DNA of 64,000 nucleotides, from positions 930,001 through 994,000 of the forward strand of contig NZ_CP109583.1 in the NCBI RefSeq assembly GCF_036250755.1, in the 5' to 3' direction. Shown in pieces: positions 1-64,000 of this stretch (positions are counted from its first letter, which is position 1; each line of letters opens with the position of its first letter). The translations under genes were made by a program, and so were the position numbers. Below the pieces are notes generated by a model. That model was not told the DNA's origin and made no database searches. It saw only the letters and a program-made list of their open reading frames with translations. This DNA comes from Streptomyces uncialis (GTDB lineage: Bacteria; Actinomycetota; Actinomycetes; Streptomycetales; Streptomycetaceae).

Positions 1-1
1 C

Positions 2-193
2 GGTCCGCTGACCGCCCGCTGGACCGAGCCGGTCGCGGCCCGGGTCACTGCGTGGCGGCGGGCCCGCCGGGACGGTGACGGCCCCGCCGGCCCCGCTCCC
101 CAGGACGCCGTCGGCGCACGTCCGGAGACGGTGGAGAAGGTTCCCCTGTCGAAGCGGCAGGGGCCGGTGGAACCCTCACCGGTCGTGGACTGA
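2..193 (+). CDS. C-terminal end of an unidentified protein (5' truncated)
   Basis: An open frame enters from the left edge and stops with TGA at 191-193, giving about 63 residues. The visible tail is rich in Arg, Pro and Ala and has no recognisable domain or membrane segment. Codons carry the G/C-rich third position of a real Streptomyces gene, and a strong hairpin follows 12 bases after the stop, which supports a genuine gene end. A basic, low-complexity tail of this kind is common on actinobacterial membrane proteins and transferases, but the family cannot be named from what is left. Confidence 0.5.
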   Translation, partial: GPLTARWTEPVAARVTAWRRARRDGDGPAGPAPQDAVGARPETVEKVPLSKRQGPVEPSPVVD

Positions 194-204
194 CCGCTCC
201 CCCT

Positions 205-239
205 GGCGCCCGCCCCGGTATCGCACCGGGGCGGGCGTC
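205..239. terminator. Bidirectional hairpin terminator
   Basis: A perfect inverted repeat (GCCCGCCCCGGT, 5-base loop, ACCGGGGCGGGC) extends to 13 pairs at 207-237. It sits between the end of the left-edge gene and the converging sphingomyelinase gene. There is no U-tract, as is usual for Streptomyces terminators. Confidence 0.75.
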
Positions 240-257
240 GTGCTGTGCGGGCTCCGG

Positions 258-1247
258 TCAGCGGGCGTGTCCGAGGACCGGGTAGTGGTCCGACAGATCG
301 GTGTACGTGTACGTGGTGCCCCAGCTGGTGACGGTCCAGGGGGCGGAGCGTTCCGCGACGACCTCGTTGGTCCAGCCCTCGGGGCGGGCGTTGTCCGCGC
401 GGAACAGGACATGGTCGAGGTTCTCGCGGGGGTCGTCGGGGTAGCGCTCCCGGGCGATGGAGTTGTCCCGGGTGTCGAAGGAGTACGGGTGCCCGGTGTG
501 TTCGGCGGGGGCGAGACCGGCGTCGGTGAGCATCGAGGCGTACTCGGCGGAGTGCGAGTCGACGTTGAGGTCCCCGGCGACGACGACCTGTTCGGAGGCG
601 GGGATGTCCTTGGCGTCCAGGAACCTGTCGAGTTCCCTGAACTGGCGGGCGCGGACCTGGGCGGCCTGTCCGGGGGTGCAGCCCGGGTCGGTGGACTGGG
701 CGTGGGTGCCGACCACATGGACGGTGCTGCCGCGGACGTCGAGCGCGGTGTAGACGAAGCCCTTGTTGGAGAACCAGTCGCCGCCGCAGGCGTCCTTGTA
801 GACGTACTGCTCCTTGCGGACGACGGGCCACTTGCTGAGGACGGTCACCCCGCCGTCCTCGGGTGTGGTCGCGGAGTAGGCGCCGCCGGTGGCGTCCCAG
901 CCGCCCTTGCCCCGGCCGAGGACGGGGGTCCGGTGCGGGTACTCGGCGGACGCGGCCCGCTGGAGGGCGCCGGAGGCGGTGTTGTCGAACGCCTCCTGCA
1001 CCACGACGACGTCGTTGCCCCGGAAGGAGGCGGCCCGGGGCAGGGCGGCGGCCCGGTGGTCCTGGCCCCAGTTGGGGTACAGCCCCCGGCTGAACAGGAA
1101 CGCGTTGTACGTGGCGATCCGCAGCTCGGGGGCGGTGTCCGGCGCGGGCGCGGCCGTGGCGAGGGGCGCGGCGGCGCCGAGGGTCGCGCCGACGAGGGCG
1201 GTGGCGAGAAGGGCGCGGGAGCTGCGGCGGGATGCGGTGCGCGGCAC
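258..1247 (-). CDS. Secreted sphingomyelinase-like phosphodiesterase
   Basis: About 329 residues. An Arg-rich N-terminus and hydrophobic core ending near Ala-Ala-Pro form a signal peptide, so the enzyme is secreted. The body is an endonuclease/exonuclease/phosphatase (DNase I-like) fold. Visible motifs are ATYNAFLFSRG, the metal-binding Glu in VVVQEAF, AGDLNVD, NLDHVLF and the C-terminal catalytic SDHYPVLG. Together these match bacterial neutral sphingomyelinase C, which splits sphingomyelin to ceramide and phosphocholine with Mg2+. The length fits the family. The frame opens at GTG 1256, but the Shine-Dalgarno-like AAGGTGAG lies just before GTG 1247, which I prefer. The gene stands alone and converges on the left-edge gene. 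Substrate is inferred from the family; other phosphodiester substrates are possible. Confidence 0.85.
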   Translation of the reverse strand: MPRTASRRSSRALLATALVGATLGAAAPLATAAPAPDTAPELRIATYNAFLFSRGLYPNWGQDHRAAALPRAASFRGNDVVVVQEAFDNTASGALQRAASAEYPHRTPVLGRGKGGWDATGGAYSATTPEDGGVTVLSKWPVVRKEQYVYKDACGGDWFSNKGFVYTALDVRGSTVHVVGTHAQSTDPGCTPGQAAQVRARQFRELDRFLDAKDIPASEQVVVAGDLNVDSHSAEYASMLTDAGLAPAEHTGHPYSFDTRDNSIARERYPDDPRENLDHVLFRADNARPEGWTNEVVAERSAPWTVTSWGTTYTYTDLSDHYPVLGHAR

Positions 1248-1399
1248 GTGGCTCACCTTTCGGGAGGGGAGGCCCGACCGGCCGGGGCGGCGGTCGGCAC
1301 CGGGGGGGGTGAAAGGGGGATCGCCGCGCAGTCAAACAGCCGGAGGTTACTTCCGGGTAGCCCTCCGGGCAAGAAAGAGTGGGGAGGTGTTGTGCAGCC

Positions 1400-1466
1400 G
1401 TTCCCCTGTGCTGCTGTTTCCAGGTGCGGCCCGTTCCCGTGTGCTGCTGTTCCCCTGTGTGCGGCC
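1400..1466. repeat. 33-bp direct repeat, two copies
   Basis: Two adjacent imperfect copies (1400-1432 and 1433-1466) share GTTCCC(C/G)TGTGCTGCTGTT and a terminal TGCGGCC. They lie in the 244-base gap between the sphingomyelinase start and the end of the next gene. No promoter or gene could be assigned in this gap. Confidence 0.6.
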
Positions 1467-1491
1467 GGGGCGGGGCGGGGGCGGAAGCCGG

Positions 1492-1887
1492 TCAGTGCGG
1501 GGATATCCGGCGGTAGGCCGTGCGGGCGCTGGCCACCCGGGCGACGGCCGTACCGGCGAGCGCGGCGCCGAGGAGCAGGGACATCCGCAGCAGATCCACC
1601 GAGCTGTCCCAGGTGAGCACCCCGGCCGGGGGTATCCCGAACGCGTTGAAGAACAGCCAGCACAGCCCCGCGGTACCCGGCGCGGCCGTCACCCGGGCCC
1701 GGGCCCCGAGCAGGGCGGCGAGCGCGGACAGCGCGACGAAGTGCCACAGGGGTTCACCGGGGTCACCGAACTGGTTGAGCGCTCCGACCAGCAGGCCCGA
1801 CCCGAGGAGGGCGCCGGACCACACCAGTGGGGTCGCCGCCGGTTCGGGTACCGCCCTCGCCCCGGCGCTCACCAACCGCCACTCCAC
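1492..1887 (-). CDS. Small integral membrane protein, unknown function
   Basis: About 131 residues with four hydrophobic stretches: around LVWSGALLGSGLLVGAL, LWHFVALSALAALLG, AGLCWLFFNAFG and LLRMSLLLGAALAGTAVA. This suggests a four-helix membrane protein. The frame stays open up to 2013, but the likely start is GTG 1887, preceded by GAGGAGGGG about seven bases upstream. That also leaves a proper divergent promoter gap of 58 bases to the DUF4032 gene. I do not recognise a named family. Confidence 0.65.
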   Translation of the reverse strand: MEWRLVSAGARAVPEPAATPLVWSGALLGSGLLVGALNQFGDPGEPLWHFVALSALAALLGARARVTAAPGTAGLCWLFFNAFGIPPAGVLTWDSSVDLLRMSLLLGAALAGTAVARVASARTAYRRISPH

Positions 1888-1945
1888 GTGTCCGCCCCTC
1901 CTCAACGGTTCCCCTCGCGCGAGTATCGGCAAGTAGCTTACGGTC

Positions 1946-3181
1946 ATGGTTCTCCAGATCAGCGCGACCAATCCCGAGCATCCGACGCTCCTGTTCGACC
2001 TTCCCTGGGACACCCCCCTCGAACACTGGCCCGAGGAACATCTGGTGTCCCTGCCCCGGGGAATCTCCCGGCATGTGGTGCGTTACGCCCGCGCCGGGGA
2101 CGAGGTGGTGGCGGTCAAGGAGCTGGCGGCCCGTCCGGCGCTGCGCGAGTACGAGCTGCTGCGGGTGCTGGACCGGGTGGGCATACCCGGCGTCGACCCG
2201 CTGGCGGTGGTCACCGGGCGGGCGGACGCGGCGGGTGAGCCGCTGGAGCCGGTGCTCATCACCCGCCATCTGAAGGGTTCGCTCCCGTACCGCTCGATGT
2301 TCGAGACGACGATGCGGCCGTCCACGATGGGACGGCTGATGGACGCCCTGGCGGTGCTGCTGGTGCGGCTGCATCTCGCGGGGTTCGCCTGGGGCGACTG
2401 CTCGCTGTCGAACACCTTGTTCCGCCGGGACGCGGGGGCCTTCGCGGCATATCTGGTGGACGCCGAGACCGGCGAGATGCACGAGCGGCTGAGCGACGGC
2501 CAGCGGACGTACGACATCGATCTGGCCCGGGTGAACATCGCGGGCGAGCTGATGGACCTGGAGGCGTCGGGGGCGCTGCACCCCTCGGTCGATCCGATCG
2601 AGTTCGGTACGACGATCTGCGCGCGGTACGGCGAGCTGTGGACCGAGCTGACCCGGCAGTCGGTGTACCCGGTGGACAAGCGGCATTACATCGACCGGCG
2701 GATACGGCGGCTCAACGACCTCGGGTTCGATGTCGCCGAGATGCAGATCAGCCAGGGGAACGAGGGCGACACGGTCACCTTCGTGCCGAAGGTCGTCGAC
2801 GCGGGCCATCATCAGCGCCAGTTGCTGCGGCTGACCGGGCTGGACGCGGAGGAGAACCAGGCGCGGCGGCTGCTGAGCGACCTGGAGAGCTGGATGGCGA
2901 CCCAGGACGACTACGCGCCGGGCGACCCGCTGGGCGCGCGCCCCGAGGTGCTGGCCCACCGCTGGGTGCGGGAGGTGTTCCGGCCGACGGTCCGGGCGGT
3001 GCCGCTGGAGATCCGCAAGCAGCTGGACGCGGCGCAGATCTTCCATGAGCTGCTGGAGCACCGCTGGTTCCTGTGCGATCAGGCCCAGCACGATGTGGGG
3101 CTGGAGACGGCGACGGACGACTACGTGGCCAACTGGCGTCCCCCGGCGGCCGAACAGAGCACCGCCGCCCCTGCCGGGTAG
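1946..3181 (+). CDS. DUF4032 protein, protein-kinase-like fold
   Basis: 411 residues, full length for the actinobacterial DUF4032 family. The N-terminal half (residues ~60-210) has a kinase/lipopolysaccharide-kinase look: VVAVKELAA resembles the ATP-binding lysine strand, GDCSLSN resembles the catalytic loop (HGD..N-like), and YLVDAETGE occupies the DFG position. The C-terminal half (from ~residue 290) is helical and matches the DUF4032 region. The substrate is unknown; some relatives are annotated as lipopolysaccharide kinases. It diverges from the small membrane protein gene. The ATG lies about 58 bases from the opposing start, with no strong Shine-Dalgarno, so a short leader or leaderless message is possible. 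Confidence 0.8.
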   Translation: MVLQISATNPEHPTLLFDLPWDTPLEHWPEEHLVSLPRGISRHVVRYARAGDEVVAVKELAARPALREYELLRVLDRVGIPGVDPLAVVTGRADAAGEPLEPVLITRHLKGSLPYRSMFETTMRPSTMGRLMDALAVLLVRLHLAGFAWGDCSLSNTLFRRDAGAFAAYLVDAETGEMHERLSDGQRTYDIDLARVNIAGELMDLEASGALHPSVDPIEFGTTICARYGELWTELTRQSVYPVDKRHYIDRRIRRLNDLGFDVAEMQISQGNEGDTVTFVPKVVDAGHHQRQLLRLTGLDAEENQARRLLSDLESWMATQDDYAPGDPLGARPEVLAHRWVREVFRPTVRAVPLEIRKQLDAAQIFHELLEHRWFLCDQAQHDVGLETATDDYVANWRPPAAEQSTAAPAG

Positions 3182-3192
3182 GGGCCCGGTCG

Positions 3193-3260
3193 GGTACGGG
3201 TCCCGGTCAGGTACAGGTCCCGGTTGGGCACGGGTCCCGGTTGGGTACGGGTCCCCTGGC
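3193..3260. repeat. 17-bp tandem repeat, four copies
   Basis: Four head-to-tail units of the form GGTACGGGTCCCGGTTG (3193-3209, 3210-3226, 3227-3243, 3244-3260) with one to four differences each. The array starts 12 bases after the DUF4032 stop, in the gap before the converging DinB gene. Confidence 0.85.
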
Positions 3261-3299
3261 CAGGGCCTTCCCCGACCACCCGGCCGGGCGGACAGGTGG

Positions 3300-3833
3300 T
3301 CAGGAGGCGGCGCGCAGCAGGCGGAGCTGACCGATCTCGGTGACGTTCTTCATCAGCTCCGCGTTCACCCAGGCCAGCAGATGGGCGACCTTGTGGTCGG
3401 GGCCTGCGTGCCAGAGGGAGGGGGCGGCGGCGTCCAGGTCGCCGTCGGTGAGGGTGTCGAGGTGTGCCGTCCACTCGTCGCGCAGGGAACGCAGCCGGGC
3501 GACGGCGGCGGCTCCGTCGCCGGGCCAGGTGACCGTCGTCCGGTCGCGGGGCGCCCGGCCCTGGACGTGGTCGAGCGCGGTGGACCACCACCAGTCGATG
3601 TGCCAGGTCAGCCAGCCGATCGTGGGCACGGGGACGGGGTCGGGTTCGGTGTCCGCCCAGTCGGGCACCCAGGTGCCGTCGGCGGTGGGCCGGACGGTCC
3701 AGACAAGGGCTGCGGGCTCGGCCAGGAAGTCGGCGGGCTCCAGCCGCTCCAGGTGGTACTCGAAGAGGGACCAGGTCAGGTCGAACTGCCAGCGCAGCAA
3801 AGCGTTTCGGGTCACGTTCACCGGCCGACTCAA
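3300..3833 (-). CDS. DinB family protein
   Basis: Up to 177 residues, the usual size of DinB/YfiT four-helix-bundle proteins. The metal-binding His pattern is visible: LFEYHLERL near residue 28, GWLTWHIDWWW near residue 75, and HKVAHLLAWVNAELMKNVTEIG near residue 150. Members are thiol-dependent or metal-dependent transferases or stress proteins; the reaction here is unknown. The longest frame opens with TTG at 3833. An internal GTG a few codons downstream (VNVTRNALLRWQF) matches where relatives usually begin, and neither has a clear Shine-Dalgarno. The gene is transcribed toward the DUF4032 gene. Confidence 0.8.
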   Translation of the reverse strand: MSRPVNVTRNALLRWQFDLTWSLFEYHLERLEPADFLAEPAALVWTVRPTADGTWVPDWADTEPDPVPVPTIGWLTWHIDWWWSTALDHVQGRAPRDRTTVTWPGDGAAAVARLRSLRDEWTAHLDTLTDGDLDAAAPSLWHAGPDHKVAHLLAWVNAELMKNVTEIGQLRLLRAAS

Positions 3834-3936
3834 GCAGACGGGGCGGGTGGCGGGGAAATGGTTTTCGGGAGCGGCCGCATCGCGGTCGCCGCTGCCCGGC
3901 CCGCGTACACGGCCCCGCCCCGCGCGGCGGGGTTCG

Positions 3937-4422
3937 TCACGCGAATCCGCTGCCGCTGTCCGGTTCGACGAGATGGACGGCGGCCTCCTCGGCGGACGCC
4001 GCCGCGCCGTCGATGCCGACGTCCTCGGCGACGAGGTCTCCTACCGGGTTCTCGTGCGCCCCTTCGCCGGGGGCGACCAGACGGCCCGCGCGGGTGTCGC
4101 CGACCTCGGCGTCCCGTGGTTCGCCGTCGGTGTCCAGCGCGTCCCCGATGCCGTCGCCCTCGGGCTCGGAGACATCGGGGAGTTCCTCCGCGAGGCGTTC
4201 GTCGAGGGTCTCGCCGCGCAGTTGCTCGGCGAAGGTGAGTCCCTCGCGGTCCACGGCACGTGGCCGGTCGGGCGGTGAGTACCCCCGGTCGAGGGGGTCG
4301 TCCACGTCCTCGGCGACCAGGGTGTCGGACGCGTCCAGCAGCCCCTCGTCGTCCTGCACCTCGGAGCCGTCGGGCTGGTACACGTCGTCGCCCCGGGCGT
4401 TGTCGCGGTCCATGTCTTCCAT
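3937..4422 (-). CDS. DUF5709 domain protein, acidic
   Basis: 161 residues, very acidic (Asp/Glu-rich), no hydrophobic segment, and almost no predicted ordered core. The pattern DDVYQPDGSEVQDDEGLL, then SPPDRP, then GLTFAEQLRGETLDERLAEE is the signature of DUF5709, a family confined to actinobacteria with no known function. The start ATG has GGGAGG three bases upstream; a second ATG three codons on is possible. It lies between the DinB and MFS genes on the same strand with wide gaps, so it is probably a single gene. Confidence 0.8.
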   Translation of the reverse strand: MEDMDRDNARGDDVYQPDGSEVQDDEGLLDASDTLVAEDVDDPLDRGYSPPDRPRAVDREGLTFAEQLRGETLDERLAEELPDVSEPEGDGIGDALDTDGEPRDAEVGDTRAGRLVAPGEGAHENPVGDLVAEDVGIDGAAASAEEAAVHLVEPDSGSGFA

Positions 4423-4509
4423 CGTCCTCCCGCGCCCCCGTTCCGCAAACCCGCGCGGGGAAGCCCTTCCGGTTGCCCGGTTCCGGCTCCCCGGCCGCCG
4501 CGGGCGGTT

Positions 4510-5739
4510 CTACCGTCCGGTGAGGCGCCGTCCCACGACCGGCGCCACCAGCAGCGCCACCGCCGCCAGACCGGCCGCCTGCCACGGCAGCGCGCCCGGC
4601 CCGGCGCGCTCCAGCAGCAGGGCGCCCGCCGAGGAGCCACCGGCGATGCCCACGTTGTAGACGGTCGCCTGGAGGGCGGTGGCCACCTCGGCGTCCCGGG
4701 GGCCGGAGACGGCGACCAGCGCGGTCTGGATCAGGGTCGGAGCCGCGCCGAACGCCGCGCCCCACACCGCGACGCCCGCCACCAGGGCCGCCGGGACCTG
4801 CCCGGTGGCCCCCAGGAGCGCGAGGCTTCCGGCGACCGCGCCGAGCGCCCCGACCAGCCCCGGCCGCAGGAACCGGTCGGCGATCAGTCCCGCCGTCCAG
4901 ACCCCGGCCAGCGTGCCGCACCCGAAGACGAACAGGAGCGGTCCGGCCGCGCCGAACCCGTGGTGCGCGGCGAAGGGGACGAGATACGTGTAGAGGGTCT
5001 GATGGCCGAGCAGCAGGAACAGCGTCACGCACAGCACCGCGGGAACACCCGCCGTGGTCGCGACCCGGGACAGCGGCATCCGCTCCGCCTTGCGGGTCCC
5101 GGGCAGATCGGGCACCCCGAGCCGGACCCACAGCAGCAGGACGGCGGCGACGGCGGTGAGCCCCGCGAACGCGGCACGCCACCCGACCAGCGAGCCCAGC
5201 GCCGTGGCGGCGGGCACTCCGGCGCACAGGGCGACGGTGATCCCGGCGAGGACGACGGCGATGGCACGTCCCCGCAGTCGCGGCGGCGCGAGCCGGGCGC
5301 CGTATCCGGCGAGCATCGCCCACATCGTGCCCCCGGCCGCGCCCGCGAGGAGCCGCGCGGCGAAGGTGAGGGGGTAGCTCGCCGAGAGCGCGGTCACGGC
5401 GTTGGCCAGCGCGAGGACGGCGAGCGCGGCGAGCAGCACCGTACGGCGGGGCAGCGCCCGCAGGGCGGCGGTGAGCGGGATCGCGGCGAGGAACGAGGCG
5501 ACGGCGTACCCGGTGACGAGCAGCCCGATACGGCCCTCGGGGACGTCCAGGGACCGGCTCATCGCGGGCAGCAGCCCGGCCGGGAGGAGTTCGGTCAGCA
5601 CGGCGGTGAAGGCGGCGGTGAAGAGCGCCAGCAGGGGCGGCCAGGGCAGCCGGGGGGTGGCGGGGCCCGCGAGCGGGACGCCGCCGGGGCCGTCCGCCGG
5701 TGCGCCGCCGCCGGCCATGGCACGGGGGGAGGTGGTCAT
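4510..5739 (-). CDS. MFS (DHA1-type) drug-efflux-like transporter
   Basis: 409 residues with about 12 hydrophobic helices. The family motif after helix 2 (RALPRRTVL) and the helix-5 motif (GVPAATALGSLVGWRAAF, motif C-like) place it in the DHA1 efflux group near Cmx/CmrA and arabinose-efflux-like permeases. It would expel a small molecule by proton antiport. It diverges from a MerR regulator across an 84-base gap holding two 16-base palindromes, so the pump is very likely controlled by that MerR protein. No strong Shine-Dalgarno precedes the ATG. Confidence 0.85.
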   Translation of the reverse strand: MTTSPRAMAGGGAPADGPGGVPLAGPATPRLPWPPLLALFTAAFTAVLTELLPAGLLPAMSRSLDVPEGRIGLLVTGYAVASFLAAIPLTAALRALPRRTVLLAALAVLALANAVTALSASYPLTFAARLLAGAAGGTMWAMLAGYGARLAPPRLRGRAIAVVLAGITVALCAGVPAATALGSLVGWRAAFAGLTAVAAVLLLWVRLGVPDLPGTRKAERMPLSRVATTAGVPAVLCVTLFLLLGHQTLYTYLVPFAAHHGFGAAGPLLFVFGCGTLAGVWTAGLIADRFLRPGLVGALGAVAGSLALLGATGQVPAALVAGVAVWGAAFGAAPTLIQTALVAVSGPRDAEVATALQATVYNVGIAGGSSAGALLLERAGPGALPWQAAGLAAVALLVAPVVGRRLTGR

Positions 5740-5756
5740 GCGACGATGCTCGGACC

Positions 5757-5794
5757 TTCACATCGATGTGAACGCAAGTGTGACCTGGGTCACA
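5757..5794. promoter_or_regulatory. Twin palindromic operators between MFS pump and MerR gene
   Basis: TTCACATCGATGTGAA (5757-5772) is a perfect 16-base palindrome. TGTGACCTGGGTCACA (5779-5794) has perfect seven-base arms around TG. Their centres are 22 bases apart, about two helical turns, so two dimers could bind the same face. They fill the divergent promoter region, 18 bases from the pump start and 30 bases from the MerR start. Confidence 0.7.
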
Positions 5795-5823
5795 TTTCAG
5801 GGTCGAGGGTGCCGAGGGGGACG

Positions 5824-6243
5824 ATGCGGATCGGGGAGCTGTCCCGGCGTACGGGCGTCCCGGCGAGGATGCTGCGCTACTACGAGGAGCAGGGGCTGCT
5901 GCGGCCCGCACGGGCGGCGAACGGCTACCGGGTCTACGGCCCGGCGGCGGAGCACACCGTGCGCCAGATCCGGGGGCTGCTGGACTCGGGGCTGACGACC
6001 GGGATCATCGCGCGGGTCCTGCCCTTCCTCGACCGCCCCGACGGCATCCTGATGCATCCGGACTGCCTCACCCGCGAGACGGCGGACCTGCTGCGCGGCG
6101 AGGCCGACCGGCTCCAGCAGCGGATCGACTGCCTGTCGGGCAACCGGGACGCGATCCTGGCCTATCTGACGGCGGTACGCGCCCGCCAGGAACGCGAGCG
6201 GCGTCCGGCCGGCCGGCGGTCCCCGCCCGCCGGGGACGGCTGA
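5824..6243 (+). CDS. MerR family transcriptional regulator
   Basis: 139 residues. The N-terminal winged helix is canonical (MRIGELSRRTGVPARMLRYY, then EEQGLLRPARAANGYRVY). A long coiled-coil dimerisation helix and a short effector tail with two cysteines (HPDCL near residue 80, RIDCLSG near residue 104) follow. The length fits small-ligand or redox sensors rather than large multidrug-binding MerR proteins. It diverges from the MFS pump and most likely activates it in response to a pump substrate. Ligand unknown; the cysteines are not in a SoxR-type Cys4 cluster. Confidence 0.9.
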   Translation: MRIGELSRRTGVPARMLRYYEEQGLLRPARAANGYRVYGPAAEHTVRQIRGLLDSGLTTGIIARVLPFLDRPDGILMHPDCLTRETADLLRGEADRLQQRIDCLSGNRDAILAYLTAVRARQERERRPAGRRSPPAGDG

Positions 6244-6350
6244 GGCCGACGACGGGCGCCGGGGGCCGATCCGAGGCGGACGGACCCGCCGCCGGGCCGG
6301 TCGCGGGCATACCCTGGAACGCGGGGACGCTCGGACGTCAGGGGGTCCTG

Positions 6351-7379
6351 ATGATCGCGGAACTGGTGGGAGCGGCCGTCGCGTGCGCCGGTGTGGCGGG
6401 TGTGTACACGGCCGCCGCCGCGCGGGTCGTCAAGCAGTACGAACGCGGTGTGGTCTTCCGCCTCGGCCGTCTGTACGGCGGGGTCAGGGGCCCCGGGTTC
6501 ACCATGGTGCTCCCGTTGGTGGACCGGCTGCGCAAGGTGAACATGCAGATCGTGACGATGCCGGTCCCCGGCCAGGAAGGCATCACGCGGGACAATGTGA
6601 CGGTCCGGGTGGACGCGGTCGTCTACTTCAAGGTGATCGACGCCGCCAACGCGATCATCCAGGTCGAGGACTACCGCTTCGCGGTGTCGCAGATGGCACA
6701 GACCTCGTTGCGCTCGATCATCGGCAAGAGCGATCTCGACGATCTGCTGTCCAACCGCGAGAAGCTCAACGAGGGCCTGGAACTGATGATCGACAGCCCC
6801 GCGGTCGGCTGGGGCGTGCAGATCGACCGGGTGGAGATCAAGGACGTCTCCCTGCCCGAGACGATGAAACGCTCCATGGCACGCCAGGCCGAGGCCGACC
6901 GGGAGCGCCGGGCCCGCGTCATCAACGCGGACGCGGAGCTCCAGGCGTCGAAGAAGCTCTCCGAGGCGGCCAAGGAGATGTCCAAACAGCCGGCCGCCCT
7001 GCAACTGCGGCTGCTCCAGACGGTGGTGGCCGTCGCCGCGGAGAAGAACTCCACCCTGGTCCTGCCGTTCCCGGTGGAGCTGCTGCGCTTCCTCGAACGC
7101 GCCCAGCGCGACCCCGCCCCGCCACCCGCGGCGCCCTCGCCGCCGACGGCCGCGGTGCCCGTGACCGACGGCGGTCCTGAGGACACGCCCGCGCTGGCGG
7201 AGACCCCGCAGCCGCCGGGCATCCCCGGGCCCGAGGCTCCGGACCCCGGGGCGGCGGAGGACCCCGGGCCGACCGGGCTCACCGCCCCCGGCGGGCCGGA
7301 GCCGTCCGCGCTGCCCGATCCCGCCACGCCCTCCGACGACGAACCCCCGTCAACCGCCCCGGACGACCCGGGCCGGTGA
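6351..7379 (+). CDS. SPFH/band-7 (stomatin-like, slipin) membrane protein
   Basis: 342 residues. One N-terminal membrane helix (residues 1-24) is followed by the SPFH domain (about 30-200) with typical landmarks: VKQYERGVVFRLGR, PGFTMVLPLVDRLRKV and AQTSLRSIIGKSDLDDLLSNRE. A charged coiled-coil (ADRERRARVINADAELQ) and the slipin tail (TLVLPFPVEL) come next. The last ~95 residues are Pro/Ala/Glu-rich, an extension beyond the family's usual length. Such proteins form membrane scaffolds for microdomains. No NfeD partner is adjacent. AGGGGG lies six bases before the ATG. It converges on the P450 gene with only five bases between stops. Confidence 0.9.
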   Translation: MIAELVGAAVACAGVAGVYTAAAARVVKQYERGVVFRLGRLYGGVRGPGFTMVLPLVDRLRKVNMQIVTMPVPGQEGITRDNVTVRVDAVVYFKVIDAANAIIQVEDYRFAVSQMAQTSLRSIIGKSDLDDLLSNREKLNEGLELMIDSPAVGWGVQIDRVEIKDVSLPETMKRSMARQAEADRERRARVINADAELQASKKLSEAAKEMSKQPAALQLRLLQTVVAVAAEKNSTLVLPFPVELLRFLERAQRDPAPPPAAPSPPTAAVPVTDGGPEDTPALAETPQPPGIPGPEAPDPGAAEDPGPTGLTAPGGPEPSALPDPATPSDDEPPSTAPDDPGR

Positions 7380-7384
7380 CAGGG

Positions 7385-8641
7385 TCACCAGGTGACGACG
7401 AGGGTCTTCGGGCCCCGGATGAAGCCCTTGCTCTGGAACGGCGTGTCCTGCGGGTCACCGGCCAGCCGCAGCTTCGGATAGCGGGCGAGCAGTGTGGAGA
7501 TCATGACCTCGGACTCCATCCGGGACAGCATCGCGCCCATGCAGTGGTGCGGTCCGTGCCCGAAGGACAGATGGGCGGTGCCCTGCCGGTCGAAGTCGAC
7601 CGTGTCGGGGTCCTCGAAGATCTCGGGGTCGCGGTTGGCCGCGAGGTACGAGGCGTAGACGGCCTCACCCGCGCGGATCTGCACCCCGCCGACCTCGACG
7701 TCCTCCGTGGCGATCCGGGGCAGGCCCACGCCGTTGCGGTGCGGGATGTGCCGGATCAGCTCGTCCACGGCCTGCGGCAGGATCTCCGGCTCCCGGCGCA
7801 GCCGTGCCGTCAGCTCCGGCTGGGTGAGAAGCATGAAGACCATGTTGGCGGTGTTGTAGCGGACCGCGTGGGCGCCGCTGACGAGGATCGCCGTCGCGAG
7901 GGAGACCGCCTCGTCCTCGGTGATGTCCCCGGCGTCCAGCGCCTCCGCGAGCGCCCCGGCGAGGTCGTCCGACGGCTGCCCCCGGCGGGAGCGCAGCAGG
8001 GAGACGATGAACTCCCGGACATGGGCCTTGGCCTCGTTGCCCGCCTTCGGGGTGGTCATCGACAGGATGATGTCGCCCCAGCCGAGCAGCCCGTCCCGTT
8101 CGGCGCGGGGCACCCCGAGCAGATCGCAGACCACGGCCAGCGGCATCGGCGCGTGCAGATGCTCGACCAGGTCGGCGGGGGAACCCTGGGCCTCCATCCG
8201 GTCGAGGAAGGTGTCGCACGTCTCCTGGGCGAGGGGCCGCAGCCGTTTCATGGCGTGCCCGGTGAACGCCTTCTGCACGCTCTTGCGCAGTCTGCTGTGG
8301 TACGGCGGGTCGGCGTAGTTGAGTCCGGCGGTCGACGCCACCCGGTGACCGGACATCCCCGTGACGGTGGTCTCCGCGAGGGCCGCCCGGCTGAAGCGGG
8401 GGTCGGAGGTGACGGTCTTGACGTCCTGGTAGCGGGTGACCAGCCAGGCCTCGTGCCGGTCCCCCGCGAAGGGCAGCGTGATCCGGGCGACCCGTTCGCC
8501 GTGCAGGACGTCGTACAGCAGCGGGTCGAAGGTGAGGGCGGGCAGGTCGTCCACGGGCCAGTCCCGTACCGGGTGGTCGGTGGCGGGGCCGTCCGACCCG
8601 GCGGGGGCGGCGGTCTGGGGGGTGCTGGGCCGGTACGTCAT
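7385..8641 (-). CDS. Cytochrome P450 with atypical I-helix
   Basis: 418 residues, full length. The haem loop FGHGPHHCMG (Cys367) and ExxR (ELIR, 294-297) are intact. The oxygen-activating I-helix is not: at about 252-263 it reads LVSGAHAVRYNT, where most bacterial P450s have (A/G)Gx(E/D)T. The acid-alcohol pair is thus replaced by His/Ala-Val-Arg. Such loss is known in P450s that couple aromatic rings or act without classical proton delivery (CYP121, StaP), so an oxidative cross-linking role is possible but inferred. No ferredoxin gene is nearby. The ATG has GGGAG ten bases upstream. A 114-base open frame (8638-8751) ends overlapping this ATG, but it has no aromatic residues and a weak start. 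Confidence 0.9.
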   Translation of the reverse strand: MTYRPSTPQTAAPAGSDGPATDHPVRDWPVDDLPALTFDPLLYDVLHGERVARITLPFAGDRHEAWLVTRYQDVKTVTSDPRFSRAALAETTVTGMSGHRVASTAGLNYADPPYHSRLRKSVQKAFTGHAMKRLRPLAQETCDTFLDRMEAQGSPADLVEHLHAPMPLAVVCDLLGVPRAERDGLLGWGDIILSMTTPKAGNEAKAHVREFIVSLLRSRRGQPSDDLAGALAEALDAGDITEDEAVSLATAILVSGAHAVRYNTANMVFMLLTQPELTARLRREPEILPQAVDELIRHIPHRNGVGLPRIATEDVEVGGVQIRAGEAVYASYLAANRDPEIFEDPDTVDFDRQGTAHLSFGHGPHHCMGAMLSRMESEVMISTLLARYPKLRLAGDPQDTPFQSKGFIRGPKTLVVTW

Positions 8642-8818
8642 CGCGGTCGTTCTCCCGGTGCTGGTGCCCGTGCGGGCCCGGCGGGCGGTTCGTCCGCGGC
8701 GCGCCTTCGTCCGGGCGGCGCCGTGGCCGCCGGGCCCCTGGTCCTCGCCATGTCTTCCCGGTCCGGCCCCGGTCCGACGCGGGTTGCGGCTGGGGCCGCC
8801 TGAACGGAGCAGGGCGCC

Positions 8819-9080
8819 TTTGCTTGCGCCTTTGGGGTCTGCCCGGGTGGGCGCGCTTGTTCCTGTGCCGTCGCTCGTCGTTTTCGCGCAGTTCCCCGCG
8901 GGTCGCCTTCGCTTGCGCTTCTGGGTCTGTCCGACTGGGCGCACTGCGTTCCTGTGCTGTCGTTCGTGGGTTTTGCGCAGTTCCCCGCGGGTCGCCCTTC
9001 GCTTGCGCTTTCGAGGTCTGTCCAGGTGGGCGCGGTTGTTCCTGTACCGTCGCTCGTCGTTTTTGCGCAGTTCCCCGCGC
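8819..9080. repeat. 90-bp tandem repeat, three copies, in a gene-free gap
   Basis: Three units begin at 8819, 8908 and 8998 with TT(T/C)GCTTGCGC. Each runs through GTTCCTGT and TCGTTTT(C/G)CGC-like sequence to end in CGCAGTTCCCCGCG. The period is 89-90 bases. The last copy ends in a 7-pair hairpin (GCGCCCC-TTT-GGGGCGC, 9077-9093). This is the left half of the 880-base gap (8642-9521) between the P450 and SsgA-like genes. I find no gene in that gap. Confidence 0.85.
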
Positions 9081-9283
9081 CCCTTTGGGGCGCATCCGGT
9101 CGGTTGTTCGGGTCGGTGCCGGTCGGGATTCTCCGTCCTCGCTCCAACGCGCTCGGTACGGACGTCCACTGGCCGTACTGATGGCGTCGGAGTCTGCGGG
9201 CAGAGATTCCCGCCCACCCCCTCCCGCAGCAGCGCGGGTCCGCGAGGAAGGTGGTTCCGCACACGAAGGACAACGGGAACGAG

Positions 9284-9457
9284 GCGCCCCCAAAGGGGCG
9301 CGGGGAACTGCGCAAAACGAGGACCGGCCCGCACCCGAAGAACGGCCGCAAGGGGGCAGCATCCAGGGGCGCGGGGAACTGCGCGAGCAACCAAGGGCCA
9401 CCCGCACCCGAACAGGAACCGTAAGAGGCGCGACCTCAGGGGCGCGGGGAACTGCGC
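9284..9457. repeat. Interspersed repeat cores, three copies, inverted relative to the 8819 array
   Basis: The core GGGGCGCGGGGAACTGCGC occurs exactly at 9295-9313, 9366-9384 and 9439-9457, spaced 71 and 73 bases. It is preceded at 9284 by GCGCCCC, which pairs with the first GGGGCGC. These are the reverse complement of the cores in the 8819-9080 array, so the gap is a large imperfect inverted structure around about 9190. The same family appears at 49974-50135 and 55468-55697. Confidence 0.85.
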
Positions 9458-9521
9458 ATCCAAGAACGACCCGCACGGGGACCAGTGCGCCCGGCACAGG
9501 GAACCCGGAGGCGTGACCGGG

Positions 9522-9935
9522 TCAGGTGGGGCCGAAGAGGGTGGACAGGTCTCGGTCCACCGCTTCGGTGAGGGGTTCCTGGCCCGCCGGGACCAGGGAG
9601 TACGTACGCAGGAGGAACCGGCGCAGTACGGGCTCGTCGAACTGGACGAGCGCCATGCCGCCGGCGGAATGCACCTCCAGGACGGTCCGGGCCCGACCGC
9701 AGGGCCAGACATGGACGTCACCGCACCCCGCGGGCACCCGCAGCCCGCGTTCCAGCAGCTCGCGACCGAAGACCCAGACGACCTCGGAGCCGTCGGCACC
9801 GACCTCCGCCGGGAACACCACCTGGACGGCCAGCGGGTCGTCCACCACGTAGCGCAGGGCGACGGTGATGCCGTGTTCCTGCCGTTCGGGGGTGATGAGC
9901 CGGGCCCTGGTCTGCTGTCGGAGGGTCACGGACAT
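9522..9935 (-). CDS. SsgA-like (SALP) sporulation/cell-division regulator
   Basis: 137 residues, the size of the SsgA-like family found only in sporulating actinomycetes. Visible family features are the N-terminal RLITPERQEHGITVALRY strand, DPLAVQVVFP, VWVFGRELLERGL, the GDVHVWPCGR turn and VQFDEPVLRRFL. These proteins localise septum-site and peptidoglycan enzymes during sporulation; which paralogue (SsgA to SsgG) cannot be decided here. GGGAGT lies seven bases before the ATG. It diverges from the PAS-PP2C phosphatase across a 397-base regulatory gap. Confidence 0.9.
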   Translation of the reverse strand: MSVTLRQQTRARLITPERQEHGITVALRYVVDDPLAVQVVFPAEVGADGSEVVWVFGRELLERGLRVPAGCGDVHVWPCGRARTVLEVHSAGGMALVQFDEPVLRRFLLRTYSLVPAGQEPLTEAVDRDLSTLFGPT

Positions 9936-10332
9936 GGTCGGACTCCCGTTCTGGTCGTGTGCTCGTCCGTTCGACCCGCTGGGGGTCCTGGTGTTCCGCG
10001 CCGCCTCCGCCTGGTCGGGTGATGTACGTCACATCAAGCTTAGGGCTCCGGCATTCCTCGTATAACGCCATGGATATGCCGCAATGCGGACGGAGTGGAT
10101 TCGCGCAGATGCGCGACGACCCCCCGTCACCAGGCGGGTACGCGGAGTGGGACACTGGCGGGACCCTCACGGCCGGACCTGGAACGGGGTCGTCCGGATC
10201 GCCTGAGGCATATGCCGTCCGCAACTCCCGTCCGGTTGTTGCCGAATGCCTTACGGCACCTGCCCCGCTGTGCGACAGTCGTCACGGTCCTTCCGCCAGT
10301 CCTGGCCGTACCGTTCCCTCTCGGAGTACGAC
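9936..10332. other. Divergent promoter region without a gene
   Basis: 397 bases between the SsgA-like and phosphatase starts. Small open frames here have poor codon bias and no ribosome site, so I see no gene. The stretch around 10030-10090 is noticeably richer in A/T than its surroundings and holds one clear palindrome (10020-10036). Confidence 0.6.
10020..10036. promoter_or_regulatory. Palindrome upstream of the SsgA-like gene
   Basis: TGATGTACGTCACATCA has perfect six-base arms (TGATGT/ACATCA) around five bases. It lies 85 bases upstream of the SsgA-like start. It does not fit the BldD consensus TNAC-N5-GTNA well. The binding protein is unknown. Confidence 0.45.
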
Positions 10333-11781
10333 ATGCCGCCCCACGTCTCCGCGGACCGCGCAGCGGACCCGCCGCCACCGCCGCGTGGCCCGGTCGAGTC
10401 GCTGATCACGCAGACCCGCCGACTACGGGGGGAGGTCGACGCGGTACGCCGCGAGACCCCCCCGGACGACACCGACGCCCAGGGCCGCTGGCAGCGTGCC
10501 CTGTGCGAACTGGCCCTGCACCAGCTGGACGACCTGGACGAGCATCTCGCCCAGCTCCGCGAAGGCCCCCCGGGCAGCGTCCCGCCGCCGCACGTCCCGC
10601 GCGGCCCCGTGATCCCGCCGCCCCTGGCCCGCCGCCAGGAACCCCGGCCGGGTTCGCTGCTCAGCCGGGTCGGCAGCGCCGAATGGGACCTCCTCACCGA
10701 CCAGGCCGTCTGGTCCGGCGAGCTGTACGCGATTCTCGGCCGGGACCCCGCGGGCGGCCCGCTCACCCTGGACGAACTGCCCTCGGTGGTGCATGTCGAG
10801 GACCAGCCGCTGCTCACCACGATGGTCACGGGCTGCCTCATCGACGGCAGGCCCATCGACGGCGAGTTCCGGGTGGCCCGCGCGGACGGCAGTCTGCGCA
10901 CCGTCCATATGATGGGCGAACCCGTCCTCGACGCGGACGGCAGCACCGCCGCGATGTGGGCCGTGCTGCGGGACGTCAGCGAACTGCGCCGCAGTGAACG
11001 GGCCGTACGCGACAACCATGAGGCCCTGCACCGCGAACGCCACCGCGAACAGGCCGAGCACCGGGTCGCCGTCGCCCTCCAGGAAGCCGTACTCCCCCCA
11101 TGGGGCGGGTCGTTGCGCTTCCCGCGGCGCGGTACGGGCGCCCTCGACCTCGCCGCGCGCTATCTGCCCTCCTCGACCAGCGCCCTCATCGGCGGCGACT
11201 GGTACGACGCGATGGAACTGCCCGGACCCGAGGTGCTGCTCAGCGTCGGCGACCTCACCGGGCACGGGGTGCCCGTCACCTCCGGGATGGCGCTGCTGCT
11301 CGGCGCCCTGCGCGGGATGGCCGTCTCCGGCACCGAACCGGCGCCGATCCTCGGCTGGCTCAACCAGCTCCTCGACGACTCCGTCCAGCCCTCCCTCGGC
11401 AGCGCGGTGGCCTGCCGCTACCGGCCCGCCACCCGCACCCTGGTGTGGGCGCAGGCCGGGCACCCCGCCCCGCTGCTGTTCCGCGACGGGACGGGGCACG
11501 CGCTGACCCCGCCGGGCGGCGTCCTCCTCGGCGCCACCACCGGAGCCGTCTACGAGCAGGCCGAGGAACGGCTCAGGCCCGGTGACCTGCTGCTGATGTA
11601 CACCGACGGACTGGTGCCGCGGCGCGCCGGGACCGCCGCCCAGCAGCGTCTCCTGGCGCTGGCACCCCGGTTCGCCGGGGCACGCACCGCCCAGGACTGC
11701 GTACGGACGGTCGTCGAGGAACTCGGCGGCAGGGAACGCGAGGACGACGCCTGTGTGCTGGTCGCGAGGGTCGTCGACTGA
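10333..11781 (+). CDS. PAS domain-PP2C (SpoIIE/RsbU-type) serine phosphatase
   Basis: 482 residues from ATG 10333, which has CGGAG about eight bases upstream; the frame is open further to 10246 but without a ribosome site. Order: a helical N-terminus (~20-90), a PAS-like sensor fold (~105-220; WSGELYAILGRD, then GEFRVARADGSLR), a linker helix with VALQEAVLP, then the PP2C/SpoIIE phosphatase (~270-480). Metal-binding motifs are IGGDWYDAM, LTGHGVP and the final EDDACVLVARV. Such proteins dephosphorylate anti-sigma-factor antagonists in stress and development signalling. No partner anti-sigma or antagonist gene is adjacent. It converges on the NsdA-like gene. Confidence 0.88.
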   Translation: MPPHVSADRAADPPPPPRGPVESLITQTRRLRGEVDAVRRETPPDDTDAQGRWQRALCELALHQLDDLDEHLAQLREGPPGSVPPPHVPRGPVIPPPLARRQEPRPGSLLSRVGSAEWDLLTDQAVWSGELYAILGRDPAGGPLTLDELPSVVHVEDQPLLTTMVTGCLIDGRPIDGEFRVARADGSLRTVHMMGEPVLDADGSTAAMWAVLRDVSELRRSERAVRDNHEALHRERHREQAEHRVAVALQEAVLPPWGGSLRFPRRGTGALDLAARYLPSSTSALIGGDWYDAMELPGPEVLLSVGDLTGHGVPVTSGMALLLGALRGMAVSGTEPAPILGWLNQLLDDSVQPSLGSAVACRYRPATRTLVWAQAGHPAPLLFRDGTGHALTPPGGVLLGATTGAVYEQAEERLRPGDLLLMYTDGLVPRRAGTAAQQRLLALAPRFAGARTAQDCVRTVVEELGGREREDDACVLVARVVD

Positions 11782-11787
11782 GCACAA

Positions 11788-11802
11788 GCGGGCAGCGCCC
11801 GC
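11788..11802. terminator. Short hairpin between converging genes
   Basis: GCGGGC-AGC-GCCCGC lies seven bases after the phosphatase stop and eight bases from the stop of the facing NsdA-like gene. It is short but well placed for bidirectional termination. Confidence 0.45.
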
Positions 11803-11809
11803 CGGGGGG

Positions 11810-13309
11810 TCACACCACGGCCGGACCGGCCCCCGGCTGCTTCTCGCGCGGCGGCGGCATCACCATCTTGATGTCCTCGCGCAGCTCCTCGATCCGGGGA
11901 TAGCCCGTGAACTGGCCGGTGAGCCGGTACATCTCCCGCAGCCGGTCCCAGGTGCGGTGGGAGGAGTTCGCCCCGATCGAGGACAGGGCGAGCCGCGCGT
12001 AGACGTCCGCCTGCTCCGGGTCGTCGGCGATGAAGCACGCCGAGGCCAGGGAGATGTGGTCGAAGATCTGCGACCGGTCGTGCCCGTCGCTGCGCAGCTT
12101 CAGGGCCTTCTTGGCATGGCGCTGCGCGGTGCGCGCGGCGGCCGGCTCGTGCTCCGCGAGGGTGCGGTAGGCGAGGGCCTGCATACCGTGCAGATCCGCC
12201 TCGTCGAACATCTGCATCCAGCTCGGCGGCGGCACATCGCCCTTGTCGGAGACGAACAGGTCCTCCGCGTGCCCGAGGGTGCGGCGCATGGCCTGGCCGC
12301 GTCCCATGGACGCCTGCGCCCAGGCCTCGATGGTGTAGAGCATGGCCCGGGTCCGGGGCAGCGTCTCGTCACCGGAGCCGGACTGGGCGAGTGTCATCAG
12401 GTCCAGGGCGTCGTCGGGCCGCCCCAGATGGACCATCTGACGGGCCGCCCTGGACAGCGCCTCGCTCGCGCGCGGCCGGTCACCGCCCTCGCGGGCCGCG
12501 TGCGCGGCGATGACGAAGTACTTCTGGGCGGTGGGTTCGAGGCCGACGTCGTGGGACATCCAGCCCGCGAGCACGGCGAGGTTGGCGGCGACGCCCCACA
12601 GCCGCCGCTGGAGGGGTTCGGGGTGCCGGTAGGTGAGCATCCCGCCCACCTCGTTGAGCTGGCCCACCACGGCCTTGCGCTGGAGTCCGCCGCCGCGCTG
12701 CGCGTCCCATTTGCGGAAGACCTCGACCGATGCCTCCAGGCCCTCGATCTCCTGCACCCCGATGGGGGCGGCCTCGTAGCGGTCGTATCCGGCGGGGTCG
12801 GCGTGGAGGGGGTCGAGGAGGCGGGGGGCGTCGGCCGCGAGGACCGGATCGGCGTGCAGCCAGTCGTGCATCGCACTGCTGAGTGCGGAGCCGGCGGCGA
12901 GCACGGCACCCGCGCCCACCAAGCCGCGTCGGTTGAGCATGAGATCCATTCCCGTGAATTCGGTGAGGACCGCCGCCGTCCGGTCGGGTGCCCAGGACAC
13001 TCCGTCGGGATGCTCCACGCTCCCGGCGTCGCGCCGCTTGCGCGGGCGCCCGTGCCGGACCAGAGCGAGATCCTCGATGGTCACGACACGGCCGAGCCGC
13101 TCGGTGAACAGCGCCGCCAGCACCCTCGGCACCGGATCGCGCGGAATCTCCCCCGCGTCGATCCAACGCCGCACCCGCGAGGTGTCGGTGGCCAGCTGCG
13201 GATGGCCCATGGCCGCCGCCTGCCGGTTCACCAGTCTCGCGAGTTCGCCCTTCGACCAGCCGGTCAGGCCGAACAGGTCGCAAAGGCGGGTGTTGGGTGG
13301 TCCGCTCAC
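11810..13309 (-). CDS. NsdA-like regulator (HTH plus TPR-type helical repeats)
   Basis: 499 residues from GTG 13309. The N-terminus (GWSKGELARLVNRQAAAMGH, then TDTSRVRRWIDAGEIPRDPVP) matches, as I recall it, the start of Streptomyces NsdA, a repressor of sporulation and antibiotic production, and looks like an XRE-type DNA-binding region. A long all-helical TPR-like region follows (about 170-480; for example ASEALSRAARQMVHLGRPDDALDLM). Length fits NsdA (about 500). Several Streptomyces carry paralogues, so this may be a family member and not the studied orthologue. It diverges from the phosphotransferase-like gene. Ribosome site weak (GGGGG six bases upstream). Confidence 0.75.
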   Translation of the reverse strand: MSGPPNTRLCDLFGLTGWSKGELARLVNRQAAAMGHPQLATDTSRVRRWIDAGEIPRDPVPRVLAALFTERLGRVVTIEDLALVRHGRPRKRRDAGSVEHPDGVSWAPDRTAAVLTEFTGMDLMLNRRGLVGAGAVLAAGSALSSAMHDWLHADPVLAADAPRLLDPLHADPAGYDRYEAAPIGVQEIEGLEASVEVFRKWDAQRGGGLQRKAVVGQLNEVGGMLTYRHPEPLQRRLWGVAANLAVLAGWMSHDVGLEPTAQKYFVIAAHAAREGGDRPRASEALSRAARQMVHLGRPDDALDLMTLAQSGSGDETLPRTRAMLYTIEAWAQASMGRGQAMRRTLGHAEDLFVSDKGDVPPPSWMQMFDEADLHGMQALAYRTLAEHEPAAARTAQRHAKKALKLRSDGHDRSQIFDHISLASACFIADDPEQADVYARLALSSIGANSSHRTWDRLREMYRLTGQFTGYPRIEELREDIKMVMPPPREKQPGAGPAVV

Positions 13310-13552
13310 GTCAAGCCCCCAGGTTCTCGGCTGGCCTGACAGTATCTCCGGCCACCCCCGTGGCAGATGCTGAGCGACTATTCGCCAGGGTTCGCCAGGG
13401 TGCGCCACATGGTGTGCCACCACGTCGTGGGTGTCAGGTAGGAAAGCGCCACCCCGGCCCGGCGGCCGAAGGAGCACTCCCCAGGGTGCCCGTCGGCCGC
13501 CGGCCGGGAGGCGCAGGCAATCCGTCGGCACACGAAGGGATCTGTTTCGCCC

Positions 13553-14740
13553 ATGTACGCAGCGTCGTCCTCCGTGTCCGCTCCCCCCCGGCCCCAGCAC
13601 AACCCCCTCACCCGCGCAGTCCCGCCGCCCGGCAGGACCCGTGAGGTACCCCCGCAGCCCGGCGCCGGTCCCTATCTGGACCCCACGCGCTCGGCGCTCG
13701 GGGGCCGGCCCCGGCGGGTGGCAGGACTCGGCACAGGACCGCTCAGCGGACGACTCGACCTCTCCGGGCCCCAGGGCGCGCAGCTGCGCACGGCCATCGG
13801 CTCCGTGCACCGGATCTGCCCGGAGTTCAGCCCGGTGCAGGTGCTGCGGCGCAGCGGCCGTTCCGTGCTGCTCGTCGGTACGACGGGACGCGGCACGGCG
13901 GTCGCCAAGTGCCTGCTGGACCAGTCGCCGGCGTGGGCGGAGCGGAGCAGGCACGAAATAGCGGTGTACCGCACGTTCGTCCGGCACCGGCCGCCTGTGC
14001 GGGTGCCGAGACTGATCGCGGCGGACCCGGACAACTGCACCCTGGTCATCGAGCGGATGCCCGGCCGCCCGGCGGCCCTGCAACGGCATCCGGTCCAGGC
14101 ACCGCCCCGGGCGGACATCCGCGCCGCGCTCGGGGCGGTGTGCAGGCTCAACCAGTGGCAGCCGCCGGAGGGTGCCTTCGGCAGGCCGCTGGACTACGGC
14201 ACCAGGATCAACCGGTACCACGAGCTGGGCCTGCTGACAGATCGTGACCTGGGCGATCTCCAGAAGCTGCTGCACGGGATCGCGCAGGTGGCCCAGAACA
14301 CCGGGCGGCAGAGCATGCTCCAGTTCTGCCACGGCGACGCGCTCCTGTCGAACATGCTGCTGTCCCCGGCGGGGCCGGTACTGGTGGACTGGGAGCACGC
14401 GGGCTGGTACCTGCCGGGCTACGACCTGGCGACGCTGTGGGCGGTCCTCGGTGACGCGCCGATGGCCCGTCGTCAGATCATCGCCCTCGCCCACGCGGCG
14501 GGCACGGCGTCCCGGGACGCGTTCCTGGTCAATCTGATGCTGGTGCTGACCCGGGAGATCAGGATGTACGAGACGGCCGTGCAGCGTTCGATGCACGAGG
14601 GGCCGCCGCCGATGGCCCAGGGGCACGGCCAACCGGGTGCCCTCCCGTCGGGTGAGGAACAGCGGCTGCTGCTGAGGCGGCTGCACGACGACTGCCAGAT
14701 GGTCCGCCGGGCCGTCCGCGCGGCCGTCGGCACCCGCTGA
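13553..14740 (+). CDS. Aminoglycoside phosphotransferase (APH)-family kinase
   Basis: 395 residues. After a disordered N-terminus (~60 residues), the APH fold follows. VAKCLL holds the ATP lysine, [13 protein letters not shown] (about 255) is the catalytic HGD..N loop, and [10 protein letters not shown] is the metal-binding DW(E) motif. APH proteins phosphorylate small hydroxylated molecules such as antibiotics, choline or homoserine; the substrate here is unknown. The N-terminal extension is longer than in resistance enzymes, which argues against a simple resistance gene. It diverges from the NsdA-like regulator, and a strong hairpin follows the stop. Confidence 0.82.
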
Positions 14741-14763
14741 CCGGCGGGCGCGCCGCCCGCCGG
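14741..14763 (+). terminator. Hairpin terminator after the APH-like gene
   Basis: CCGGCGGGCG-CGC-CGCCCGCCGG, a perfect 10-pair stem with a 3-base loop, begins immediately after the TGA at 14738-14740. Confidence 0.75.
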
Positions 14764-14931
14764 GGCGGTGACCGGCACGAAGGTCCGCGGAGCACCCTCG
14801 TCATGGGGGCGTTCCGCGGGCCTTCGGGCGTTCCCGGGCCCGGCGCCGGGAAGTGTGACGGTCCGTCGGCGAGCGGGTACGGGTGATGCGGTCCGCCCCG
14901 GCGCCCCCGCGCCCGACCCCGGAGGTACGTC

Positions 14932-16920
14932 TTGCCAGGTCCGTCCGTCCGCCGCTCCCCCGGCGCCCCGCCCGACCCGTCCCGGGCGGGTGCGCTGCCC
15001 CGTGCCGTACGGTCCGCCGTCCCGGCGCTGCTGCTCCTGCCGCTGCTGGGGGCGGCGCCGCCCGGTGCGCGGGCCGCGGACCCGGCAGGGCGGCTCCAGG
15101 ACGTGTTCACCTCGGCGGCGGCCGAGTACGGGGTGCCGCCGAGCGTGCTGCTCGGGGTGGCGTACCTCCAGTCGCGCTGGGACGGGCACGGCGGGGCGCC
15201 GAGCGTGACCGGCGGGTACGGGCCGATGCATCTGACGGACGCCCGGACCGCGCTGGAGCGCTCCGCGCGCCCGCACCACGACGACCCGGCCGGGGACCCG
15301 AGGGGCGATCAGGCCCGGCCCGCCGCCGTACGCCCCGGCCCGGCCGACCTCGCGCCCGATCCCCGGCGGCTTCCGGACCGGCTGACGACCCTGCCCCGGG
15401 CCGCCGCCCTGACCGGAATGGCCGCCGGAACGCTGCGCGGCGATCCGGCCGCGAACGTCCGGGGCGGGGCCGCGCTGCTCGCGGACGCCCAGCGGCGGCT
15501 CGGCCGGCCCGCCGGTGGTGACCCGGCCGACTGGTACGGGGCGGTGGCGCGGTTCTCGGGTGCCACGGACCGGGCGGGGGCCTTCGCCTACGCCGACGAG
15601 GTGTTCACGGTGATCCGGCAGGGCGCGGCGCGGACCACCGACAGCGGCCAGCGGGTGACGCTCGCGGCCCGTGCCGTGCCGCGCCCCGAGGCCGGCGCGC
15701 GGACGCCGGACCCCTCGCGCGCCGAGTGCCCGCCGGACCTGTCCTGCACCTGGCTCCCCGCCCCGTACCAGGAACTGGGCGACGGCGACTACGGCAACCA
15801 TGATCTCGCCGACCGGCCGCGCGACCAGCGCGTGGACTTCATCGTCGTCCATGACACGGAGACGACCTGGGACCGGACCCTGAAACTGGTGGCCGACCCC
15901 GCGTATGTGTCGTGGCACTACACGATCCGCTCCACGGACGGACAGATCGCCCAGCATGTGCGGACCAAGGACGTGGGCTGGCACGCGGGCAACTGGCACG
16001 TGAACGCGCGGTCGGTGGGGATCGAGCACGAGGGATTCCTCGCCGAGCCGGACGCCTGGTACACGGAGGCGATGTACCGGTCGTCCGCGCGGCTGGTGGC
16101 GTATCTGGCGCGCGAGTTCCAGGTCCCGCTGGACCGCGCGCACATCATCGGCCACGACAACGTGCCGGGTGCCACGGCCAAGAGCGTGCCCGGGATGCAC
16201 ACCGATCCTGGCCCGTTCTGGGACTGGCGTCACTACTTCGAGCTGCTGGGCGCGCCGTTCGAAGCGGCGCCGGACGCGAGCGGCGCGCTGGTGACGGTAC
16301 TCCCCGGCTACGACGCCAACCGGCCCGAGTTCCTGGGATGTTCGGAGCCGGGGGTGCCCTGTCCGGCGCACGGTTCGGGCGCGCTGCGGGTGCGCACGGA
16401 GCCCCGCGACGACGCGCCGCTCGTCCCGGACGCCGGGCTCCGGCCGGACGGCGGCGCCACGACGGCCGGGGTCAACGACACCGGGGCGCGGCTGTCCACC
16501 GGGCAGCGGTACGCGGTGGCGGAGCGGAGCGGGGAGTGGACGGCGGTCTGGTACCTGGGCCGCAAGGGGTGGTTCAGGGATCCGGCGGAGCGAGGGGTGA
16601 CGGTGCCTTCGCGGGGGGTCGTGGTGACACCGAAGCCGGGGCTCGTGGACGTCCCGGTGTACGGGCGGGCGTATCCGGAGGCCGCGGCGTATCCGTCGGA
16701 GGTGCCGGTCCAGCCGTTGTCGCCGCTTCCGTACCGGCTCGGGGCGGGCCAGCGGTATGTGTCGGGCGGCGAGGTGCGGGGCGAGTTCTTCCACGCGCCG
16801 TCGTTCGACACCGGGAAGCACCGGGTGGTGCGCGGTACGGAGGGCTACCACCTGATCCAGTTCGGGCACCGGGTGGCGTATGTGCGGACGGCGGACGTGG
16901 TGGTGCGGGAGGCCGGCTGA
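14932..16920 (+). CDS. Secreted N-acetylmuramoyl-L-alanine amidase
   Basis: 662 residues beginning at TTG 14932. The start is fixed by GGAGG at 14921-14925, six bases upstream. A long Arg/Pro-rich n-region leads to a signal peptide core (VPALLLLPLLGAAPPGARA, cut near residue 49). Next is a lysozyme-like helical region (~55-230; YGVPPSVLLGVAYLQSRWDG, GGYGPMHLTD) resembling lytic enzymes. The Amidase_2 domain (~300-440) shows the zinc ligand in VVHDTE, SWHYTIRS, IGHDNVPG and the HTDPG end. A C-terminal SH3-like or wall-binding region follows. It should cleave the amide between MurNAc and L-Ala in the cell wall. Confidence 0.88.
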   Translation: MPGPSVRRSPGAPPDPSRAGALPRAVRSAVPALLLLPLLGAAPPGARAADPAGRLQDVFTSAAAEYGVPPSVLLGVAYLQSRWDGHGGAPSVTGGYGPMHLTDARTALERSARPHHDDPAGDPRGDQARPAAVRPGPADLAPDPRRLPDRLTTLPRAAALTGMAAGTLRGDPAANVRGGAALLADAQRRLGRPAGGDPADWYGAVARFSGATDRAGAFAYADEVFTVIRQGAARTTDSGQRVTLAARAVPRPEAGARTPDPSRAECPPDLSCTWLPAPYQELGDGDYGNHDLADRPRDQRVDFIVVHDTETTWDRTLKLVADPAYVSWHYTIRSTDGQIAQHVRTKDVGWHAGNWHVNARSVGIEHEGFLAEPDAWYTEAMYRSSARLVAYLAREFQVPLDRAHIIGHDNVPGATAKSVPGMHTDPGPFWDWRHYFELLGAPFEAAPDASGALVTVLPGYDANRPEFLGCSEPGVPCPAHGSGALRVRTEPRDDAPLVPDAGLRPDGGATTAGVNDTGARLSTGQRYAVAERSGEWTAVWYLGRKGWFRDPAERGVTVPSRGVVVTPKPGLVDVPVYGRAYPEAAAYPSEVPVQPLSPLPYRLGAGQRYVSGGEVRGEFFHAPSFDTGKHRVVRGTEGYHLIQFGHRVAYVRTADVVVREAG

Positions 16921-16993
16921 CCGGCGGACACCCCCGGGACGACGGGACCCCGCGGGGCCGGCTGCCGCGCGGGGTAGGGGGACGGTCGGTGGA

Positions 16994-17494
16994 TCAGCCC
17001 TGCTGGAAGAGTTCCGCGGGCAGGGGCTTCAGAAGGGCGTAGAGGTCGTCGGTGATGGGACGGTCCCAGGCGGCGATGGTGACGAGGACGCCGTCGCTGC
17101 GGTCGAACTGGACACAGGAGATCCGGCTCTCGGAGAGCTTGATCCGGCGCACGATGAGGAGGTTGTCGCCCTGCATCACCGGTACGTCCTCGGAGCCCGT
17201 GACGGTGACCTCCTCGTCGTTCTCCAGGGCGAGCAGGAGCTGGGCGACCTCGAAGGGGATCTGGCCGTCGGCGACCTCGCGGGCGGGGGAGCCCGTGGGG
17301 AGGTTGCCGATGATCATCGCGGGGCCACGCCCGCCGAACAGGTCGTAGCGCAGGAACACACCCTGACAACTGCCGTCGGGGGCCGGCAGGAGTCCGGCGC
17401 CGAGGTTGCCGGGCCAGTCGCCCGGGTCCATGGCCAGAACGTCGAAGTCAGGGCCCGCAGGGGTCGCGGCGCCGCGTCGGCGGAGGAAGGACAT
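16994..17494 (-). CDS. Conserved hypothetical protein
   Basis: 166 residues from ATG 17494. No hydrophobic helix or signal peptide; the sequence looks like a compact alpha/beta cytosolic protein (VLAMDPGDWPGNLGAGLLPA; GDNLLIVRRIKLSESRISCV; AELFQQG at the end). Codon bias is strong, and I recall close relatives in other Streptomyces annotated only as hypothetical. No Shine-Dalgarno precedes the start, so the message may be leaderless or the start may differ. It is the last gene of a minus-strand pair after the CGNR gene, with a 64-base gap. Confidence 0.7.
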   Translation of the reverse strand: MSFLRRRGAATPAGPDFDVLAMDPGDWPGNLGAGLLPAPDGSCQGVFLRYDLFGGRGPAMIIGNLPTGSPAREVADGQIPFEVAQLLLALENDEEVTVTGSEDVPVMQGDNLLIVRRIKLSESRISCVQFDRSDGVLVTIAAWDRPITDDLYALLKPLPAELFQQG

Positions 17495-17558
17495 GCGGCC
17501 ATGGTACGTCGTGGAGCGGGCCGGAATCCGCCGTGCGGGCGGATGTCCGCGAAGGCGC

Positions 17559-18194
17559 TCAGCCCGCCGCCCGGTGGCGTTCGTGATGGCGGGCGACCCG
17601 GGCCCGGTTGCCGCAGGAGGGCTTGCACCATTCCTGGCGCGGATGGTCCTTGAGGAAGTAGCGGACGCAGCGGGGGGCGTGGCAGGCCCGCAGCCGCGCC
17701 AGATCAGGGCCGGTGAGGAAGTCCGCGGCGGCGCTCGCGAGGGTGGCGAGGAGCAGGTCACCGGGTTCGGCGGGGGCGGCGGGTAGGTGCCGCGCGGTGG
17801 GCCGGTCGCCCTCGGGCCAGCGCAGCACGGGGACGGTGGGGACCCGGCGCGCGGCGGTGTTCAGCACGGCGAGGGCGTCGGGTACGGGCATGAGGCGATC
17901 CGCGTCGGCGGGGCTGGGGGCCGCCGGGCGCACGGCCCGGGCGAGCAGCGCCCGCAGTGCGGCGCGCAGCTCGCGGACCTGTCCGAGAGTGGCCGGATCC
18001 GCTGTGCCGCGGTCCGCGCCCGGGACGGGGCCGAAGGCCTCGGCCCGCCGCTGGACCCAGGCGGTGAGGCCCGCGATGTCGCCGAGGTCGTCGGCGACCC
18101 CGCCACGGCCGTCGTGACGGATGGTGAGCGCGAGGTCCAGGGCGAGGGGCGGGGCCGCCGGGACGGCGGAGGGCGGGGCTTCCATGTCCGCCAT
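17559..18194 (-). CDS. CGNR zinc-finger (ABATE domain) regulator
   Basis: 211 residues. The N-terminal ABATE-like domain (~10-150) is stress-associated in this family. The C-terminal CGNR treble-clef zinc finger (~165-205) is clear: the first cysteine is in LRACHAPRCVRYF, and the second pair surrounds EWCKPSCGNRARVARH. Such proteins are one-component DNA-binding regulators. It diverges from a PNPOx-like gene, and the 70-base gap holds an inverted repeat that could be its operator. Start ATG 18194 or the ATG three codons later; neither has a good ribosome site. Confidence 0.85.
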   Translation of the reverse strand: MADMEAPPSAVPAAPPLALDLALTIRHDGRGGVADDLGDIAGLTAWVQRRAEAFGPVPGADRGTADPATLGQVRELRAALRALLARAVRPAAPSPADADRLMPVPDALAVLNTAARRVPTVPVLRWPEGDRPTARHLPAAPAEPGDLLLATLASAAADFLTGPDLARLRACHAPRCVRYFLKDHPRQEWCKPSCGNRARVARHHERHRAAG

Positions 18195-18203
18195 TGTACC
18201 GGT

Positions 18204-18234
18204 GCTAATGATAACTTCCACTGTAACCATTAGC
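18204..18234. promoter_or_regulatory. Inverted repeat between CGNR regulator and PNPOx-like gene
   Basis: GCTAATG (18204-18210) and CATTAGC (18228-18234) are perfect seven-base arms around 17 bases. The interval is A/T-rich by local standards. Placed 10 bases from the CGNR start and 30 from the opposite start, it suits an autoregulatory operator. Confidence 0.5.
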
Positions 18235-18264
18235 CGGATGGGGCCGATCACGGGAGGGCACCGG

Positions 18265-18996
18265 ATGCGCGGATCACCGGGCACACACACGAGCGGGCAC
18301 GCGGACACCCGCACGGGCACCGGGCAGGCGTCGCGGGAGGAGAGCGGCGATCTCCGTGAACTGCTGCGCGGGCTGGAGGTGTTCGGCGGGGAGCTGCCCG
18401 GGTTCGATCCCGCGGCGGCGCCGGACACCCCGGTGGAGCTGTTCACCGAGTGGCTGCGGCACGCGCTGCGCTCCGGGGTCCGCGAACCGCACGCGATGAC
18501 CCTGTCGACGGCGGACCACCAGGGCGATCCGGTGGCGCGGACCCTGATCCTCAAGGGCGTGGACCGGGACGGCTGGCGCTTCGCGGCGGACCGCACCAGC
18601 CCCAAGGGCCGCCAGCTCGCGGCCCGCCCGTACGCGGCACTCACGTTCTACTGGCCGCCGCTGGCCCGGCAGGTCCGGGTGCGGGGGCCCGTCGTGGCGG
18701 AGGACGCCGACCGGAGCGCGGCGGACTTCCTGGCCCGGGGCGCGGGCGCCCGTGCCGAGGCCCTGCTGGGGCGGCAGTCGGAGCCCCTCACGGACCTCGG
18801 TGAACGCGACCGCGCGGTGGCCGCGTCCCTGGCCCGGCTGGACCGGGAGCCGGGTCTGGTCCCTTCGGGCTGGACCCTGCACACCGTACGGCCGGAGTCG
18901 GTCGAGTTCTGGCAGGGCGACAAGGAGCGGCGGCACACCCGGCTGCGCTACACCCCCGGGGCGGCGGGCTGGCACCGGGAGTTGCTGTGGCCGTGA
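18265..18996 (+). CDS. Pyridoxamine 5'-phosphate oxidase-like (PdxH family) flavoprotein
   Basis: 243 residues from ATG 18265, fixed by GGGAGGG six bases upstream. The split-barrel flavin fold shows RTLILKGVDRDGWRF, SPKGRQLAARPYAALTFYWP and RQVRVRGPV (FMN contacts). The PNPOx C-terminal dimerisation motif is present as RPESVEFWQGDKERRHTRLRY. True PdxH makes pyridoxal 5'-phosphate from PNP or PMP. This copy has a ~30-residue N-terminal extension, and its QS motif region reads GRQSEPL, so it may be a paralogue with a related oxidase role. The LRR gene overlaps its end, suggesting one operon. Confidence 0.75.
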   Translation: MRGSPGTHTSGHADTRTGTGQASREESGDLRELLRGLEVFGGELPGFDPAAAPDTPVELFTEWLRHALRSGVREPHAMTLSTADHQGDPVARTLILKGVDRDGWRFAADRTSPKGRQLAARPYAALTFYWPPLARQVRVRGPVVAEDADRSAADFLARGAGARAEALLGRQSEPLTDLGERDRAVAASLARLDREPGLVPSGWTLHTVRPESVEFWQGDKERRHTRLRYTPGAAGWHRELLWP

Positions 18997-19715
18997 GGGG
19001 CGACGCCCTCGACTACTGGCGGGCCGGGACGGGCATGGTGCCCGACGAGGTGTGGGAACATCCCGGACCGCGTGTGCTGGTACTCGCGGAGAACGGCCTG
19101 ACCGTCCTACCAGACCGGATCGGCACCCTGCGTGAGCTGCACACCCTCGATCTCGGGCACAACCGCCTCACGACGCTGCCGGACAGCATCGGCGACCTCA
19201 CCGGTCTCGACCGGTGCCTCTACGTCCACGACAACCGGCTCACCGAGCTGCCCGACTCCCTGGGGCGGCTGCGGCGGCTGACGTATCTGAACGTCGGCGA
19301 GAACCGGCTCACCGCACTGCCGGGCAGCCTCGGGGGTCTGCGCGCGCTGGTGGAGCTGCGCGCACAGCACAACGAACTCGCCTCACTCCCGGAGGAGTTG
19401 GGCTCGCTCGTCGCACTGCGGGAACTCTGGCTGCGCGGCAACCGCCTCACGGACCTGCCCCGTTCGGCGGGGCTGCTGCGGGAGTTGCGGGAACTGGAGC
19501 TGCGGGAGAACGCCTTCACCGCCGTACCCGAGGCGCTGCGCGGACTGCCGTCGCTGCGGCGCCTGGACCTGCGGGGCAACGCGGTGCGGGAACTGCCGGA
19601 CTGGGTCGCGCAACTGCCCGCGCTGGAGAAGCTCGATCTGCGATGGAACGGTACGGAGGTGGCCCCCGCGCTGTTGCGGCGGCTGACCGGGCGGGGCTGT
19701 GTGGTGCTGCGCTGA
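18987..19715 (+). CDS. Leucine-rich repeat protein
   Basis: 242 residues containing about seven 23-residue LRR units of the form LP..LG.L..L..L.L..N.LT from residue 25 to the C-terminus. No signal peptide or membrane helix, so it is cytosolic. Start GTG 18987 has CGGGAG five bases upstream; GTG 18993 would overlap the PNPOx stop as GTGA. Either way it is translationally coupled to the PNPOx-like gene. LRR proteins are protein-binding scaffolds; the partner is unknown. Confidence 0.85.
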   Translation: MAVRGDALDYWRAGTGMVPDEVWEHPGPRVLVLAENGLTVLPDRIGTLRELHTLDLGHNRLTTLPDSIGDLTGLDRCLYVHDNRLTELPDSLGRLRRLTYLNVGENRLTALPGSLGGLRALVELRAQHNELASLPEELGSLVALRELWLRGNRLTDLPRSAGLLRELRELELRENAFTAVPEALRGLPSLRRLDLRGNAVRELPDWVAQLPALEKLDLRWNGTEVAPALLRRLTGRGCVVLR

Positions 19716-19874
19716 GCGTTCCGGGACGGGGTGCGATCCGGTCCGGCGCCTGAGCGGGTCCGGCTTCTGATCCTGCCCGGCGCCTCACCCGGTACGGCTT
19801 CTGAACCGGTCCGGCGTCTTGCGGGCGCCCGTCGTGCGAGGCGGGTCGCCCGTCCGTGTACGGGGGCCCGGGGT

Positions 19875-19940
19875 GTCACGTACAGGGGGCCGGGGCGTCA
19901 CGTGCGGCGGGTCGGCGCGTCACGTGCGGCGGGGCCGGGG
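19875..19940. repeat. 22-bp tandem repeat, three copies, with CACGTG cores
   Basis: Units begin GTCACGT at 19875, 19897 and 19919, exactly 22 bases apart, each followed by (G/A)C(G/A)G(C/G)GGG-type sequence. Copies 2 and 3 contain the palindrome CACGTG. It lies in the 293-base gap between the LRR gene end and the Usp gene end. The rest of the gap (19720-19830) has loose repeats of GGTCCGGC and GGCTTCTGA, and no gene. Confidence 0.8.
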
Positions 19941-20008
19941 CGCGGGGAGCGTGTCCGCCGCGTCCCGGCCCCGCCGGGGGTGCCGGGCCGGGAAGCTCCT
20001 ATAGATCG

Positions 20009-20914
20009 TCAGTCGTCCTCGCCGTCCTCCGGGGGGACGACGGCGACGGGGCTCGCCGCGTGCAGCAGCACGGCCTGGGTGACCGAGCCGAGCAGACGCG
20101 CGGGCTTCAGCAGCCGTCGGCGGTGCCGCCCCACGACGATCAGTTCGGCGTCCTTCGACGCGCCGACGATGTGTCCGGCCGCGTCCCCCGGGGCCGCGAC
20201 GACCGCGACCCGTACATCGGGGTGCTCCGCGCGGTAGGGGGCGACGATGTCGCCGATCAGCGCGACGATCTCGTCCTGGGCGGCCTGCTGGTCCGACTCC
20301 GAGGGGACGAACCCGCCCACGGCCGTCCAGACGTACTCCGGCCAGGGGAAGGCCGACACCACATCGACGCGGGCGCCCATCCGGTCGGCGGCGTCGAACG
20401 CGAAGGCGAGGGTGTGGGCGTCCGGGGCCTCGACGGACGCGCCGACGACCACGCGGGGTCCGGGCTCCACCTCGGACTCGTTGTGGATCTCCCGGCCCTC
20501 CTGCGGGACGATCACCACGGGGCAGGCGGCGTCCCGGGCGGCGGCCATGCCGTTGGAGCCGAGCAGCAGGCTGGCGAAACCGCCGCGGCCGCGCGAGCCG
20601 AGCACGATGAGCTGCGCCGAGTCACCGAGACCGGGGATCACGGAGCCGGGTGAGCCCTCGTAGTCGAGGTACTCGACGAGCGGCAGTCCGGCGCGGTCGG
20701 CCAGCCGGTCGCGCACCTGGCTGAGTACGGGATCGACGGCGGGCGGCTCCTCACCGGACACCAGGACGTCGGTCTGGTTCGACGGGGCGTACTGACGGAC
20801 ATGGACCACCCGCAGGGTGGTGCCGCGACGTTCCGTCTCCGCCAGCGCCCAGTCCAGGGCGCGCAGGCTGCTGTCCGATCCGTCCACGGCGGCGATGACG
20901 GGCAGGGTGCTCAT
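20009..20914 (-). CDS. Universal stress protein, two Usp domains
   Basis: 301 residues from ATG 20914, which has GAGGAA a few bases upstream; the frame opens at 20944 without one. Domain 1 covers ~1-145 and domain 2 ~158-300. Both start with a VVGA/IAAVDGS-type strand and carry the ATP-binding loop: VLGSRGRGGFASLLLGS in domain 1, and a degenerate VVGRHRRRLLKPARLLGSV in domain 2. Only domain 1 therefore keeps the full G-x2-G-x9-G(S) motif. Such tandem Usp proteins act in dormancy, hypoxia and stress tolerance. Single gene. Confidence 0.9.
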   Translation of the reverse strand: MSTLPVIAAVDGSDSSLRALDWALAETERRGTTLRVVHVRQYAPSNQTDVLVSGEEPPAVDPVLSQVRDRLADRAGLPLVEYLDYEGSPGSVIPGLGDSAQLIVLGSRGRGGFASLLLGSNGMAAARDAACPVVIVPQEGREIHNESEVEPGPRVVVGASVEAPDAHTLAFAFDAADRMGARVDVVSAFPWPEYVWTAVGGFVPSESDQQAAQDEIVALIGDIVAPYRAEHPDVRVAVVAAPGDAAGHIVGASKDAELIVVGRHRRRLLKPARLLGSVTQAVLLHAASPVAVVPPEDGEDD

Positions 20915-21308
20915 GGGTTCCTCGTCTTCCGGCGACTGAGTCATGACGGTTCGGCGGCCCGCGCCGCACGGCCGTCATGATCGACTGTTGCTGCTGTCAG
21001 CCTGTCGCACGGGGGGACCCCGGGACAGGGCCGAAGGTCACGTGTCCCGAAGAATCACCGGAACCGTCCCGCATCACCACCCTGGCCGGAGCCGCTGGAG
21101 CCGTCGGAGCGGTTGGGCCCGCCCGGCCGTCCCGGCCGTGCCCCGGGCTGACGGCTCCTCAGCCCGGGGCGCGACGGCGACCGGGGACGGGACGGGCGCA
21201 GCGCCCCGCGCTCGGGCACGTACACGCGGGCCCGAGCGTTCCCGCTGGCCCGAGCGTCCTCGTGGGCCTGGAGGTGTCCGTACGGGAATCGGAGTGGTCC
21301 GTGCGGGA
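20915..21308. other. Non-coding gap
   Basis: 394 bases between the Usp start and the end of the DUF397 gene. Open frames here lack codon bias. It contains direct copies of GGCCCGAGCGT near 21231 and 21249, and nothing else I can name. Confidence 0.5.
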
Positions 21309-21551
21309 TCAGGTCAGGTCGAACTCGCCCTCGCGGGCGTTCAGCACGAAGGCCCCCCACTCGGCCGGGGTGAAGATCAGCGAGGGGCTGCCGGGGCGAC
21401 GGCTGTTGCGCATCGCGATGAATCCCTCGACGAAGGCGATCTGGACGTCCCCGCGTCCACGGCTGCTCGACCGCCAGTCGGCTTCGCTCAGATCCAGTTC
21501 CGGTGTCTCCCCGCCCCTGAGCGGATAGTGCTGGGTGGTGCTGTCGGCCAC
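21309..21551 (-). CDS. DUF397 domain protein
   Basis: 80 residues from GTG 21551, with GGGAGGAG eight bases upstream. The DUF397 signature is visible: DLSEADWRSSSRG near residue 20, VQIAFVEGFIAMRNSRRPGS, then LIFTPAEWGAFVLNAREGEF. DUF397 proteins are small actinobacterial partners that usually follow an XRE-type regulator (BldB-associated or WhiJ-like systems). No XRE gene is adjacent here, so this copy is an orphan. Confidence 0.88.
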   Translation of the reverse strand: MADSTTQHYPLRGGETPELDLSEADWRSSSRGRGDVQIAFVEGFIAMRNSRRPGSPSLIFTPAEWGAFVLNAREGEFDLT

Positions 21552-21720
21552 GTCCGTGCTCCTCCCGGTTCGTCGGGCGGTCAGCCTAGCGAGCGGTCCG
21601 GGGCCGGGAACAGATCGCGGGCACGGCGGCGGGGACTGTTTCCGTCCGCGGGCCGTTCGCCTTCCGTTCGCGGGCCGATTCCCGTGCGCGTCGGGCGCGA
21701 GGGGGGCGTGCCCTGCGTGG

Positions 21721-22443
21721 TCAGGACGCGAGGAACGGCTCCACCACGGCGAGGAAGTCACCAGTGCGTTCCCGGTGCACGAGATGCCCCGCGTCGATGG
21801 TCACCACCCGGGCGTCCGGGACGAGTCCGGCGAGGACGAGGATCTGGTCCTGCGGGATGAAGCTGGCCGGGCCACCGCCTATGAGCAGGGTGGGCGCGGT
21901 GATCCGCGCCATCCCGTCCCACCAGTCCGCGCCCGGCGTGTTGCGCTGCCGGTCGGTGGCCAGGATCATCTCCCAGTCGTACGGCAGCTCCCCCTCGGGC
22001 CGTTCGGCGGGTGGGCGCGGCGGGTCCAGCGGGATCGGCGCGGGGACGTCCTCCAGCACCAGGCGGCTTACCCGGCCGGGCTCGCGCTGGGCCAGCAGAT
22101 ACGCCACCGCGCCGCCCAGACTGTGGCCGATCACGACGGTCCGGCCGATCCCGAGCGCGTCGAGGAAGGCGCCCACGTCATCACGCATCGCCTCGTACGT
22201 GTACCCGCCGGACCATTCGCTGCGGCCGTGCCCGGGCAGATCGGGGGCGAGGACCCGGTGCCGGACCGCGAGGGCGGTGGCCACCTCGGCCCAGTCGCCG
22301 CCGTCGGCGCCCCGGCAGTGCAGCAGCAGGACCGGAGGCGCGGCCGGATCGCCCCAGGCCCGGTAGGCGAACGCAACGCCGCCCGCCCGTACGGTGATCG
22401 GTGTGCCGGGCGGCACCGTGTCGTGGATGGTCGCGTCGTGCAT
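21721..22443 (-). CDS. Alpha/beta-hydrolase fold enzyme
   Basis: 240 residues. The fold is clear: oxyanion region LLLHCRGADGGDW, strand-turn APDLPGHGRS, nucleophile elbow GHSLGG (Ser about 105), a late acidic residue in VPDARVVTIDAGH and the catalytic His in GHLVHRERT. It belongs to the broad hydrolase/haloperoxidase/lactonase group; the substrate cannot be predicted. No signal peptide. Start ATG 22443 has only a weak GCGGA upstream. It is separated by 119 bases from the MFS gene on the same strand. Confidence 0.88.
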   Translation of the reverse strand: MHDATIHDTVPPGTPITVRAGGVAFAYRAWGDPAAPPVLLLHCRGADGGDWAEVATALAVRHRVLAPDLPGHGRSEWSGGYTYEAMRDDVGAFLDALGIGRTVVIGHSLGGAVAYLLAQREPGRVSRLVLEDVPAPIPLDPPRPPAERPEGELPYDWEMILATDRQRNTPGADWWDGMARITAPTLLIGGGPASFIPQDQILVLAGLVPDARVVTIDAGHLVHRERTGDFLAVVEPFLAS

Positions 22444-22562
22444 GATCCGCAACGTAACCGGGTTGCGCCTGGTCCGGTACCCCTCTCCGCGCTCGGCGCA
22501 GCCGTACGGCCGTCCGCGAACAGGGGTTGACGCGTGGGGCCCCCGGGGACCGCGGGCTCCGT

Positions 22563-24041
22563 TCAGGTCGCGCGGGTGCGGACGGCGAGCAGCGCGGCCA
22601 CGGCGCAGGGGACGAGCAGCAGCACGAACGCGGCGCGGTAGCCCCCGTGGCCGCTGGAGCCGGCCCCGAGGAAAGCGTTGAACACACCGGAGCCGAGTGC
22701 CAGTACCGTCACCTGTCCGAGGTTCTGGCTGGTCTGCATCGAGCTGCTGGCGTAGCCCTGACGGCCGCGTGGGCTGTGGGACAGCGCCAGCACGGTCAGG
22801 GACGGGGCGTACATGCCCATGCCGACGGCGGCGACGACCATCGCCGACGCGGCGACCGGATCGGGCGCCCCGGGCAGCGTTCCGACGGCCGCGACGGCTA
22901 CCGCCACGCCCTGCACCAGGGCCCCGGCGACGACGAGCCGGTGGCGCGGGGCGCGTTCCAGCAGCCGTCCCTGTACCGCCGACGAGGCGGCCCAGGCGAG
23001 GGCGGCGCCGGTGAAGGCGAGGCCGATCACCAGGGGCGGCACCTCGCGTTCGGTGACGAGGAACAGCGGGACGAGGGCCTCCAGGGTGAAGAACACCCCC
23101 GAGCCCAGACCGCACAGCAGCACCGTGGCGGGGAGACCGCGGACGGCCCGCCAGGTGCCCCGGGGCAGCAGCCGGGGCGCGAACGCCACCAGCAGGGCGA
23201 GGCCGCCGACGGTGAACAGCAGATGCCGCGCGTCCCAGCCGGAGACGCCGTACTGACCCAGTGCGGCGCCGATGCTCACGGCGGCGGCGACCAGCAGCGC
23301 GGGGCGGGGCGTGCCGTCGGGCGGCGGGGCGGACTTCGCCCGCCAGGACGGGCCGCGCAGCAAAGCCACCACGGCGAGGGCGGGGACGAGGGTGAGCGCG
23401 GCGAGTCCGAGGAACACCGCGCGCCAGGACCAGGTCTCCGCCACGAGTCCCGCGAGCGGCGGTCCGACCAGGGAAGGGACGATCCAGCAGGTGCTCATCA
23501 GCGCGAGCGCGCGCGGCCGCAGCCGGTCCGGATAGGCCTGGCCGATGGCGGTGTTGGTGGCCACCGCGACCATCCCGGCGGCGAGTCCGTCGAGGAAGCG
23601 GCCGGCCGCCAGCTGCCAGATCGAGGTGCTGGCCCCGGACACCAGCAGGGTGACCACCGCCAGTGCCATGCCGAGGGCCAGCGGGCGGTGTGCCCCGGCC
23701 CTGTCCGCCCAGTGTCCGCCGAGGACCCCGCCGAGCAGGCTCGCGGCGACGAAACAGCCCGCGACCAGCGGGAAGAGGGACACCCCGTCGAGGTCCCGCG
23801 CGGCCGTCGGCAGTGTGGGCACCACCGCGAGGGCGGCGAGTCCGGTCAGGAACATCACCGCCGCGAACAGGGAGGTCGCGGCGGCGTACTCCCGCGAGAA
23901 CAGCCCTTCGGCGGGGGCGGGCCGGTCCGGCACGGTCCCCCCGGCGGGGGCCTTGCCGGAGGGTTCGGGGGACGCCGTGGAGGAGCCGCCCGTCGAGCGT
24001 TTCGGATCATCGGTCACGAGCGGACAAGCTATGCGCGGCAC
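22563..24041 (-). CDS. MFS transporter, probable drug/metabolite exporter
   Basis: Up to 492 residues with a hydrophilic N-terminus (~45 residues) and 12-14 hydrophobic helices. Motif A-like GGHWADRAGAHRPL follows helix 2, and motif C-like VGPPLAGLVAETWSWRAVF lies in helix 5, as in proton-driven exporters. The central loop SWRAKSAPPPDGTPR separates the two halves. The starts GTG 24041 and GTG 24017 are both plausible; neither has a Shine-Dalgarno. No regulator sits beside it, so control is unknown. Confidence 0.82.
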   Translation of the reverse strand: MPRIACPLVTDDPKRSTGGSSTASPEPSGKAPAGGTVPDRPAPAEGLFSREYAAATSLFAAVMFLTGLAALAVVPTLPTAARDLDGVSLFPLVAGCFVAASLLGGVLGGHWADRAGAHRPLALGMALAVVTLLVSGASTSIWQLAAGRFLDGLAAGMVAVATNTAIGQAYPDRLRPRALALMSTCWIVPSLVGPPLAGLVAETWSWRAVFLGLAALTLVPALAVVALLRGPSWRAKSAPPPDGTPRPALLVAAAVSIGAALGQYGVSGWDARHLLFTVGGLALLVAFAPRLLPRGTWRAVRGLPATVLLCGLGSGVFFTLEALVPLFLVTEREVPPLVIGLAFTGAALAWAASSAVQGRLLERAPRHRLVVAGALVQGVAVAVAAVGTLPGAPDPVAASAMVVAAVGMGMYAPSLTVLALSHSPRGRQGYASSSMQTSQNLGQVTVLALGSGVFNAFLGAGSSGHGGYRAAFVLLLVPCAVAALLAVRTRAT

Positions 24042-24160
24042 TTGGCGTGTGCCACTGGTTTTCCACCCGGCCGACCTGACCAGCTCTGACCAGCCCCGGC
24101 GCGGGTCGGTCGGGTCGGTACGGACGACTCATGACAGCCTCCGGTCGGACCTGTGACGGC

Positions 24161-24194
24161 CCCGCACCCGCACCCGCACCCGCACCCGCACCCG
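24161..24194. repeat. Hexamer tandem repeat
   Basis: CCCGCA is repeated about five and a half times just downstream of the acyl-CoA ligase stop, in the 157-base gap before the MFS gene. Confidence 0.8.
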
Positions 24195-24198
24195 ACGG

Positions 24199-25800
24199 CT
24201 ACGCCCCGTAACGGTCGCGCAGTTCCCGCTTGAGGACCTTGCCGCTCGCGTTGCGGGGGAGGGTGTCCGTGAAGACGACGCGCTTGGGGGCCTTGAAGGC
24301 GGGCAGGGCGTCCTTGGCGTGGGCGAGCAGTTCGTCCTCGGTGACCTCGGAGCCCGGGTGGCGGACCACGACGGCGGTGACGGCCTCGATCCAGCGCGCG
24401 TCGGGGAGCCCGATCACGGCCGCGTCCGCGACGGCCGGGTGCAGATACAGGGCGTCCTCCACCTGGCGGGAGGCGATCAGTACGCCACCGGAGTTGATGA
24501 CGTCCTTCACCCGGTCCACGACGGTGAGCCGGCCCTCGTCGTCCCGGACGGCGAGGTCGCCCGAGCGGAACCAGCCGTCGCGGAACGCCTCGGCGGTCTC
24601 CTCGGGTTTGCCCCAGTACCCCTCGCACAGTTGCGGTGAGCGGTAGACCACCTCGCCGGGGGTGCCGTCGGGGACGTCCCGGCCGTCCTCGTCGACGACC
24701 CGGGCCTCGACGAACAGCACGGGCCGTCCGCAGGAGTCCATCCGTCCTTCGTGCTCGTCCGGTCCGAGGACGGTCGCGAGGGGGCCGATCTCGCTCTGGC
24801 CGAAGCAGTTGTAGAAGGCAAGGCCGGGGAGCCGGGCCCGGAGCCGTTCCAGCACGGGCACCGGCATGACGGACGCGCCGTAGTACGCCTTGCGCAGTCC
24901 GCCGAGGTCGCGGGTGGCGAAGTCTGGGCGGGCGGACAGCGCGACCCAGACCGTGGGCGGGGCGAACAGGCTGTCCGCGTGTCCGCTCTCGACGAGGTCG
25001 AGGATCGTGTCGGCGTCCGGCCGGTCGATGAGCCGGTTCTCGGCGCCGACGGCGAGGTAGGGCAGCAGGAACACATGGGTCTGCGCCGAGTGGTAGAGCG
25101 GCAGGGCGTGCACCGGCCGGTCGGCGGCGCGCAGGTCCAGGGCGTGGATCGCGCTCATATAGGCGTGGAGCAGGGCCCGGTGGGTCATCATCGCGCCCTT
25201 GGGCAGGGCCGTGGTGCCGGAGGTGTAGAGGAGCTGGACGAGATCCTCCGCGGCGGGCCCGGGTCCGGTGAAGGGCTCCGTGGTGGCGAGGGCGGCGAGC
25301 AGGGAGTCGTCGCTGTCCCGCAGCGCCAGGGTCCGGGTGCCGTCGGGCAGCCGGTCGGCCAGCGCGGGGTCGGTGAGTACCAGGCCGCTGCCCGACTGTT
25401 CGAGGAGGTAGGTGAGGTCGGCGCCGGTCAGCTGGTGGTTGACGGGTACGTGGACGAGTCCGGCGCGGGCCGCGGCGAGGAATCCGATGAGGTAGGCGTC
25501 CGAGTTGTGCCCGTAGGCGGCGACCCGGTCCCCCGGCCGCAGTCCGGTGGCGCGCAGGACGGCCGCCGCGCGGGACACGGCGTCGTCCAGCGCCGCGTAG
25601 GACCAGGTGCGGTCGCGGTAGTGCAGCGCCGGGCGGTCGGGGGTGCGTCGCGCACTGCGTCGCAGCACTCCGTCGACGGTGCTGTCGCGTCCGCTGTCCG
25701 GCGCCGGTGTGTGTACCTGCCCGTGTGCCTGCGCCTGTGCCTGCCCCTGTGCCTGTGCCGTCCGGTCGGCCGTCGGTGTCGCGCGGGTCGCCTCGTCCAT
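24199..25800 (-). CDS. Acyl-CoA synthetase (AMP-forming ligase)
   Basis: 533 residues from ATG 25800 (GGAAAGGG about seven bases upstream). The ANL-superfamily core motifs are all present: the AMP-binding P-loop LLYTSGTTALPKGAM, YNCFGQSEIGP, WFRSGDLAVRDDEGRL with the hinge aspartate, and the C-terminal catalytic lysine in RNASGKVLKRELRD. It activates a carboxylic acid, probably a fatty or aromatic acid, to its CoA thioester. Residues ~10-35 are a Gln/Ala repeat encoded by a hexamer-like tract, probably disordered. It diverges from a MarR regulator, a common arrangement for ligand-induced acid catabolism. Confidence 0.9.
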   Translation of the reverse strand: MDEATRATPTADRTAQAQGQAQAQAHGQVHTPAPDSGRDSTVDGVLRRSARRTPDRPALHYRDRTWSYAALDDAVSRAAAVLRATGLRPGDRVAAYGHNSDAYLIGFLAAARAGLVHVPVNHQLTGADLTYLLEQSGSGLVLTDPALADRLPDGTRTLALRDSDDSLLAALATTEPFTGPGPAAEDLVQLLYTSGTTALPKGAMMTHRALLHAYMSAIHALDLRAADRPVHALPLYHSAQTHVFLLPYLAVGAENRLIDRPDADTILDLVESGHADSLFAPPTVWVALSARPDFATRDLGGLRKAYYGASVMPVPVLERLRARLPGLAFYNCFGQSEIGPLATVLGPDEHEGRMDSCGRPVLFVEARVVDEDGRDVPDGTPGEVVYRSPQLCEGYWGKPEETAEAFRDGWFRSGDLAVRDDEGRLTVVDRVKDVINSGGVLIASRQVEDALYLHPAVADAAVIGLPDARWIEAVTAVVVRHPGSEVTEDELLAHAKDALPAFKAPKRVVFTDTLPRNASGKVLKRELRDRYGA

Positions 25801-25986
25801 GTCCGTGCCCTTTCCGAAGTCCTCTGCGGCGCGCTTCGCCTCCGCTGCCGAGACATACCGTCCGGCCGCGCGGGGAGCGGAGCCCCCGATACGTGTACCT
25901 CCCCGCGATACCCGGGCACCAGCCCCGGCGGTCGATCGGTCCATGACTGCCCTGGTGGAATCACCACTCAGCAAGTAACGTACTGC

Positions 25987-25997
25987 TTCATCATGAA
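25987..25997. promoter_or_regulatory. Candidate MarR operator
   Basis: TTCAT-C-ATGAA is a palindrome flanked by ACGTAC on both sides (25977-25982 and 26001-26006). It is in the gap between the ligase and MarR starts. A potential MarR start (ATG 25993) falls inside it, which argues that the true start is downstream at 26071. Confidence 0.5.
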
Positions 25998-26070
25998 TGA
26001 CGTACATAACTCAGCGCAGTTGGCCACCGACGACGCAGGATTCCTCTACAACCCAGGAGTACGCACCGCG

Positions 26071-26586
26071 ATGACCGCGTTCACCCTCTCCGACGACACC
26101 GCGGCGCTGGAGGCCACGGCGGCGGTCCGCACCGCCGCACACGCCATCGAGCGGCTGCGGTCGCAAGGCGCGGGCGGGCGTGGTCTCAGCACCGGGGCGC
26201 TCGATGTCCTGGTCCGGCTCTCGAACGCACCCGAGGAGGGCCTGACCGTGGGCGATCTCGCCCAGGCTCTCCAGGTGACCTCCCGCAACATCACCGGGCT
26301 GGTCGACACCCTCGAACGCGACACCCTGGCGCGGCGTGTGCCGGACCCCCACGACCGCCGCTCGGTCCGCGTCACCATCACCTCCGGGGGCCGGGACTGG
26401 CTGGACGCCTTCCGGCAGCCCACCCGGCGCGCGATGGCCACCGTCTTCCGCGGCTTCAGCCCGGACGACCTCGTACAGCTGCGGCATCTGTGCCTGCGGC
26501 TGGCCGACAACCAGCAGCAGGTCGAGCGGTACATGAACGGCACCGCCGGGAGTGCCGGCACGGGCCCTCAGCCGCCGACGGCCTGA
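26071..26586 (+). CDS. MarR family transcriptional regulator
   Basis: 171 residues from ATG 26071 (AGGAG eleven bases upstream); an in-frame ATG at 25993 would add 26 residues but lies in the candidate operator. The winged helix is clear: LSTGALDVLVRLSN, LTVGDLAQALQVTSRNITGLVDTLERDTLARR, then the wing DPHDRRSVRVTITSGG. The regulator probably represses the divergent acyl-CoA ligase until an acid or CoA ester binds. C-terminal dimerisation helices follow to residue ~160. Confidence 0.88.
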   Translation: MTAFTLSDDTAALEATAAVRTAAHAIERLRSQGAGGRGLSTGALDVLVRLSNAPEEGLTVGDLAQALQVTSRNITGLVDTLERDTLARRVPDPHDRRSVRVTITSGGRDWLDAFRQPTRRAMATVFRGFSPDDLVQLRHLCLRLADNQQQVERYMNGTAGSAGTGPQPPTA

Positions 26587-26777
26587 GACACCGGGCGGTC
26601 CTGGGCAGCCGGGGCCGGGGACCCGCGGTGAACCGCTCCGCCGCGCCCGGCGACGGGAGGCGGCGGGCGGCGGGCGGGGCGCGGCGCGCCGTGAGGCAGG
26701 GTTGACACACCTCCGGAGCGGCAACAGCCTTGCCTCGTTGATCGAGATCCCGAAAGGTTCTTTCAGGAGGGTTGATC

Positions 26778-28724
26778 ATGGCCGCCGATCCGGGAAGGCA
26801 CCCGGCAAGCGATCCCCGCACCACCCGACAGCCGTTGGCCGGTCCCCCACCGGGACCGCCGCACGACCCACCGCACCACCGACCGCACGACCCACCGGGC
26901 GGCCCGCCCGGCGACAGCCGCGGGGACCCCCGCGCGGAGGGGAGCGACGTGAGCAGACGCGGCCTCGGGGTCCGGGCCCTCGCCCTGGGCGGGGCACTGG
27001 CGCTCGTGCCCTTCGCGGCGGGACCCGCGAGCGCCACCCGCGCCGCCACCGGCCCCGGCCGGGACTCCCGACCCCCGACGCTGCGCCGGGGCACCCCCGA
27101 GCGGGCCGGACTCCTCGCCGGTCATCTGCGGCAACTCGTCGCCGACGCCGAACGGTTCCTCGCCCCGTCGCCCCGGCACCCCTGGTACGCGGGGGCCGTC
27201 CTGCTCGCCGGGCGCGGCGGCACGGTGGCCCTGCACCAGCCGATCGGGATGGCGGTGCGCTACTCGGCGTACGACGAGAGCACCGACACAGGGGTCGAGT
27301 TCCCGCCGGAGGAGCAGATCCCGATGACTCGGGACACCGTCTTCGATCTGGCGTCGGTCTCCAAGCTGTTCACCGCGATCCTCGCCGTGCAGCAGATCGA
27401 ACGGGGCGCACTGGAACTGGCGTCGCCCGCCGCCGCGTATCTGCCGGAGTTCGCGGCGGCCGGGAAACAGGACATCACGGTACGTCAGCTCCTCACCCAT
27501 ACCTCGGGGCTGCGTTCCTGGCTGCCGCTGCACGCCGAAGCCACCCACGAGGCGCGGCTGCGCCGGCTGTGGAACGAGGCGCCCCTGCACCCGCCGGGCA
27601 GCACGTACCTCTACTCGGACCTCAATCTGATCACGCTCCAGCTCATCCTGGAACGGCTCACCGGCCGCACTCTGGACGTCCTGCTGCACGACGAGATCAC
27701 CGGGCCGCTCGGGCTGCGCCGCACCCGGTTCAACCCGCCCGCGGCGTGGAAGCCCCGGATCGCCGCGACCGAGGACGCCCGCAAGCCGTGGTCCGGTCTT
27801 GAGCGGGGACTGGTGTGGGGCGAGGTCCACGACGAGAACGCCTACGCGTTCGGCGGGGTCGCCGGGCACGCGGGGGTCTTCTCCTGCGCGTGGGACCTCG
27901 CCGTGCTGGGCCGCACCCTGCTGAACGGCGGGTCGTACGGACGGACCCGGGTGCTGCGGCCGGAGTCGGTGGAACTGATGTTCACCGACTTCAACACCGC
28001 GCACCCCGGTGACGAGCACGGGCTCGGCTTCGAGCTCTACCAGCACTGGTACATGGGCGCGATGGCGACGCCCCGGACGGCCGGTCACACCGGGTTCACC
28101 GGCACCTCGCTGGTCCTCGACCCGACGACGGACTCGTTCCTGGTGGTCCTCGGCAACTCGGTGCACCCGGTGCGCGGCTGGCGGTCCGGTTCGGCGCCCC
28201 GGGCCACCGCCGCGAACCATCTCGCCCGCGCGGTACCGGTACGTCCGCCCCGGGCCGCCGCCGCCTGGTACGGCGGTATGGCGCACGGCACCGACGCCAC
28301 CCTGACCCTGCCCGCGCTGACGCCCACCGGTGAACGGGCCCTGCTCCGCGGCGACCTGTGGTGGGACACCGAGCCGCGTGCGGACGCCGTCCTCCTGGAG
28401 GCGTCCACCGACGACGGTGCCACCTGGAGCCCGGTGCCGTTCCGTACGGAGCGCCCCGGGGCGCCCGCGCGGGAGCATCCGGAGGGCTCCGCGTCCGGCT
28501 TCTCCCACCGGGCCTGGCACCGGGTGAGCGCGCCGCTCGGCCCATGGCGCGGAGCGTCGGTGCTGCTGCGCTGGCGCTGTACGACCGACTCGGCCTCGGT
28601 GGGGCGGGGGGTGTACGTGACGGGGCTGCGGGTGGACGACGGTCGGCGCCGCCTGTTCGACGAACAACGGCCGCGCGACGCCGCCCGGTTGCTCGTACGG
28701 GGCTGGACCCGGTCGGACGACTGA
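26778..28724 (+). CDS. Secreted serine hydrolase of the beta-lactamase/PBP4 (class C) fold
   Basis: 648 residues from ATG 26778, with AGGAGG seven bases upstream. The Tat-type signal SRRGLGVRALALGG only begins near residue 59, after a Pro/His/Asp-rich stretch. A GTG at 26949, also with a GGAGGGG site, would put it at the N-terminus. Active-site motifs are ASVSK (Ser~193, Lys~196), the YSDLN equivalent of YxN near 285, and HTGFTGT replacing KTG. The last ~150 residues form a beta-rich region not needed for the hydrolase. It could be a DD-peptidase, esterase or amidase; a true beta-lactamase is unlikely. Confidence 0.82.
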   Translation: MAADPGRHPASDPRTTRQPLAGPPPGPPHDPPHHRPHDPPGGPPGDSRGDPRAEGSDVSRRGLGVRALALGGALALVPFAAGPASATRAATGPGRDSRPPTLRRGTPERAGLLAGHLRQLVADAERFLAPSPRHPWYAGAVLLAGRGGTVALHQPIGMAVRYSAYDESTDTGVEFPPEEQIPMTRDTVFDLASVSKLFTAILAVQQIERGALELASPAAAYLPEFAAAGKQDITVRQLLTHTSGLRSWLPLHAEATHEARLRRLWNEAPLHPPGSTYLYSDLNLITLQLILERLTGRTLDVLLHDEITGPLGLRRTRFNPPAAWKPRIAATEDARKPWSGLERGLVWGEVHDENAYAFGGVAGHAGVFSCAWDLAVLGRTLLNGGSYGRTRVLRPESVELMFTDFNTAHPGDEHGLGFELYQHWYMGAMATPRTAGHTGFTGTSLVLDPTTDSFLVVLGNSVHPVRGWRSGSAPRATAANHLARAVPVRPPRAAAAWYGGMAHGTDATLTLPALTPTGERALLRGDLWWDTEPRADAVLLEASTDDGATWSPVPFRTERPGAPAREHPEGSASGFSHRAWHRVSAPLGPWRGASVLLRWRCTTDSASVGRGVYVTGLRVDDGRRRLFDEQRPRDAARLLVRGWTRSDD

Positions 28725-28810
28725 GCGGGGGCGGCCCGTGTCGGCCCGCGCCCACGACCGACCCGCGATGGTCGACCGAAGGGCGCGACGGACGGCCGGA
28801 TCGGCGCACC

Positions 28811-28842
28811 GCCGGATCGGCGGCGTGCCGGATCGGCGGCGT
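28811..28842. repeat. 16-bp direct repeat, two copies
   Basis: GCCGGATCGGCGGCGT occurs twice in tandem (28811-28826, 28827-28842), with a related GGCCGGATCGGCG just upstream. It lies in the 204-base gap between the converging serine hydrolase and FAD oxidoreductase genes. Confidence 0.7.
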
Positions 28843-28928
28843 GCCGGGGACCGAGGCGGCGGTGGACGCGGGGCGGAAGAGGGGCCGGTCGGACGGGGTG
28901 CGGTCGGACGAGGGCCGGCAGGGTGCGG

Positions 28929-30491
28929 TCAGGCGGGGCGTTCCAGGACCGCCATGGCCGCGTTGTGGCCGGGCACCCCGCTGACCCCTCCCCCACGGAC
29001 GGCGCCCGCGCCGCACAGCAGGACGGGTTCATGGGCGGTCTCCACCCCCCAGCGGCCGATGCCCTCCCGCGCGTAGGGGAAGGCGAGGTCGCGGTGGAAG
29101 ATGTTGCCGCCGGGCAGCCGCAGATCGGCCTCCAGGTCGAGCGGGGTCCTCGCCTCGACGCAGGGACGTCCGTCCGCGTCGGTGGCGAGACAGTCCGCGA
29201 GCGGTTCCGCGAGATGGGCGTCGAGTTGGGCGAGGGTCGCGGCGAGCACCTCGGCGCGGGTCGCGGTGTTGTCCGCGCGGAACAGCCGCGCGGGGGTGTG
29301 CAGTCCGAAGAGGGTGAGGGTCTGGTAGCCGCGGCGGACCAGGTCGGGCGCGAGGATCGTGGGGTCGGTCAGGGAGTGGCAGTAGATCTCCGACGGCGGT
29401 GCGGAAGGCACCGAGCCCGCCGCGGCCTCGGCGTACGCGGTCGCCAGCGCGTCGTACCCCTCGGCGACGTGGAACGTCCCGGCGAACGCCTCGCGGGGGT
29501 CCACGGTGGTGTCCCGCAGCCGGGGCAGCCGGGTCAGCAGCATGTTCACCTTGAACTGGGCGCCTTCGGCGGGCTCGGGGGGTTCCTCGTCGAGGAGCGC
29601 GGCGAGTGCTTCGGGCGACGCGTTGACGAGGACGTGCCGCGCGCCCACCCGTACTGTGTCGTCGCCCGTGCCCGTGCGGAACTCCACCTCGGCGGCGCGG
29701 GTGCCGGGGGTGATCCGGGTGACCTCGTGTCCGGTGCGGATCTCCGCCCCGGCGGCGCGGGCCGCGTCCGCGAGGGCGTCGGTCAGGGCGCCCATCCCGC
29801 CGACGGGCACGTTCCAGTCGCCGGTGCCGCCGCCGATCACGTGGTAGAGGAAGCACGCGTTCTGCCGCAGTGACGGGTCATGGGCGTCCGCGAACGTCCC
29901 GATCAGCGCGTCCGTCAGCACCACCCCGCGCACCAGGTCGTCGTGGAAGCGCTCCTCGACGGCGGCCCCGATCGGTTCCTCGAACAGGGCGCGCCAGGCG
30001 GTGTCGTCGTCGATCCGGCGGCGCAGTTGCGCGCGGGTGGGCAGCGGTTCGGTGAGGGTCGGGAAGACGCGCCGCGCGACCCGCCCGGTCAGCGCCTGGA
30101 ACTCCTCCCACGCCGCGTACTCGCGTCCGCCCCCGGTGAGCCGCTCGAACGAGGCGCGGGTGCGGGCCCGTCCGCCGCCGACGAGCAGCCCGGTGGCCCG
30201 GCCGCCGCGTTCGGCGGGGGTGTACGAGGAAACGGACCGCTCCCGGACCGCGAACCGCAGCCCCAGATCGTCGACGATCTTCCGCGGCAGCAGGCTCACC
30301 AGGTACGAGTAGCGCGACAGCCGGGCGTCTACCCCCGGGAACGGGCGGGCGGACACGGCCGCGCCGCCGGTGACGGCCAGTCGTTCCAGGACGAGGACGC
30401 GGCGCCCCGCGCGGGCGAGATAGGCGGCGGCGGTGAGGCCGTTGTGTCCACCGCCGACGATCACGGCGTCGTACGAGGCAGGAGCGGGCAT
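28929..30491 (-). CDS. FAD-dependent oxidoreductase, phytoene-desaturase-like
   Basis: 520 residues. The Rossmann FAD site is at the N-terminus (VIVGGGHNGLTAAAYLARAG, then VLVLERLAVTGGAA). The C-terminal FAD-closing motif is LLCGAGAVRGGGVSGVPGHNAAM. The central region fits the carotenoid desaturase/all-trans-retinol saturase (CrtI-like) group. It likely oxidises or isomerises a polyene or similar lipid, but no carotenoid genes are nearby, so the substrate is open. AAGGA lies close to the ATG. Confidence 0.87.
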   Translation of the reverse strand: MPAPASYDAVIVGGGHNGLTAAAYLARAGRRVLVLERLAVTGGAAVSARPFPGVDARLSRYSYLVSLLPRKIVDDLGLRFAVRERSVSSYTPAERGGRATGLLVGGGRARTRASFERLTGGGREYAAWEEFQALTGRVARRVFPTLTEPLPTRAQLRRRIDDDTAWRALFEEPIGAAVEERFHDDLVRGVVLTDALIGTFADAHDPSLRQNACFLYHVIGGGTGDWNVPVGGMGALTDALADAARAAGAEIRTGHEVTRITPGTRAAEVEFRTGTGDDTVRVGARHVLVNASPEALAALLDEEPPEPAEGAQFKVNMLLTRLPRLRDTTVDPREAFAGTFHVAEGYDALATAYAEAAAGSVPSAPPSEIYCHSLTDPTILAPDLVRRGYQTLTLFGLHTPARLFRADNTATRAEVLAATLAQLDAHLAEPLADCLATDADGRPCVEARTPLDLEADLRLPGGNIFHRDLAFPYAREGIGRWGVETAHEPVLLCGAGAVRGGGVSGVPGHNAAMAVLERPA

Positions 30492-30560
30492 GGTCCTTCG
30501 TAACACGCGTGCGGCCGGGCGGCCAGTGTCCGTGGCCGCCCGGTCGCTGTCGGTCCGGGG

Positions 30561-30618
30561 GCGGCCGGGTGGTGCGGTGGGCGCCGTCCGGGCCGTGGGG
30601 CGGCCGGGTGGTGCGGTG
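30561..30618. repeat. 19-bp direct repeat, two copies 39 bases apart
   Basis: GCGGCCGGGTGGTGCGGTG occurs at 30561-30579 and 30600-30618, in the gap between the kinase stop and the FAD oxidoreductase start. Confidence 0.75.
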
Positions 30619-30640
30619 AGGAGCGCCGTGCGGGCCGGGG

Positions 30641-32857
30641 TCAGGCGGTGGTGCCGTGGCGCAGTGCGGCGACCCGGCGGTAGAGCTCGACGGCCTCCGC
30701 GCCCCGTCCGAGCTGTTCGAGGCAGTGGGCCTCGTCGTTGCGGCTGGCGAGGGTGTCGGGGTGGCCGGGTCCGAGGACCTCGTCCCGGGCGGCGGCCACC
30801 GCGCGGTACTCGACGAGGGCGTCCTCCCAGCGGCCGAGCCAGCCGAGCCCCACGGCGACCTCCCGGCGGCTGACCAGGGTGTCCGGATGGTGTGCGCCGA
30901 GGACGTGTTCCCGGGCCGCGCACACCTCGCGTGCCTCGGTGAGTGCCTCGTCCCAGCGGCCGAGGCGGCCGAGGTTGACGCCGAGGCCGTGCCGGGCCCG
31001 CAGGGTCTCGGGGTCGGCGGCGCCCTGGACCCGGGCCCGGTCGGCGGCCAGGGCCCGGTACAGCTCCAGGGCCAGGGCGCTGTGCCCGAGGCGGCCGAGG
31101 CTGATCCCCACCTCGTAGCGGGCGGCGAGGGTGTCGGGGTGGTCGGCGCCCAGGGAGCGGGCGCGGGCCTGCGCGACCTCGCGATAGGTGTCCAGCGCCT
31201 CCTGCCAGCGGCCGAGCTGGCCGAGCGCGTAGGCGACCTCGTAGCGGGTGACCAGGGTGTCCGGGTGGTCGGCGCCGAGGACCCGGGCGCGTGCGGCGGC
31301 GACCTCGCGGGCGATCCGGTGGGAGTCCTCCAGCCGCCCGAGGCGGCTGAGGTTGAAGGCGAGGTTGTGGCGGCAGCGCAGGGTGTCGGGGTGGTCGGCG
31401 CCCATGGTGCGTTCCCGGTCGGCGAGGACGGCCGTGTACACCTGATGGGCCTCGAAGTGGCGGCCGAGCTGCCCGAGGACGTACGCGGTCTCCCGCCGGG
31501 CGGCGAGCGTGTCGGGATGCCCGGGGCCGAGAACGCGTTCGCGGCCCTCGGCGACCTCGCCGTAGGCACGCAGCGCGTCGGTGGCGCGGCCGGTGCGGCT
31601 GAGGGTGAACGCGACCTCGTAGCGGCTGGCGAGGGTGTCGGGGTGGTCGGGACCGAGCGCGTGCTCGCGTTCGGCGGCGACCGCCCGGTGCACCTCACCG
31701 GCCTCGGTCCAGCGTCCGAGCCGGCCGAGGCTCAGTCCGGCGTTGTGCCGGGAGACCAGGACGGCGACGGTCTCCGGGGCGGGGGCCGGCCGTTCGGGCG
31801 CGAGGACGGGTCCGGTGCGGCGGCTGTCCGCGCGGGGTGTCCACTCCCCCGTCAGTCCGGCGGCCGGATCGGGCACGGTGGCCCGTACGGGGCCGACGGT
31901 GGCCTTGCGGCCGGTGGTCATGCCCCGGGTCCAGGACGGCAGCCTGGTCCCGCGCGGGGTGTCCGGACCGCCGTGGGACGCGGCCGGTACGGGCGGGCGG
32001 TGGGCCAGGGCGCGGCCCGCGGTGAGTCTGCGGCCCAGTTCGCGGGCGTCGCGGGGGCGTCCGGCGGGTTCCTTCGCGAGGAGGTCCAGGACGATCGTCT
32101 CGAAGTAGCCGGGCAGTTCGGCGCGGTGCCGGCGCGGTGGCCGGGGCGGGGTGTCCCGGTGGCCGACGAGGACGGCCCAGGCGTCGTCGAGGTCGAACGG
32201 CGGTGCGCCGGTGGCGATCTCGTAGAGGACGCAGCCGAACGAGTACAGGTCGCTGCGCTGGTCGACCTCGGAGCCGCCGATCTGCTCGGGGGACATGTAG
32301 TGCGGGGTGCCCATGGCGACGCCGGTACCGGTGAGCCGTGAGGTGAAGCCGACGTCGTGGCCGAAGCGGGCGATGCCGAAGTCGCAGATCTTCACGGTGC
32401 CGTCAGCCAGCCGCATGATGTTGGCGGGCTTGAGGTCCCGGTGCACGATGCCCTGTTCATGGGTGTACGCGAGGGCCGACGACACCTGTTCCGCGATGTC
32501 GACGACGTCGTCGACGGGCAGCGGACGCTGTTTGTTGTCCTCCAGGAGCTGGCTGAGGTTGCGTCCCTCCAGGAGTTCCATCACGAGGAACAGCACCCCG
32601 TCGGACTCACCGAAGTCATGGACGACGGTGACGCCGCGGTGCTGGAGCCCGGCGGCGACCCGCGCCTCACGCCGGAACCGCTCCCTGAGCACCCGTACCA
32701 GTGACTCGTCGTGCTGCGGTCCGAGCGGTTTGAGGCACTTCACGGCCACTCCCCGGCCCAGCGACTCGTCCTTGGCCCGCCACACCTCGCCCATGCCGCC
32801 CCGCCCGATCACATCGAGCAGCCGGTAGCGGCCCTGGATCAGTCTGGTGTCGGTCAT
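30641..32857 (-). CDS. Ser/Thr protein kinase with C-terminal TPR array
   Basis: 738 residues. The Hanks-type kinase (~10-275) is complete: glycine loop GRGGMGEVW, VAVKCL, catalytic IVHRDLKPANIM, CDFGIARFG, and GTPHYMSPEQI. A Pro/Arg linker (~280-365) follows, then about eight 42-residue tetratricopeptide units, each with LG(A/P)DHPDTL..R...A..LG.LGR..(E/D)A. There is no membrane helix or PASTA domain, so the kinase is cytosolic and probably uses the TPR superhelix to dock a partner. Regulation by autophosphorylation is typical of the family. No substrate gene is identifiable next to it. Confidence 0.92.
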   Translation of the reverse strand: MTDTRLIQGRYRLLDVIGRGGMGEVWRAKDESLGRGVAVKCLKPLGPQHDESLVRVLRERFRREARVAAGLQHRGVTVVHDFGESDGVLFLVMELLEGRNLSQLLEDNKQRPLPVDDVVDIAEQVSSALAYTHEQGIVHRDLKPANIMRLADGTVKICDFGIARFGHDVGFTSRLTGTGVAMGTPHYMSPEQIGGSEVDQRSDLYSFGCVLYEIATGAPPFDLDDAWAVLVGHRDTPPRPPRRHRAELPGYFETIVLDLLAKEPAGRPRDARELGRRLTAGRALAHRPPVPAASHGGPDTPRGTRLPSWTRGMTTGRKATVGPVRATVPDPAAGLTGEWTPRADSRRTGPVLAPERPAPAPETVAVLVSRHNAGLSLGRLGRWTEAGEVHRAVAAEREHALGPDHPDTLASRYEVAFTLSRTGRATDALRAYGEVAEGRERVLGPGHPDTLAARRETAYVLGQLGRHFEAHQVYTAVLADRERTMGADHPDTLRCRHNLAFNLSRLGRLEDSHRIAREVAAARARVLGADHPDTLVTRYEVAYALGQLGRWQEALDTYREVAQARARSLGADHPDTLAARYEVGISLGRLGHSALALELYRALAADRARVQGAADPETLRARHGLGVNLGRLGRWDEALTEAREVCAAREHVLGAHHPDTLVSRREVAVGLGWLGRWEDALVEYRAVAAARDEVLGPGHPDTLASRNDEAHCLEQLGRGAEAVELYRRVAALRHGTTA

Positions 32858-33106
32858 CTCCCGTCGTCGCCCCCGTCGTCACCGCTCAGTGCCCTCCCCG
32901 GGCCCGTCCAGTATGGCTACCCCCGCCCCCGGTGTGTACGGGGCGGGACGGCTCCCGGGGCCGAGCCGTGACATGGCGCGGGGGATCCGCCTGGGCGGGG
33001 GCCGCGCGGGAGCGGGGACTACCCCGCCCTCGCCCACCCGCAGCCCCCACCCCGGCCGCCCTTGAACGGCCTCGTACCGGTGCGTAGGATCGCTGGGCAC
33101 CCGGCC

Positions 33107-33122
33107 GATGAAACGTTTCATC
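33107..33122. promoter_or_regulatory. LacI-type operator upstream of the rhamnosidase
   Basis: GATGAAACGTTTCATC is a perfect 16-base palindrome with the central CG and TGAAACG half-site typical of LacI/GalR-family operators. It is 51 bases upstream of the GH78 start. No LacI gene is in the window, so the regulator acts in trans. Confidence 0.75.
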
Positions 33123-33172
33123 CGACCGTCGGCCGTCTTCCGCCCGCGTTCACCGCACCCCGAGGATCTCCG

Positions 33173-35917
33173 ATGGCCCATGACCGGAACCCCGACGGCG
33201 TCCCTCCCGCGCGGGACCCGGACGCACCGGGGCACAGCGCGTCGGACGGGCCGCTGCGGATCGTCCGCACCACCGTCGAGCACACGGAGAACCTGCTCGG
33301 TACGGATGTGCGGCGGCCCCGGCTCGGCTGGGAGCTGTCGGCCGAAGGGCAGCGGGGGGCGCGGCAGTCCGCGTACCAGGTGCGGGTGGCCCGTTCCGCC
33401 GCCGCGCTCGGGGACGGGCTCCGGACCGTCTGGGACTCCGGGCGGGTCGCGTCGGAACGTACCTTCGGGGTGCCGTACGACGGTCCCGGGCTGGAGGCCC
33501 GGACGCGCTACCACTGGCAGGTCAGGGTGTGGGACGGGGCCGGGCGGGTCTCGCGGTGGAGCGCGGTGCGCTGGTGGGAGACCGCGCTGCCGTCCGACGG
33601 GTGGCACGGGCACTGGATCGGGGCCGGACCGGCGGGCGGTAGCGGCGACGGGGAGGTGACGGCCCGTCCGGCGCCGCTGCTGCGGCGGGAGTTCACGGTC
33701 GGGGCGCCGGTGGCCCGCGCCCGGCTGTACATCAGCGGGCTGGCCTACTACGAGGCGGAGATCAACGGGCGGCGGGTGGGCGAACAGGTCCTCGACCCGG
33801 GGTTCACCGACTACGACGCGACGGTCCTCTACGCGGTCCACGACATCACCGGGCTGATCCGTCCGGGCGGCAACGCCATCGGGGTCACCCTCGGGCGGGG
33901 CTTCTTCGGGATGACGACACCGAACGTCTGGAACTGGCACCGGCCCCCGTGGCACGGCGAACCCCGACTGCTCGCCCAGCTGGAGATCGACCACCCCGAC
34001 GGCACCCGGACCCTGGTCGCCACGGACGGGTCCTGGCGGATCACCGAGGGCCCCACGCGTACGGACTGCCTCTACGCGGGCGAGACGTACGACGCGCGGC
34101 TCGCGCCCGGCGGATGGTCGCTGCCCGGCTTCGACGACAGCGCGTGGTCGCCCGCCGGGCGGCGCCGCGCCCCCCTGGGGACCGTACGGGCGCAGCCGCA
34201 CGAGCCGATCGAGGTGACCGGGACCGTGGAGCCCGTGGCCGTACGGGAGACACCCGGAGGGAGTCACGTCGTCGATCTGGGCCGCACCCTCGCGGGCTGG
34301 TCCCGGCTCACGGTCCGGGCCCCGGCCGGGACCGTGGTGCGGCTGACGTACGGCGAGAAACTCCACGACGACGGCACGGTGTTCGCGCGGACCGAGCATG
34401 TGCCGGGGCGGTTCCAGCGGGACGAGTACGTGTGCGCGGGAACGGGCGGCGACGAGGTGTGGGAGCCGCGCTTCTCGTACAAGGGCTTCCGGTACGTCGA
34501 GGTGAGCGGGGTGCCCCCGCTGCGGGGCCGGTGGTCGGTCGTGGGGCGCGAGGTGCGCACCCCGGTCGCGGAGGTGAGCGGGTTCCGCTGCTCGGAGGAG
34601 TTCTACGAACAGCTGGACCGGGCGATGCGGCGGACGGTCCGCAGCAATCTGCACGGCATCCCGACCGACACCCCGATGTACGAGAAGAACGGCTGGACCG
34701 GCGACGCGCAGCTCGGCGTACCGGTGATGACGTACGCGTTCGGCACGCACCGGCTGCTGGCGAAGTGGCTCGGGGACCTGCGGGACAGTCAGCGTCCCGA
34801 CGGGCAGCTCCCGGTGATCGTGCCGAGCGGGGGCTGGGGGTACGAGGATCTGGCGCCGTCGCCGGAGTGGACGACGGTGTACCCCTTCCTGGTGCGGGAG
34901 ATGTACCGGGTGTACGGCGACGAGCGGGCGGTGCGGGAGCACTGGAGGCCGGTGACGCGCTACCTCGACTGGGAGATCGCCCGGCTGCGCGACGGGCTCG
35001 CCGTCACCGAACTGGGCGACTATCTCGCGCCCGGGTACGGGGGCAATCCGCCGGAGGACACCCGGCTGACGGCGACGGCCTATCTGTACCGGGCGCTGCT
35101 CGCCACCGCCGAACTCGCCGGTCTGGTGGACGATCTGGACGCCCCGGACCAGGACGCGACAGCGGCCCGCTACCGGCGCACCGCCCATGAGCTGCGGGAG
35201 GCGTTCAACGCGGCCTTCCTCGGCCCGGCCGGCCACTACCGCACGGACCGTGACCCGGGCTACCGGCAGACCAGCAACTGCGTCCCGCTGGCGTTCGGTC
35301 TGGTGCCCCCGCACGCCCGGGAGTCGGTGACCGCGTCGCTGGTCGCGGACATCGCGGCCCGGGGCGGCCATCTCGACACGGGCGCGCTCGGCACCAGCGT
35401 CCTGCTGCCGCAGCTCAGCGAGCGGGGGCATCCGGAGGTCGCGCACACCCTCGCGACCCGGCGGACGTACCCGAGTTGGGGGTACTGGTTCGAGCGGGGC
35501 GCGGACACCATGTGGGAGATGTGGCAGGCCGATTCACGCTCCCGCGCCCACTACTTCCAGGGGACGGTGGCGCAGTGGCTGTACGAGAACGTGGCCGGGC
35601 TGCGCCCCGGGGACGCGGGGTACGGCTCCTTCGTGGTGCGGCCGGACGGGCGCGCGGGGGTGGAGTGGGCCCGGACCTCGATCCGGACGGTACGGGGTGA
35701 GGCGGGTGTGGAGTGGTCGGGCGGGTCCGGTGCGGAGCCGTTCCGGATGAGTGTGCGGGTGCCGGTGGGGGCGACGGCGGAGGTGCATGTGCCGATGGGT
35801 CCGGGTCCGGGGACGGTGGCCGTGTCGGCGCACCCCGACGCGCGGTGGGTACGGGTGGAACGGGGGTTCCAGGTGTTCCGGGTGCCGCAGGGGCGATGGG
35901 CGTTCACGGCGGGGTGA
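33173..35917 (+). CDS. Alpha-L-rhamnosidase, GH78
   Basis: 914 residues from ATG 33173 with GAGGA six bases upstream. Domain order fits the family: N-terminal beta-sandwiches (~20-170; WQVRVWDGAGRVSRWS), the Bac_rhamnosid_N domain (~185-350; ARLYISGLAYYEAEINGRRV), a concanavalin-like domain (~360-460), the (alpha/alpha)6 catalytic barrel (~470-800) and a C-terminal beta domain. The catalytic-acid segment reads IPTDTPMYEKNGWTGDAQL in place of the commoner DCPQRERLGWTGD. It removes terminal L-rhamnose from plant or microbial glycosides. No signal peptide, so it acts inside the cell on imported glycosides. Confidence 0.92.
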   Translation: MAHDRNPDGVPPARDPDAPGHSASDGPLRIVRTTVEHTENLLGTDVRRPRLGWELSAEGQRGARQSAYQVRVARSAAALGDGLRTVWDSGRVASERTFGVPYDGPGLEARTRYHWQVRVWDGAGRVSRWSAVRWWETALPSDGWHGHWIGAGPAGGSGDGEVTARPAPLLRREFTVGAPVARARLYISGLAYYEAEINGRRVGEQVLDPGFTDYDATVLYAVHDITGLIRPGGNAIGVTLGRGFFGMTTPNVWNWHRPPWHGEPRLLAQLEIDHPDGTRTLVATDGSWRITEGPTRTDCLYAGETYDARLAPGGWSLPGFDDSAWSPAGRRRAPLGTVRAQPHEPIEVTGTVEPVAVRETPGGSHVVDLGRTLAGWSRLTVRAPAGTVVRLTYGEKLHDDGTVFARTEHVPGRFQRDEYVCAGTGGDEVWEPRFSYKGFRYVEVSGVPPLRGRWSVVGREVRTPVAEVSGFRCSEEFYEQLDRAMRRTVRSNLHGIPTDTPMYEKNGWTGDAQLGVPVMTYAFGTHRLLAKWLGDLRDSQRPDGQLPVIVPSGGWGYEDLAPSPEWTTVYPFLVREMYRVYGDERAVREHWRPVTRYLDWEIARLRDGLAVTELGDYLAPGYGGNPPEDTRLTATAYLYRALLATAELAGLVDDLDAPDQDATAARYRRTAHELREAFNAAFLGPAGHYRTDRDPGYRQTSNCVPLAFGLVPPHARESVTASLVADIAARGGHLDTGALGTSVLLPQLSERGHPEVAHTLATRRTYPSWGYWFERGADTMWEMWQADSRSRAHYFQGTVAQWLYENVAGLRPGDAGYGSFVVRPDGRAGVEWARTSIRTVRGEAGVEWSGGSGAEPFRMSVRVPVGATAEVHVPMGPGPGTVAVSAHPDARWVRVERGFQVFRVPQGRWAFTAG

Positions 35918-35953
35918 TCCCGCCCGCTGAGGGTTCCCCCGGACACCCGCCGC

Positions 35954-36025
35954 CCGGCACCCGGCACCCGGCCACCGGCCACCGGCCACCAGCCACCAGC
36001 CACCGGCCACCGGCCACCGGCACCC
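35954..36025. repeat. 7-bp tandem repeat (CCACCGG), about ten copies
   Basis: Runs of CCGGCAC, CCACCGG and CCACCAG fill the gap between the converging rhamnosidase and TetR genes. Confidence 0.85.
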
Positions 36026-36049
36026 GCTTACCCGGTCCCGCCCCCGGCG

Positions 36050-36715
36050 TCAGGGCCCCGCGTCGGCGCCGGTCCCCAGACGTACCGCCAGCCCGTCGAG
36101 CACGACATCCAGCTTGCGCCACAGATGCTCCCGGGGCGCGCTCGCGATGCGTTCGACGGCGCCGCGTACCTCGGGGGTGTACAGGGCGAGGGAGTCGGTG
36201 ATGGCGGTGGAGCGGCGTTCAGGGGCGGCGGGGTCGCGGAGCCGGAGGGTCTGGGTGGCGCCGTCGTGGATGAGGTCGACGACCGCGTCCACGGCGAGCA
36301 CCGCCTCGTCGAGGGTGAATCCGAGACCGGTCAGATCGCGGACCAGGCGTTCGAAGCGGAGGGTGGCGGCGCCGACGAGTCCGGTGTGGTGCTCGGGGAC
36401 GAGCCCGGCGTAGCGGATCAGCAGCTCGAAGCGGGTGGCCGCCTCCGTCTCCAGATAGCGGCGCCAGCCGAGTGCGGGCGAGGGCAGCGGCGCGGCCCGG
36501 AAGACGGTCTCCAGCGCGGCGCCGATCAGGTCGTCCAGACTGTCGACATAGCGATAGAGGCTCGCCGGAGCGGCGTTCAGGGCGGTGGCGACAGCCTGCA
36601 CGGAGACCTGTTCGATGCCGAGTTCGACGGCGGCTCCGATGATCTTCTCCCGGCTGAGGCGGGGTTTGGGGCCGGGTCGGCGGCCGGGGCGCGGGGAGGT
36701 CTCGGACGGCACCAC
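36050..36715 (-). CDS. TetR family transcriptional regulator
   Basis: 221 residues. The HTH is at ~20-65 (LSREKIIGAAVELGIEQVSV, then AVATALNAAPASLYRYVDSLDDLI). The C-terminal ligand domain resembles the TetR_C group of actinobacterial regulators. Tandem GTG codons at 36715 and 36712 are equally likely starts. It diverges from the iron-transport operon, but the gap contains an iron box near the transporter start, so the TetR protein is not necessarily its regulator. Confidence 0.85.
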   Translation of the reverse strand: MVPSETSPRPGRRPGPKPRLSREKIIGAAVELGIEQVSVQAVATALNAAPASLYRYVDSLDDLIGAALETVFRAAPLPSPALGWRRYLETEAATRFELLIRYAGLVPEHHTGLVGAATLRFERLVRDLTGLGFTLDEAVLAVDAVVDLIHDGATQTLRLRDPAAPERRSTAITDSLALYTPEVRGAVERIASAPREHLWRKLDVVLDGLAVRLGTGADAGP

Positions 36716-36849
36716 GCGAGGGTATCGCCCGCCGGGCGCCCGCGCCGAACCGGCCGTCGCACGTCAGCGCCGTGATCGTCATGTCCCGGGCGGGCGCGGC
36801 CCGATGACGGCCGGTACCGGCCGGACACAATTGCGAATTGGCTTCACCA

Positions 36850-36868
36850 TTAAGTAAGGTGCCCCTAA
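36850..36868 (+). promoter_or_regulatory. Candidate iron box (DmdR/IdeR)
   Basis: TTAAGTAAGGTGCCCCTAA matches 14 of 19 positions of the actinobacterial iron box TTAGGTTAGGCTCACCTAA. It lies 20 bases before the GTG of the first transporter gene. Repression by an iron-loaded DmdR-type regulator at high iron is expected. Confidence 0.7.
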
Positions 36869-36887
36869 CTTCACGAGAGGGGGCGCC

Positions 36888-38729
36888 GTGCTGCACGCGG
36901 TGAGCGGTGCGCTGCGCCGGGCCGGAGCGGTCCGCGGCGGGGCCGGCAAGGAGGCGTTCGCCGAACTGACCGCGCCGGTGGCGGGACGGCTGCGGGCGGC
37001 GGTGGCGCTCCAGGGGGTGGCGACCGCCGTCGGGCTGGTGCCGTTCCTCGGGATCTGGGCGATCGCGGAGGCGGCCCTCGACGGCCGGGCGACCCGGCAG
37101 CGGATCTGGGCCTGGGTCGCGGTCGTCGTGGCGAGCGCCGTGGTCGCCTGCGCGGTACGGCTGGCGGCGTACGCGATCAGCCACCGGGCGGATCTCGTGG
37201 TCGCCGACTCGGTACGGCGGCGGATCGCGGACCATCTGTCGCGGGTGCCGCTCGGCTGGTTCACCTCCGGGGCGGCGAGCCGGGGCCTGGACGCGCTCCA
37301 CAACGACGTGGGGGATCTGCATCCGGCCATCGCGCACGGCAGGCTCGACGTCGCCGCGTCGGTGGTCGCGCCGGTCGCGGCGTACGGCTGGCTGCTGTGC
37401 GCGGACTGGCGGCTCGCGCTGGTGGTGGCCGTCCCCGTCGGCGCGTCGTTCGTCCTGTACGTCCGGGCGCTGTCCGGGGCCGAGGAGCGGATGCGGCTGG
37501 TGCCGCTGGGGATGCTCGCGGTGAGCGGCGCGGTCACCGCGCTGGTACGGGATCTGCCCACGCTGCGGGTGCTCGGCGGCCCGGGTGCTCGGCGCCCCGA
37601 GGCGGCGGCGCTTCGCGCGGCCGACCGGTTGCGCGACGGGCTGCGGACCGCGGTCGCCGAACAGGAATCGCGCGGGGCGCGGGCGAACGCCCTGATCTCG
37701 CCGGTCGTCACCCTGACGCTGGTGCTGGCCGTCGGCACCTGGTTCGTGTCCGCCGGGTGGGCCGCCGCCGTGGATCTGCTGCCGTTCCTGCTGCTCGCCG
37801 TGACCGTGTCCGGGGTGCACCGGATCGCGGAGACGGGCAGTTCGCTGCGGCTCGCGTACGCGGCGGCCGGGCGGCTGCGCGCGATCCTCGATCTGCCGAC
37901 GCTGCCGGAGAGCGGCGCGCCCCGCGAACCGGACGGACACCGGGTGGAACTGACGGGGGTGGGGTTCGCGCACGAGCCGGGCACGCCGGTGCTGGAGGGG
38001 GTGGACCTGACGCTGGCGCCGGGGACGATGACCGCCCTGGTCGGTCCGTCCGGCGCGGGCAAGTCGACCCTGGCGGCCCTCGTCGCCCGGTTCCACGACC
38101 CGGACACCGGGTCGGTGCGGCTCGGCGGGGTCGATCTGCGGGACCTCGCGGGCCACACCCTGTACCGGCGGGTGGGGTTCGTGCTCCAGGACTCGGTCCT
38201 GCTGCGGACCTCGCTGCGGGACAACATCCGGCTCGCCGTGCCGGACGCCGGCGACGCGGCGGTGGCCGCGGCGGCCCGCGCGGCGGGTGTCCATGAGCGG
38301 ATTCTCGCGCTGCCCCGGGGCTATGACTCGGTGGCCGGTGAGGACGCGCGGCTGTCCGGCGGGGAGCGGCAGCGGGTCGCGATCGCGCGGGCGCTGCTCG
38401 CCGACCCGCCGGTGCTGGTGCTCGACGAGCCGACCGCGCATGTGGACCCCGAGTCGGAGGCGGCGATCCAGACGGCGCTGTCCCGGCTGGCGGCCGGGCG
38501 TACGGTCCTGGTGGTCGCCCACCGGCTGTCGACGGTGACCCGCGCCGATCAGATCGTCGTCCTGGACCGGGGCCGGATCGTCCAGCGGGGCCGCCACGCG
38601 GAGCTCCTCGCGCGCGGTGGGGTGTACCGGGAACTGTGGCGGGCTCTTGAGGGCGATCCGCCGGCCGGGCCGGTCCCCGCGGCCGGCCGTCCCGCGTCCG
38701 TCACGGCCACGGGCGGGGTGACCCGGTGA
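36888..38729 (+). CDS. ABC transporter, fused membrane-ATPase subunit (siderophore uptake type)
   Basis: 613 residues from GTG 36888 (GAGAGGGGG just upstream). Six membrane helices span ~45-310. The nucleotide-binding domain (~345-590) has Walker A GPSGAGKSTL, Q-loop VLQDSVLL, signature LSGGERQRVAIARALL and Walker B VLVLDEPTAHVDPES. This is an exporter-type fold, but with the next gene it resembles the IrtA/IrtB and YbtP/YbtQ heterodimers, which import iron-siderophores. Its iron box and reductase and binding-protein neighbours support uptake, although export cannot be excluded from sequence. The next start overlaps this stop as GTGA. Confidence 0.88.
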   Translation: MLHAVSGALRRAGAVRGGAGKEAFAELTAPVAGRLRAAVALQGVATAVGLVPFLGIWAIAEAALDGRATRQRIWAWVAVVVASAVVACAVRLAAYAISHRADLVVADSVRRRIADHLSRVPLGWFTSGAASRGLDALHNDVGDLHPAIAHGRLDVAASVVAPVAAYGWLLCADWRLALVVAVPVGASFVLYVRALSGAEERMRLVPLGMLAVSGAVTALVRDLPTLRVLGGPGARRPEAAALRAADRLRDGLRTAVAEQESRGARANALISPVVTLTLVLAVGTWFVSAGWAAAVDLLPFLLLAVTVSGVHRIAETGSSLRLAYAAAGRLRAILDLPTLPESGAPREPDGHRVELTGVGFAHEPGTPVLEGVDLTLAPGTMTALVGPSGAGKSTLAALVARFHDPDTGSVRLGGVDLRDLAGHTLYRRVGFVLQDSVLLRTSLRDNIRLAVPDAGDAAVAAAARAAGVHERILALPRGYDSVAGEDARLSGGERQRVAIARALLADPPVLVLDEPTAHVDPESEAAIQTALSRLAAGRTVLVVAHRLSTVTRADQIVVLDRGRIVQRGRHAELLARGGVYRELWRALEGDPPAGPVPAAGRPASVTATGGVTR

Positions 38730-40507
38730 TCCGCGACCTGTTCGCCGTCCTCGACGCGCGGTCCGCCCGGGCCAACCGCCGCCAGCTGGCGCGGATCACC
38801 GTCCTCGCACTGCTGGAGGGCCTGTCGTACGGGCTCGCGCTGCCGGTCCTCGCGGCGCTGCTGCGCGGCGACACGGCCGGGGCCGGCCGCTGGCTGGCCG
38901 TGCTCGCGGGAGTGACCGTCCTGACGATGCTGGCACGCCGGCGTCAGATCACCCGGGGCGCGGCGACCGCGATCGGGACGATTCACGCGCTCCAGCGGCG
39001 GCTCGTCTCGCATCTGGCCGTACTGCCCGTCGATTGGTTCACGGCGCGCCGGTCGGCGGCGCTGCCGCAGATCGTCACGGCCGGGGCCATCGGCGCCGGG
39101 CGCGGGGTGCCGTACCAGTTCATCTCGCTGGTGGGCGGGGTGGTGACCCCGGCCGTGGTGCTGGGGGTGGCGGCGCTGGTGGACTGGCGGCCCGCCCTGG
39201 TGATGCTGCTGACCGCGCCGCTGCTGTACGCGGTGCACCGGCGGACGACGGCGGTGGTGGACCGGGTCGAGGAGCGGACCCACGCGGCGGACGCGGAGGC
39301 GTCGGCGCGGGTGGTGGAGTTCGCCGAGGCGCAGGCCACCTTGCGGGCGTCGGGCAGCGAGGGGCTGGGCCGGGCGCTGCTGACCGACGCGCTGGACGCG
39401 GCGGGGGCGGCGCGGCGGGCCGATGTGCGGCGGGAGATCACGGCCCGGGTCGGTTTCGGGGTGGCCGTGCATCTCGCGGTCGGCGCGGTGGTCGCGGCGG
39501 TGGCGTGGCTGCTGCTGCGTGAGCCGTCGGACAGCGCGCTGCTGGTGGCGCTGCTGGTGCTGGCGGTGCGGTTCGCGGAGCCGGTCTCGGCCCTCGGGGA
39601 CGTGGCGCGGGACATGCGCTCGGGCCGTAAGCAGGTGGCGCGGATCGGTGAGTTGCTGGCGGCCGGGCCGCTGCCCGTGCCGGACGAGCCGCTCGGGCTG
39701 CCGGACGGCGGACTCGATCTGGAGTTCCGGGCCGTCGGTCTCGCCCACGGGGAGCGGAGCGTCCTGGACGGGTTCACCCTGCGGGTCCCGGCGGGGACGA
39801 CGACGGCGCTGGTGGGGCCGTCGGGCGCGGGCAAGACGACCGCGCTGCGGCTGGCGGCCCGGTTCGCCGACCCGGACACCGGACAGGTCCTCGTCGGCGG
39901 CACCGATGTACGCGACCTGGCGCCGGACACGCTGTACGGGGCGCTGTCGGTGGTGCTCCAGGACGTGGCGCTCACCGAGGGCACCGTGCGGGAGAACGTG
40001 CTCGCGGGGCGGCCGGACGCCGACGCGGAGCAGTTGGCGCGGGCCGCCGCGCTGGCCGGGGTGGACGAGATGGTGGCGCGGCTGCCGCGCGGCTGGGACA
40101 CCCCGGTCGGGGACCGGGGCGCGGCGCTGTCGGGCGGTGAGCGGCAGCGGGTGGCGCTGGCGCGGGCCGCGCTGCGTCAGGGGCGGGTGGTGCTCCTCGA
40201 CGAGGCGACGTCCGCGCTGGACCCGGTCAGCGAACGGATCGTCGCGCGCTGGGTCGCGGGGCTCGCGGGCCGGGCGACGCTGCTGGTGGTCGCCCATCAG
40301 CTGCACACCATCGCGTCCGCCGACCAGATCGTCGTCCTCGGTGACGACCCCGCGGGCCGGGTGGTGGAACGCGGTACGCACGACGAACTGCTGGCTCTCG
40401 ACGGACGGTACGCCCGGATGTGGCGGACCCGGTCCGCGGCCGAGGGCTGGCGGCTGGGCCCTGTGGAACAGCCCGATCCCCTGGAAGAGGAAGGTGCACT
40501 GTCATGA
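38726..40507 (+). CDS. ABC transporter, second fused subunit (IrtB/YbtQ-like)
   Basis: 593 residues, start GTG overlapping the upstream TGA by GTGA, so the two subunits are made in a coupled way as a heterodimer. Six membrane helices lie in ~20-300. The ATPase domain (~330-570) has GPSGAGKTTAL, VVLQDVAL, ALSGGERQRVALARAAL and VVLLDEATSALDPVSE. It lacks the fused siderophore-interacting domain found on mycobacterial IrtA; that activity is a separate gene immediately downstream. Expected role: import of an Fe-siderophore across the membrane. Confidence 0.88.
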   Translation: MIRDLFAVLDARSARANRRQLARITVLALLEGLSYGLALPVLAALLRGDTAGAGRWLAVLAGVTVLTMLARRRQITRGAATAIGTIHALQRRLVSHLAVLPVDWFTARRSAALPQIVTAGAIGAGRGVPYQFISLVGGVVTPAVVLGVAALVDWRPALVMLLTAPLLYAVHRRTTAVVDRVEERTHAADAEASARVVEFAEAQATLRASGSEGLGRALLTDALDAAGAARRADVRREITARVGFGVAVHLAVGAVVAAVAWLLLREPSDSALLVALLVLAVRFAEPVSALGDVARDMRSGRKQVARIGELLAAGPLPVPDEPLGLPDGGLDLEFRAVGLAHGERSVLDGFTLRVPAGTTTALVGPSGAGKTTALRLAARFADPDTGQVLVGGTDVRDLAPDTLYGALSVVLQDVALTEGTVRENVLAGRPDADAEQLARAAALAGVDEMVARLPRGWDTPVGDRGAALSGGERQRVALARAALRQGRVVLLDEATSALDPVSERIVARWVAGLAGRATLLVVAHQLHTIASADQIVVLGDDPAGRVVERGTHDELLALDGRYARMWRTRSAAEGWRLGPVEQPDPLEEEGALS

Positions 40508-41376
40508 TCTACGCCGAGCTGCGGGTGACCGCCGTGGCCGATGTCACCCCGGCCATGCGGAGGATCACGCTCAGCGGGGAGGGGCTGGCGGACTTCGTGC
40601 CGCTCGCCCCCGACCAGCAGATCAAGCTGTTCTTCGCCCGGGACGGCGGGGTGCCCCGGGTGCCGCCGCCGCCCGCCGACGGGGACGTCGCCACCTGGTA
40701 CCAGCGGTATCTGGCGATCCCCGAGCCCGAACGGCCATGGATGCGGACCTACTCGGTGCGCCACCACCGGCCGGGGCGGCGGGAGATCGATGTGGACTTC
40801 GCGCTGCACGGGCCGGGCGGCGGCGAAGGCCCCGCGTCCCGCTGGGCGTTCACGGCGCGGCCCGGCGCGGTGGTGGGGCTGGTCGGCCCGGCGGCCAGCA
40901 CCCTGCGCAGAGCGGATGCCCCGGACTGGCGGCTGTTCGCCGGTGACGAGACGGCGCTGCCGGCCATCGGGGCCCTCGTCGAGTCGCTGGAACCGGGCGC
41001 GCGGGCGCTGGTGTTCGCGGAGGTCGCGGGGCCCGGTGAGGAGCAGGGCTGGACGAGCGCGGGTCTGGTGGAGACGCACTGGCTGCACCGGGGTCCGGTC
41101 GCGCCGGGCCGGTCCACGGCACTGGTGGACGCGTTGCGCGCGGCCCCGTTCCCGTCCGGTGAGGTCTTCGCCTGGGTGGCCGGGGAGGCGTCGGCGGTTC
41201 GCGCGGTCCGCCGTCATCTGGTGAACGAGCGGGGCATCGACAAACGTCAGGTCGCCTTCACCGGCTACTGGCGGCTGCGGCTCGCCCAGGACGACGCGCC
41301 GACCGCCGAGGACGCGGCCGACCGGACGGAGGCCCTGGCGGATCTCGCCGAGGCCCAGGCCCGGCAGGGCGCCTGA
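40504..41376 (+). CDS. Siderophore-interacting protein (ViuB-type ferric reductase)
   Basis: 290 residues, ATG overlapping the upstream stop as ATGA. The N-terminal FAD-binding barrel carries the flavin motif RTYSVR (81-86). The C-terminal half is NAD(P)H-binding (DWRLFAGDETALPAIGALVESL, then VFAWVAGEASAVRAVRRHL). These enzymes reduce ferric iron from an imported siderophore. It fits exactly after the importer subunits, replacing the IrtA-fused domain of mycobacteria. Confidence 0.92.
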   Translation: MIYAELRVTAVADVTPAMRRITLSGEGLADFVPLAPDQQIKLFFARDGGVPRVPPPPADGDVATWYQRYLAIPEPERPWMRTYSVRHHRPGRREIDVDFALHGPGGGEGPASRWAFTARPGAVVGLVGPAASTLRRADAPDWRLFAGDETALPAIGALVESLEPGARALVFAEVAGPGEEQGWTSAGLVETHWLHRGPVAPGRSTALVDALRAAPFPSGEVFAWVAGEASAVRAVRRHLVNERGIDKRQVAFTGYWRLRLAQDDAPTAEDAADRTEALADLAEAQARQGA

Positions 41377-41469
41377 CCCGCGTTCCAGGGGCCGGTCCCG
41401 GCCCGGCCCGACCCTGTCAGCTCAGTACACGCACCCGCACACGCACACGCAAGAGATCGAGGAACCGCC

Positions 41470-42474
41470 ATGCCCAGACTCCCCCGTACCCTCGTCGCCG
41501 CCGCGCTGGCCGCTGTGACGGGGCTGGCCCTGTCCGGCTGCGGGGGTGACGGGGCGCCCACGGTGACGAAGCCGTCGGGGCAGCAGGCCGAGGGCTCCGG
41601 CGCGTTCCCGGTGACGGTGACCCACGCGCAGGGGACGGTGACCGTGCCCAGCAAGCCCGAGCGGGTCGTCGTCCTCGGCTTCGCGGACGCCCAGATAGCC
41701 GCCGCGCTGGACGCCCCGGTGGTCGGCGCCGCCCGCAACACCTCCTCGCCGGACGGCAACTGGCCGGGGGTGAAGCCCGCGTTCGCGTCGGACATCGTCA
41801 CGCTGGACTCGCTGAACCCGAATCTGGAGAAGATCGCCGCGCTGGACCCCGATCTGATCCTGATGACGACGGCGCAGCCCGCGTTCGGCAACGCGTACGA
41901 CAAGCTGTCGGAGTTCGCGCCGGTGATCTCGTACAAGGAGAAGCTCCTGCACGACTCCGGCGACGAGTTGACGACACTGATCGGGGCGGCGCTCGGGAAG
42001 AAGGAGAAGGCGGCGGAGCTGATCGCCTCCTCCCGGGCGGCTCTCGCCGGTTTCACGAAGGAGCATCCGGGGCTGAAGGGCAAGGAGTACGCGTTCGGTC
42101 AGCAGTACGACGGCACGGTGTACGCGGTGGTGGCGCCCGGCGGGCCCACGGTGGCGTTCTTCGGGGCGCTGGGGATGCGGCTGCCGAAGGAACTCGCGGC
42201 GCTGCCCGTCACCCTGGGCGGTTCCACGGCGATCGCGCCGGAGCGGCTGGATCTGCTGGACAGCGCGGATGTCGCCTTCTTCGGGGTGTACGGCGCGAAG
42301 GAGCGCGGTGCCTTCGTGAAGCGGCCCCTGGTGTCCGGGCTCGATCTGACGAAGAGCGGGAACCTGAACTTCCTGGAGATCAACGAGGCGGCCATGCTGC
42401 TGGGTCCGAACCCCGCGGTCACCGGTGAACTGCTGGCGCGGCTCGGTCCGGCGCTGAAGAAGATCGCGTCCTGA
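41470..42474 (+). CDS. Iron-siderophore-binding lipoprotein
   Basis: 334 residues with a lipoprotein signal peptide; the lipobox LSGC puts the acylated Cys at 24. The FecB/FhuD-type class III binding fold follows: PERVVVLGFADAQIAAAL, PNLEKIAALDPDLILM, a long connecting helix, and GNLNFLEINEAAMLLG. GAGGAA precedes the ATG. It captures Fe-siderophore outside the membrane for the ABC subunits upstream. The 93-base gap before it holds a (CGCACA)n-like tract. No FecCD-type permease is present, so the lipoprotein would have to serve the exporter-fold pair or a permease elsewhere. Confidence 0.88.
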   Translation: MPRLPRTLVAAALAAVTGLALSGCGGDGAPTVTKPSGQQAEGSGAFPVTVTHAQGTVTVPSKPERVVVLGFADAQIAAALDAPVVGAARNTSSPDGNWPGVKPAFASDIVTLDSLNPNLEKIAALDPDLILMTTAQPAFGNAYDKLSEFAPVISYKEKLLHDSGDELTTLIGAALGKKEKAAELIASSRAALAGFTKEHPGLKGKEYAFGQQYDGTVYAVVAPGGPTVAFFGALGMRLPKELAALPVTLGGSTAIAPERLDLLDSADVAFFGVYGAKERGAFVKRPLVSGLDLTKSGNLNFLEINEAAMLLGPNPAVTGELLARLGPALKKIAS

Positions 42475-43697
42475 TGGGCCGTCTCACCCTGGATCTGACA
42501 CCGCTGCGCGGACGCGGCTTCCGCGCGGTGTTCGTGGGCCGGACGGTCGCGGTGTTCGGGATCGGTTTCGCGCTGGTGGCGGTGCCGCTCCAGGTGTACG
42601 CGCTGACCGGCTCGACCGCGCGGGTCGCGACGGTCACCGTGGCGGTGGGCGCGGCGGCGTTCACGGGCACCCTGCTCGGTGGGGTGCTCGCGGACCGCTT
42701 CGACCGGGGCCGGGTCATCGTGGTGGCGCGGGCGTCCGTGGGGGTGGTGTTCGCCGTCCTCGCCGTGAACGCGGCGGCACCGGAGCCGCGGTTATGGGTC
42801 ATCCATGTGTGCGGGATGGCCGAGGGCATCGCGGACGGGGTGTCGGGGACGGCGCTGATGGCGGCGACACCGAGCCTGGTGCCGAAGGACCGGCTGGCGG
42901 CGGCGGGTGCGCTGATGGCGGTGACCGTCGATCTCGGGTCGGTCGCGGCCCCCGCCCTGGGCGGGCTGTTGGTGACGACCACCGGGTTCTGGGGCAACTA
43001 CGCGGTGTGCGCGGCCCTCGCGGTCGTCACCACGGCCGCCCTCAGCAGGCTGCCGCCGCTGCCGCCACCCGGGGCGGTGCCCGGTGAGACGGCCGCGAGG
43101 GCGGTCGTGGCGGGCACCCGGTTCGCCGTCCGGGACCGGATCGTGGGGCCCACGCTGCTGGTCGGGCTCGCCGCGATGGTGCTGTCCGGCTGGCATGTCC
43201 TGCTGCCGGAGTACGGGAGTCGGGTGCTCGGTGTCGGCCCCGGCGCCCTGGGTGTGCTGTACGCGGCCCCGGCGGCGGGGGCCTTGCTGACCTCGCTGAC
43301 CAGCGGCTGGACCGGGCGGGTCCGGCGGCCCGGGGCGGTGGCGATCGGCGCGCTGCTGGTGTCCGGGGCGGGGCTCGCCGTCACGGGGCTCGCGGGCGGG
43401 GTGGTCCTCGCGGTCGCCGGTCTGGCGCTGTTCGGGGCGGGCCGGGTCGCCGGTGACGTGCTGCGGTACGCGCTGGTGCAGCGGCACACCCCGGACCGGT
43501 TCCGGGGGCGGGTCGCGGCGCTGTGGACGGCGCAGATCACGACGGGGGTCGCGGTCGGCGGGGCGGTGGCGGGCGGGGTGGCCCTGCTGATGTCCCCGGC
43601 GGGCGCGTTCCTGGTGTACGGCGCGGTGGGTGTGGTCTGCGCGGTGGCTCTCGCGCTGGGCGCGCCGACGCTACGCGGCGTCGGTCCGGACGCCTGA
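42474..43697 (+). CDS. EntS-like MFS transporter (siderophore exporter type)
   Basis: 407 residues, start overlapping the upstream stop by one base (TGATG). About twelve membrane helices and motif A GGVLADRFDRGRVIVVAR place it in the MFS group of EntS, the enterobactin exporter. Here it probably exports a siderophore or recycles the iron-free form. No siderophore biosynthesis gene is in the window. Its last 27 bases overlap the end of the converging regulator gene. Confidence 0.85.
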   Translation: MGRLTLDLTPLRGRGFRAVFVGRTVAVFGIGFALVAVPLQVYALTGSTARVATVTVAVGAAAFTGTLLGGVLADRFDRGRVIVVARASVGVVFAVLAVNAAAPEPRLWVIHVCGMAEGIADGVSGTALMAATPSLVPKDRLAAAGALMAVTVDLGSVAAPALGGLLVTTTGFWGNYAVCAALAVVTTAALSRLPPLPPPGAVPGETAARAVVAGTRFAVRDRIVGPTLLVGLAAMVLSGWHVLLPEYGSRVLGVGPGALGVLYAAPAAGALLTSLTSGWTGRVRRPGAVAIGALLVSGAGLAVTGLAGGVVLAVAGLALFGAGRVAGDVLRYALVQRHTPDRFRGRVAALWTAQITTGVAVGGAVAGGVALLMSPAGAFLVYGAVGVVCAVALALGAPTLRGVGPDA

Positions 43698-44435
43698 GCC
43701 GAGCGGTGCGGCCGGGTCCTCGAAGCGGGGTCCGCCCAGCCGGTGCAGGGTGAAGGTGTCGGCGCCCCAGCGGACGTTGCGGCGGCACTCCAGGCCCTGG
43801 CGGGCGAGGTGCGGGGCGAGCCGCTCGACCCGGGCGCGCAGCGCGCGCAGACTCATCGGGCGGGACGGGTCCCCGAGCAGCCAGCGCAGATCGTGGCAGC
43901 AGAGCGGGGAGCGGGCGCCGAGCAGGATCTCCAGCAGCAGCGACTGGCTGCGGTAGGGCCGCAGCGGTTCGCCCCCTCGGCCCCGCGCGGGTCCGGGGGC
44001 GCGCCGCAGCCAGCGCAGGTCCGCCTCGATCCGGGCGGCGATCGCGCTCTCCGCGGTGTTCCTGCACAGGACGTTGACCGCTCCGGCGGCGAGCAGCGCG
44101 GCGCAGTCGACCCGGCCCGGGGTGGACACGGCGACCGGGGCGAGCAGCCGTAACGCGCGTACGCGGCGGACGAGTTCGGCGGTGGGCTCGGGGCGCGGGG
44201 TGTCGAGCAGGGCGAGCACTCCGGGGGCGCGGCGCAGATACTCGTAGCCGCGCTGGTCGCCCCAGCGGCGGACGACGAAGCGCGGCGGGCCCGCGCGGTG
44301 CAGTCGCTTGGCCCAGGCGACGCTGGCCTCGATGTCCGGCGAGACGATCACCACGAGCGGGCCCGCGCCGCCGCGCGGGGCCCGGGGCCTGCCGCGGGGC
44401 GCTGCCGTGGTGCGGGGCTGCTCGATGGTCAGCAT
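43671..44435 (-). CDS. Winged-helix regulator with degenerate receiver-like domain
   Basis: 254 residues. Residues ~28-140 resemble a response-regulator receiver (VVIVSPDIEAS, then LLDTPRPEP, APVAVSTPG, LLAAGAVNVL), but the acidic pocket and conserved phospho-acceptor context are not convincing. Residues ~165-240 look like an OmpR-type winged helix (LLLEILLGARSPLCCHDLRWLL, then LRALRARVERLAPHLARQG and a final wing). It converges on the siderophore operon with a 27-base overlap. Two ACATGT-centred palindromes lie upstream of it, suggesting autoregulation. The link to iron is by position only. Confidence 0.65.
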   Translation of the reverse strand: MLTIEQPRTTAAPRGRPRAPRGGAGPLVVIVSPDIEASVAWAKRLHRAGPPRFVVRRWGDQRGYEYLRRAPGVLALLDTPRPEPTAELVRRVRALRLLAPVAVSTPGRVDCAALLAAGAVNVLCRNTAESAIAARIEADLRWLRRAPGPARGRGGEPLRPYRSQSLLLEILLGARSPLCCHDLRWLLGDPSRPMSLRALRARVERLAPHLARQGLECRRNVRWGADTFTLHRLGGPRFEDPAAPLGSGVRTDAA

Positions 44436-44507
44436 CCGGTCGTCCTCCGTTCGGGCCTCGGGCCCGGCTCCCCACGGTCCGCGGTGAGGAACCGCCTCGG
44501 AGCGGCC

Positions 44508-44524
44508 TACCTACATGTTAGGTA
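44508..44524. promoter_or_regulatory. Palindrome upstream of the winged-helix gene (site 1)
   Basis: TACCTACATGTTAGGTA: perfect six-base arms TACCTA/TAGGTA around CATGT, 73 bases upstream of the regulator start. The arms point the opposite way from a classical iron box. Confidence 0.6.
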
Positions 44525-44668
44525 CCCGTCGCGGAGCACCGTCAAGCCCGGACGGCTCGACTCCCTTGCGGACGAGCCCGCTTGAAACCCTTCACGCGAG
44601 GAAGATCGACGGGCGTCATCGCAGGTCGGCGGCGTACGGCCGCCGGAAGGCGTTCCGAAGGAAGGCTA

Positions 44669-44687
44669 CTTAACATGTAACTAAGTG
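44669..44687. promoter_or_regulatory. Related palindrome (site 2)
   Basis: ACTTA-ACATGT-AAC-TAAGT, again centred on ACATGT with five-base outer arms, in the same gene-free stretch (44436-44728), about 160 bases from site 1. This 293-base stretch has no gene. Around these sites the A/T content is clearly raised. Confidence 0.5.
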
Positions 44688-44728
44688 ATCGTCACGAAGG
44701 GGACGGCGGGACGCGAGGGGCGGACGGG

Positions 44729-46024
44729 TCAGCGGCCGAGGATGTCGCCGAGTTCCCGGTCGAGCCGGAGCAGGGCTTCCTCGGGCGGGACCCGCTGGGT
44801 CAACGCGCCGTGCGTCACGGCGGCCACGGCCAGACTGACCTGCTCGTAGTGGACGCTGGTGAGCCGCACCCGGGCCGACCGTACGCCGCGCGCCAGTTCC
44901 GGCAGATACGGGAAGCGTCGTACCAGCGCGGGGTCGCTGTACAGCGAGGCGCGTACCGGTGGCAGCGCGCCTTCCGTGAGCACCTGCCGCTGCGCCTTCT
45001 CACCGAGGAGGTGGGCGAGCAGGTCGGCGGCGGAACGCGGGTGCGGGGAGCGGGCGTTGACGGCGAGGTTGGAGCCGCCGAGGACGCCCGCGCCGGGGCC
45101 GTCCCGGCCGGGCAGCGGCACCGCCCCGACCTTGCCGGCGACCGGGGAGCCGGGCGCGGAGGCCAGTGCGTACACATAGGGCCAGTTCCGCAGGAACAAC
45201 AGCTCACCGGACTGGAACGCCAGCCGTGAGGTCTCCTCCTTGTAGGTCAGGGCCTGTTCGGGTATCCAGCCCTCGCGCAGCCCGTCGGTGAGGAACCGGA
45301 GTCCTTCGAGGGCCGCGGGCGAGGCCACCGTGATCTCACCGTCGGGTCCGGTGAGCGAGCCGCCCGCCGACTGGATCGCCTCGGTGACGTTCACCGTCAG
45401 CCCCTCGTACGGCAGGAGCTGGCCCGCGTAGCCCTGCATGCCGTACTCGGCGGACAGGGTGGCGGCCTGGTCGGCGAGTTCGTCCCAGGTGCGCGGCGGG
45501 CCGAGCCCTTCCCGGGCGAGGATGTCCTTGCGGTAGTAGAGCAGGCCCGCGTTGGTGACATACGGCGCCGCGTACAGGCGGCCCCGGTAGGTGCCGGTGT
45601 CCAGGACGGGCGGCAGCAGGGAGTCGAGGGGCAGTGCGGAGCGGTCGAGGGGGGCGATCCAGCCGTGCCCGGCGAACTCCGCGGTCCACGCCACGTCGAT
45701 GTTCAGGACGTCGAAACGGGTGCTGCCCGCGCGCAGGCTGTCCCGCATCTGGGCGTGGACCTCGTCGGCGGCCTCGGGCAGTTCGACGAGTTCGACCCGC
45801 TCGGCGGGGCGTGCCCGGTTCCAGTCGTCGAGGACGCGGTGGAGGTAGCGGGTCAGGTCGCGGCCGGTGACCATGGTCAGCGGGCCCCGCCCGTCGGACG
45901 CGGCGCCGACCGGGTCCCGTTCGGCGCCGGACGCGGTCAGCGCGGTCAGCAGCAGCGCCGTGGCCAGGACCGCCCGCCCGGTCAGGCGGAGCCGCCGAAC
46001 CAGGTCGTCACCGACGCCGCGCAT
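44729..46024 (-). CDS. ABC-type sugar-binding protein, orphan, without lipobox
   Basis: 431 residues of the extracellular solute-binding family 1 (maltose/trehalose type): STRFDVLNIDVAWTAEFAGHGW, YAAPYVTNAGLLYYRKDIL, GLGPPRTWDELADQAATL, FLRNWPYVYALA. The N-terminus has a hydrophobic export segment, but the expected LxGC box reads LTASGAERD, so there is no cysteine for lipid attachment. No permease or ATPase partner is adjacent. It may be released, or retain only a sensing role. It diverges from the PadR operon. Confidence 0.82.
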   Translation of the reverse strand: MRGVGDDLVRRLRLTGRAVLATALLLTALTASGAERDPVGAASDGRGPLTMVTGRDLTRYLHRVLDDWNRARPAERVELVELPEAADEVHAQMRDSLRAGSTRFDVLNIDVAWTAEFAGHGWIAPLDRSALPLDSLLPPVLDTGTYRGRLYAAPYVTNAGLLYYRKDILAREGLGPPRTWDELADQAATLSAEYGMQGYAGQLLPYEGLTVNVTEAIQSAGGSLTGPDGEITVASPAALEGLRFLTDGLREGWIPEQALTYKEETSRLAFQSGELLFLRNWPYVYALASAPGSPVAGKVGAVPLPGRDGPGAGVLGGSNLAVNARSPHPRSAADLLAHLLGEKAQRQVLTEGALPPVRASLYSDPALVRRFPYLPELARGVRSARVRLTSVHYEQVSLAVAAVTHGALTQRVPPEEALLRLDRELGDILGR

Positions 46025-46146
46025 CGCTTCCCGCCCTCCCCCGGCCGCCCGGGAGCGGTCCTCCCCTGACGGTCACGTCCTTCCGAGTGCCGCACCAGGC
46101 ATCATGTATACCTGCGGAACGGTGCGACACCCATCGGCACGGATCG

Positions 46147-46175
46147 TTGTCCGACCGTACGTGTCGAGATACGAA
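46147..46175 (+). promoter_or_regulatory. Possible vegetative promoter for the PadR operon
   Basis: TTGTCC (46147-46152), a 17-base spacer, then TACGAA (46170-46175), about 55 bases before the PadR start. It is a moderate match to the -35/-10 consensus and is unproven. Confidence 0.35.
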
Positions 46176-46229
46176 CCGGCGGTTCGCGGCGGAGCGTCCG
46201 CCCTGTTGTCCTAGGAGGGACCCGGCACC

Positions 46230-46739
46230 GTGCGTCTTCACCTGCTGGCGCTGCTCGCCGGTGGTCCCGCCCACGGTTACGAGCTGAAACAGGCTCTGGA
46301 GAAACTCCTGGGCGGGGCGTACCCTCAGCCGAACATCGGGCAGATCTACGTCACACTCGGCAGGCTGGAGCAGGCGGGGCTCATCGAGGGGAAGCATGTG
46401 AGCCAGTCGGACCGGCCCGACAAGAAGATCTACGAGATCACGGCGGCCGGCCGGGAAGCGGTCGACGCCTGGTACGAGACGCCCTCGGAGACCCCGCGGG
46501 TGCGCGACGACTTCTTCATGAAGCTCGCCCTCGCCCATCTCACCGGTGCGGCCGACCAGATCAACCTCATCAACAAGCAGCGGCGCCACTACCTCACCCT
46601 GATGCGGGCCCTGTCCCGGCTGGAGCGCGGGGACGGCGAGCCCACCGGCCGGATCGCCCGGCTCCTGGTCGAGGGGGCGTCACTGCATCTCCAGGCCGAT
46701 CTCGACTGGCTGGAGCGCTGCCAGGAGGAACTCGAATGA
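46230..46739 (+). CDS. PadR family transcriptional regulator
   Basis: 169 residues from GTG 46230; TAGGAGGG lies about ten bases upstream. The winged helix is typical: LHLLALLAGGPAHGYELKQALEK, PNIGQIYVTLGRLEQAGLI, then the wing SDRPDKKIYEITAAGREAV. A C-terminal helical bundle follows. It is the first gene of a three-gene operon with an ABC ATPase and FtsX permease, the standard arrangement in which PadR represses its own transporter until a drug or peptide binds. Confidence 0.9.
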   Translation: MRLHLLALLAGGPAHGYELKQALEKLLGGAYPQPNIGQIYVTLGRLEQAGLIEGKHVSQSDRPDKKIYEITAAGREAVDAWYETPSETPRVRDDFFMKLALAHLTGAADQINLINKQRRHYLTLMRALSRLERGDGEPTGRIARLLVEGASLHLQADLDWLERCQEELE

Positions 46740-47542
46740 GTGCCGACCCCACCGCCGCGGACGGCCCGGACACCCCGACGGCCCACGAGGGCGGCGGCCC
46801 CGACAACGGTCCGCTGCTCTCCGTACGCGGTCTGACGAAGAGCCATCCCGGGGACGGGGGTCCCGTGCACGCCGTGCGGGGCATCGATCTCGACGTGGCG
46901 CGCGGGCAGTTCGTGGCGATCACCGGTACCTCGGGGGCGGGCAAGTCGACGCTGCTGCATCTGCTGGGCGGTCTGGAGCGGCCCGACAGCGGCACGATCC
47001 GGCTGGCGGGACGGCGCGTCGACGGGCTGAGCGAGGCCCGCTGGGCCGTGCTGCGCCGCCGCAGGCTGGGTATCGTCTTCCAGTTCTTCAACCTGGTGTC
47101 CACCCTGACCGTCGCCGACAACGTCGAGATGCCCGCGCTGCTCGCGGGGCGCGGCGCCCGCTCCGGCCGGTCCGATGTACGCGAACTGCTCGTCAGGCTC
47201 GGGCTGGACGGCAAACGGGACACCCTGCCGGGCGATCTGTCCGGCGGTGAGCAGCAGCGGGTGGCGCTGGCGCGGGCGCTGGTGAACCGGCCCGACCTGC
47301 TGCTGGCCGACGAACCGACGGGCAGCCTCGACAACCGGGGCACACGTGAGGTGGTCAACCTGCTGAGCGAGTTCCACGCGCGGGGCCAGACGATCGTCCT
47401 GGTCACCCATGACGCCCGGGTGGCGAGCGCGGCCGAGCGGGTCCTGACGGTCAGCGACGGCCGGATCGTCGACGACATCGACCTGACCGACGGGAACGGG
47501 AGCGCGGCGGGCGCCGCCGGACTCGTCGAACTGGCGGAGTGA
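46736..47542 (+). CDS. ABC transporter ATP-binding protein (MacB/LolD type)
   Basis: 268 residues, ATG overlapping the PadR stop as ATGA. A ~30-residue acidic leader precedes the ATPase: Walker A GTSGAGKSTLLHLL, Q-loop VFQFFNLVSTLTV, signature LSGGEQQRVALARALV, Walker B LLLADEPTGSLDNRG, and H-loop VTHDARV. The EPTGSLD form and FQFFNL motif are typical of ATPases paired with FtsX-type permeases. It powers the permease encoded four bases downstream, probably for antimicrobial-peptide or envelope-stress responses. Confidence 0.93.
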   Translation: MSADPTAADGPDTPTAHEGGGPDNGPLLSVRGLTKSHPGDGGPVHAVRGIDLDVARGQFVAITGTSGAGKSTLLHLLGGLERPDSGTIRLAGRRVDGLSEARWAVLRRRRLGIVFQFFNLVSTLTVADNVEMPALLAGRGARSGRSDVRELLVRLGLDGKRDTLPGDLSGGEQQRVALARALVNRPDLLLADEPTGSLDNRGTREVVNLLSEFHARGQTIVLVTHDARVASAAERVLTVSDGRIVDDIDLTDGNGSAAGAAGLVELAE

Positions 47543-47546
47543 GCCG

Positions 47547-49838
47547 GTGCGGGCCATCCTGCGCTGGGCGCTCGCCGATCTGCGGACCCATCGCGGCCAG
47601 GCCGCGTCGCTGGCACTGGCGACGGCGGGGGTGACGGCGGCGCTGCTGTTGTCGGCGGCGCTGTTCCAGTTCGCGGCCAGCCCCTGGCAGCGGGTGTTCA
47701 CGGAGACCCGGGGCAGTCATGTGTGGCTGCGGGTCACCGCAACCGCCGAGACCGGGGGCCTGCGGGAACTGCCGGGCGTGGCAGGTGTGTCGGGCCCGTA
47801 CGGCACGGCCCCGCTCACCGCGACGAGCGCCACGTCGACTGCGGCCGTGGACCTGCGGGCGGTGCGCCCCGACGGGCCGACGGCCCGGGAGCGGCGGTTC
47901 CTCACCGGCCGCTGGCTGTCCGGCGCGGGCGACGAGGTGGTCCTCGACCGCGCGACCGCGCAGGCCCTGTGGGTGGGCCCCGGTGACGAACTTCCCGTCC
48001 GCGCCGCCCCTTCCCGGCGGGGCACCCTGAAGGTGGTCGGGGTGCTGGCGACCGCCGAGGCGGGCTACGCGCCCGGTGAGCGTCCGGGCACGGGCTGGGC
48101 CGGTGCGGGCACGGTCACCCGGTACGTCACCGGGGACGCCCCGGGCCGGACGGTGGGGCTGCGGCTCGCGAACGCGTCGGACACCGACTTCGTGGTCCAG
48201 CAGGCGATCGCGGCCGTGGGTCCCGAGCATGTGGTGCGCGTGTCGACCTGGCGTCAGGCACGGTCGGCGGTCGGCGAGGACGACCGGCTGCTGGGGCGGT
48301 TGCTGCGGGTGTTCGGGCTGGGCGCGCTGCTCGCGGCGGCGCTCGCGGTCACCGGCGGGGTGGGCGGCCGGGTCCGGGGCCAGGTACGGGACATCGCGGT
48401 GCTCAAGGCGATCGGGATGACCCCGCGCCAGATCGCGGTGATGTTCTTCGCCCAGCACGCGGCCCTCGCGCTCGCCGGGGCGGCGCTCGGAACGCTGGTG
48501 GTGCGGACGGCGGGCTCGTACGTGCCCGGGTCGATCGGTGAGGCGGTGCCGCACGGTCTCGCCCTGCCGGAGGCGGTCCCGGTCGCCGCGGCGGTCGCGG
48601 GGGCGACGGTGGTGGTCATCGCCGCGGCGACCGCGCTGGCCGCGTGGCGGGCGGCGCGGGTCCCGCCGAGCCCGATGGCCCGGGTGGCCCGGCCCCGGGT
48701 GCGGCGGATGTCACGGACGGCCCGGTGCGCGCTGCGCTGGGGGGTGCCCCCGCCGCTGGTGCTGGGCTGGCGGGAGGCGACGCACCGGCGCTCACGGTTC
48801 GCCGGGGCGGTGGCCAGGCTCGCGGTGCCGGTGCTGATGGCGACGGTGGCGCTGGCCGCGCTCACCACCCTGGGCGTACTGCGCGGCGGCGACGGCGAGG
48901 TGAACCCGGCGGCGCCGCTCACCCTGCGCCAGGACGGCGCGGGACTGGACGCCACGGATCTGGCGCGGGTCGGGGCGGACCCCCGGGTCCGGGCGGTGTA
49001 CCCGGCGGCGGAGGTCACCGCGCTGATCCCGGGCCAGACCCGGTCGGTCACCCTGCGGGGGCTGGGCTCCCAGGGGCACCCGTACCCGTTCGTGGTGGTG
49101 GCGGGCCGCACCCCGGCCGCGCCGAACGAGGCGGTGGCCGGGCAGGGGCTGCTCGACGCGACGGGGGTACGCGTCGGCGAGTGGGTGCGGCTCACCGTGG
49201 GCGGCACCCCGCACATCCTGCATGTCGTGGGCCGTTCCATCGAGCCAGAGCACGGCGGGCAGGTCGTCACGACGACGCTGGACACGCTGCGCGCGGGCGG
49301 CACGGTGAACGGCCCCCCGGCGTACGCGGTGATGCTGCGCCCCGGCGCCGACCAGGGCGTGACGGCGCGGGCCCTGGCGGAGGCGCTGCCGGACGCCGAT
49401 GTACGCGGCGCGCCGCCGACGGTCGCCTCGGCGGTGCTGGTGAGCCGGGTGCTGACGGGACTGATCGGGGTCCTCGCGCTGATCGCGGTCGTGGAGCTGG
49501 CCGGGTCGGTGAGTTCCGCCGTACGCCAGCACACCCGTGAGCTGCCGGCGCTGCGGGCCATGGGGCTCACCCCCCGGCAGTGGATCGGGGTGGTGGTGAC
49601 GCACTGCGCGGTGACGGCCGCGGGGGCGGCGGCCGTGGGGATCGCCGCGGGGCTGCTGGTCGCGCGACCGCTGATCGATCTGGAGGCGCACGGGAGCGGG
49701 GTGGGGGCCGGGATAGCGCGGTTGCCTCCGGCGTCGTCGTTGGTGGTGACGGCGGTCGGGCTGGTGCTGGTCGCTGTGGCGCTGGCGGTGGTGCCGTCCG
49801 CACGCGCGAAACGTGACCTGACGGTCGTCCGGGGGTGA
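47547..49838 (+). CDS. FtsX-like ABC permease
   Basis: 763 residues from GTG 47547, four bases after the ATPase stop. It has two FtsX units: an N-terminal helix (~18-40), a first extracellular region, three helices at ~250-390 containing VRGQVRDIAVLKAIGMTPRQI, a second helix near 430, a second extracellular region (~450-640), and three final helices with VRQHTRELPALRAMGLTPRQW. The duplicated ALKAIGMTPRQ-type coupling motif contacts the ATPase. This mechanotransmission architecture fits MacB/BceB-like exporters or sensors. Confidence 0.92.
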   Translation: MRAILRWALADLRTHRGQAASLALATAGVTAALLLSAALFQFAASPWQRVFTETRGSHVWLRVTATAETGGLRELPGVAGVSGPYGTAPLTATSATSTAAVDLRAVRPDGPTARERRFLTGRWLSGAGDEVVLDRATAQALWVGPGDELPVRAAPSRRGTLKVVGVLATAEAGYAPGERPGTGWAGAGTVTRYVTGDAPGRTVGLRLANASDTDFVVQQAIAAVGPEHVVRVSTWRQARSAVGEDDRLLGRLLRVFGLGALLAAALAVTGGVGGRVRGQVRDIAVLKAIGMTPRQIAVMFFAQHAALALAGAALGTLVVRTAGSYVPGSIGEAVPHGLALPEAVPVAAAVAGATVVVIAAATALAAWRAARVPPSPMARVARPRVRRMSRTARCALRWGVPPPLVLGWREATHRRSRFAGAVARLAVPVLMATVALAALTTLGVLRGGDGEVNPAAPLTLRQDGAGLDATDLARVGADPRVRAVYPAAEVTALIPGQTRSVTLRGLGSQGHPYPFVVVAGRTPAAPNEAVAGQGLLDATGVRVGEWVRLTVGGTPHILHVVGRSIEPEHGGQVVTTTLDTLRAGGTVNGPPAYAVMLRPGADQGVTARALAEALPDADVRGAPPTVASAVLVSRVLTGLIGVLALIAVVELAGSVSSAVRQHTRELPALRAMGLTPRQWIGVVVTHCAVTAAGAAAVGIAAGLLVARPLIDLEAHGSGVGAGIARLPPASSLVVTAVGLVLVAVALAVVPSARAKRDLTVVRG

Positions 49839-49867
49839 GGCGGCGGCGGGTCGGTCACCGCCGCCTC
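49837..49867 (+). terminator. Hairpin terminator after the FtsX permease
   Basis: GAGGCGGCGG, an 11-base loop, then CCGCCGCCTC: a perfect 10-pair stem that begins within the stop codon of the permease gene. Confidence 0.7.
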
Positions 49868-49973
49868 GGCTCCCCGCCCGCGCCTGAGCCCCGGCTGTCC
49901 CGTACGGGGCGTTCCGGCGGCCCTGCGTGCTCGCCGGTGGGCCTACGGGTGCCCGTGCGGGTCGCTCGCGGGG

Positions 49974-50135
49974 GTGCGGTTCCCCGCACCCCTGGGTCTC
50001 CGCCGTTGGACGTACTTGATCCTGTGCGGGTCGCTCGTGGGTGCGCGGTTCCCCGCGCCCCTGGGTTCGTACCGGTGAGCGAACTTGTTCCTGCGCCCGT
50101 ATCCCGGGGGCGCGCGGTTCCCCACGCCCCTGGGT
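49974..50135. repeat. Interspersed repeat cluster, three copies
   Basis: The core G(T/C)GCGGTTCCCC(G/A)C(A/G)CCCCTGGGT occurs at 49974-49997, 50043-50066 and 50112-50135, spaced exactly 69 bases. Between cores lie repeated GTGCGGGTCGCTCG and TTG(A/T)TCCTG segments. It occupies the 306-base gap between the converging FtsX and SDR genes and belongs to the same family as the clusters at 8819-9457 and 55468-55697. Confidence 0.85.
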
Positions 50136-50144
50136 CCGTACCCC

Positions 50145-51071
50145 TCAAGTGGTTGTCCGCAGGACCTGTTCCAACCAATCCCAGAGCACGCCTTCGCGGT
50201 CGGTGTCATAGGACTCGGCGGATGACGGCGTGACCTTCGTCCGGTGGATGTAGGCACCGGACGCGGCAGGTGTGACTCCGAGGATGGTGTCGGCGAATTT
50301 CCTTCCCGCGGGGACCGGGGTGTCCACGAGAGGTGTGACCGCGAGCAGCGGGATGATTTTGCTCATCAGGAAGGGGAAAGCTCCCCCCGCTTCGCGCGCG
50401 AGCCCGGTGCCGACCACAAGGCTGGGGTTGTACGAGACGATGTCGACACCTTCGGGCAGTCGTCGGGCCCATTCGTGGACCAGGTGGACGCCGCCGAGTT
50501 TGCTCGTCACGTAAGCACGACGGCCGGCCCGGACATTCCCGGAACGGTCGAATGCTCCGGGTCGGGAGATCTCCGGGATCGCCCAACGGGGTGCGGGCAT
50601 GGTCCCCCCGGTATGCCGCAGATCACCGAAGTGCGCGTCGCTGACCGTGACGACGATGCGTGCCGGCGCCAGGATGTGGGGGTGCAGTCGCCTGAGAAGC
50701 TGGTGGGTGGACATCACGTTCACCGCGAAGGTTCTCTCGTATCCGTCGACCGTGGTCTGCAACGCGTCGGAGAGGTGGACACCCGCGTTGAAGACGAGCC
50801 CCCGCAACGGAGGCAACTCGCCGGAATCAAGAAGGTCTTCCAACTGCAAACCGGCGGCGTCGACACTCGCCTTGCTCGACAGGTCGATGTCGACGGTCGA
50901 GACGTGCGGAGAGATTTTCCGCAGGCCCGGCAGTATCTCGGCGGCAGAGGAGCCCCGGCCGAGAACCACAAGGTGGGTATCGGGGCTGCGTCCGAGGATG
51001 TCTCGCGCGGCTTCCAGGCCGATCCCCCGAGTGGCCCCGGTCATGATCAGGGTTCGGTTCGCTGCGTTCAC
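50145..51071 (-). CDS. Short-chain dehydrogenase/reductase
   Basis: 308 residues from GTG 51071 (AGGAGG seven bases upstream). The NAD(P)-binding motif is TGATRGIG (about 10-17), the structural motif is LVFNAGV, and the catalytic Tyr-x3-Lys is AYVTSKLGG, with an upstream SDAH segment for the Ser. Length and the long insert before the Tyr resemble the protochlorophyllide-reductase-like/retinol dehydrogenase SDR group. Codons are less GC-extreme than in neighbouring genes, hinting at recent acquisition. It diverges from an XRE-MmyB regulator, a frequent pairing in Streptomyces. Confidence 0.87.
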   Translation of the reverse strand: MNAANRTLIMTGATRGIGLEAARDILGRSPDTHLVVLGRGSSAAEILPGLRKISPHVSTVDIDLSSKASVDAAGLQLEDLLDSGELPPLRGLVFNAGVHLSDALQTTVDGYERTFAVNVMSTHQLLRRLHPHILAPARIVVTVSDAHFGDLRHTGGTMPAPRWAIPEISRPGAFDRSGNVRAGRRAYVTSKLGGVHLVHEWARRLPEGVDIVSYNPSLVVGTGLAREAGGAFPFLMSKIIPLLAVTPLVDTPVPAGRKFADTILGVTPAASGAYIHRTKVTPSSAESYDTDREGVLWDWLEQVLRTTT

Positions 51072-51243
51072 GTGTGGACCTCCTGGTGGGATCGTGCGAG
51101 TGCTGGTGTGCGTCGACGTATCGCTCTTCGCCGCCGTCGACGCTGCCGGAGTGCTCGACGACCAGGAAGACTTCGTCGAGCCTGGTATCCGCAGGGCCAC
51201 GCTCCCGGCCTGGCGCCTGCCACCGGTGAGGGACAATGAAGTC

Positions 51244-52038
51244 ATGGCGGGAGACGAGCGGTCTGGTCTGGGCGAGTACCTGCGCCACCATCGCTCGGAA
51301 ATGACACCCCGGAACCGACCCGGGGCGTCCCCTCTGTCCCATAGACGTGTGCCGGGCCTGCGCCGCCAGGAGCTCGCCGACATCGCGGGTATCTCGGTCG
51401 AGTACTACACCCGTCTCGAACAAGGGCGCGCGTCCCGCCCTTCGCGGGAGATCCTCACCGCGCTGGCGCGGGCCTTTCAGCTCTCGAACGCCGAGCGGGA
51501 CCATTTGTTCCGACTCGCCGACGAGCGGACTCCGCGGCCGCCCGCACCGGCCGCGGATATCCGACCGGGGCTCCAGCACCTGCTCGACAGCCTGGACGAC
51601 ACGATGCCGGTCACCATTCACGACGGCCGGCTCGACATGCTGGCATTCAATGTCGCCGCGGCGGAACTGTTCGGACCCGTCTTCGACGACGGACCGTACG
51701 GCCACAACATCGTCCACCAGGCCTTCACATCGGCGGGACTCCGCGAGGTGCTCGGGAACGAGGGAGCGGAGCAACTGTCCCGGGTGGCCGCCGCCGAACT
51801 TCGCAAAGCGCTCGGTCTCTACCCGGAGGACGAGCGTCTTCGTTCTCTGTTCCGCGAACTGTCGGCGAGCGGTACCGAGTTCGGCCGACAGTGGGAGCGG
51901 GGAGAGATCGGGACATGGAGGTCCGCGATGAAGCGCGTCAACCATCCGACGAAAGGTCTGCTCGCGTTCGACAGCGAGATGCTGCACGACCCCGAGAACG
52001 ACCACTGGGTCATGCTCTTCACCCCCCGTCGCGCATGA
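51244..52038 (+). CDS. XRE family regulator with MmyB-like ligand domain
   Basis: 264 residues. The HTH lies at ~10-80: LGEYLRHHRSEMTP, VPGLRRQELADIAGISVEYYTRLEQGRASRPS. The MmyB ligand-binding domain (~105-260) has LQHLLDSLDDTMPVTIHDGR, DMLAFNVAAAELFG, and the end GLLAFDSEMLHDPENDHWVMLFTP. MmyB-type domains are PAS-like and are reported to bind fatty acids. It diverges from the SDR gene and probably represses it. GAGGGA lies upstream of the ATG. Confidence 0.9.
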   Translation: MAGDERSGLGEYLRHHRSEMTPRNRPGASPLSHRRVPGLRRQELADIAGISVEYYTRLEQGRASRPSREILTALARAFQLSNAERDHLFRLADERTPRPPAPAADIRPGLQHLLDSLDDTMPVTIHDGRLDMLAFNVAAAELFGPVFDDGPYGHNIVHQAFTSAGLREVLGNEGAEQLSRVAAAELRKALGLYPEDERLRSLFRELSASGTEFGRQWERGEIGTWRSAMKRVNHPTKGLLAFDSEMLHDPENDHWVMLFTPRRA

Positions 52039-52052
52039 TCTCCCGATCGGGC

Positions 52053-52068
52053 CGCGGACGCGTCCGCG
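52053..52068. repeat. 16-base perfect palindrome after the XRE gene
   Basis: CGCGGACGCGTCCGCG, 15 bases after the XRE stop, in the 226-base gap before the converging oxidoreductase. It has no loop, so it is a weak terminator or a binding site. No gene is seen in the rest of the gap. Confidence 0.5.
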
Positions 52069-52264
52069 CCGGTGGCGACAGGGAGACCTGCGGCAAGGTG
52101 TCCGACGGTACCCACCAGCGTCGGTCCGACCGGGGAACGGTGATCGTCGCCGCGGGCCCTCCCGAGGACCGGGAGCAGTGATCTTCTCGGTGGCGGTCAC
52201 GACAGCATGCGGCTGGTGGTCGGCAACGAACCTCAGGGCGCCGCCAAGGCGGGGTGTGACGGCG

Positions 52265-53356
52265 TCACTGCCGCAGACCTGTGCTGGATGCCTTTTCGAT
52301 CCGGGCGATCAGACGGCTGTTGTGCACCGCGTGGGCGAATCCCGGGGTGTGGTGGGTTCCCTGTGCGATGTCGCGTGCCAGGCCGGCGTACACCTCGCCC
52401 ACGTTGATGGACGCACCGGCCCAGACATCGGCGGCGGTCGGTCCGGCACCGCCCGAGACGGGGCGGTCAGGTGCCGCGAAGTCCACGCTTGAGGTGAGGA
52501 CGAGATCTCCGACCTGAACGCCCGCGGGGTGATCGCCGGTCAGCCTCAGCCAGCCGTCCGAACCGCGGATCTCCAGAACGAAGCGGGCGTCGGGCGCGGG
52601 CACTCCTGCCAGGATCTGCACGCCGACCGGTGCGCCCGACGCGGTCCTGGCGATGGCGTCGAGGTGATCCGGTACCTCCCGGACCGACAGCTCCCCGGTG
52701 TCCACCAGGTTCACCCGTGGCCAGAGGAGTTCCGTGCGCGCATCGATCTCGGTGATGTCGCCGAGGACCGCCTCGACCACATCCAGCACATGGCCCGCGG
52801 CGATGGGCAGGAAACCGGCTCCCGCGGCCGCCTTGTCGAAGTATGCGTACGCGCTCACCGATTCCGGGCCGTTCCCGAACGTCGTCGCGATGACTCGCGC
52901 CGACAGCAGCCGCCCGAGCCGTCCCTGTGCGACGATCTGCGCCGCGCGGCGCACAGAGGGGTTGTGCCGGCCCTGGAGGCCGATCGCCGTGTGCAGTGAC
53001 CCCGCCGCGGCGGCCATCTCCTCCGCCTGCGCGACACTCACACCCAGCGGAGACTCGGCGTACACGGCCTTGTTCGCCGCGAGGGCCGCCAGCACGAGGT
53101 CGCGGTGAGCCGGGACCTTGACGGCCACGGTGACGAGATCGACCGACGGGTCGCGGATCAGCTCGAAGGGATCGGCGAACCAGCGCTCGGCGCCGAAGGT
53201 CTCGGCCGCGCTTCGAGCGCTTTCCTCGTGCCGTGTGGCCACCGCCGACAACTGGAACGCCGGCTGCGCGGCCAGCGCGGGGATGTGTGACGCCCCCGCC
53301 CAACTCGCCCTCGTGTCCGCGCCGATGATGCCCACACGGATGACGTCGCTTCTCAT
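52265..53356 (-). CDS. Gfo/Idh/MocA family oxidoreductase
   Basis: 363 residues. The N-terminal Rossmann domain (~5-125) shows RVGIIGADTRASWAGASHIP, then the family's EKP-type motif as VYAESPLGV (Lys replaced by Ser; the usual E-K-P catalytic lysine is absent). The C-terminal alpha/beta domain contains FLPIAAGHVLDVVEAVLGDI, typical of the group. Loss of the lysine may mean an altered reaction or a non-oxidoreductase role. It follows the AKR gene on the same strand with a 140-base gap. Confidence 0.85.
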   Translation of the reverse strand: MRSDVIRVGIIGADTRASWAGASHIPALAAQPAFQLSAVATRHEESARSAAETFGAERWFADPFELIRDPSVDLVTVAVKVPAHRDLVLAALAANKAVYAESPLGVSVAQAEEMAAAAGSLHTAIGLQGRHNPSVRRAAQIVAQGRLGRLLSARVIATTFGNGPESVSAYAYFDKAAAGAGFLPIAAGHVLDVVEAVLGDITEIDARTELLWPRVNLVDTGELSVREVPDHLDAIARTASGAPVGVQILAGVPAPDARFVLEIRGSDGWLRLTGDHPAGVQVGDLVLTSSVDFAAPDRPVSGGAGPTAADVWAGASINVGEVYAGLARDIAQGTHHTPGFAHAVHNSRLIARIEKASSTGLRQ

Positions 53357-53496
53357 GAGGTGTACTGCTCCATTCGTTGTGCTTCGATCGCGGTACGCCG
53401 CTGCGCACCGGCCGTGCCGACTCCCCGTTCGGAGAGCGGGTCGCCTGCGCCCGGCTCCTCCGGGCACTGACGCCCGGTGCCTGGCGTTGGCCCTTC

Positions 53497-54468
<972 letters not shown>

Positions 54469-54593
54469 GAGGTGATCCCTTCCTGGACCGACGGACGAAC
54501 CTGCTCCGCGCGTCGGGGTGCTCGCCCGGTCCCGTTGTCGGAACAGGGTCGACCAGCACTCCGGCGGTACGGCCGGACGGCGACGGAGCGAAC

Positions 54594-54634
54594 TTGACGC
54601 ATCAAGAACTACACGGGAGAACTTGACGTGTCAA
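54594..54634. promoter_or_regulatory. Duplicated MarR operator with overlapping divergent promoters
   Basis: GAACTTGACGCATCAA and GAACTTGACGTGTCAA are repeats 29 bases apart differing at two positions; their cores TTGACGCATCAA (54594-54605) and TTGACGTGTCAA (54623-54634) are palindromic. TTGACG in the second copy also serves as a -35 box, with TAGGGT (54645-54650) 16 bases on. Transcription would begin about at the MarR ATG (54658). On the other strand TTGACA plus TAGTTC could serve the AKR gene. Confidence 0.75.
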
Positions 54635-54657
54635 TAAGTGGGTCTAGGGTGGTCCCC

Positions 54658-55302
54658 ATGACTGGGACTGCGACGGGCAGGGACGATCAGCGTCCTCGGC
54701 ATCCGTCGGACGGAGCGAAGGGCAACGCCTCCGCGCGAGGCGAAGCGGACACCGGTGAGGGGAAACCCTCCGGCCCGGACCGCGGGACGCCGTGGCTGAA
54801 CGGCGAGGAGCGGGAGGCATGGCTGGCCAACTCGGCGATCATGATCAGCCTGCCGGCCGCCCTGGACGCGCGGATGCAGCGCGAGTCCGGCATGACCTTC
54901 TTCGAGTACATGGTGCTCTCGGTCCTGTCCGAACAGCCCGCTCGCACTTTGCAGATGAGCGATCTGGCCGCACGGACATCGGCGTCGCTGTCGCGGCTGT
55001 CGCATGTCGCCGGGCGGCTGGAGAAGCGGGGACTGCTGTCGCGGTCCCGCATCCCCGGCTCAGGCAGACGCACCAGCGCGACGCTGTCCGAGGCCGGATA
55101 CGCAGAAGTCGTGGAAGCGGCGCCGGGACACGTCGCGGCGGTCCGGGAATACCTGATCGACGGACTCGAACCTCACGAGCTGGCAACACTGCGCCGCATC
55201 GGCTCCGCGGTCGACGCCGCCATCAAGCGCCAGATGCCCGATACGGGCCCCACGGCATCGGATCCGGCCGGCACGCCGACGGACCCCGGCCTCCGGTCCT
55301 GA
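54658..55302 (+). CDS. MarR family transcriptional regulator
   Basis: 214 residues from ATG 54658; GTG 54628 is in frame but falls inside the operator. A ~45-residue hydrophilic leader precedes the winged helix: MTFFEYMVLSVLSEQPARTL, QMSDLAARTSASLSRLSHVAGRLEKRGLLSR, then the wing GSGRRTSATLSEAG. The predicted +1 is at or next to the ATG, so the mRNA may be leaderless. It should repress itself and the AKR gene via the duplicated operator; the inducer is probably the aldehyde or quinone substrate. Confidence 0.87.
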   Translation: MTGTATGRDDQRPRHPSDGAKGNASARGEADTGEGKPSGPDRGTPWLNGEEREAWLANSAIMISLPAALDARMQRESGMTFFEYMVLSVLSEQPARTLQMSDLAARTSASLSRLSHVAGRLEKRGLLSRSRIPGSGRRTSATLSEAGYAEVVEAAPGHVAAVREYLIDGLEPHELATLRRIGSAVDAAIKRQMPDTGPTASDPAGTPTDPGLRS

Positions 55303-55467
55303 CGACACCCTGCGCGGCCACGGCGGCGTCTGCGTCTGCCATCAGATGAGAATCACGCTCCTGACGCACAGGTCGGCATAGGGCTCCATCGACAAGGACC
55401 TCTGGCCATTCCCGTGCGGGCCACTCGTGGGTGCGCAGCTGCGGTCCGGCGAACGCGGGCACAGGAA

Positions 55468-55697
55468 GCGGTTCCCCGCCCCAAAGGGCGCGGGGAACCG
55501 CGCGACACCACCGAGTACCTGTGCGGGGACAAGCGCGCCCACCCTTGGAACCCCGGGGGCACGGGGAACCGCGCTCCCGGACAACCCGCACGGGACGAGT
55601 ACACCCACCAGGGCACGAGGAACCGCGCACCCCCGGACGCCCCGCACGGGACGACTGCGCCCACCGACACGGACCAGGAGCGCGAGGAACCCCGCGA
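55468..55697. repeat. Interspersed repeat cluster with a strong hairpin
   Basis: GCGGTTCCCCGC and GCGGGGAACCGC form a 12-pair stem at 55468-55501 with a short extra inner stem. Further cores (GGGGAACCGCGC near 55563, GAGGAACCGCGC near 55617, GAGGAACCCCGC near 55684) follow at 54-71 base spacing. This is the third cluster of the family, between the converging MarR and rhodanese genes. The gap 55303-55704 has no gene. Confidence 0.8.
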
Positions 55698-55704
55698 CGA
55701 ACCG

Positions 55705-56289
55705 CTAAGCGGCGTTCTCCGTGCGCGCCCGCAGGGCGGCGAGCGTTGCCTCCAGCGCACCCGCGTCCGAGCGATTGTGCGGCAGCCGGGACAGCACCTG
55801 GGCCATCCCGCAGGTGTTCGTGACGGCGGAGAAGACGAGACCGCCCGCGATCCCGGCGGAGATCCACCGGGCCGCGTTCCACCGCTGCCCCGCGACCAGC
55901 CCGGTCAGCACCACGGACCCCGCGGTGAACCGCACCTGCCGCTCCATCGCCCAGACCGCACGGCCTCGCGCGGGCGTGTCCAGCGGGTGGCCGAGCCGCG
56001 CCCACTCGGTCGTACCCCCGGTCAGGGTGGTGGCCGTCACCCCCTGCTCGGCGAGGGTCCCGCACGCCTGCGCGGAGCGGGTCCCCGAGGCGCACACGAC
56101 CAGCAGGTCCGTGCGCTCGGCGGCGTCCCGCAGCGCGGGCAGCGCGGTGCGGAGCTCGTCCAGCGGGATGTTCAGCGCGTCCGGGAGGTGCCCGGAGGCG
56201 AACTCGCCCGGCGTACGGACGTCGATCACGGTCATCGTGGCGAGCCGCTGGGCGGCCTGCTGGGGGGCGAGGGCGGGAGATGTGGTCAC
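55705..56289 (-). CDS. Rhodanese-domain membrane protein
   Basis: 194 residues from GTG 56289 (AAGGA seven bases upstream). A rhodanese domain covers ~1-105: TVIDVRTPGEFASGHLPDALN and the active-site loop CASGTRS with Cys66. Two membrane helices follow (~120-165; FTAGSVVLTGLVAGQRW, then WISAGIAGGLVFSAVTNTCGM), matching the DUF2892 pattern. It transfers sulfane sulfur from a persulfide at the membrane. It diverges from the CstR-like regulator with one operator between, so it belongs to the sulfur-stress regulon. Confidence 0.9.
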   Translation of the reverse strand: MTTSPALAPQQAAQRLATMTVIDVRTPGEFASGHLPDALNIPLDELRTALPALRDAAERTDLLVVCASGTRSAQACGTLAEQGVTATTLTGGTTEWARLGHPLDTPARGRAVWAMERQVRFTAGSVVLTGLVAGQRWNAARWISAGIAGGLVFSAVTNTCGMAQVLSRLPHNRSDAGALEATLAALRARTENAA

Positions 56290-56329
56290 AGGATCGTCCT
56301 TACTCTTCAGTGGTCCACGCCTCCGGTAG

Positions 56330-56644
<315 letters not shown>

Positions 56645-56649
56645 CCCTT

Positions 56650-56669
56650 CCCGGGCGGCACCGCCCGGG
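56650..56669. terminator. Hairpin between CstR-like and TauE genes
   Basis: CCCGGGCG-GCAC-CGCCCGGG, an eight-pair stem just after the CstR stop, between converging genes. Confidence 0.7.
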
Positions 56670-56737
56670 GCCGGCCCGGACCCCGACAGGTACCGGCGGG
56701 GCACAGGCAGCGCCGGGCGCCGACCGCGGGCGCGTGC

Positions 56738-57478
56738 TCATCGGACGGCGTCCACGAGCATCAGCACCGCGACGGCGAGCAGCACGCCCGCGAACACCCG
56801 CCGGAGCATGGCGTCCGGCATCTTCGCCGCGAGGCGCTTGCCGTCCCAGGCGGCCAGGACCGCGGCGGCCGTGAACGGGGCGACGACCGCCCAGTCGACG
56901 CCCGTGCCCGAGCCGCCCCGGACGGCCAGGGACACGACCGAGTTCACCGACACGACGAGCAGTCCCGTGGCGACGGCGGCCCGCAGTTCGAACGCCAGCA
57001 CACCCACCAGCGCCGGTACGGCGAGGAATCCGCCGCCGACACCGAGCAGCCCGGTCAGCGCACCGAGCCCGGCCCCCGTACCGGCGGCCTTCAGCGGCCG
57101 TACGGTGGCGGGCTCCGGGGTGTCCGGACGCAGCATCCGCAGGGCCGCGAGGCCCGCGACCCCGGCGAACGCCGCGGTGAGCAGCGCGCCGGGCAGCCGG
57201 TCCGCCAGGCTCGCCGTCGCCGCGGCGGGGAGCACCCCCGCCGCGGCGAAGAGCGCACCGCTCCGCCAGCGGACGGCCCCGGCGCGCGCGTGGGCGTACA
57301 GCGCGGTCAGCGAGGTCACGGTGACGATCAGCAGGCTCGCGGTGGTCGCCTCGACGGGTGTGAAGCCGAGCAGGTAGATCAGCGCGGGCACCGCGAGGAC
57401 TCCCCCGCCACCGCCCAGTGCCCCGAGCGCGAGGCCCACGACGCCTCCGGCGGCGAGGGCGAGTATCAGTTCGCTCAT
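56738..57478 (-). CDS. TauE/SafE family sulfite/organosulfur permease
   Basis: 246 residues with about eight membrane helices. The two TauE half-motifs are present: ALGALGGGGGVLAVPALIYLLG near residue 20 and ALTGLLGVGGGFLAVPALVGVL near residue 140. These proteins export sulfite or sulfoacetate-type anions. In the sulfur-stress setting it would remove sulfite or thiosulfate made by the persulfide dioxygenase encoded 190 bases upstream on the same strand. Confidence 0.9.
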   Translation of the reverse strand: MSELILALAAGGVVGLALGALGGGGGVLAVPALIYLLGFTPVEATTASLLIVTVTSLTALYAHARAGAVRWRSGALFAAAGVLPAAATASLADRLPGALLTAAFAGVAGLAALRMLRPDTPEPATVRPLKAAGTGAGLGALTGLLGVGGGFLAVPALVGVLAFELRAAVATGLLVVSVNSVVSLAVRGGSGTGVDWAVVAPFTAAAVLAAWDGKRLAAKMPDAMLRRVFAGVLLAVAVLMLVDAVR

Positions 57479-57668
57479 GTCAGGCCACCCGGGGGCGACA
57501 TCGCTCCCGGCGGTGACCGGGGGCGCGGCAAGGGCAACACATGGTGCACTCCGTACGGGGACTGGGACCGGCCGGGCCCGGTCGCGGGCACAGCAGGAAA
57601 AGGGAACCGACTGACGGCAGGGGGGCGTGAGCGGACCGGGGCGGTCGCTCGGCGCCGTGTTCGTACGG

Positions 57669-59075
57669 CTAGACCCGGGCCCCGGCCGGTCCGGCGACGG
57701 TGAGCCCGGCGCGTTCCGCCGCGTCGAAGCCGTCGTCGACGGCGACGACCCGCCGCCCCGCCGCGTCCAGCAGCGACGCGGCGATCGCCGCGCGCATCCC
57801 GCCCGCGCAGTGCACCCACACCACCCCGGGCGGCACCTGCGCGATCCGGTCGCGCAGCTCATGGACCGGGATGTGCACCGATCCGGCGACATACCCGGCG
57901 GCGCGCTCGGAGTCGCGGCGTACGTCGAGGACGACGATGTCCTCGTCCGTGTTCCCGGAGTCCTCCCCGTCCGCCGCGCGTGCGGCGGCGAGGTCGGCGA
58001 AGGTCGCGCGGGGGAAGGCGGCCAGGGTCTCGCCCTCGCGGACCCAGGTCCGGGGGTCGCCGGTGGCCGCCGCGGCGGGCCGGTCGATACCGACCCGGGC
58101 CAGCTCCCGCTGCGCCCGGGTGATCTGCTCGGGGGTGCTGCCGAGCAGGGTGACGGGCTTGCCCCAGGGGATCAGCCAGGCGAGGTAGGTGGCGAGCTTG
58201 CCCTCCTCCTCGAAGTTCAGCGATCCCGCCAGATGCCCCCGCGCGAAGGCGACCCGGTCCCGCAGATCGACCACCCACTCCCCCGCGGCGAGCCGGGCGG
58301 CGAGCTCCCCGGCGTCGGCCGGACGCGGCGGGGTGAGGTCCAAGGGTGCGGGACCGGCCGCGTTCGCGGGTCCCATGTGCGCGTAGTACGCGGGTACGTC
58401 GTCGAGTCCGGCGAGCAGTTCGGTGACGAAGCTGTCGACGTCCCGGGTCAGCGCGGCGTTCATCAGACGTTCGGCGCCTATCGTGCTCGCCCCGCCGCCC
58501 GCACCGGAACCGGACGAGCAGAAGCTTCCGAAGCCGTGCGTCGGGAGGACCGGCACCTCGTCCGCGAGGGTGTCAGCGAGCCGGTGCGCCGAGGCGTGCT
58601 GGGCGCGGGCGAGCTGTTCCGTGAGCCGGGGTTCGACCAGGTCGGGGCGGCCGACCCCGCCTATGAGAAGTGATCCGCCGGTGAACGCGGCGACGCCCCG
58701 CCCGTCCTCCTCAAGGATGTACGAGGTGTGATGGGGAGTGTGCCCGGGGGTGGCCAGGGCACGCAGGGCCAGACCCTCGTCCACCTGAACGGTGTCACCG
58801 TCGGTGACCGGGGTACGCGCGAAGGAGACGGCCGCGGCGGCCGGGACGAGGTAGTGGGCACCGGTGAGGCGCGCCAGCTCCAGTCCGCCGGTGACGTAGT
58901 CGTTGTGGAGGTGGGTCTCGGCGACATGGGTGATCCGGACGCCCCGGCGGGCCGCCGCGGCGATGACCTGGTCGATGTCCCGAGGGGGGTCCACGGCTAC
59001 CGCCGTGGCGTCGCCCCCGGCCAGGTAGCTGCGGTTTCCCAGACCCTCGAACTCCAGGGTGTCGACGAAGAACAC
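57669..59075 (-). CDS. Persulfide dioxygenase-rhodanese fusion (MBL fold)
   Basis: 468 residues from GTG 59075 (GAGGAG nine bases upstream). The metallo-beta-lactamase domain (~1-240) is of the ETHE1 type: THLHNDYVTGG (His55, His57, Asp59), GHTPHHTSY and LPTHGFGSFC. Two rhodanese domains follow. The first (~265-345; VVDLRDRVAFARGHLAGSLN) lacks the active-site Cys (LLGSTPEQ). The second (~375-465) has it in WVHCAGGMRA. The enzyme oxidises glutathione- or mycothiol-type persulfide to sulfite, as CstB does. Two operators lie just upstream. Confidence 0.92.
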   Translation of the reverse strand: MFFVDTLEFEGLGNRSYLAGGDATAVAVDPPRDIDQVIAAAARRGVRITHVAETHLHNDYVTGGLELARLTGAHYLVPAAAAVSFARTPVTDGDTVQVDEGLALRALATPGHTPHHTSYILEEDGRGVAAFTGGSLLIGGVGRPDLVEPRLTEQLARAQHASAHRLADTLADEVPVLPTHGFGSFCSSGSGAGGGASTIGAERLMNAALTRDVDSFVTELLAGLDDVPAYYAHMGPANAAGPAPLDLTPPRPADAGELAARLAAGEWVVDLRDRVAFARGHLAGSLNFEEEGKLATYLAWLIPWGKPVTLLGSTPEQITRAQRELARVGIDRPAAAATGDPRTWVREGETLAAFPRATFADLAAARAADGEDSGNTDEDIVVLDVRRDSERAAGYVAGSVHIPVHELRDRIAQVPPGVVWVHCAGGMRAAIAASLLDAAGRRVVAVDDGFDAAERAGLTVAGPAGARV

Positions 59076-59098
59076 GGCTCCACACTCCTCACACGCAT

Positions 59099-59114
59099 GT
59101 ACCCCCCGGGGTAT
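59099..59114. promoter_or_regulatory. CstR/CsoR-type operator 2
   Basis: GTACCC-CCCG-GGGTAT, one mismatch to the arm consensus, 24 bases upstream of the persulfide dioxygenase GTG. Confidence 0.8.
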
Positions 59115-59134
59115 TTTCAGCCACCCTAACATCT

Positions 59135-59150
59135 ATACCCTGGGGGGTAT
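59135..59150. promoter_or_regulatory. CstR/CsoR-type operator 3
   Basis: ATACCC-TGGG-GGGTAT, perfect arms, centre 36 bases from operator 2. The pair brackets the likely promoter of the persulfide dioxygenase gene (TAGGGT-like -10 between them). Confidence 0.85.
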
Positions 59151-59231
59151 GGAGAGGAGTCATCCGTACACCCTGGGTCACCACACCCGGGCACTCCGGA
59201 GCGGCCTGGGCGACGCAAGAGGTACGCAGGA

Positions 59232-59306
59232 GGTCACCGCGGGCCGGAGGGGTCGCCGCAGGCCAGAGGGATCGGCGCATGCCAGTGGGTCGGCGCACGC
59301 CGGAGG
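59232..59306. repeat. 19-bp tandem repeat, four copies
   Basis: Units at 59232-59250, 59251-59269, 59270-59288 and 59289-59306 share G(G/A)TC(A/G/C)(C/G)CGC-N2-GCC(G/A)G(A/T)GG. A partial fifth runs to 59320. It lies between the sulfur operators and the end of the alcohol dehydrogenase gene. Confidence 0.8.
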
Positions 59307-59321
59307 TGGCCGCGGGGGCCG

Positions 59322-60332
59322 CTACAGCTCGAAGACCACACGCGCGGCCACCCGCCCCGCCATCACGTCCTCGATGGACTCGTTGACGGACCCCAGCGGA
59401 CGGGCCTCGTGGATCACCCGTGTCCGTCCCGCCGCGTGCAGGCGGAACACCTCGTCCAGGTCCAGCCGCGTACCCACGATCGAGCCGATGACGGACGTCC
59501 CGTCGAGCACCGTCCTGAAGATGGGCACCGCGATCGTGCCGCCCGCGGGCATCGCGACCATCACGAGCTTCCCGCCCCGCCGCAGCCCCGCGTACACCGA
59601 GGTGAACGCCGCCTCGTTCACGGCGAGGGCGAGTGCCGCGTGCGCGCCGCCGTGCTCCCGCAGCACGGCCGCCGGATCGTCCTTCGCCGCGTTGACGAGG
59701 ATGTCCGCGCCGAGCGACGCGGCGAGCGCCAGTTTCTCCTCCGTCACGTCGATCGCCGCGACCGTGGCCCCCGCGATCTTCGCGTACTGCACCGCGAGAT
59801 GACCGAGCCCGCCGACACCGGACACGGCCACGAGCTGCGCGGGCCGCACCCCCGCGACCTTGAGCGCCTTGTACGTGGTGACCCCCGCGCACGTCAGCGG
59901 GGCGGCGTCCAGCGGGGTGACCCCGTCCGGCACCGGCCGGGCGAAGTCGGCCCAGGCCAGCATCCTCTCCGCGTACCCGCCGTCCGTGCCGTAGCCGGTG
60001 TTGATCTGCCGCTCGCAGAGGGTCTCCCAGCCTGACAGACAGTGCTCGCACCGCCCGCAGGCCCAGCCGAGCCAGGGCACCGCGACCCGCTCCCCCACCG
60101 CGAGGTGGGTCACCCCGTCACCCAGCGCCTCCACCAGACCCACGCCCTCATGGCCCGGGACGAACGGCGGCCGGGGCTTCACCGGCCAGTCGCCGCGCGC
60201 CGCGTGGATGTCGGTGTGGCACAGCCCGCACGCCTCGACCCGGATACTGACCTGTCCGGCGCCCGGCTCGGGATCGGGCCGCTCCTCGATCACCAGCGGC
60301 TCACGGAACGCGCGGACGACGGCTGCTCTCAT
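59322..60332 (-). CDS. Zinc-dependent alcohol dehydrogenase (AdhP-like)
   Basis: 336 residues from ATG 60332 (GGGAGG five bases upstream). Catalytic zinc ligands: CGLCHTDIHAARGDW (Cys~36) and PGHEGVG (His~59). Structural zinc cluster: GWACGRCEHCLSGWETLC. NAD motif: VSGVGGLGHLAVQYAK. It fits the AdhP/propanol-preferring group, oxidising ethanol and other primary alcohols or reducing aldehydes. It diverges from the cobalamin riboswitch transcript. Its relation to the sulfur genes next door is unclear; mycothiol- or aldehyde-linked detoxification is possible. Confidence 0.92.
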   Translation of the reverse strand: MRAAVVRAFREPLVIEERPDPEPGAGQVSIRVEACGLCHTDIHAARGDWPVKPRPPFVPGHEGVGLVEALGDGVTHLAVGERVAVPWLGWACGRCEHCLSGWETLCERQINTGYGTDGGYAERMLAWADFARPVPDGVTPLDAAPLTCAGVTTYKALKVAGVRPAQLVAVSGVGGLGHLAVQYAKIAGATVAAIDVTEEKLALAASLGADILVNAAKDDPAAVLREHGGAHAALALAVNEAAFTSVYAGLRRGGKLVMVAMPAGGTIAVPIFRTVLDGTSVIGSIVGTRLDLDEVFRLHAAGRTRVIHEARPLGSVNESIEDVMAGRVAARVVFEL

Positions 60333-60475
60333 GACGGCCTCCCGCCTCCCATGGTGCGCGGCGGACCCCGATCGGGCATCCGGGCCCCTGCCGGGCGGGC
60401 CCGCCGAGCGCCCGCCCCACGACCGGGGCGGCCAAGCGCGCGGAACGCCTGACCGGCGGCCCTCCACCCCCGTAC

Positions 60476-60605
60476 GATGCGGTGACCCGGTCCTGACCGG
60501 GCGTCACAACTGAATGCGGGGACGACTGGGGGAAGCCGGTGGGATTCCGGCGCTGACCTGCAACCGTGTGCGGCGCGAGGCCGCGAGTCGGAGCACCCGG
60601 CGTCC
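60476..60605 (+). promoter_or_regulatory. Cobalamin riboswitch
   Basis: The B12-box landmarks are all visible: GGGGGAAGCCGGTGGGATTC (60528-60547), CCGGCGCTGACCTGCAACCG (60548-60567), a GC-rich arm GCGGCGCGAGGCCGC (60570-60584) and GAGTCGGAGCACCCGG (60585-60600). A hairpin (GTGAC..GTCAC, 60483-60507) precedes it. The element reads into the DUF4430 gene 168 bases downstream. High adenosyl- or methylcobalamin should turn that gene off. Exact 5' limit is approximate. Confidence 0.93.
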
Positions 60606-60728
60606 CACGCGCGCCGCTTCTCCCTGTCATGGTCCGCAGTGCGAAGCCCCGGGTGCCGGTCCTCACCGCCCCGCCGCAGTCCCTCCGCACACCCGGACGG
60701 GAAACGGCGGGCGGGCGATGCCCGGTGC

Positions 60729-60749
60729 GGGGCCCGTGCCGCGGGCCCC
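60729..60749 (+). promoter_or_regulatory. Expression-platform hairpin before the DUF4430 gene
   Basis: GGGGCCCG-TGCCG-CGGGCCCC, eight pairs, ends ten bases before the AGGAGG ribosome site (60759-60764). It could act as the riboswitch's termination or translation-control element. Confidence 0.55.
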
Positions 60750-60772
60750 GTAACCGCCAGGAGGCACCCGCC

Positions 60773-61282
60773 ATGAACCGCACCCTGACCAGGGCCGTCG
60801 TCACCACGGCCGCCCTCGGACTCGCGCTCACCAGCGCGCCCGCCGTCGCCGGACCGGGCACGCACCCGAGCACGGCCGTGGCCACGGCCACGAACACCAA
60901 CGCGCCGATCAAGGTCAAGCTCACGGTGCAGGGCCCGGACGGGCTCCTGTTCAAGGGCAAGGTCAGAACGAAGGGCCACCACGTCACCCCGGCGACCGGT
61001 GGCTCCTACAAGTGCGACGGCACCAACGGCGGCGCCCACCCCAGCGCGGTGCCCACCCCGACCGCCGCCCTGGACGACGCGGCCCGCAAGCGGGGCTTCA
61101 GCTGGGACGGCACGTGGTACCCGTCGTTCGAGGACTACTTCGTGGAGAGCGTCAAGAACGTCAGCGGCGGCGGTGTCGCGTACTGGAACATCTCCGTCAA
61201 CGGCGTGCCGACCCCGGTCGGCGGCTGCCAGTTCAAGCTGAACGCGGGCGACCAGGTCGCGTTCACCTGGACCGCCTTCTAG
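60773..61282 (+). CDS. Secreted DUF4430 protein under B12 riboswitch control
   Basis: 169 residues from ATG 60773; AGGAGG is eight bases upstream. A Sec signal peptide (1-26, cut near APAVAG) precedes the DUF4430 domain (~45-169). Family features are IKVKLTVQGPDG, AALDDAARKRGFSWDGTWY, YWNISVNGVPTPVGGCQF and the closing LNAGDQVAFTW. DUF4430 is the beta domain of human transcobalamin and intrinsic factor. With a cobalamin riboswitch in front, a B12-capture role at the cell surface is a strong inference. It has no anchor (no lipobox, LPXTG or membrane helix), so it is released or held by a partner. Confidence 0.9.
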   Translation: MNRTLTRAVVTTAALGLALTSAPAVAGPGTHPSTAVATATNTNAPIKVKLTVQGPDGLLFKGKVRTKGHHVTPATGGSYKCDGTNGGAHPSAVPTPTAALDDAARKRGFSWDGTWYPSFEDYFVESVKNVSGGGVAYWNISVNGVPTPVGGCQFKLNAGDQVAFTWTAF

Positions 61283-61613
61283 GAATGCCCTGCCGACCCC
61301 GTCGGATCGTGCGCGGTGACGTGCCCGTTCGGCGGGTCGGTGGGCCCGTTCGGGGATCGTGGCCTTGATCCCCCGTCGGCGGAGGTGGGCCGAGCATGCG
61401 CGGTCCAAGCAGCCCTCGCCGACGCCCACATGGCGGCCGGCCGGGTCCGGGTCTTCCCGGACCCGGCCGTCGGCCGCCGAAGCCGTCCAGCGGTGGGAGG
61501 ACCGGCCGTGGGCGACGCGGCCGTGCGGGTACCGGTCCCGGGCCCGGCAGACCGCACCCGTGGAGGCCCACGCCGAACTCGGCTCGGTCGGCGGCCCTGT
61601 TGAGGCACGGGTC
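61283..61613. other. Non-coding gap between converging genes
   Basis: 331 bases. Apart from the hairpin at 61437-61468 I see no feature. Open frames across it have inconsistent codon bias, and none matches a protein I know, although a decayed gene cannot be excluded. Confidence 0.5.
61437..61468. terminator. Strong bidirectional hairpin terminator
   Basis: A 14-pair perfect stem (CGGCCGGGTCCGGG, loop TCTT, CCCGGACCCGGCCG) with further partial pairing out to 61431-61474. It lies between the converging DUF4430 and membrane-protein genes. Confidence 0.85.
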
Positions 61614-62174
61614 TCACGCGGCGGCGGAGACTCGACGGCGGTAGTAGGCGATCGCGAGGGCGATGGTGATGGGTCCCCATGCGGCGATGGGGGTGACGCA
61701 CACCGTCGCGAGCGTCTGCCAGGCGGTGTTGGTGTACTCGACGGATTCCGCGATGCCGTACAGGGTGAGATTTCGACCGCCGCCGATCGGGACGGCGGTG
61801 AACAGAAGAGTGAGGATCAGCCCGCCGAGGACCGCGGGGGCGACCGCCGCCATCGGCCGGACGCGTCTGCCGCCGATGACCGGTATCCAGGCGGGCGCCA
61901 CTTCTCCCCAGCCCCGGACCAGCCCGATGGTCAGGATCGCGATCACTTCCGACAACACGCTGAGCCCGAGGACGTACGGGACGCTCACCCAGTAACCCGG
62001 CATCCCGGCCTCCTGCATCTGCCCCATGTCGAAGTGCAGGGCGAAGGGCAGCCGCCACAAGCAGCTCGGCAGCAGGAGCAGCGGGAGCGCGTAGGCGAGG
62101 CGCGTCGCCCAGCGGGGAACGGGCCGCTCGGTGTCACCGACGGTCGGGGGCCTGTGCAGGATGTTCAGCGTCAT
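61614..62174 (-). CDS. Integral membrane protein, unknown
   Basis: 186 residues from ATG 62174 (AGGGTGG upstream); the frame is open to 62216. Four or five hydrophobic helices: LAYALPLLLLPSCLWRLPF, VSVPYVLGLSVLSEVIAILTIGLV, MAAVAPAVLGGLILTLLFTAV and LATVCVTPIAAWGPITIALAIAYY. It has no motif of ECF or BtuCD transporters that I can recognise, so a link to the B12 genes is not supported. Probably a single gene. Confidence 0.7.
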   Translation of the reverse strand: MTLNILHRPPTVGDTERPVPRWATRLAYALPLLLLPSCLWRLPFALHFDMGQMQEAGMPGYWVSVPYVLGLSVLSEVIAILTIGLVRGWGEVAPAWIPVIGGRRVRPMAAVAPAVLGGLILTLLFTAVPIGGGRNLTLYGIAESVEYTNTAWQTLATVCVTPIAAWGPITIALAIAYYRRRVSAAA

Positions 62175-62294
62175 GGCTCCACCCTGAAGGAGCGGGGACG
62201 ACGGGGAATCATCCATGGGAACCGAACCGCTAGCCCTCGCGGGGGAGTAGTACCGAGCAGCCTCCCTCCCGAGAGGTAGCGTTCCGATGCGCGG

Positions 62295-62780
62295 TCAGCT
62301 CCGCTCACCGTTCCCGCGTCCGGGCCGGCCCCGGGCGGAGGAGGGCGCGGTGCCCGTCGGTGCGGCCGGGGGCCCGTAGCGCTCGTAGTAGTCCTGGAGC
62401 AGTCCCGATCCCTCCAGCACGGTGTCCGCCCAGGACGGGTCGAGGCCGGCCGGGGCGGGATCGGTCGCGACGGCGCACGCTCCGGTGAGCATCCCGGCGT
62501 AGACGAAGTCGGAGTGGAGATTGCTGATGCTGTCCGTCTCATGGAAGTTGACGGGACGGCCGTCGGCCAGCACGGTGACCTCGACGCCTCCGCGGAGGGT
62601 GTGCGTACGGGAGCAGGCCGGGAGCGCCGGGCGCGTGGCCGCGTCCTGGAAGGCGAGCGCTTCGAGGGCGGGAAGGTCGAACTCGCAGACGCAGACGCAG
62701 CAGAGACGTTCGGGGGATCGTATTCCCTGCTCCCACCGTCGATGATCAGGCCCACGACCGCAGGAGGACACCGTGCTCAC
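62295..62780 (-). CDS. Hypothetical protein
   Basis: Up to 161 residues; codon bias from about residue 33 onward is clearly that of a real gene (FDLPALEALAFQDAATRPAL, then VNFHETDSISNLHSDFVYAGM). The N-terminal ~30 residues (LCCVCVCEF from an AGACGC repeat) look poor. The only in-frame starts, GTG 62780 and GTG 62771, overlap the ribosome site or start of the divergent cupin gene. The true start is therefore uncertain, or the 5' end has decayed. No family recognised; no signal peptide or membrane helix. Confidence 0.5.
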   Translation of the reverse strand: MSTVSSCGRGPDHRRWEQGIRSPERLCCVCVCEFDLPALEALAFQDAATRPALPACSRTHTLRGGVEVTVLADGRPVNFHETDSISNLHSDFVYAGMLTGACAVATDPAPAGLDPSWADTVLEGSGLLQDYYERYGPPAAPTGTAPSSARGRPGRGNGERS

Positions 62781-63357
62781 GGCACGCTACTGGATCGACG
62801 CCCTCGGCCTGGAGGCCCATGTGGAGGGCGGTTACTACCGTCGGACCTTCCAGGCGGACCACCGCCCCACCACCCGTACACCCGACGGTGACCGCTACAC
62901 CCTGACCTCCATCCACTATCTCCTCACCCATTGGACAGCGATCGGGCACTGGCACCTGAACCGTTCCGACGTCCTCCACTTCCACCAGCACGGCGAACCC
63001 GTCACCTACCACCTGCTCCACCCCGACGGCCGTCACAGCACCGTCGTCCTCGGCCAGGACCCCCGGCAAGGACACACCCTCACCCTCGCCGTGCCCGGAG
63101 GTGTCTGGAAGGCCGCCCATCTCACCGCCGGGGACCACGCCCTCATCGGCGAAGCCGTCGCACCCGGATTCGACTGGGCCGACATGACCCTCGGCCGGTA
63201 CGAGGAACTCACGGCCCGCTTTCCCGGCCACAGCGAACTCGTCCACCGCTACTGCCGCCCCGACGGCCACCCGTCCCGTCCCACGAGTTCACCGGGCGCC
63301 CCGGCCGCCGGAACCCATGCTCATGAGCAACCCTTGACACCTCCGGCTCCGCCCTGA
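62773..63357 (+). CDS. Cupin protein, DUF985 (Cupin_5)
   Basis: 194 residues from GTG 62773 (AGGAGG five bases upstream). The DUF985 signature is present: LEAHVEGGYYRRTFQ, SIHYLLTHWTAIGHWHLNRSDVLHFHQHGEPV, VPGGVWKAAHL and the closing GEAVAPGFDWADMTLG. These small double-stranded beta-helix proteins are probably sugar epimerase- or lyase-like; the reaction is unknown. A His-rich metal-like site (HWHLNRSDVLHFHQHG) is notable. A Pro-rich tail of ~25 residues extends the usual length. Confidence 0.88.
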   Translation: MLTARYWIDALGLEAHVEGGYYRRTFQADHRPTTRTPDGDRYTLTSIHYLLTHWTAIGHWHLNRSDVLHFHQHGEPVTYHLLHPDGRHSTVVLGQDPRQGHTLTLAVPGGVWKAAHLTAGDHALIGEAVAPGFDWADMTLGRYEELTARFPGHSELVHRYCRPDGHPSRPTSSPGAPAAGTHAHEQPLTPPAPP

Positions 63358-63431
63358 CCGGACGGCGTCGCCGCGGGAGCGCCGGACGCGCGCGTACCGG
63401 CGCGGGCCGGGGTCGGCCGTCCGCGCGGTGC

Positions 63432-63465
63432 CCGGTGTCCCGGACCGCGAGGGCCGGGACACCGG
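63432..63465. terminator. Bidirectional hairpin terminator
   Basis: CCGGTGTCCCGG, 10-base loop, CCGGGACACCGG: a perfect 12-pair stem between the converging cupin and right-edge genes. Confidence 0.8.
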
Positions 63466-63477
63466 TACAGGTGCGGG

Positions 63478-64000
63478 TCAGACGCCCCAGCGCAGCGCGA
63501 TCGTGTCGCCGACCTGGACGACCCGGTCACGGGTCGCGGCGGCGGGCGCTGAACCGTCGACGCTCACCTTCCATGTCGAAGTGCCGCTGTTGGCCTTGCC
63601 GTTGACGGCCGTGATGGTGCCCGTCGCCCCGCTCGCCGGGGTGACGGACGTGACACAGCCCGCCGGGGTCGCCGCGCCCGTGGCGGCGGTCAGCACCTCG
63701 CCGAGGGTGGTCGTGGTGCCGGTCGGGGTGAACGCCACCGAGCACACCGACAGACCGCCCGCGCCGTCATCGACGGACAGGGCGAGTTCGGTGGCCGTCC
63801 CCGGGGTGAACGCGCTCTGCGCGACCCACTGCGGAGCACCCGCGGTCACCGGCACCGGAGGCGCGGCGGTGAAACCGCCGCCTGCGACGGCGCGGAGCGC
63901 GTCGATCGACGCGTACGCCGACGGAGTGGTGTTGGCGGGCTGGTACTTGAAGCCGCCGCCGGGGTTGAACTGCTGGGCGATCAGGAAGTCGATCGGGGTG
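63478..64000 (-). CDS. C-terminus of a helical-barrel/DUF4430-like protein (transcobalamin-like), truncated by the window edge
   Basis: The frame runs off the right edge, leaving 173 codons. The N-terminal visible part, TPIDFLIAQQFNPGGGFKYQ then AYASIDALRAVAGGG, resembles the repeat of prenyltransferase/terpene-cyclase alpha-alpha barrels, the same fold as the N-terminal domain of transcobalamin. The rest, with two cysteines (LSVCSVAF, AGCVTSV) and the closing TSTWKVSVDG..VQVGDTIALRW, parallels the end of the DUF4430 protein encoded at 60773. A GTG at 63855 would be an internal codon. Probable surface B12-binding protein; its start, signal peptide and any riboswitch lie beyond the window. Confidence 0.75.
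   Translation of the reverse strand, partial: TPIDFLIAQQFNPGGGFKYQPANTTPSAYASIDALRAVAGGGFTAAPPVPVTAGAPQWVAQSAFTPGTATELALSVDDGAGGLSVCSVAFTPTGTTTTLGEVLTAATGAATPAGCVTSVTPASGATGTITAVNGKANSGTSTWKVSVDGSAPAAATRDRVVQVGDTIALRWGV

Follow-up and report, generated by a model that had tools for sequence, protein, structure and literature searches.

The genes at the right end of a 64,000-nt window of the Streptomyces uncialis genome (assembly GCF_036250755.1, contig NZ_CP109583.1, positions 930,001 to 994,000, forward strand) very probably form part of a B12-responsive module for corrinoid acquisition, together with the gene that crosses the window edge. Within this window, we examined positions 60,476 to 64,000, completed the right-edge gene from the genome, and scanned the whole 9.26-Mb genome for the cobalamin riboswitch family RF00174. 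The scan returned 11 matches, with one located before each of three predicted carrier proteins and one before an ECF transporter operon. The first-pass annotation had proposed a secreted B12-capturing pair. Capture of B12 outside the cell by predicted carriers is still the best reading, and it is well supported by context because of how often, in relatives, such genes are linked to riboswitches, to ecfS or toroid genes, and to CbiQ-type genes; the same genes are clustered in those relatives. The term "pair," however, is too narrow, since this locus encodes at least three such proteins and a second operon lies elsewhere in the genome.

The window riboswitch and the DUF4430 gene

In agreement with the first-pass annotation, a cobalamin riboswitch precedes a DUF4430 gene with a signal peptide. 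The riboswitch spans positions 60500..60640 of the plus strand, as defined by the RF00174 match and by the pairs counted in 24 leaders. Its RF00174 core (60529-60598) scores 28.9 bits, with an E value of 1.7e-5 for the 601 nt searched and 6.3e-5 for the 9.26-Mb genome. On the same strand, the element contains the B12 box (60550-60567), the L5 loop GACC (60555-60558), and the P13 hairpin (60624-60639), in which the L13 loop GGTC lies at 60631-60634. Because 28.9 bits falls below the RF00174 gathering score of 31.5, an Rfam scan of the window at default settings reported no riboswitch. The subthreshold score and the empty scan would fit a chance or dead match, with the DUF4430 gene unconnected to B12. 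We regard this as extremely improbable, however, in view of the genome-wide E value, the B12 box found upstream of the DUF4430 gene in 27 of 68 related loci, and the 98.7% of pair cells that are retained across the 24 leaders.

These pair counts were made with an aptamer structure drawn from the window sequence itself and cover 24 of the 27 related leaders that have their own B12 box (L077, L081, and L088 were left out). Standard pairs accounted for 98.7% of the 552 aptamer pair cells, including the L5-L13 kissing loop, compared with 97.2% in shuffles. The covariation score over the aptamer pairs was 0.057, versus 0.033 for shuffles and 0.058 for the structure slid by +3; two pairs displayed two-sided change, a number that 74/500 shuffles also reach. 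The core and the L5-L13 kissing loop of the window riboswitch thus appear, by retention of pairs, to be kept across relatives.

Further along the leader, a Shine-Dalgarno-like AGGAGG read from the sequence (60759..60764, plus strand) precedes the DUF4430 gene, and the alignment of 24 leaders shows a conserved purine-rich ribosome site in most of them. The alignment also contains a conserved GCUUCCC element 3' of the aptamer. An anti-Shine-Dalgarno switch operating through GCUUCCC was considered and rejected, as its pairing with the ribosome site is no better than that of other leader stretches (mean rank of 0.43, 24 leaders). Pairing of GCUUCCC with the aptamer core is better than that of most stretches (mean rank of 0.11, 24 leaders) and also occurs in the minimum-energy structure of that leader in the window (z of -1.5); the element may form an aptamer-disrupting helix.

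The DUF4430 gene itself (60773..61282, plus strand) encodes a secreted, free cap-like protein of 169 aa that matches PF14478 at 33.5 bits (cut-off of 23.8) and retrieved no NCBIfam family at E <= 1. Its signal peptide was identified by eye, and it has no anchor of its own. In a 61-row alignment, C81 and C152 are invariant.

Toroid proteins at and beyond the right edge

The 3' part of a gene for a secreted toroid-plus-DUF4430-like protein occupies 63478..64000 on the minus strand and continues to genome position 994911. The full gene (L012:8479-9912, minus strand) encodes 477 aa, laid out as a signal peptide, a toroid-like part, and a DUF4430-like end. A helical barrel with such an end had been proposed from the window fragment; signal for this architecture is also seen in the complete protein, but all Pfam matches are below their cut-offs. 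Against DUF4430 (PF14478, cut-off of 23.8), the 173-aa in-window fragment scored 19.8 bits and the complete protein scored 18.2 bits. The squalene-cyclase-type toroid matches are likewise subthreshold, and the protein does not reach the NCBIfam cut-offs for SCO2321 and SCO2322. Profile-profile comparison relates it to the window family (E of 5.6e-5, probability of 66%) and to DUF4430 lipoproteins (E of 3.5e-5, probability of 72%). The AlphaFold model places 13 helices up to residue 342 and strands from residue 374, with a mean pLDDT of 52.8 and low confidence over a large share of the helical region. Both the barrel and the DUF4430-like end are putative assignments that rest on weak matches.

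The first-pass annotation had suggested looking for a second riboswitch past position 64000. Both a second and a third were found there, back to back: one (genome 995037-995110, minus strand; RF00174 match) belongs to the right-edge gene, and the other precedes a divergent gene for a 1,023-aa protein. This protein contains toroids and an LASTG cell-wall sorting signal; its scores against the SCO2321 and SCO2322 families (134.9 of 300 and 21.2 of 85, respectively) are both below cut-off. In the genus, all toroid-fusion loci (15/15) have riboswitch matches (E <= 1) on each strand of the stretch that separates the fusion gene from the divergent gene.

Among solved structures, no transcobalamin was matched by the right-edge, DUF4430, toroid, or lipoprotein-type DUF4430 alignments (E limits of 1, 1, 1, and 10, respectively); the toroid alignment matched squalene-hopene cyclases. 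Cobalamin_bind, which we take to be the Pfam name of the eukaryotic cobalamin-binding profile, was not among the Pfam families retrieved at E <= 1 in scans of eight and four proteins.

Importers and gene linkage in relatives

The importer that had been predicted to lie outside the window is an ECF transporter operon starting 18.5 kb beyond the window end. Its own riboswitch, at 1012510, scores 27.5 bits, below gathering. The T and S components (EcfT, PF02361, 45.2 bits with a cut-off of 25; EcfS, PF12822, 31.9 bits with a cut-off of 30.7) are encoded beside the ATPase halves, which are fused and were identified from the translation. Because the riboswitch at 1012510 precedes the operon, its substrate is presumed to be cobalamin. 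The window DUF4430 gene lies about 22 kb from this operon; in relatives, capture and importer genes occur together in one cluster. Elsewhere in the genome, a second operon (L017) has the order riboswitch, toroid, SCO2322-type protein, ecfT, ecfA, ecfS. Its proteins score 560.7 bits for SCO2321 and 229.2 bits for SCO2322, both above the NCBIfam cut-offs of these Streptomyces families, whereas the window DUF4430 protein, the 477-aa protein, and the 1,023-aa protein do not reach them.

Of the DUF4430 genes at the 68 related loci, 27 carry a B12 box of their own, and 30 stand behind ecfS plus a toroid gene (21), ecfS (7), or a toroid gene (2); for the other 11, neither a B12 box nor ecfS/toroid was upstream. 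Many relatives have a separate toroid gene ahead of the DUF4430 gene. On inspection of the neighbors at eight loci, six proved to have a toroid gene directly upstream, which weakens the case for regarding DUF4430 genes that lack a B12 box upstream as unrelated. In non-Streptomyces actinobacterial genomes with PF14478 (n = 32), a same-strand riboswitch lies within 5 kb upstream of the PF14478 gene in 20, a CbiQ-type (EcfT) gene lies within 3 kb downstream in 17, and both are present in 16; no B12 link was seen in 11. Of the 41 riboswitches in these 32 genomes, 22 are placed within 5 kb upstream of a PF14478 gene, versus about 0.05 expected. Distribution within the genus is patchy (22/150 and 15/150).

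These counts bear on whether the proteins would serve import at all. They might instead bind corrinoid mainly to hold it near the cell, either to retain the host's own B12 or to deny it to neighbors. The host carries cobI, a B12-synthesis gene, and may not depend on B12 uptake for that reason; further riboswitch-preceded genes are read as B12 synthesis, and a DUF4430 protein without its own anchor would diffuse. We consider retention quite improbable, however, because the position of the DUF4430 gene behind ecfS (28/68) and the EcfT gene just downstream in other actinobacterial genomes (17/32) point to import.

Capture for import would proceed as follows. At low cellular cobalamin, the riboswitches would permit expression, and the cell would export a transcobalamin-like set comprising the free DUF4430 cap, the toroid-plus-cap protein, and the divergent LASTG toroid protein. 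These proteins would capture corrinoid outside the membrane and hand it to the riboswitch-preceded ECF importer (EcfT, fused ATPases, and EcfS). With sufficient cobalamin, the aptamer would close via the L5-L13 kissing loop and expression would drop. A more specific proposal, to which we assign slightly less than an even chance, is a split transcobalamin, in which a wall-anchored toroid and a free beta-grasp cap (the window protein) would close as separate chains around B12 outside the Gram-positive cell and pass it to the ECF S-component, with the parts under their own B12 riboswitches in a host that is also able to synthesize B12.

The ligand could also be another corrinoid or a precursor (cobinamide, other cobamides), or another bulky cofactor, with B12 control present only because the pathway leads to B12. 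A free cap without a toroid would be compatible with such a ligand. Riboswitches of the RF00174 family, however, sense completed corrinoid cofactors, and the neighboring ECF and metE genes of the host genome are in keeping with a B12 economy; we judge this alternative unlikely. Precursors and other metabolites were also left open by Burroughs et al. in the passages cited here (PMC1796856).

Relation to known B12 carriers

Proteins of this kind were already predicted from sequence in 2007 and are still unproven. The cited passages of Burroughs et al. (PMC1796856) describe bacterial scavengers of B12 or its precursors that have a transcobalamin C-terminal domain and are encoded beside CbiO/CbiQ genes, a scheme presented there as prediction, not experiment. 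The SLBB proteins of these passages share with the present set secretion or anchoring, the transcobalamin C-terminal domain, alpha/alpha toroid fusions, paralogous partners, and CbiO/CbiQ-like operons. Their stated distribution covers low-GC Gram-positives, planctomycetes, and euryarchaea, whereas the present set is actinobacterial. Key enzymes of B12 synthesis are, by that account, usually missing from the bacteria concerned; the present host has cobI. Separate toroid and cap genes, present in relatives here, are not described in the cited passages, and the words "riboswitch" and "Streptomyces" are absent from the text of that paper. What the present analysis adds is control by riboswitches, occurrence in actinobacteria, a host that has a gene for B12 synthesis, and, in relatives, toroid and cap carried by different proteins.

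In animals, transcobalamin, intrinsic factor, and haptocorrin consist of a toroid followed by a C-terminal DUF4430 domain, and the cited part of the same source also describes short fish proteins consisting of DUF4430 alone (PMC4350170). The right-edge protein appears to share this two-part layout. The animal carriers serve receptor uptake, whereas here a bacterial importer would be served and the chains are separate in many relatives. ECF-type B12 import is common to ECF-CbrT and the present module, but an extracytoplasmic carrier is not described in the cited portions of that work, where transcobalamin is named solely among the references (PMC5997447). BtuG and BtuH of Bacteroides are surface lipoproteins that capture B12 for an importer, as proposed here, but their hosts belong to another phylum and have an outer membrane (PMC6143338, PMC8941943); the text of the BtuH paper (PMC8941943) does not mention transcobalamin or intrinsic factor. 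Among openly licensed PubMed Central papers, no title or abstract start described a bacterial B12 role for DUF4430, and the only literature match for SCO2321-SCO2325 was unrelated; earlier print beyond that collection is possible.

The cited passages of PMC1796856 propose bacterial surface proteins of such a kind as the ancestors of intrinsic factor and transcobalamin in animals. The Streptomyces loci make this proposal directly testable, because they combine separate toroid and cap genes, leaders of the B12 type, and a nearby importer in hosts that are non-pathogenic and easy to grow. They also make it testable how ECF importers come by a vitamin that is both scarce and bulky, and they suggest a role for the DUF4430, SCO2321, and SCO2322 proteins of Actinomycetota. 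If real, a split transcobalamin would represent, in a living bacterium, the equivalent of the ancestor from which the animal B12 carriers arose.

Riboswitch-preceded DUF4430 gene and its toroid-like neighbor

The 9.26-Mb host genome (G000) carries a cobalamin riboswitch core (RF00174) at window positions 60529-60598 (+), within C1:930001-994000, with E values of 1.7e-5 in a sensitive scan and 6.3e-5 in a genome-wide search. The default Rfam scan was empty because its score, 28.9 bits, falls under the gathering score of 31.5. Behind it lies a gene for a 169-aa DUF4430 protein (60773-61282, +; PF14478 above cut-off) with a signal peptide recognized by eye. The open frame at the right edge (63478-64000, -) was completed from the genome (L012:8479-9912) and encodes 477 aa. 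Pfam returned squalene-cyclase-type toroid and DUF4430 matches for this protein, every one below cut-off. In profile comparisons, its C terminus matched the family of the window DUF4430 protein (E 5.6e-5, probability 66%) and, from other actinobacteria, DUF4430 lipoproteins (E 3.5e-5, probability 72%). An AlphaFold model built from 25 close relatives placed 13 helices within the first 342 residues and strands from residue 374 onward (mean pLDDT 52.8, pTM 0.44); residues 391-477 were modeled fairly confidently (block means of 70-91), the first 155 residues scored <50, and the remaining helical part was mixed. Both proteins are encoded, at 100% identity, on a contig of Streptomyces uncialis DCA2648, which places the host in that species or close beside it.

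Between the two genes lies a Cupin_5 (DUF985) protein (62773-63357; 141.7 bits) with no evident B12 link. Frames at 55705-59132 resemble, by eye, rhodanese-like and metallo-beta-lactamase plus rhodanese proteins and are perhaps a persulfide-response cluster.

Riboswitches and importer genes beyond the window

The first-pass annotation had envisaged a secreted B12-capturing pair under B12 repression, feeding an importer outside the window, and further riboswitches and ECF genes do occur beyond position 64000. Genome-wide, RF00174 gave 11 matches at E <= 1, with six above the Rfam gathering cut-off and five under it, which default annotation would miss. Three that fall below cut-off are in the window neighborhood: the window riboswitch, one at 995037-995110 (-; 31.3 bits) upstream of the 477-aa gene, and one at 995203-995327 (+; 23.8 bits) upstream of a divergent 1,023-aa gene. 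The 1,023-aa product has toroid matches above cut-off and SCO2321 and SCO2322 family matches below cut-off; a signal peptide was recognized by eye, and the C terminus carries LASTG and a membrane segment. At 1012510 (+), 18.5 kb beyond the window end, a further riboswitch (27.5 bits, below cut-off) is followed by ecfT, a fused ecfA, and ecfS. At 6663853 (L017, C1:6658000-6672000), a second operon runs from a riboswitch through genes for a toroid of the SCO2321 type and a SCO2322-type protein to ecfT, fused ecfA, and ecfS; the toroid and the SCO2322-type protein each have a C-terminal membrane segment. Near the first ECF operon, ~25 kb past the window end, a riboswitch at 1019248 (-; 83.2 bits) precedes a metE-like gene (L013:11734-14091; named by reading). 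The remaining host riboswitches lie upstream of genes whose translations read as btuFCD, cob biosynthesis, cobN, nrdA, and cbtBA.

Conservation of the linkage in actinobacteria

Of 150 Streptomyces genomes, host included, 22 encode the DUF4430 protein and 15 encode the 477-aa protein. In each of the 15 toroid-fusion loci, the interval between the 477-aa-type and divergent genes carries RF00174 matches (E <= 1) on both strands. Of the 23 genus DUF4430 loci fetched, 20 were scanned, and a riboswitch lies upstream on the same strand in nine. Two of the other 11 (L029 and L035) have one downstream; ten of these 11 encode proteins with <=65% identity to the window protein, and L029 reaches 71%. A secreted toroid gene sits directly upstream of DUF4430 in six of the eight loci whose neighbors were read. 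In G127 (L039 and L042), a B12 box that looks intact precedes a DUF4430 match split into two overlapping pieces, which lie in different frames.

Across the phylum, PF14478 was present in 35/198 genomes. A same-strand riboswitch lies <=5 kb upstream of DUF4430 in 20/32 non-Streptomyces genomes and a CbiQ-type EcfT <=3 kb downstream in 17/32; 16/32 have both and 11/32 neither. Such an adjacent riboswitch was found in 20 of the 22 genomes having any riboswitch at E <= 1e-4, and 22/41 riboswitches adjoin DUF4430, versus ~0.05 expected under uniform placement.

Five distant regions (L156-L160) were also read, with genes named by reading except where a profile match exists. L156 encodes a propeller protein, DUF4430, ecfT, ecfA, and ecfS; L157 has DUF4430 genes after a riboswitch, with EcfT not found nearby; L158 has two DUF4430 genes, ecfT, ecfA, and ecfS, with a toroid sharing the ecfS open frame; and L159 combines DUF4430, ECF sequences, and a toroid. 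The toroid sequences in or beside the S-component frame in these last two (L158:2-1453 and L159:3837-5339) are possibly importer-toroid fusions. Propeller-like secreted proteins, encoded over ~3 kb, separate riboswitch from DUF4430 gene in several distant actinobacteria (L156:548-3094 and L157:4924-7086). L160 (G175:C1:545000-553000) is an ECF operon that also encodes DUF4430 proteins, including a very long one with several DUF4430 matches; at E <= 1e-4 its genome gave no match to the cobalamin riboswitch, and the operon's control or ligand may be different.

Sixty-eight named DUF4430 loci were sorted by context. An own B12 box (pattern with <=1 mismatch, 100-600 nt upstream) precedes 27 genes; 21 lie behind both ecfS and a toroid gene (in two cases the toroid was called solely because it is 29-33% identical to the 1,023-aa protein), seven follow ecfS, two follow a toroid only, and 11 have none of these contexts. 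Among the 11, L063 and L064 adjoin a 477-aa gene with its two riboswitches, and L078 and L107 offer <1.5 kb of upstream sequence. A 477-aa relative lies inside 26 loci, together with ecf genes in 21 and a divergent B12 box in 25. Both toroid rows reaching the C terminus (L101 and L074) end in a LADTG- or LAATG-type sorting signal. A tree built from 66 of these proteins, with few columns and many forks unresolved, separated (support 99/92) a clade of 27 (24 with ECF or toroid context, three with neither) from a clade of 39 that includes the window protein (26 with own box, six behind ecfS, seven with neither). On this tree, the three context labels require four changes, against a mean of 23.1 when shuffled, and the own-box label by itself requires three.

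Proposed riboswitch control and relation to predicted B12 scavengers

A structure drawn from the window sequence was compared with 24 of the 27 own-box leaders. Over the core helices, P13, and the L5-L13 kissing loop, 98.7% of 552 cells were standard pairs (97.2 in shuffles), and two-sided changes occurred in five cells versus 0.8 in shuffles. Against pair conservation, most pairs are invariant, 74/500 shuffles reach the observed number of two-sided-change pairs, and sliding the structure by +3 gave an equal covariation score. For the expression platform, a helix of the conserved GCUUCCC element with the aptamer core is the favored candidate. Anti-Shine-Dalgarno pairing of the element was disfavored in the leader pairing comparison. 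Cobalamin riboswitches usually lower expression in response to B12. Because of this behavior of the RF00174 family and that of the S. coelicolor nrdABS riboswitch as recounted in PMC4991794, B12 would be expected to lower expression here.

In the portions consulted of Burroughs et al. 2007 (PMC1796856), the transcobalamin C-terminal domain is grouped with secreted bacterial proteins, for which fusions to toroids, anchoring at the surface, paralogous partners, and CbiO- and CbiQ-like genes in the operons are described; B12 scavenging is proposed, as is transfer of one version to animals. Since bacterial B12 scavengers were already proposed there, the first-pass reading is in substance an independent rediscovery. 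Such a B12-capture module is known as a prediction, and the open-licence PubMed Central literature searched yielded no experiments on these bacterial proteins. Key B12 synthesis enzymes are, according to the same portions, usually missing in such bacteria, whereas the Streptomyces host has cobI (220.8 bits versus a cut-off of 163.25). A word search of the PMC1796856 text found neither "riboswitch" nor "Streptomyces." Relative to those portions, the predicted riboswitch control, the actinobacterial B12-type producer, and the separate toroid and DUF4430 cap chains are new. The window locus belongs to a real, strongly linked module whose function is probably corrinoid acquisition.
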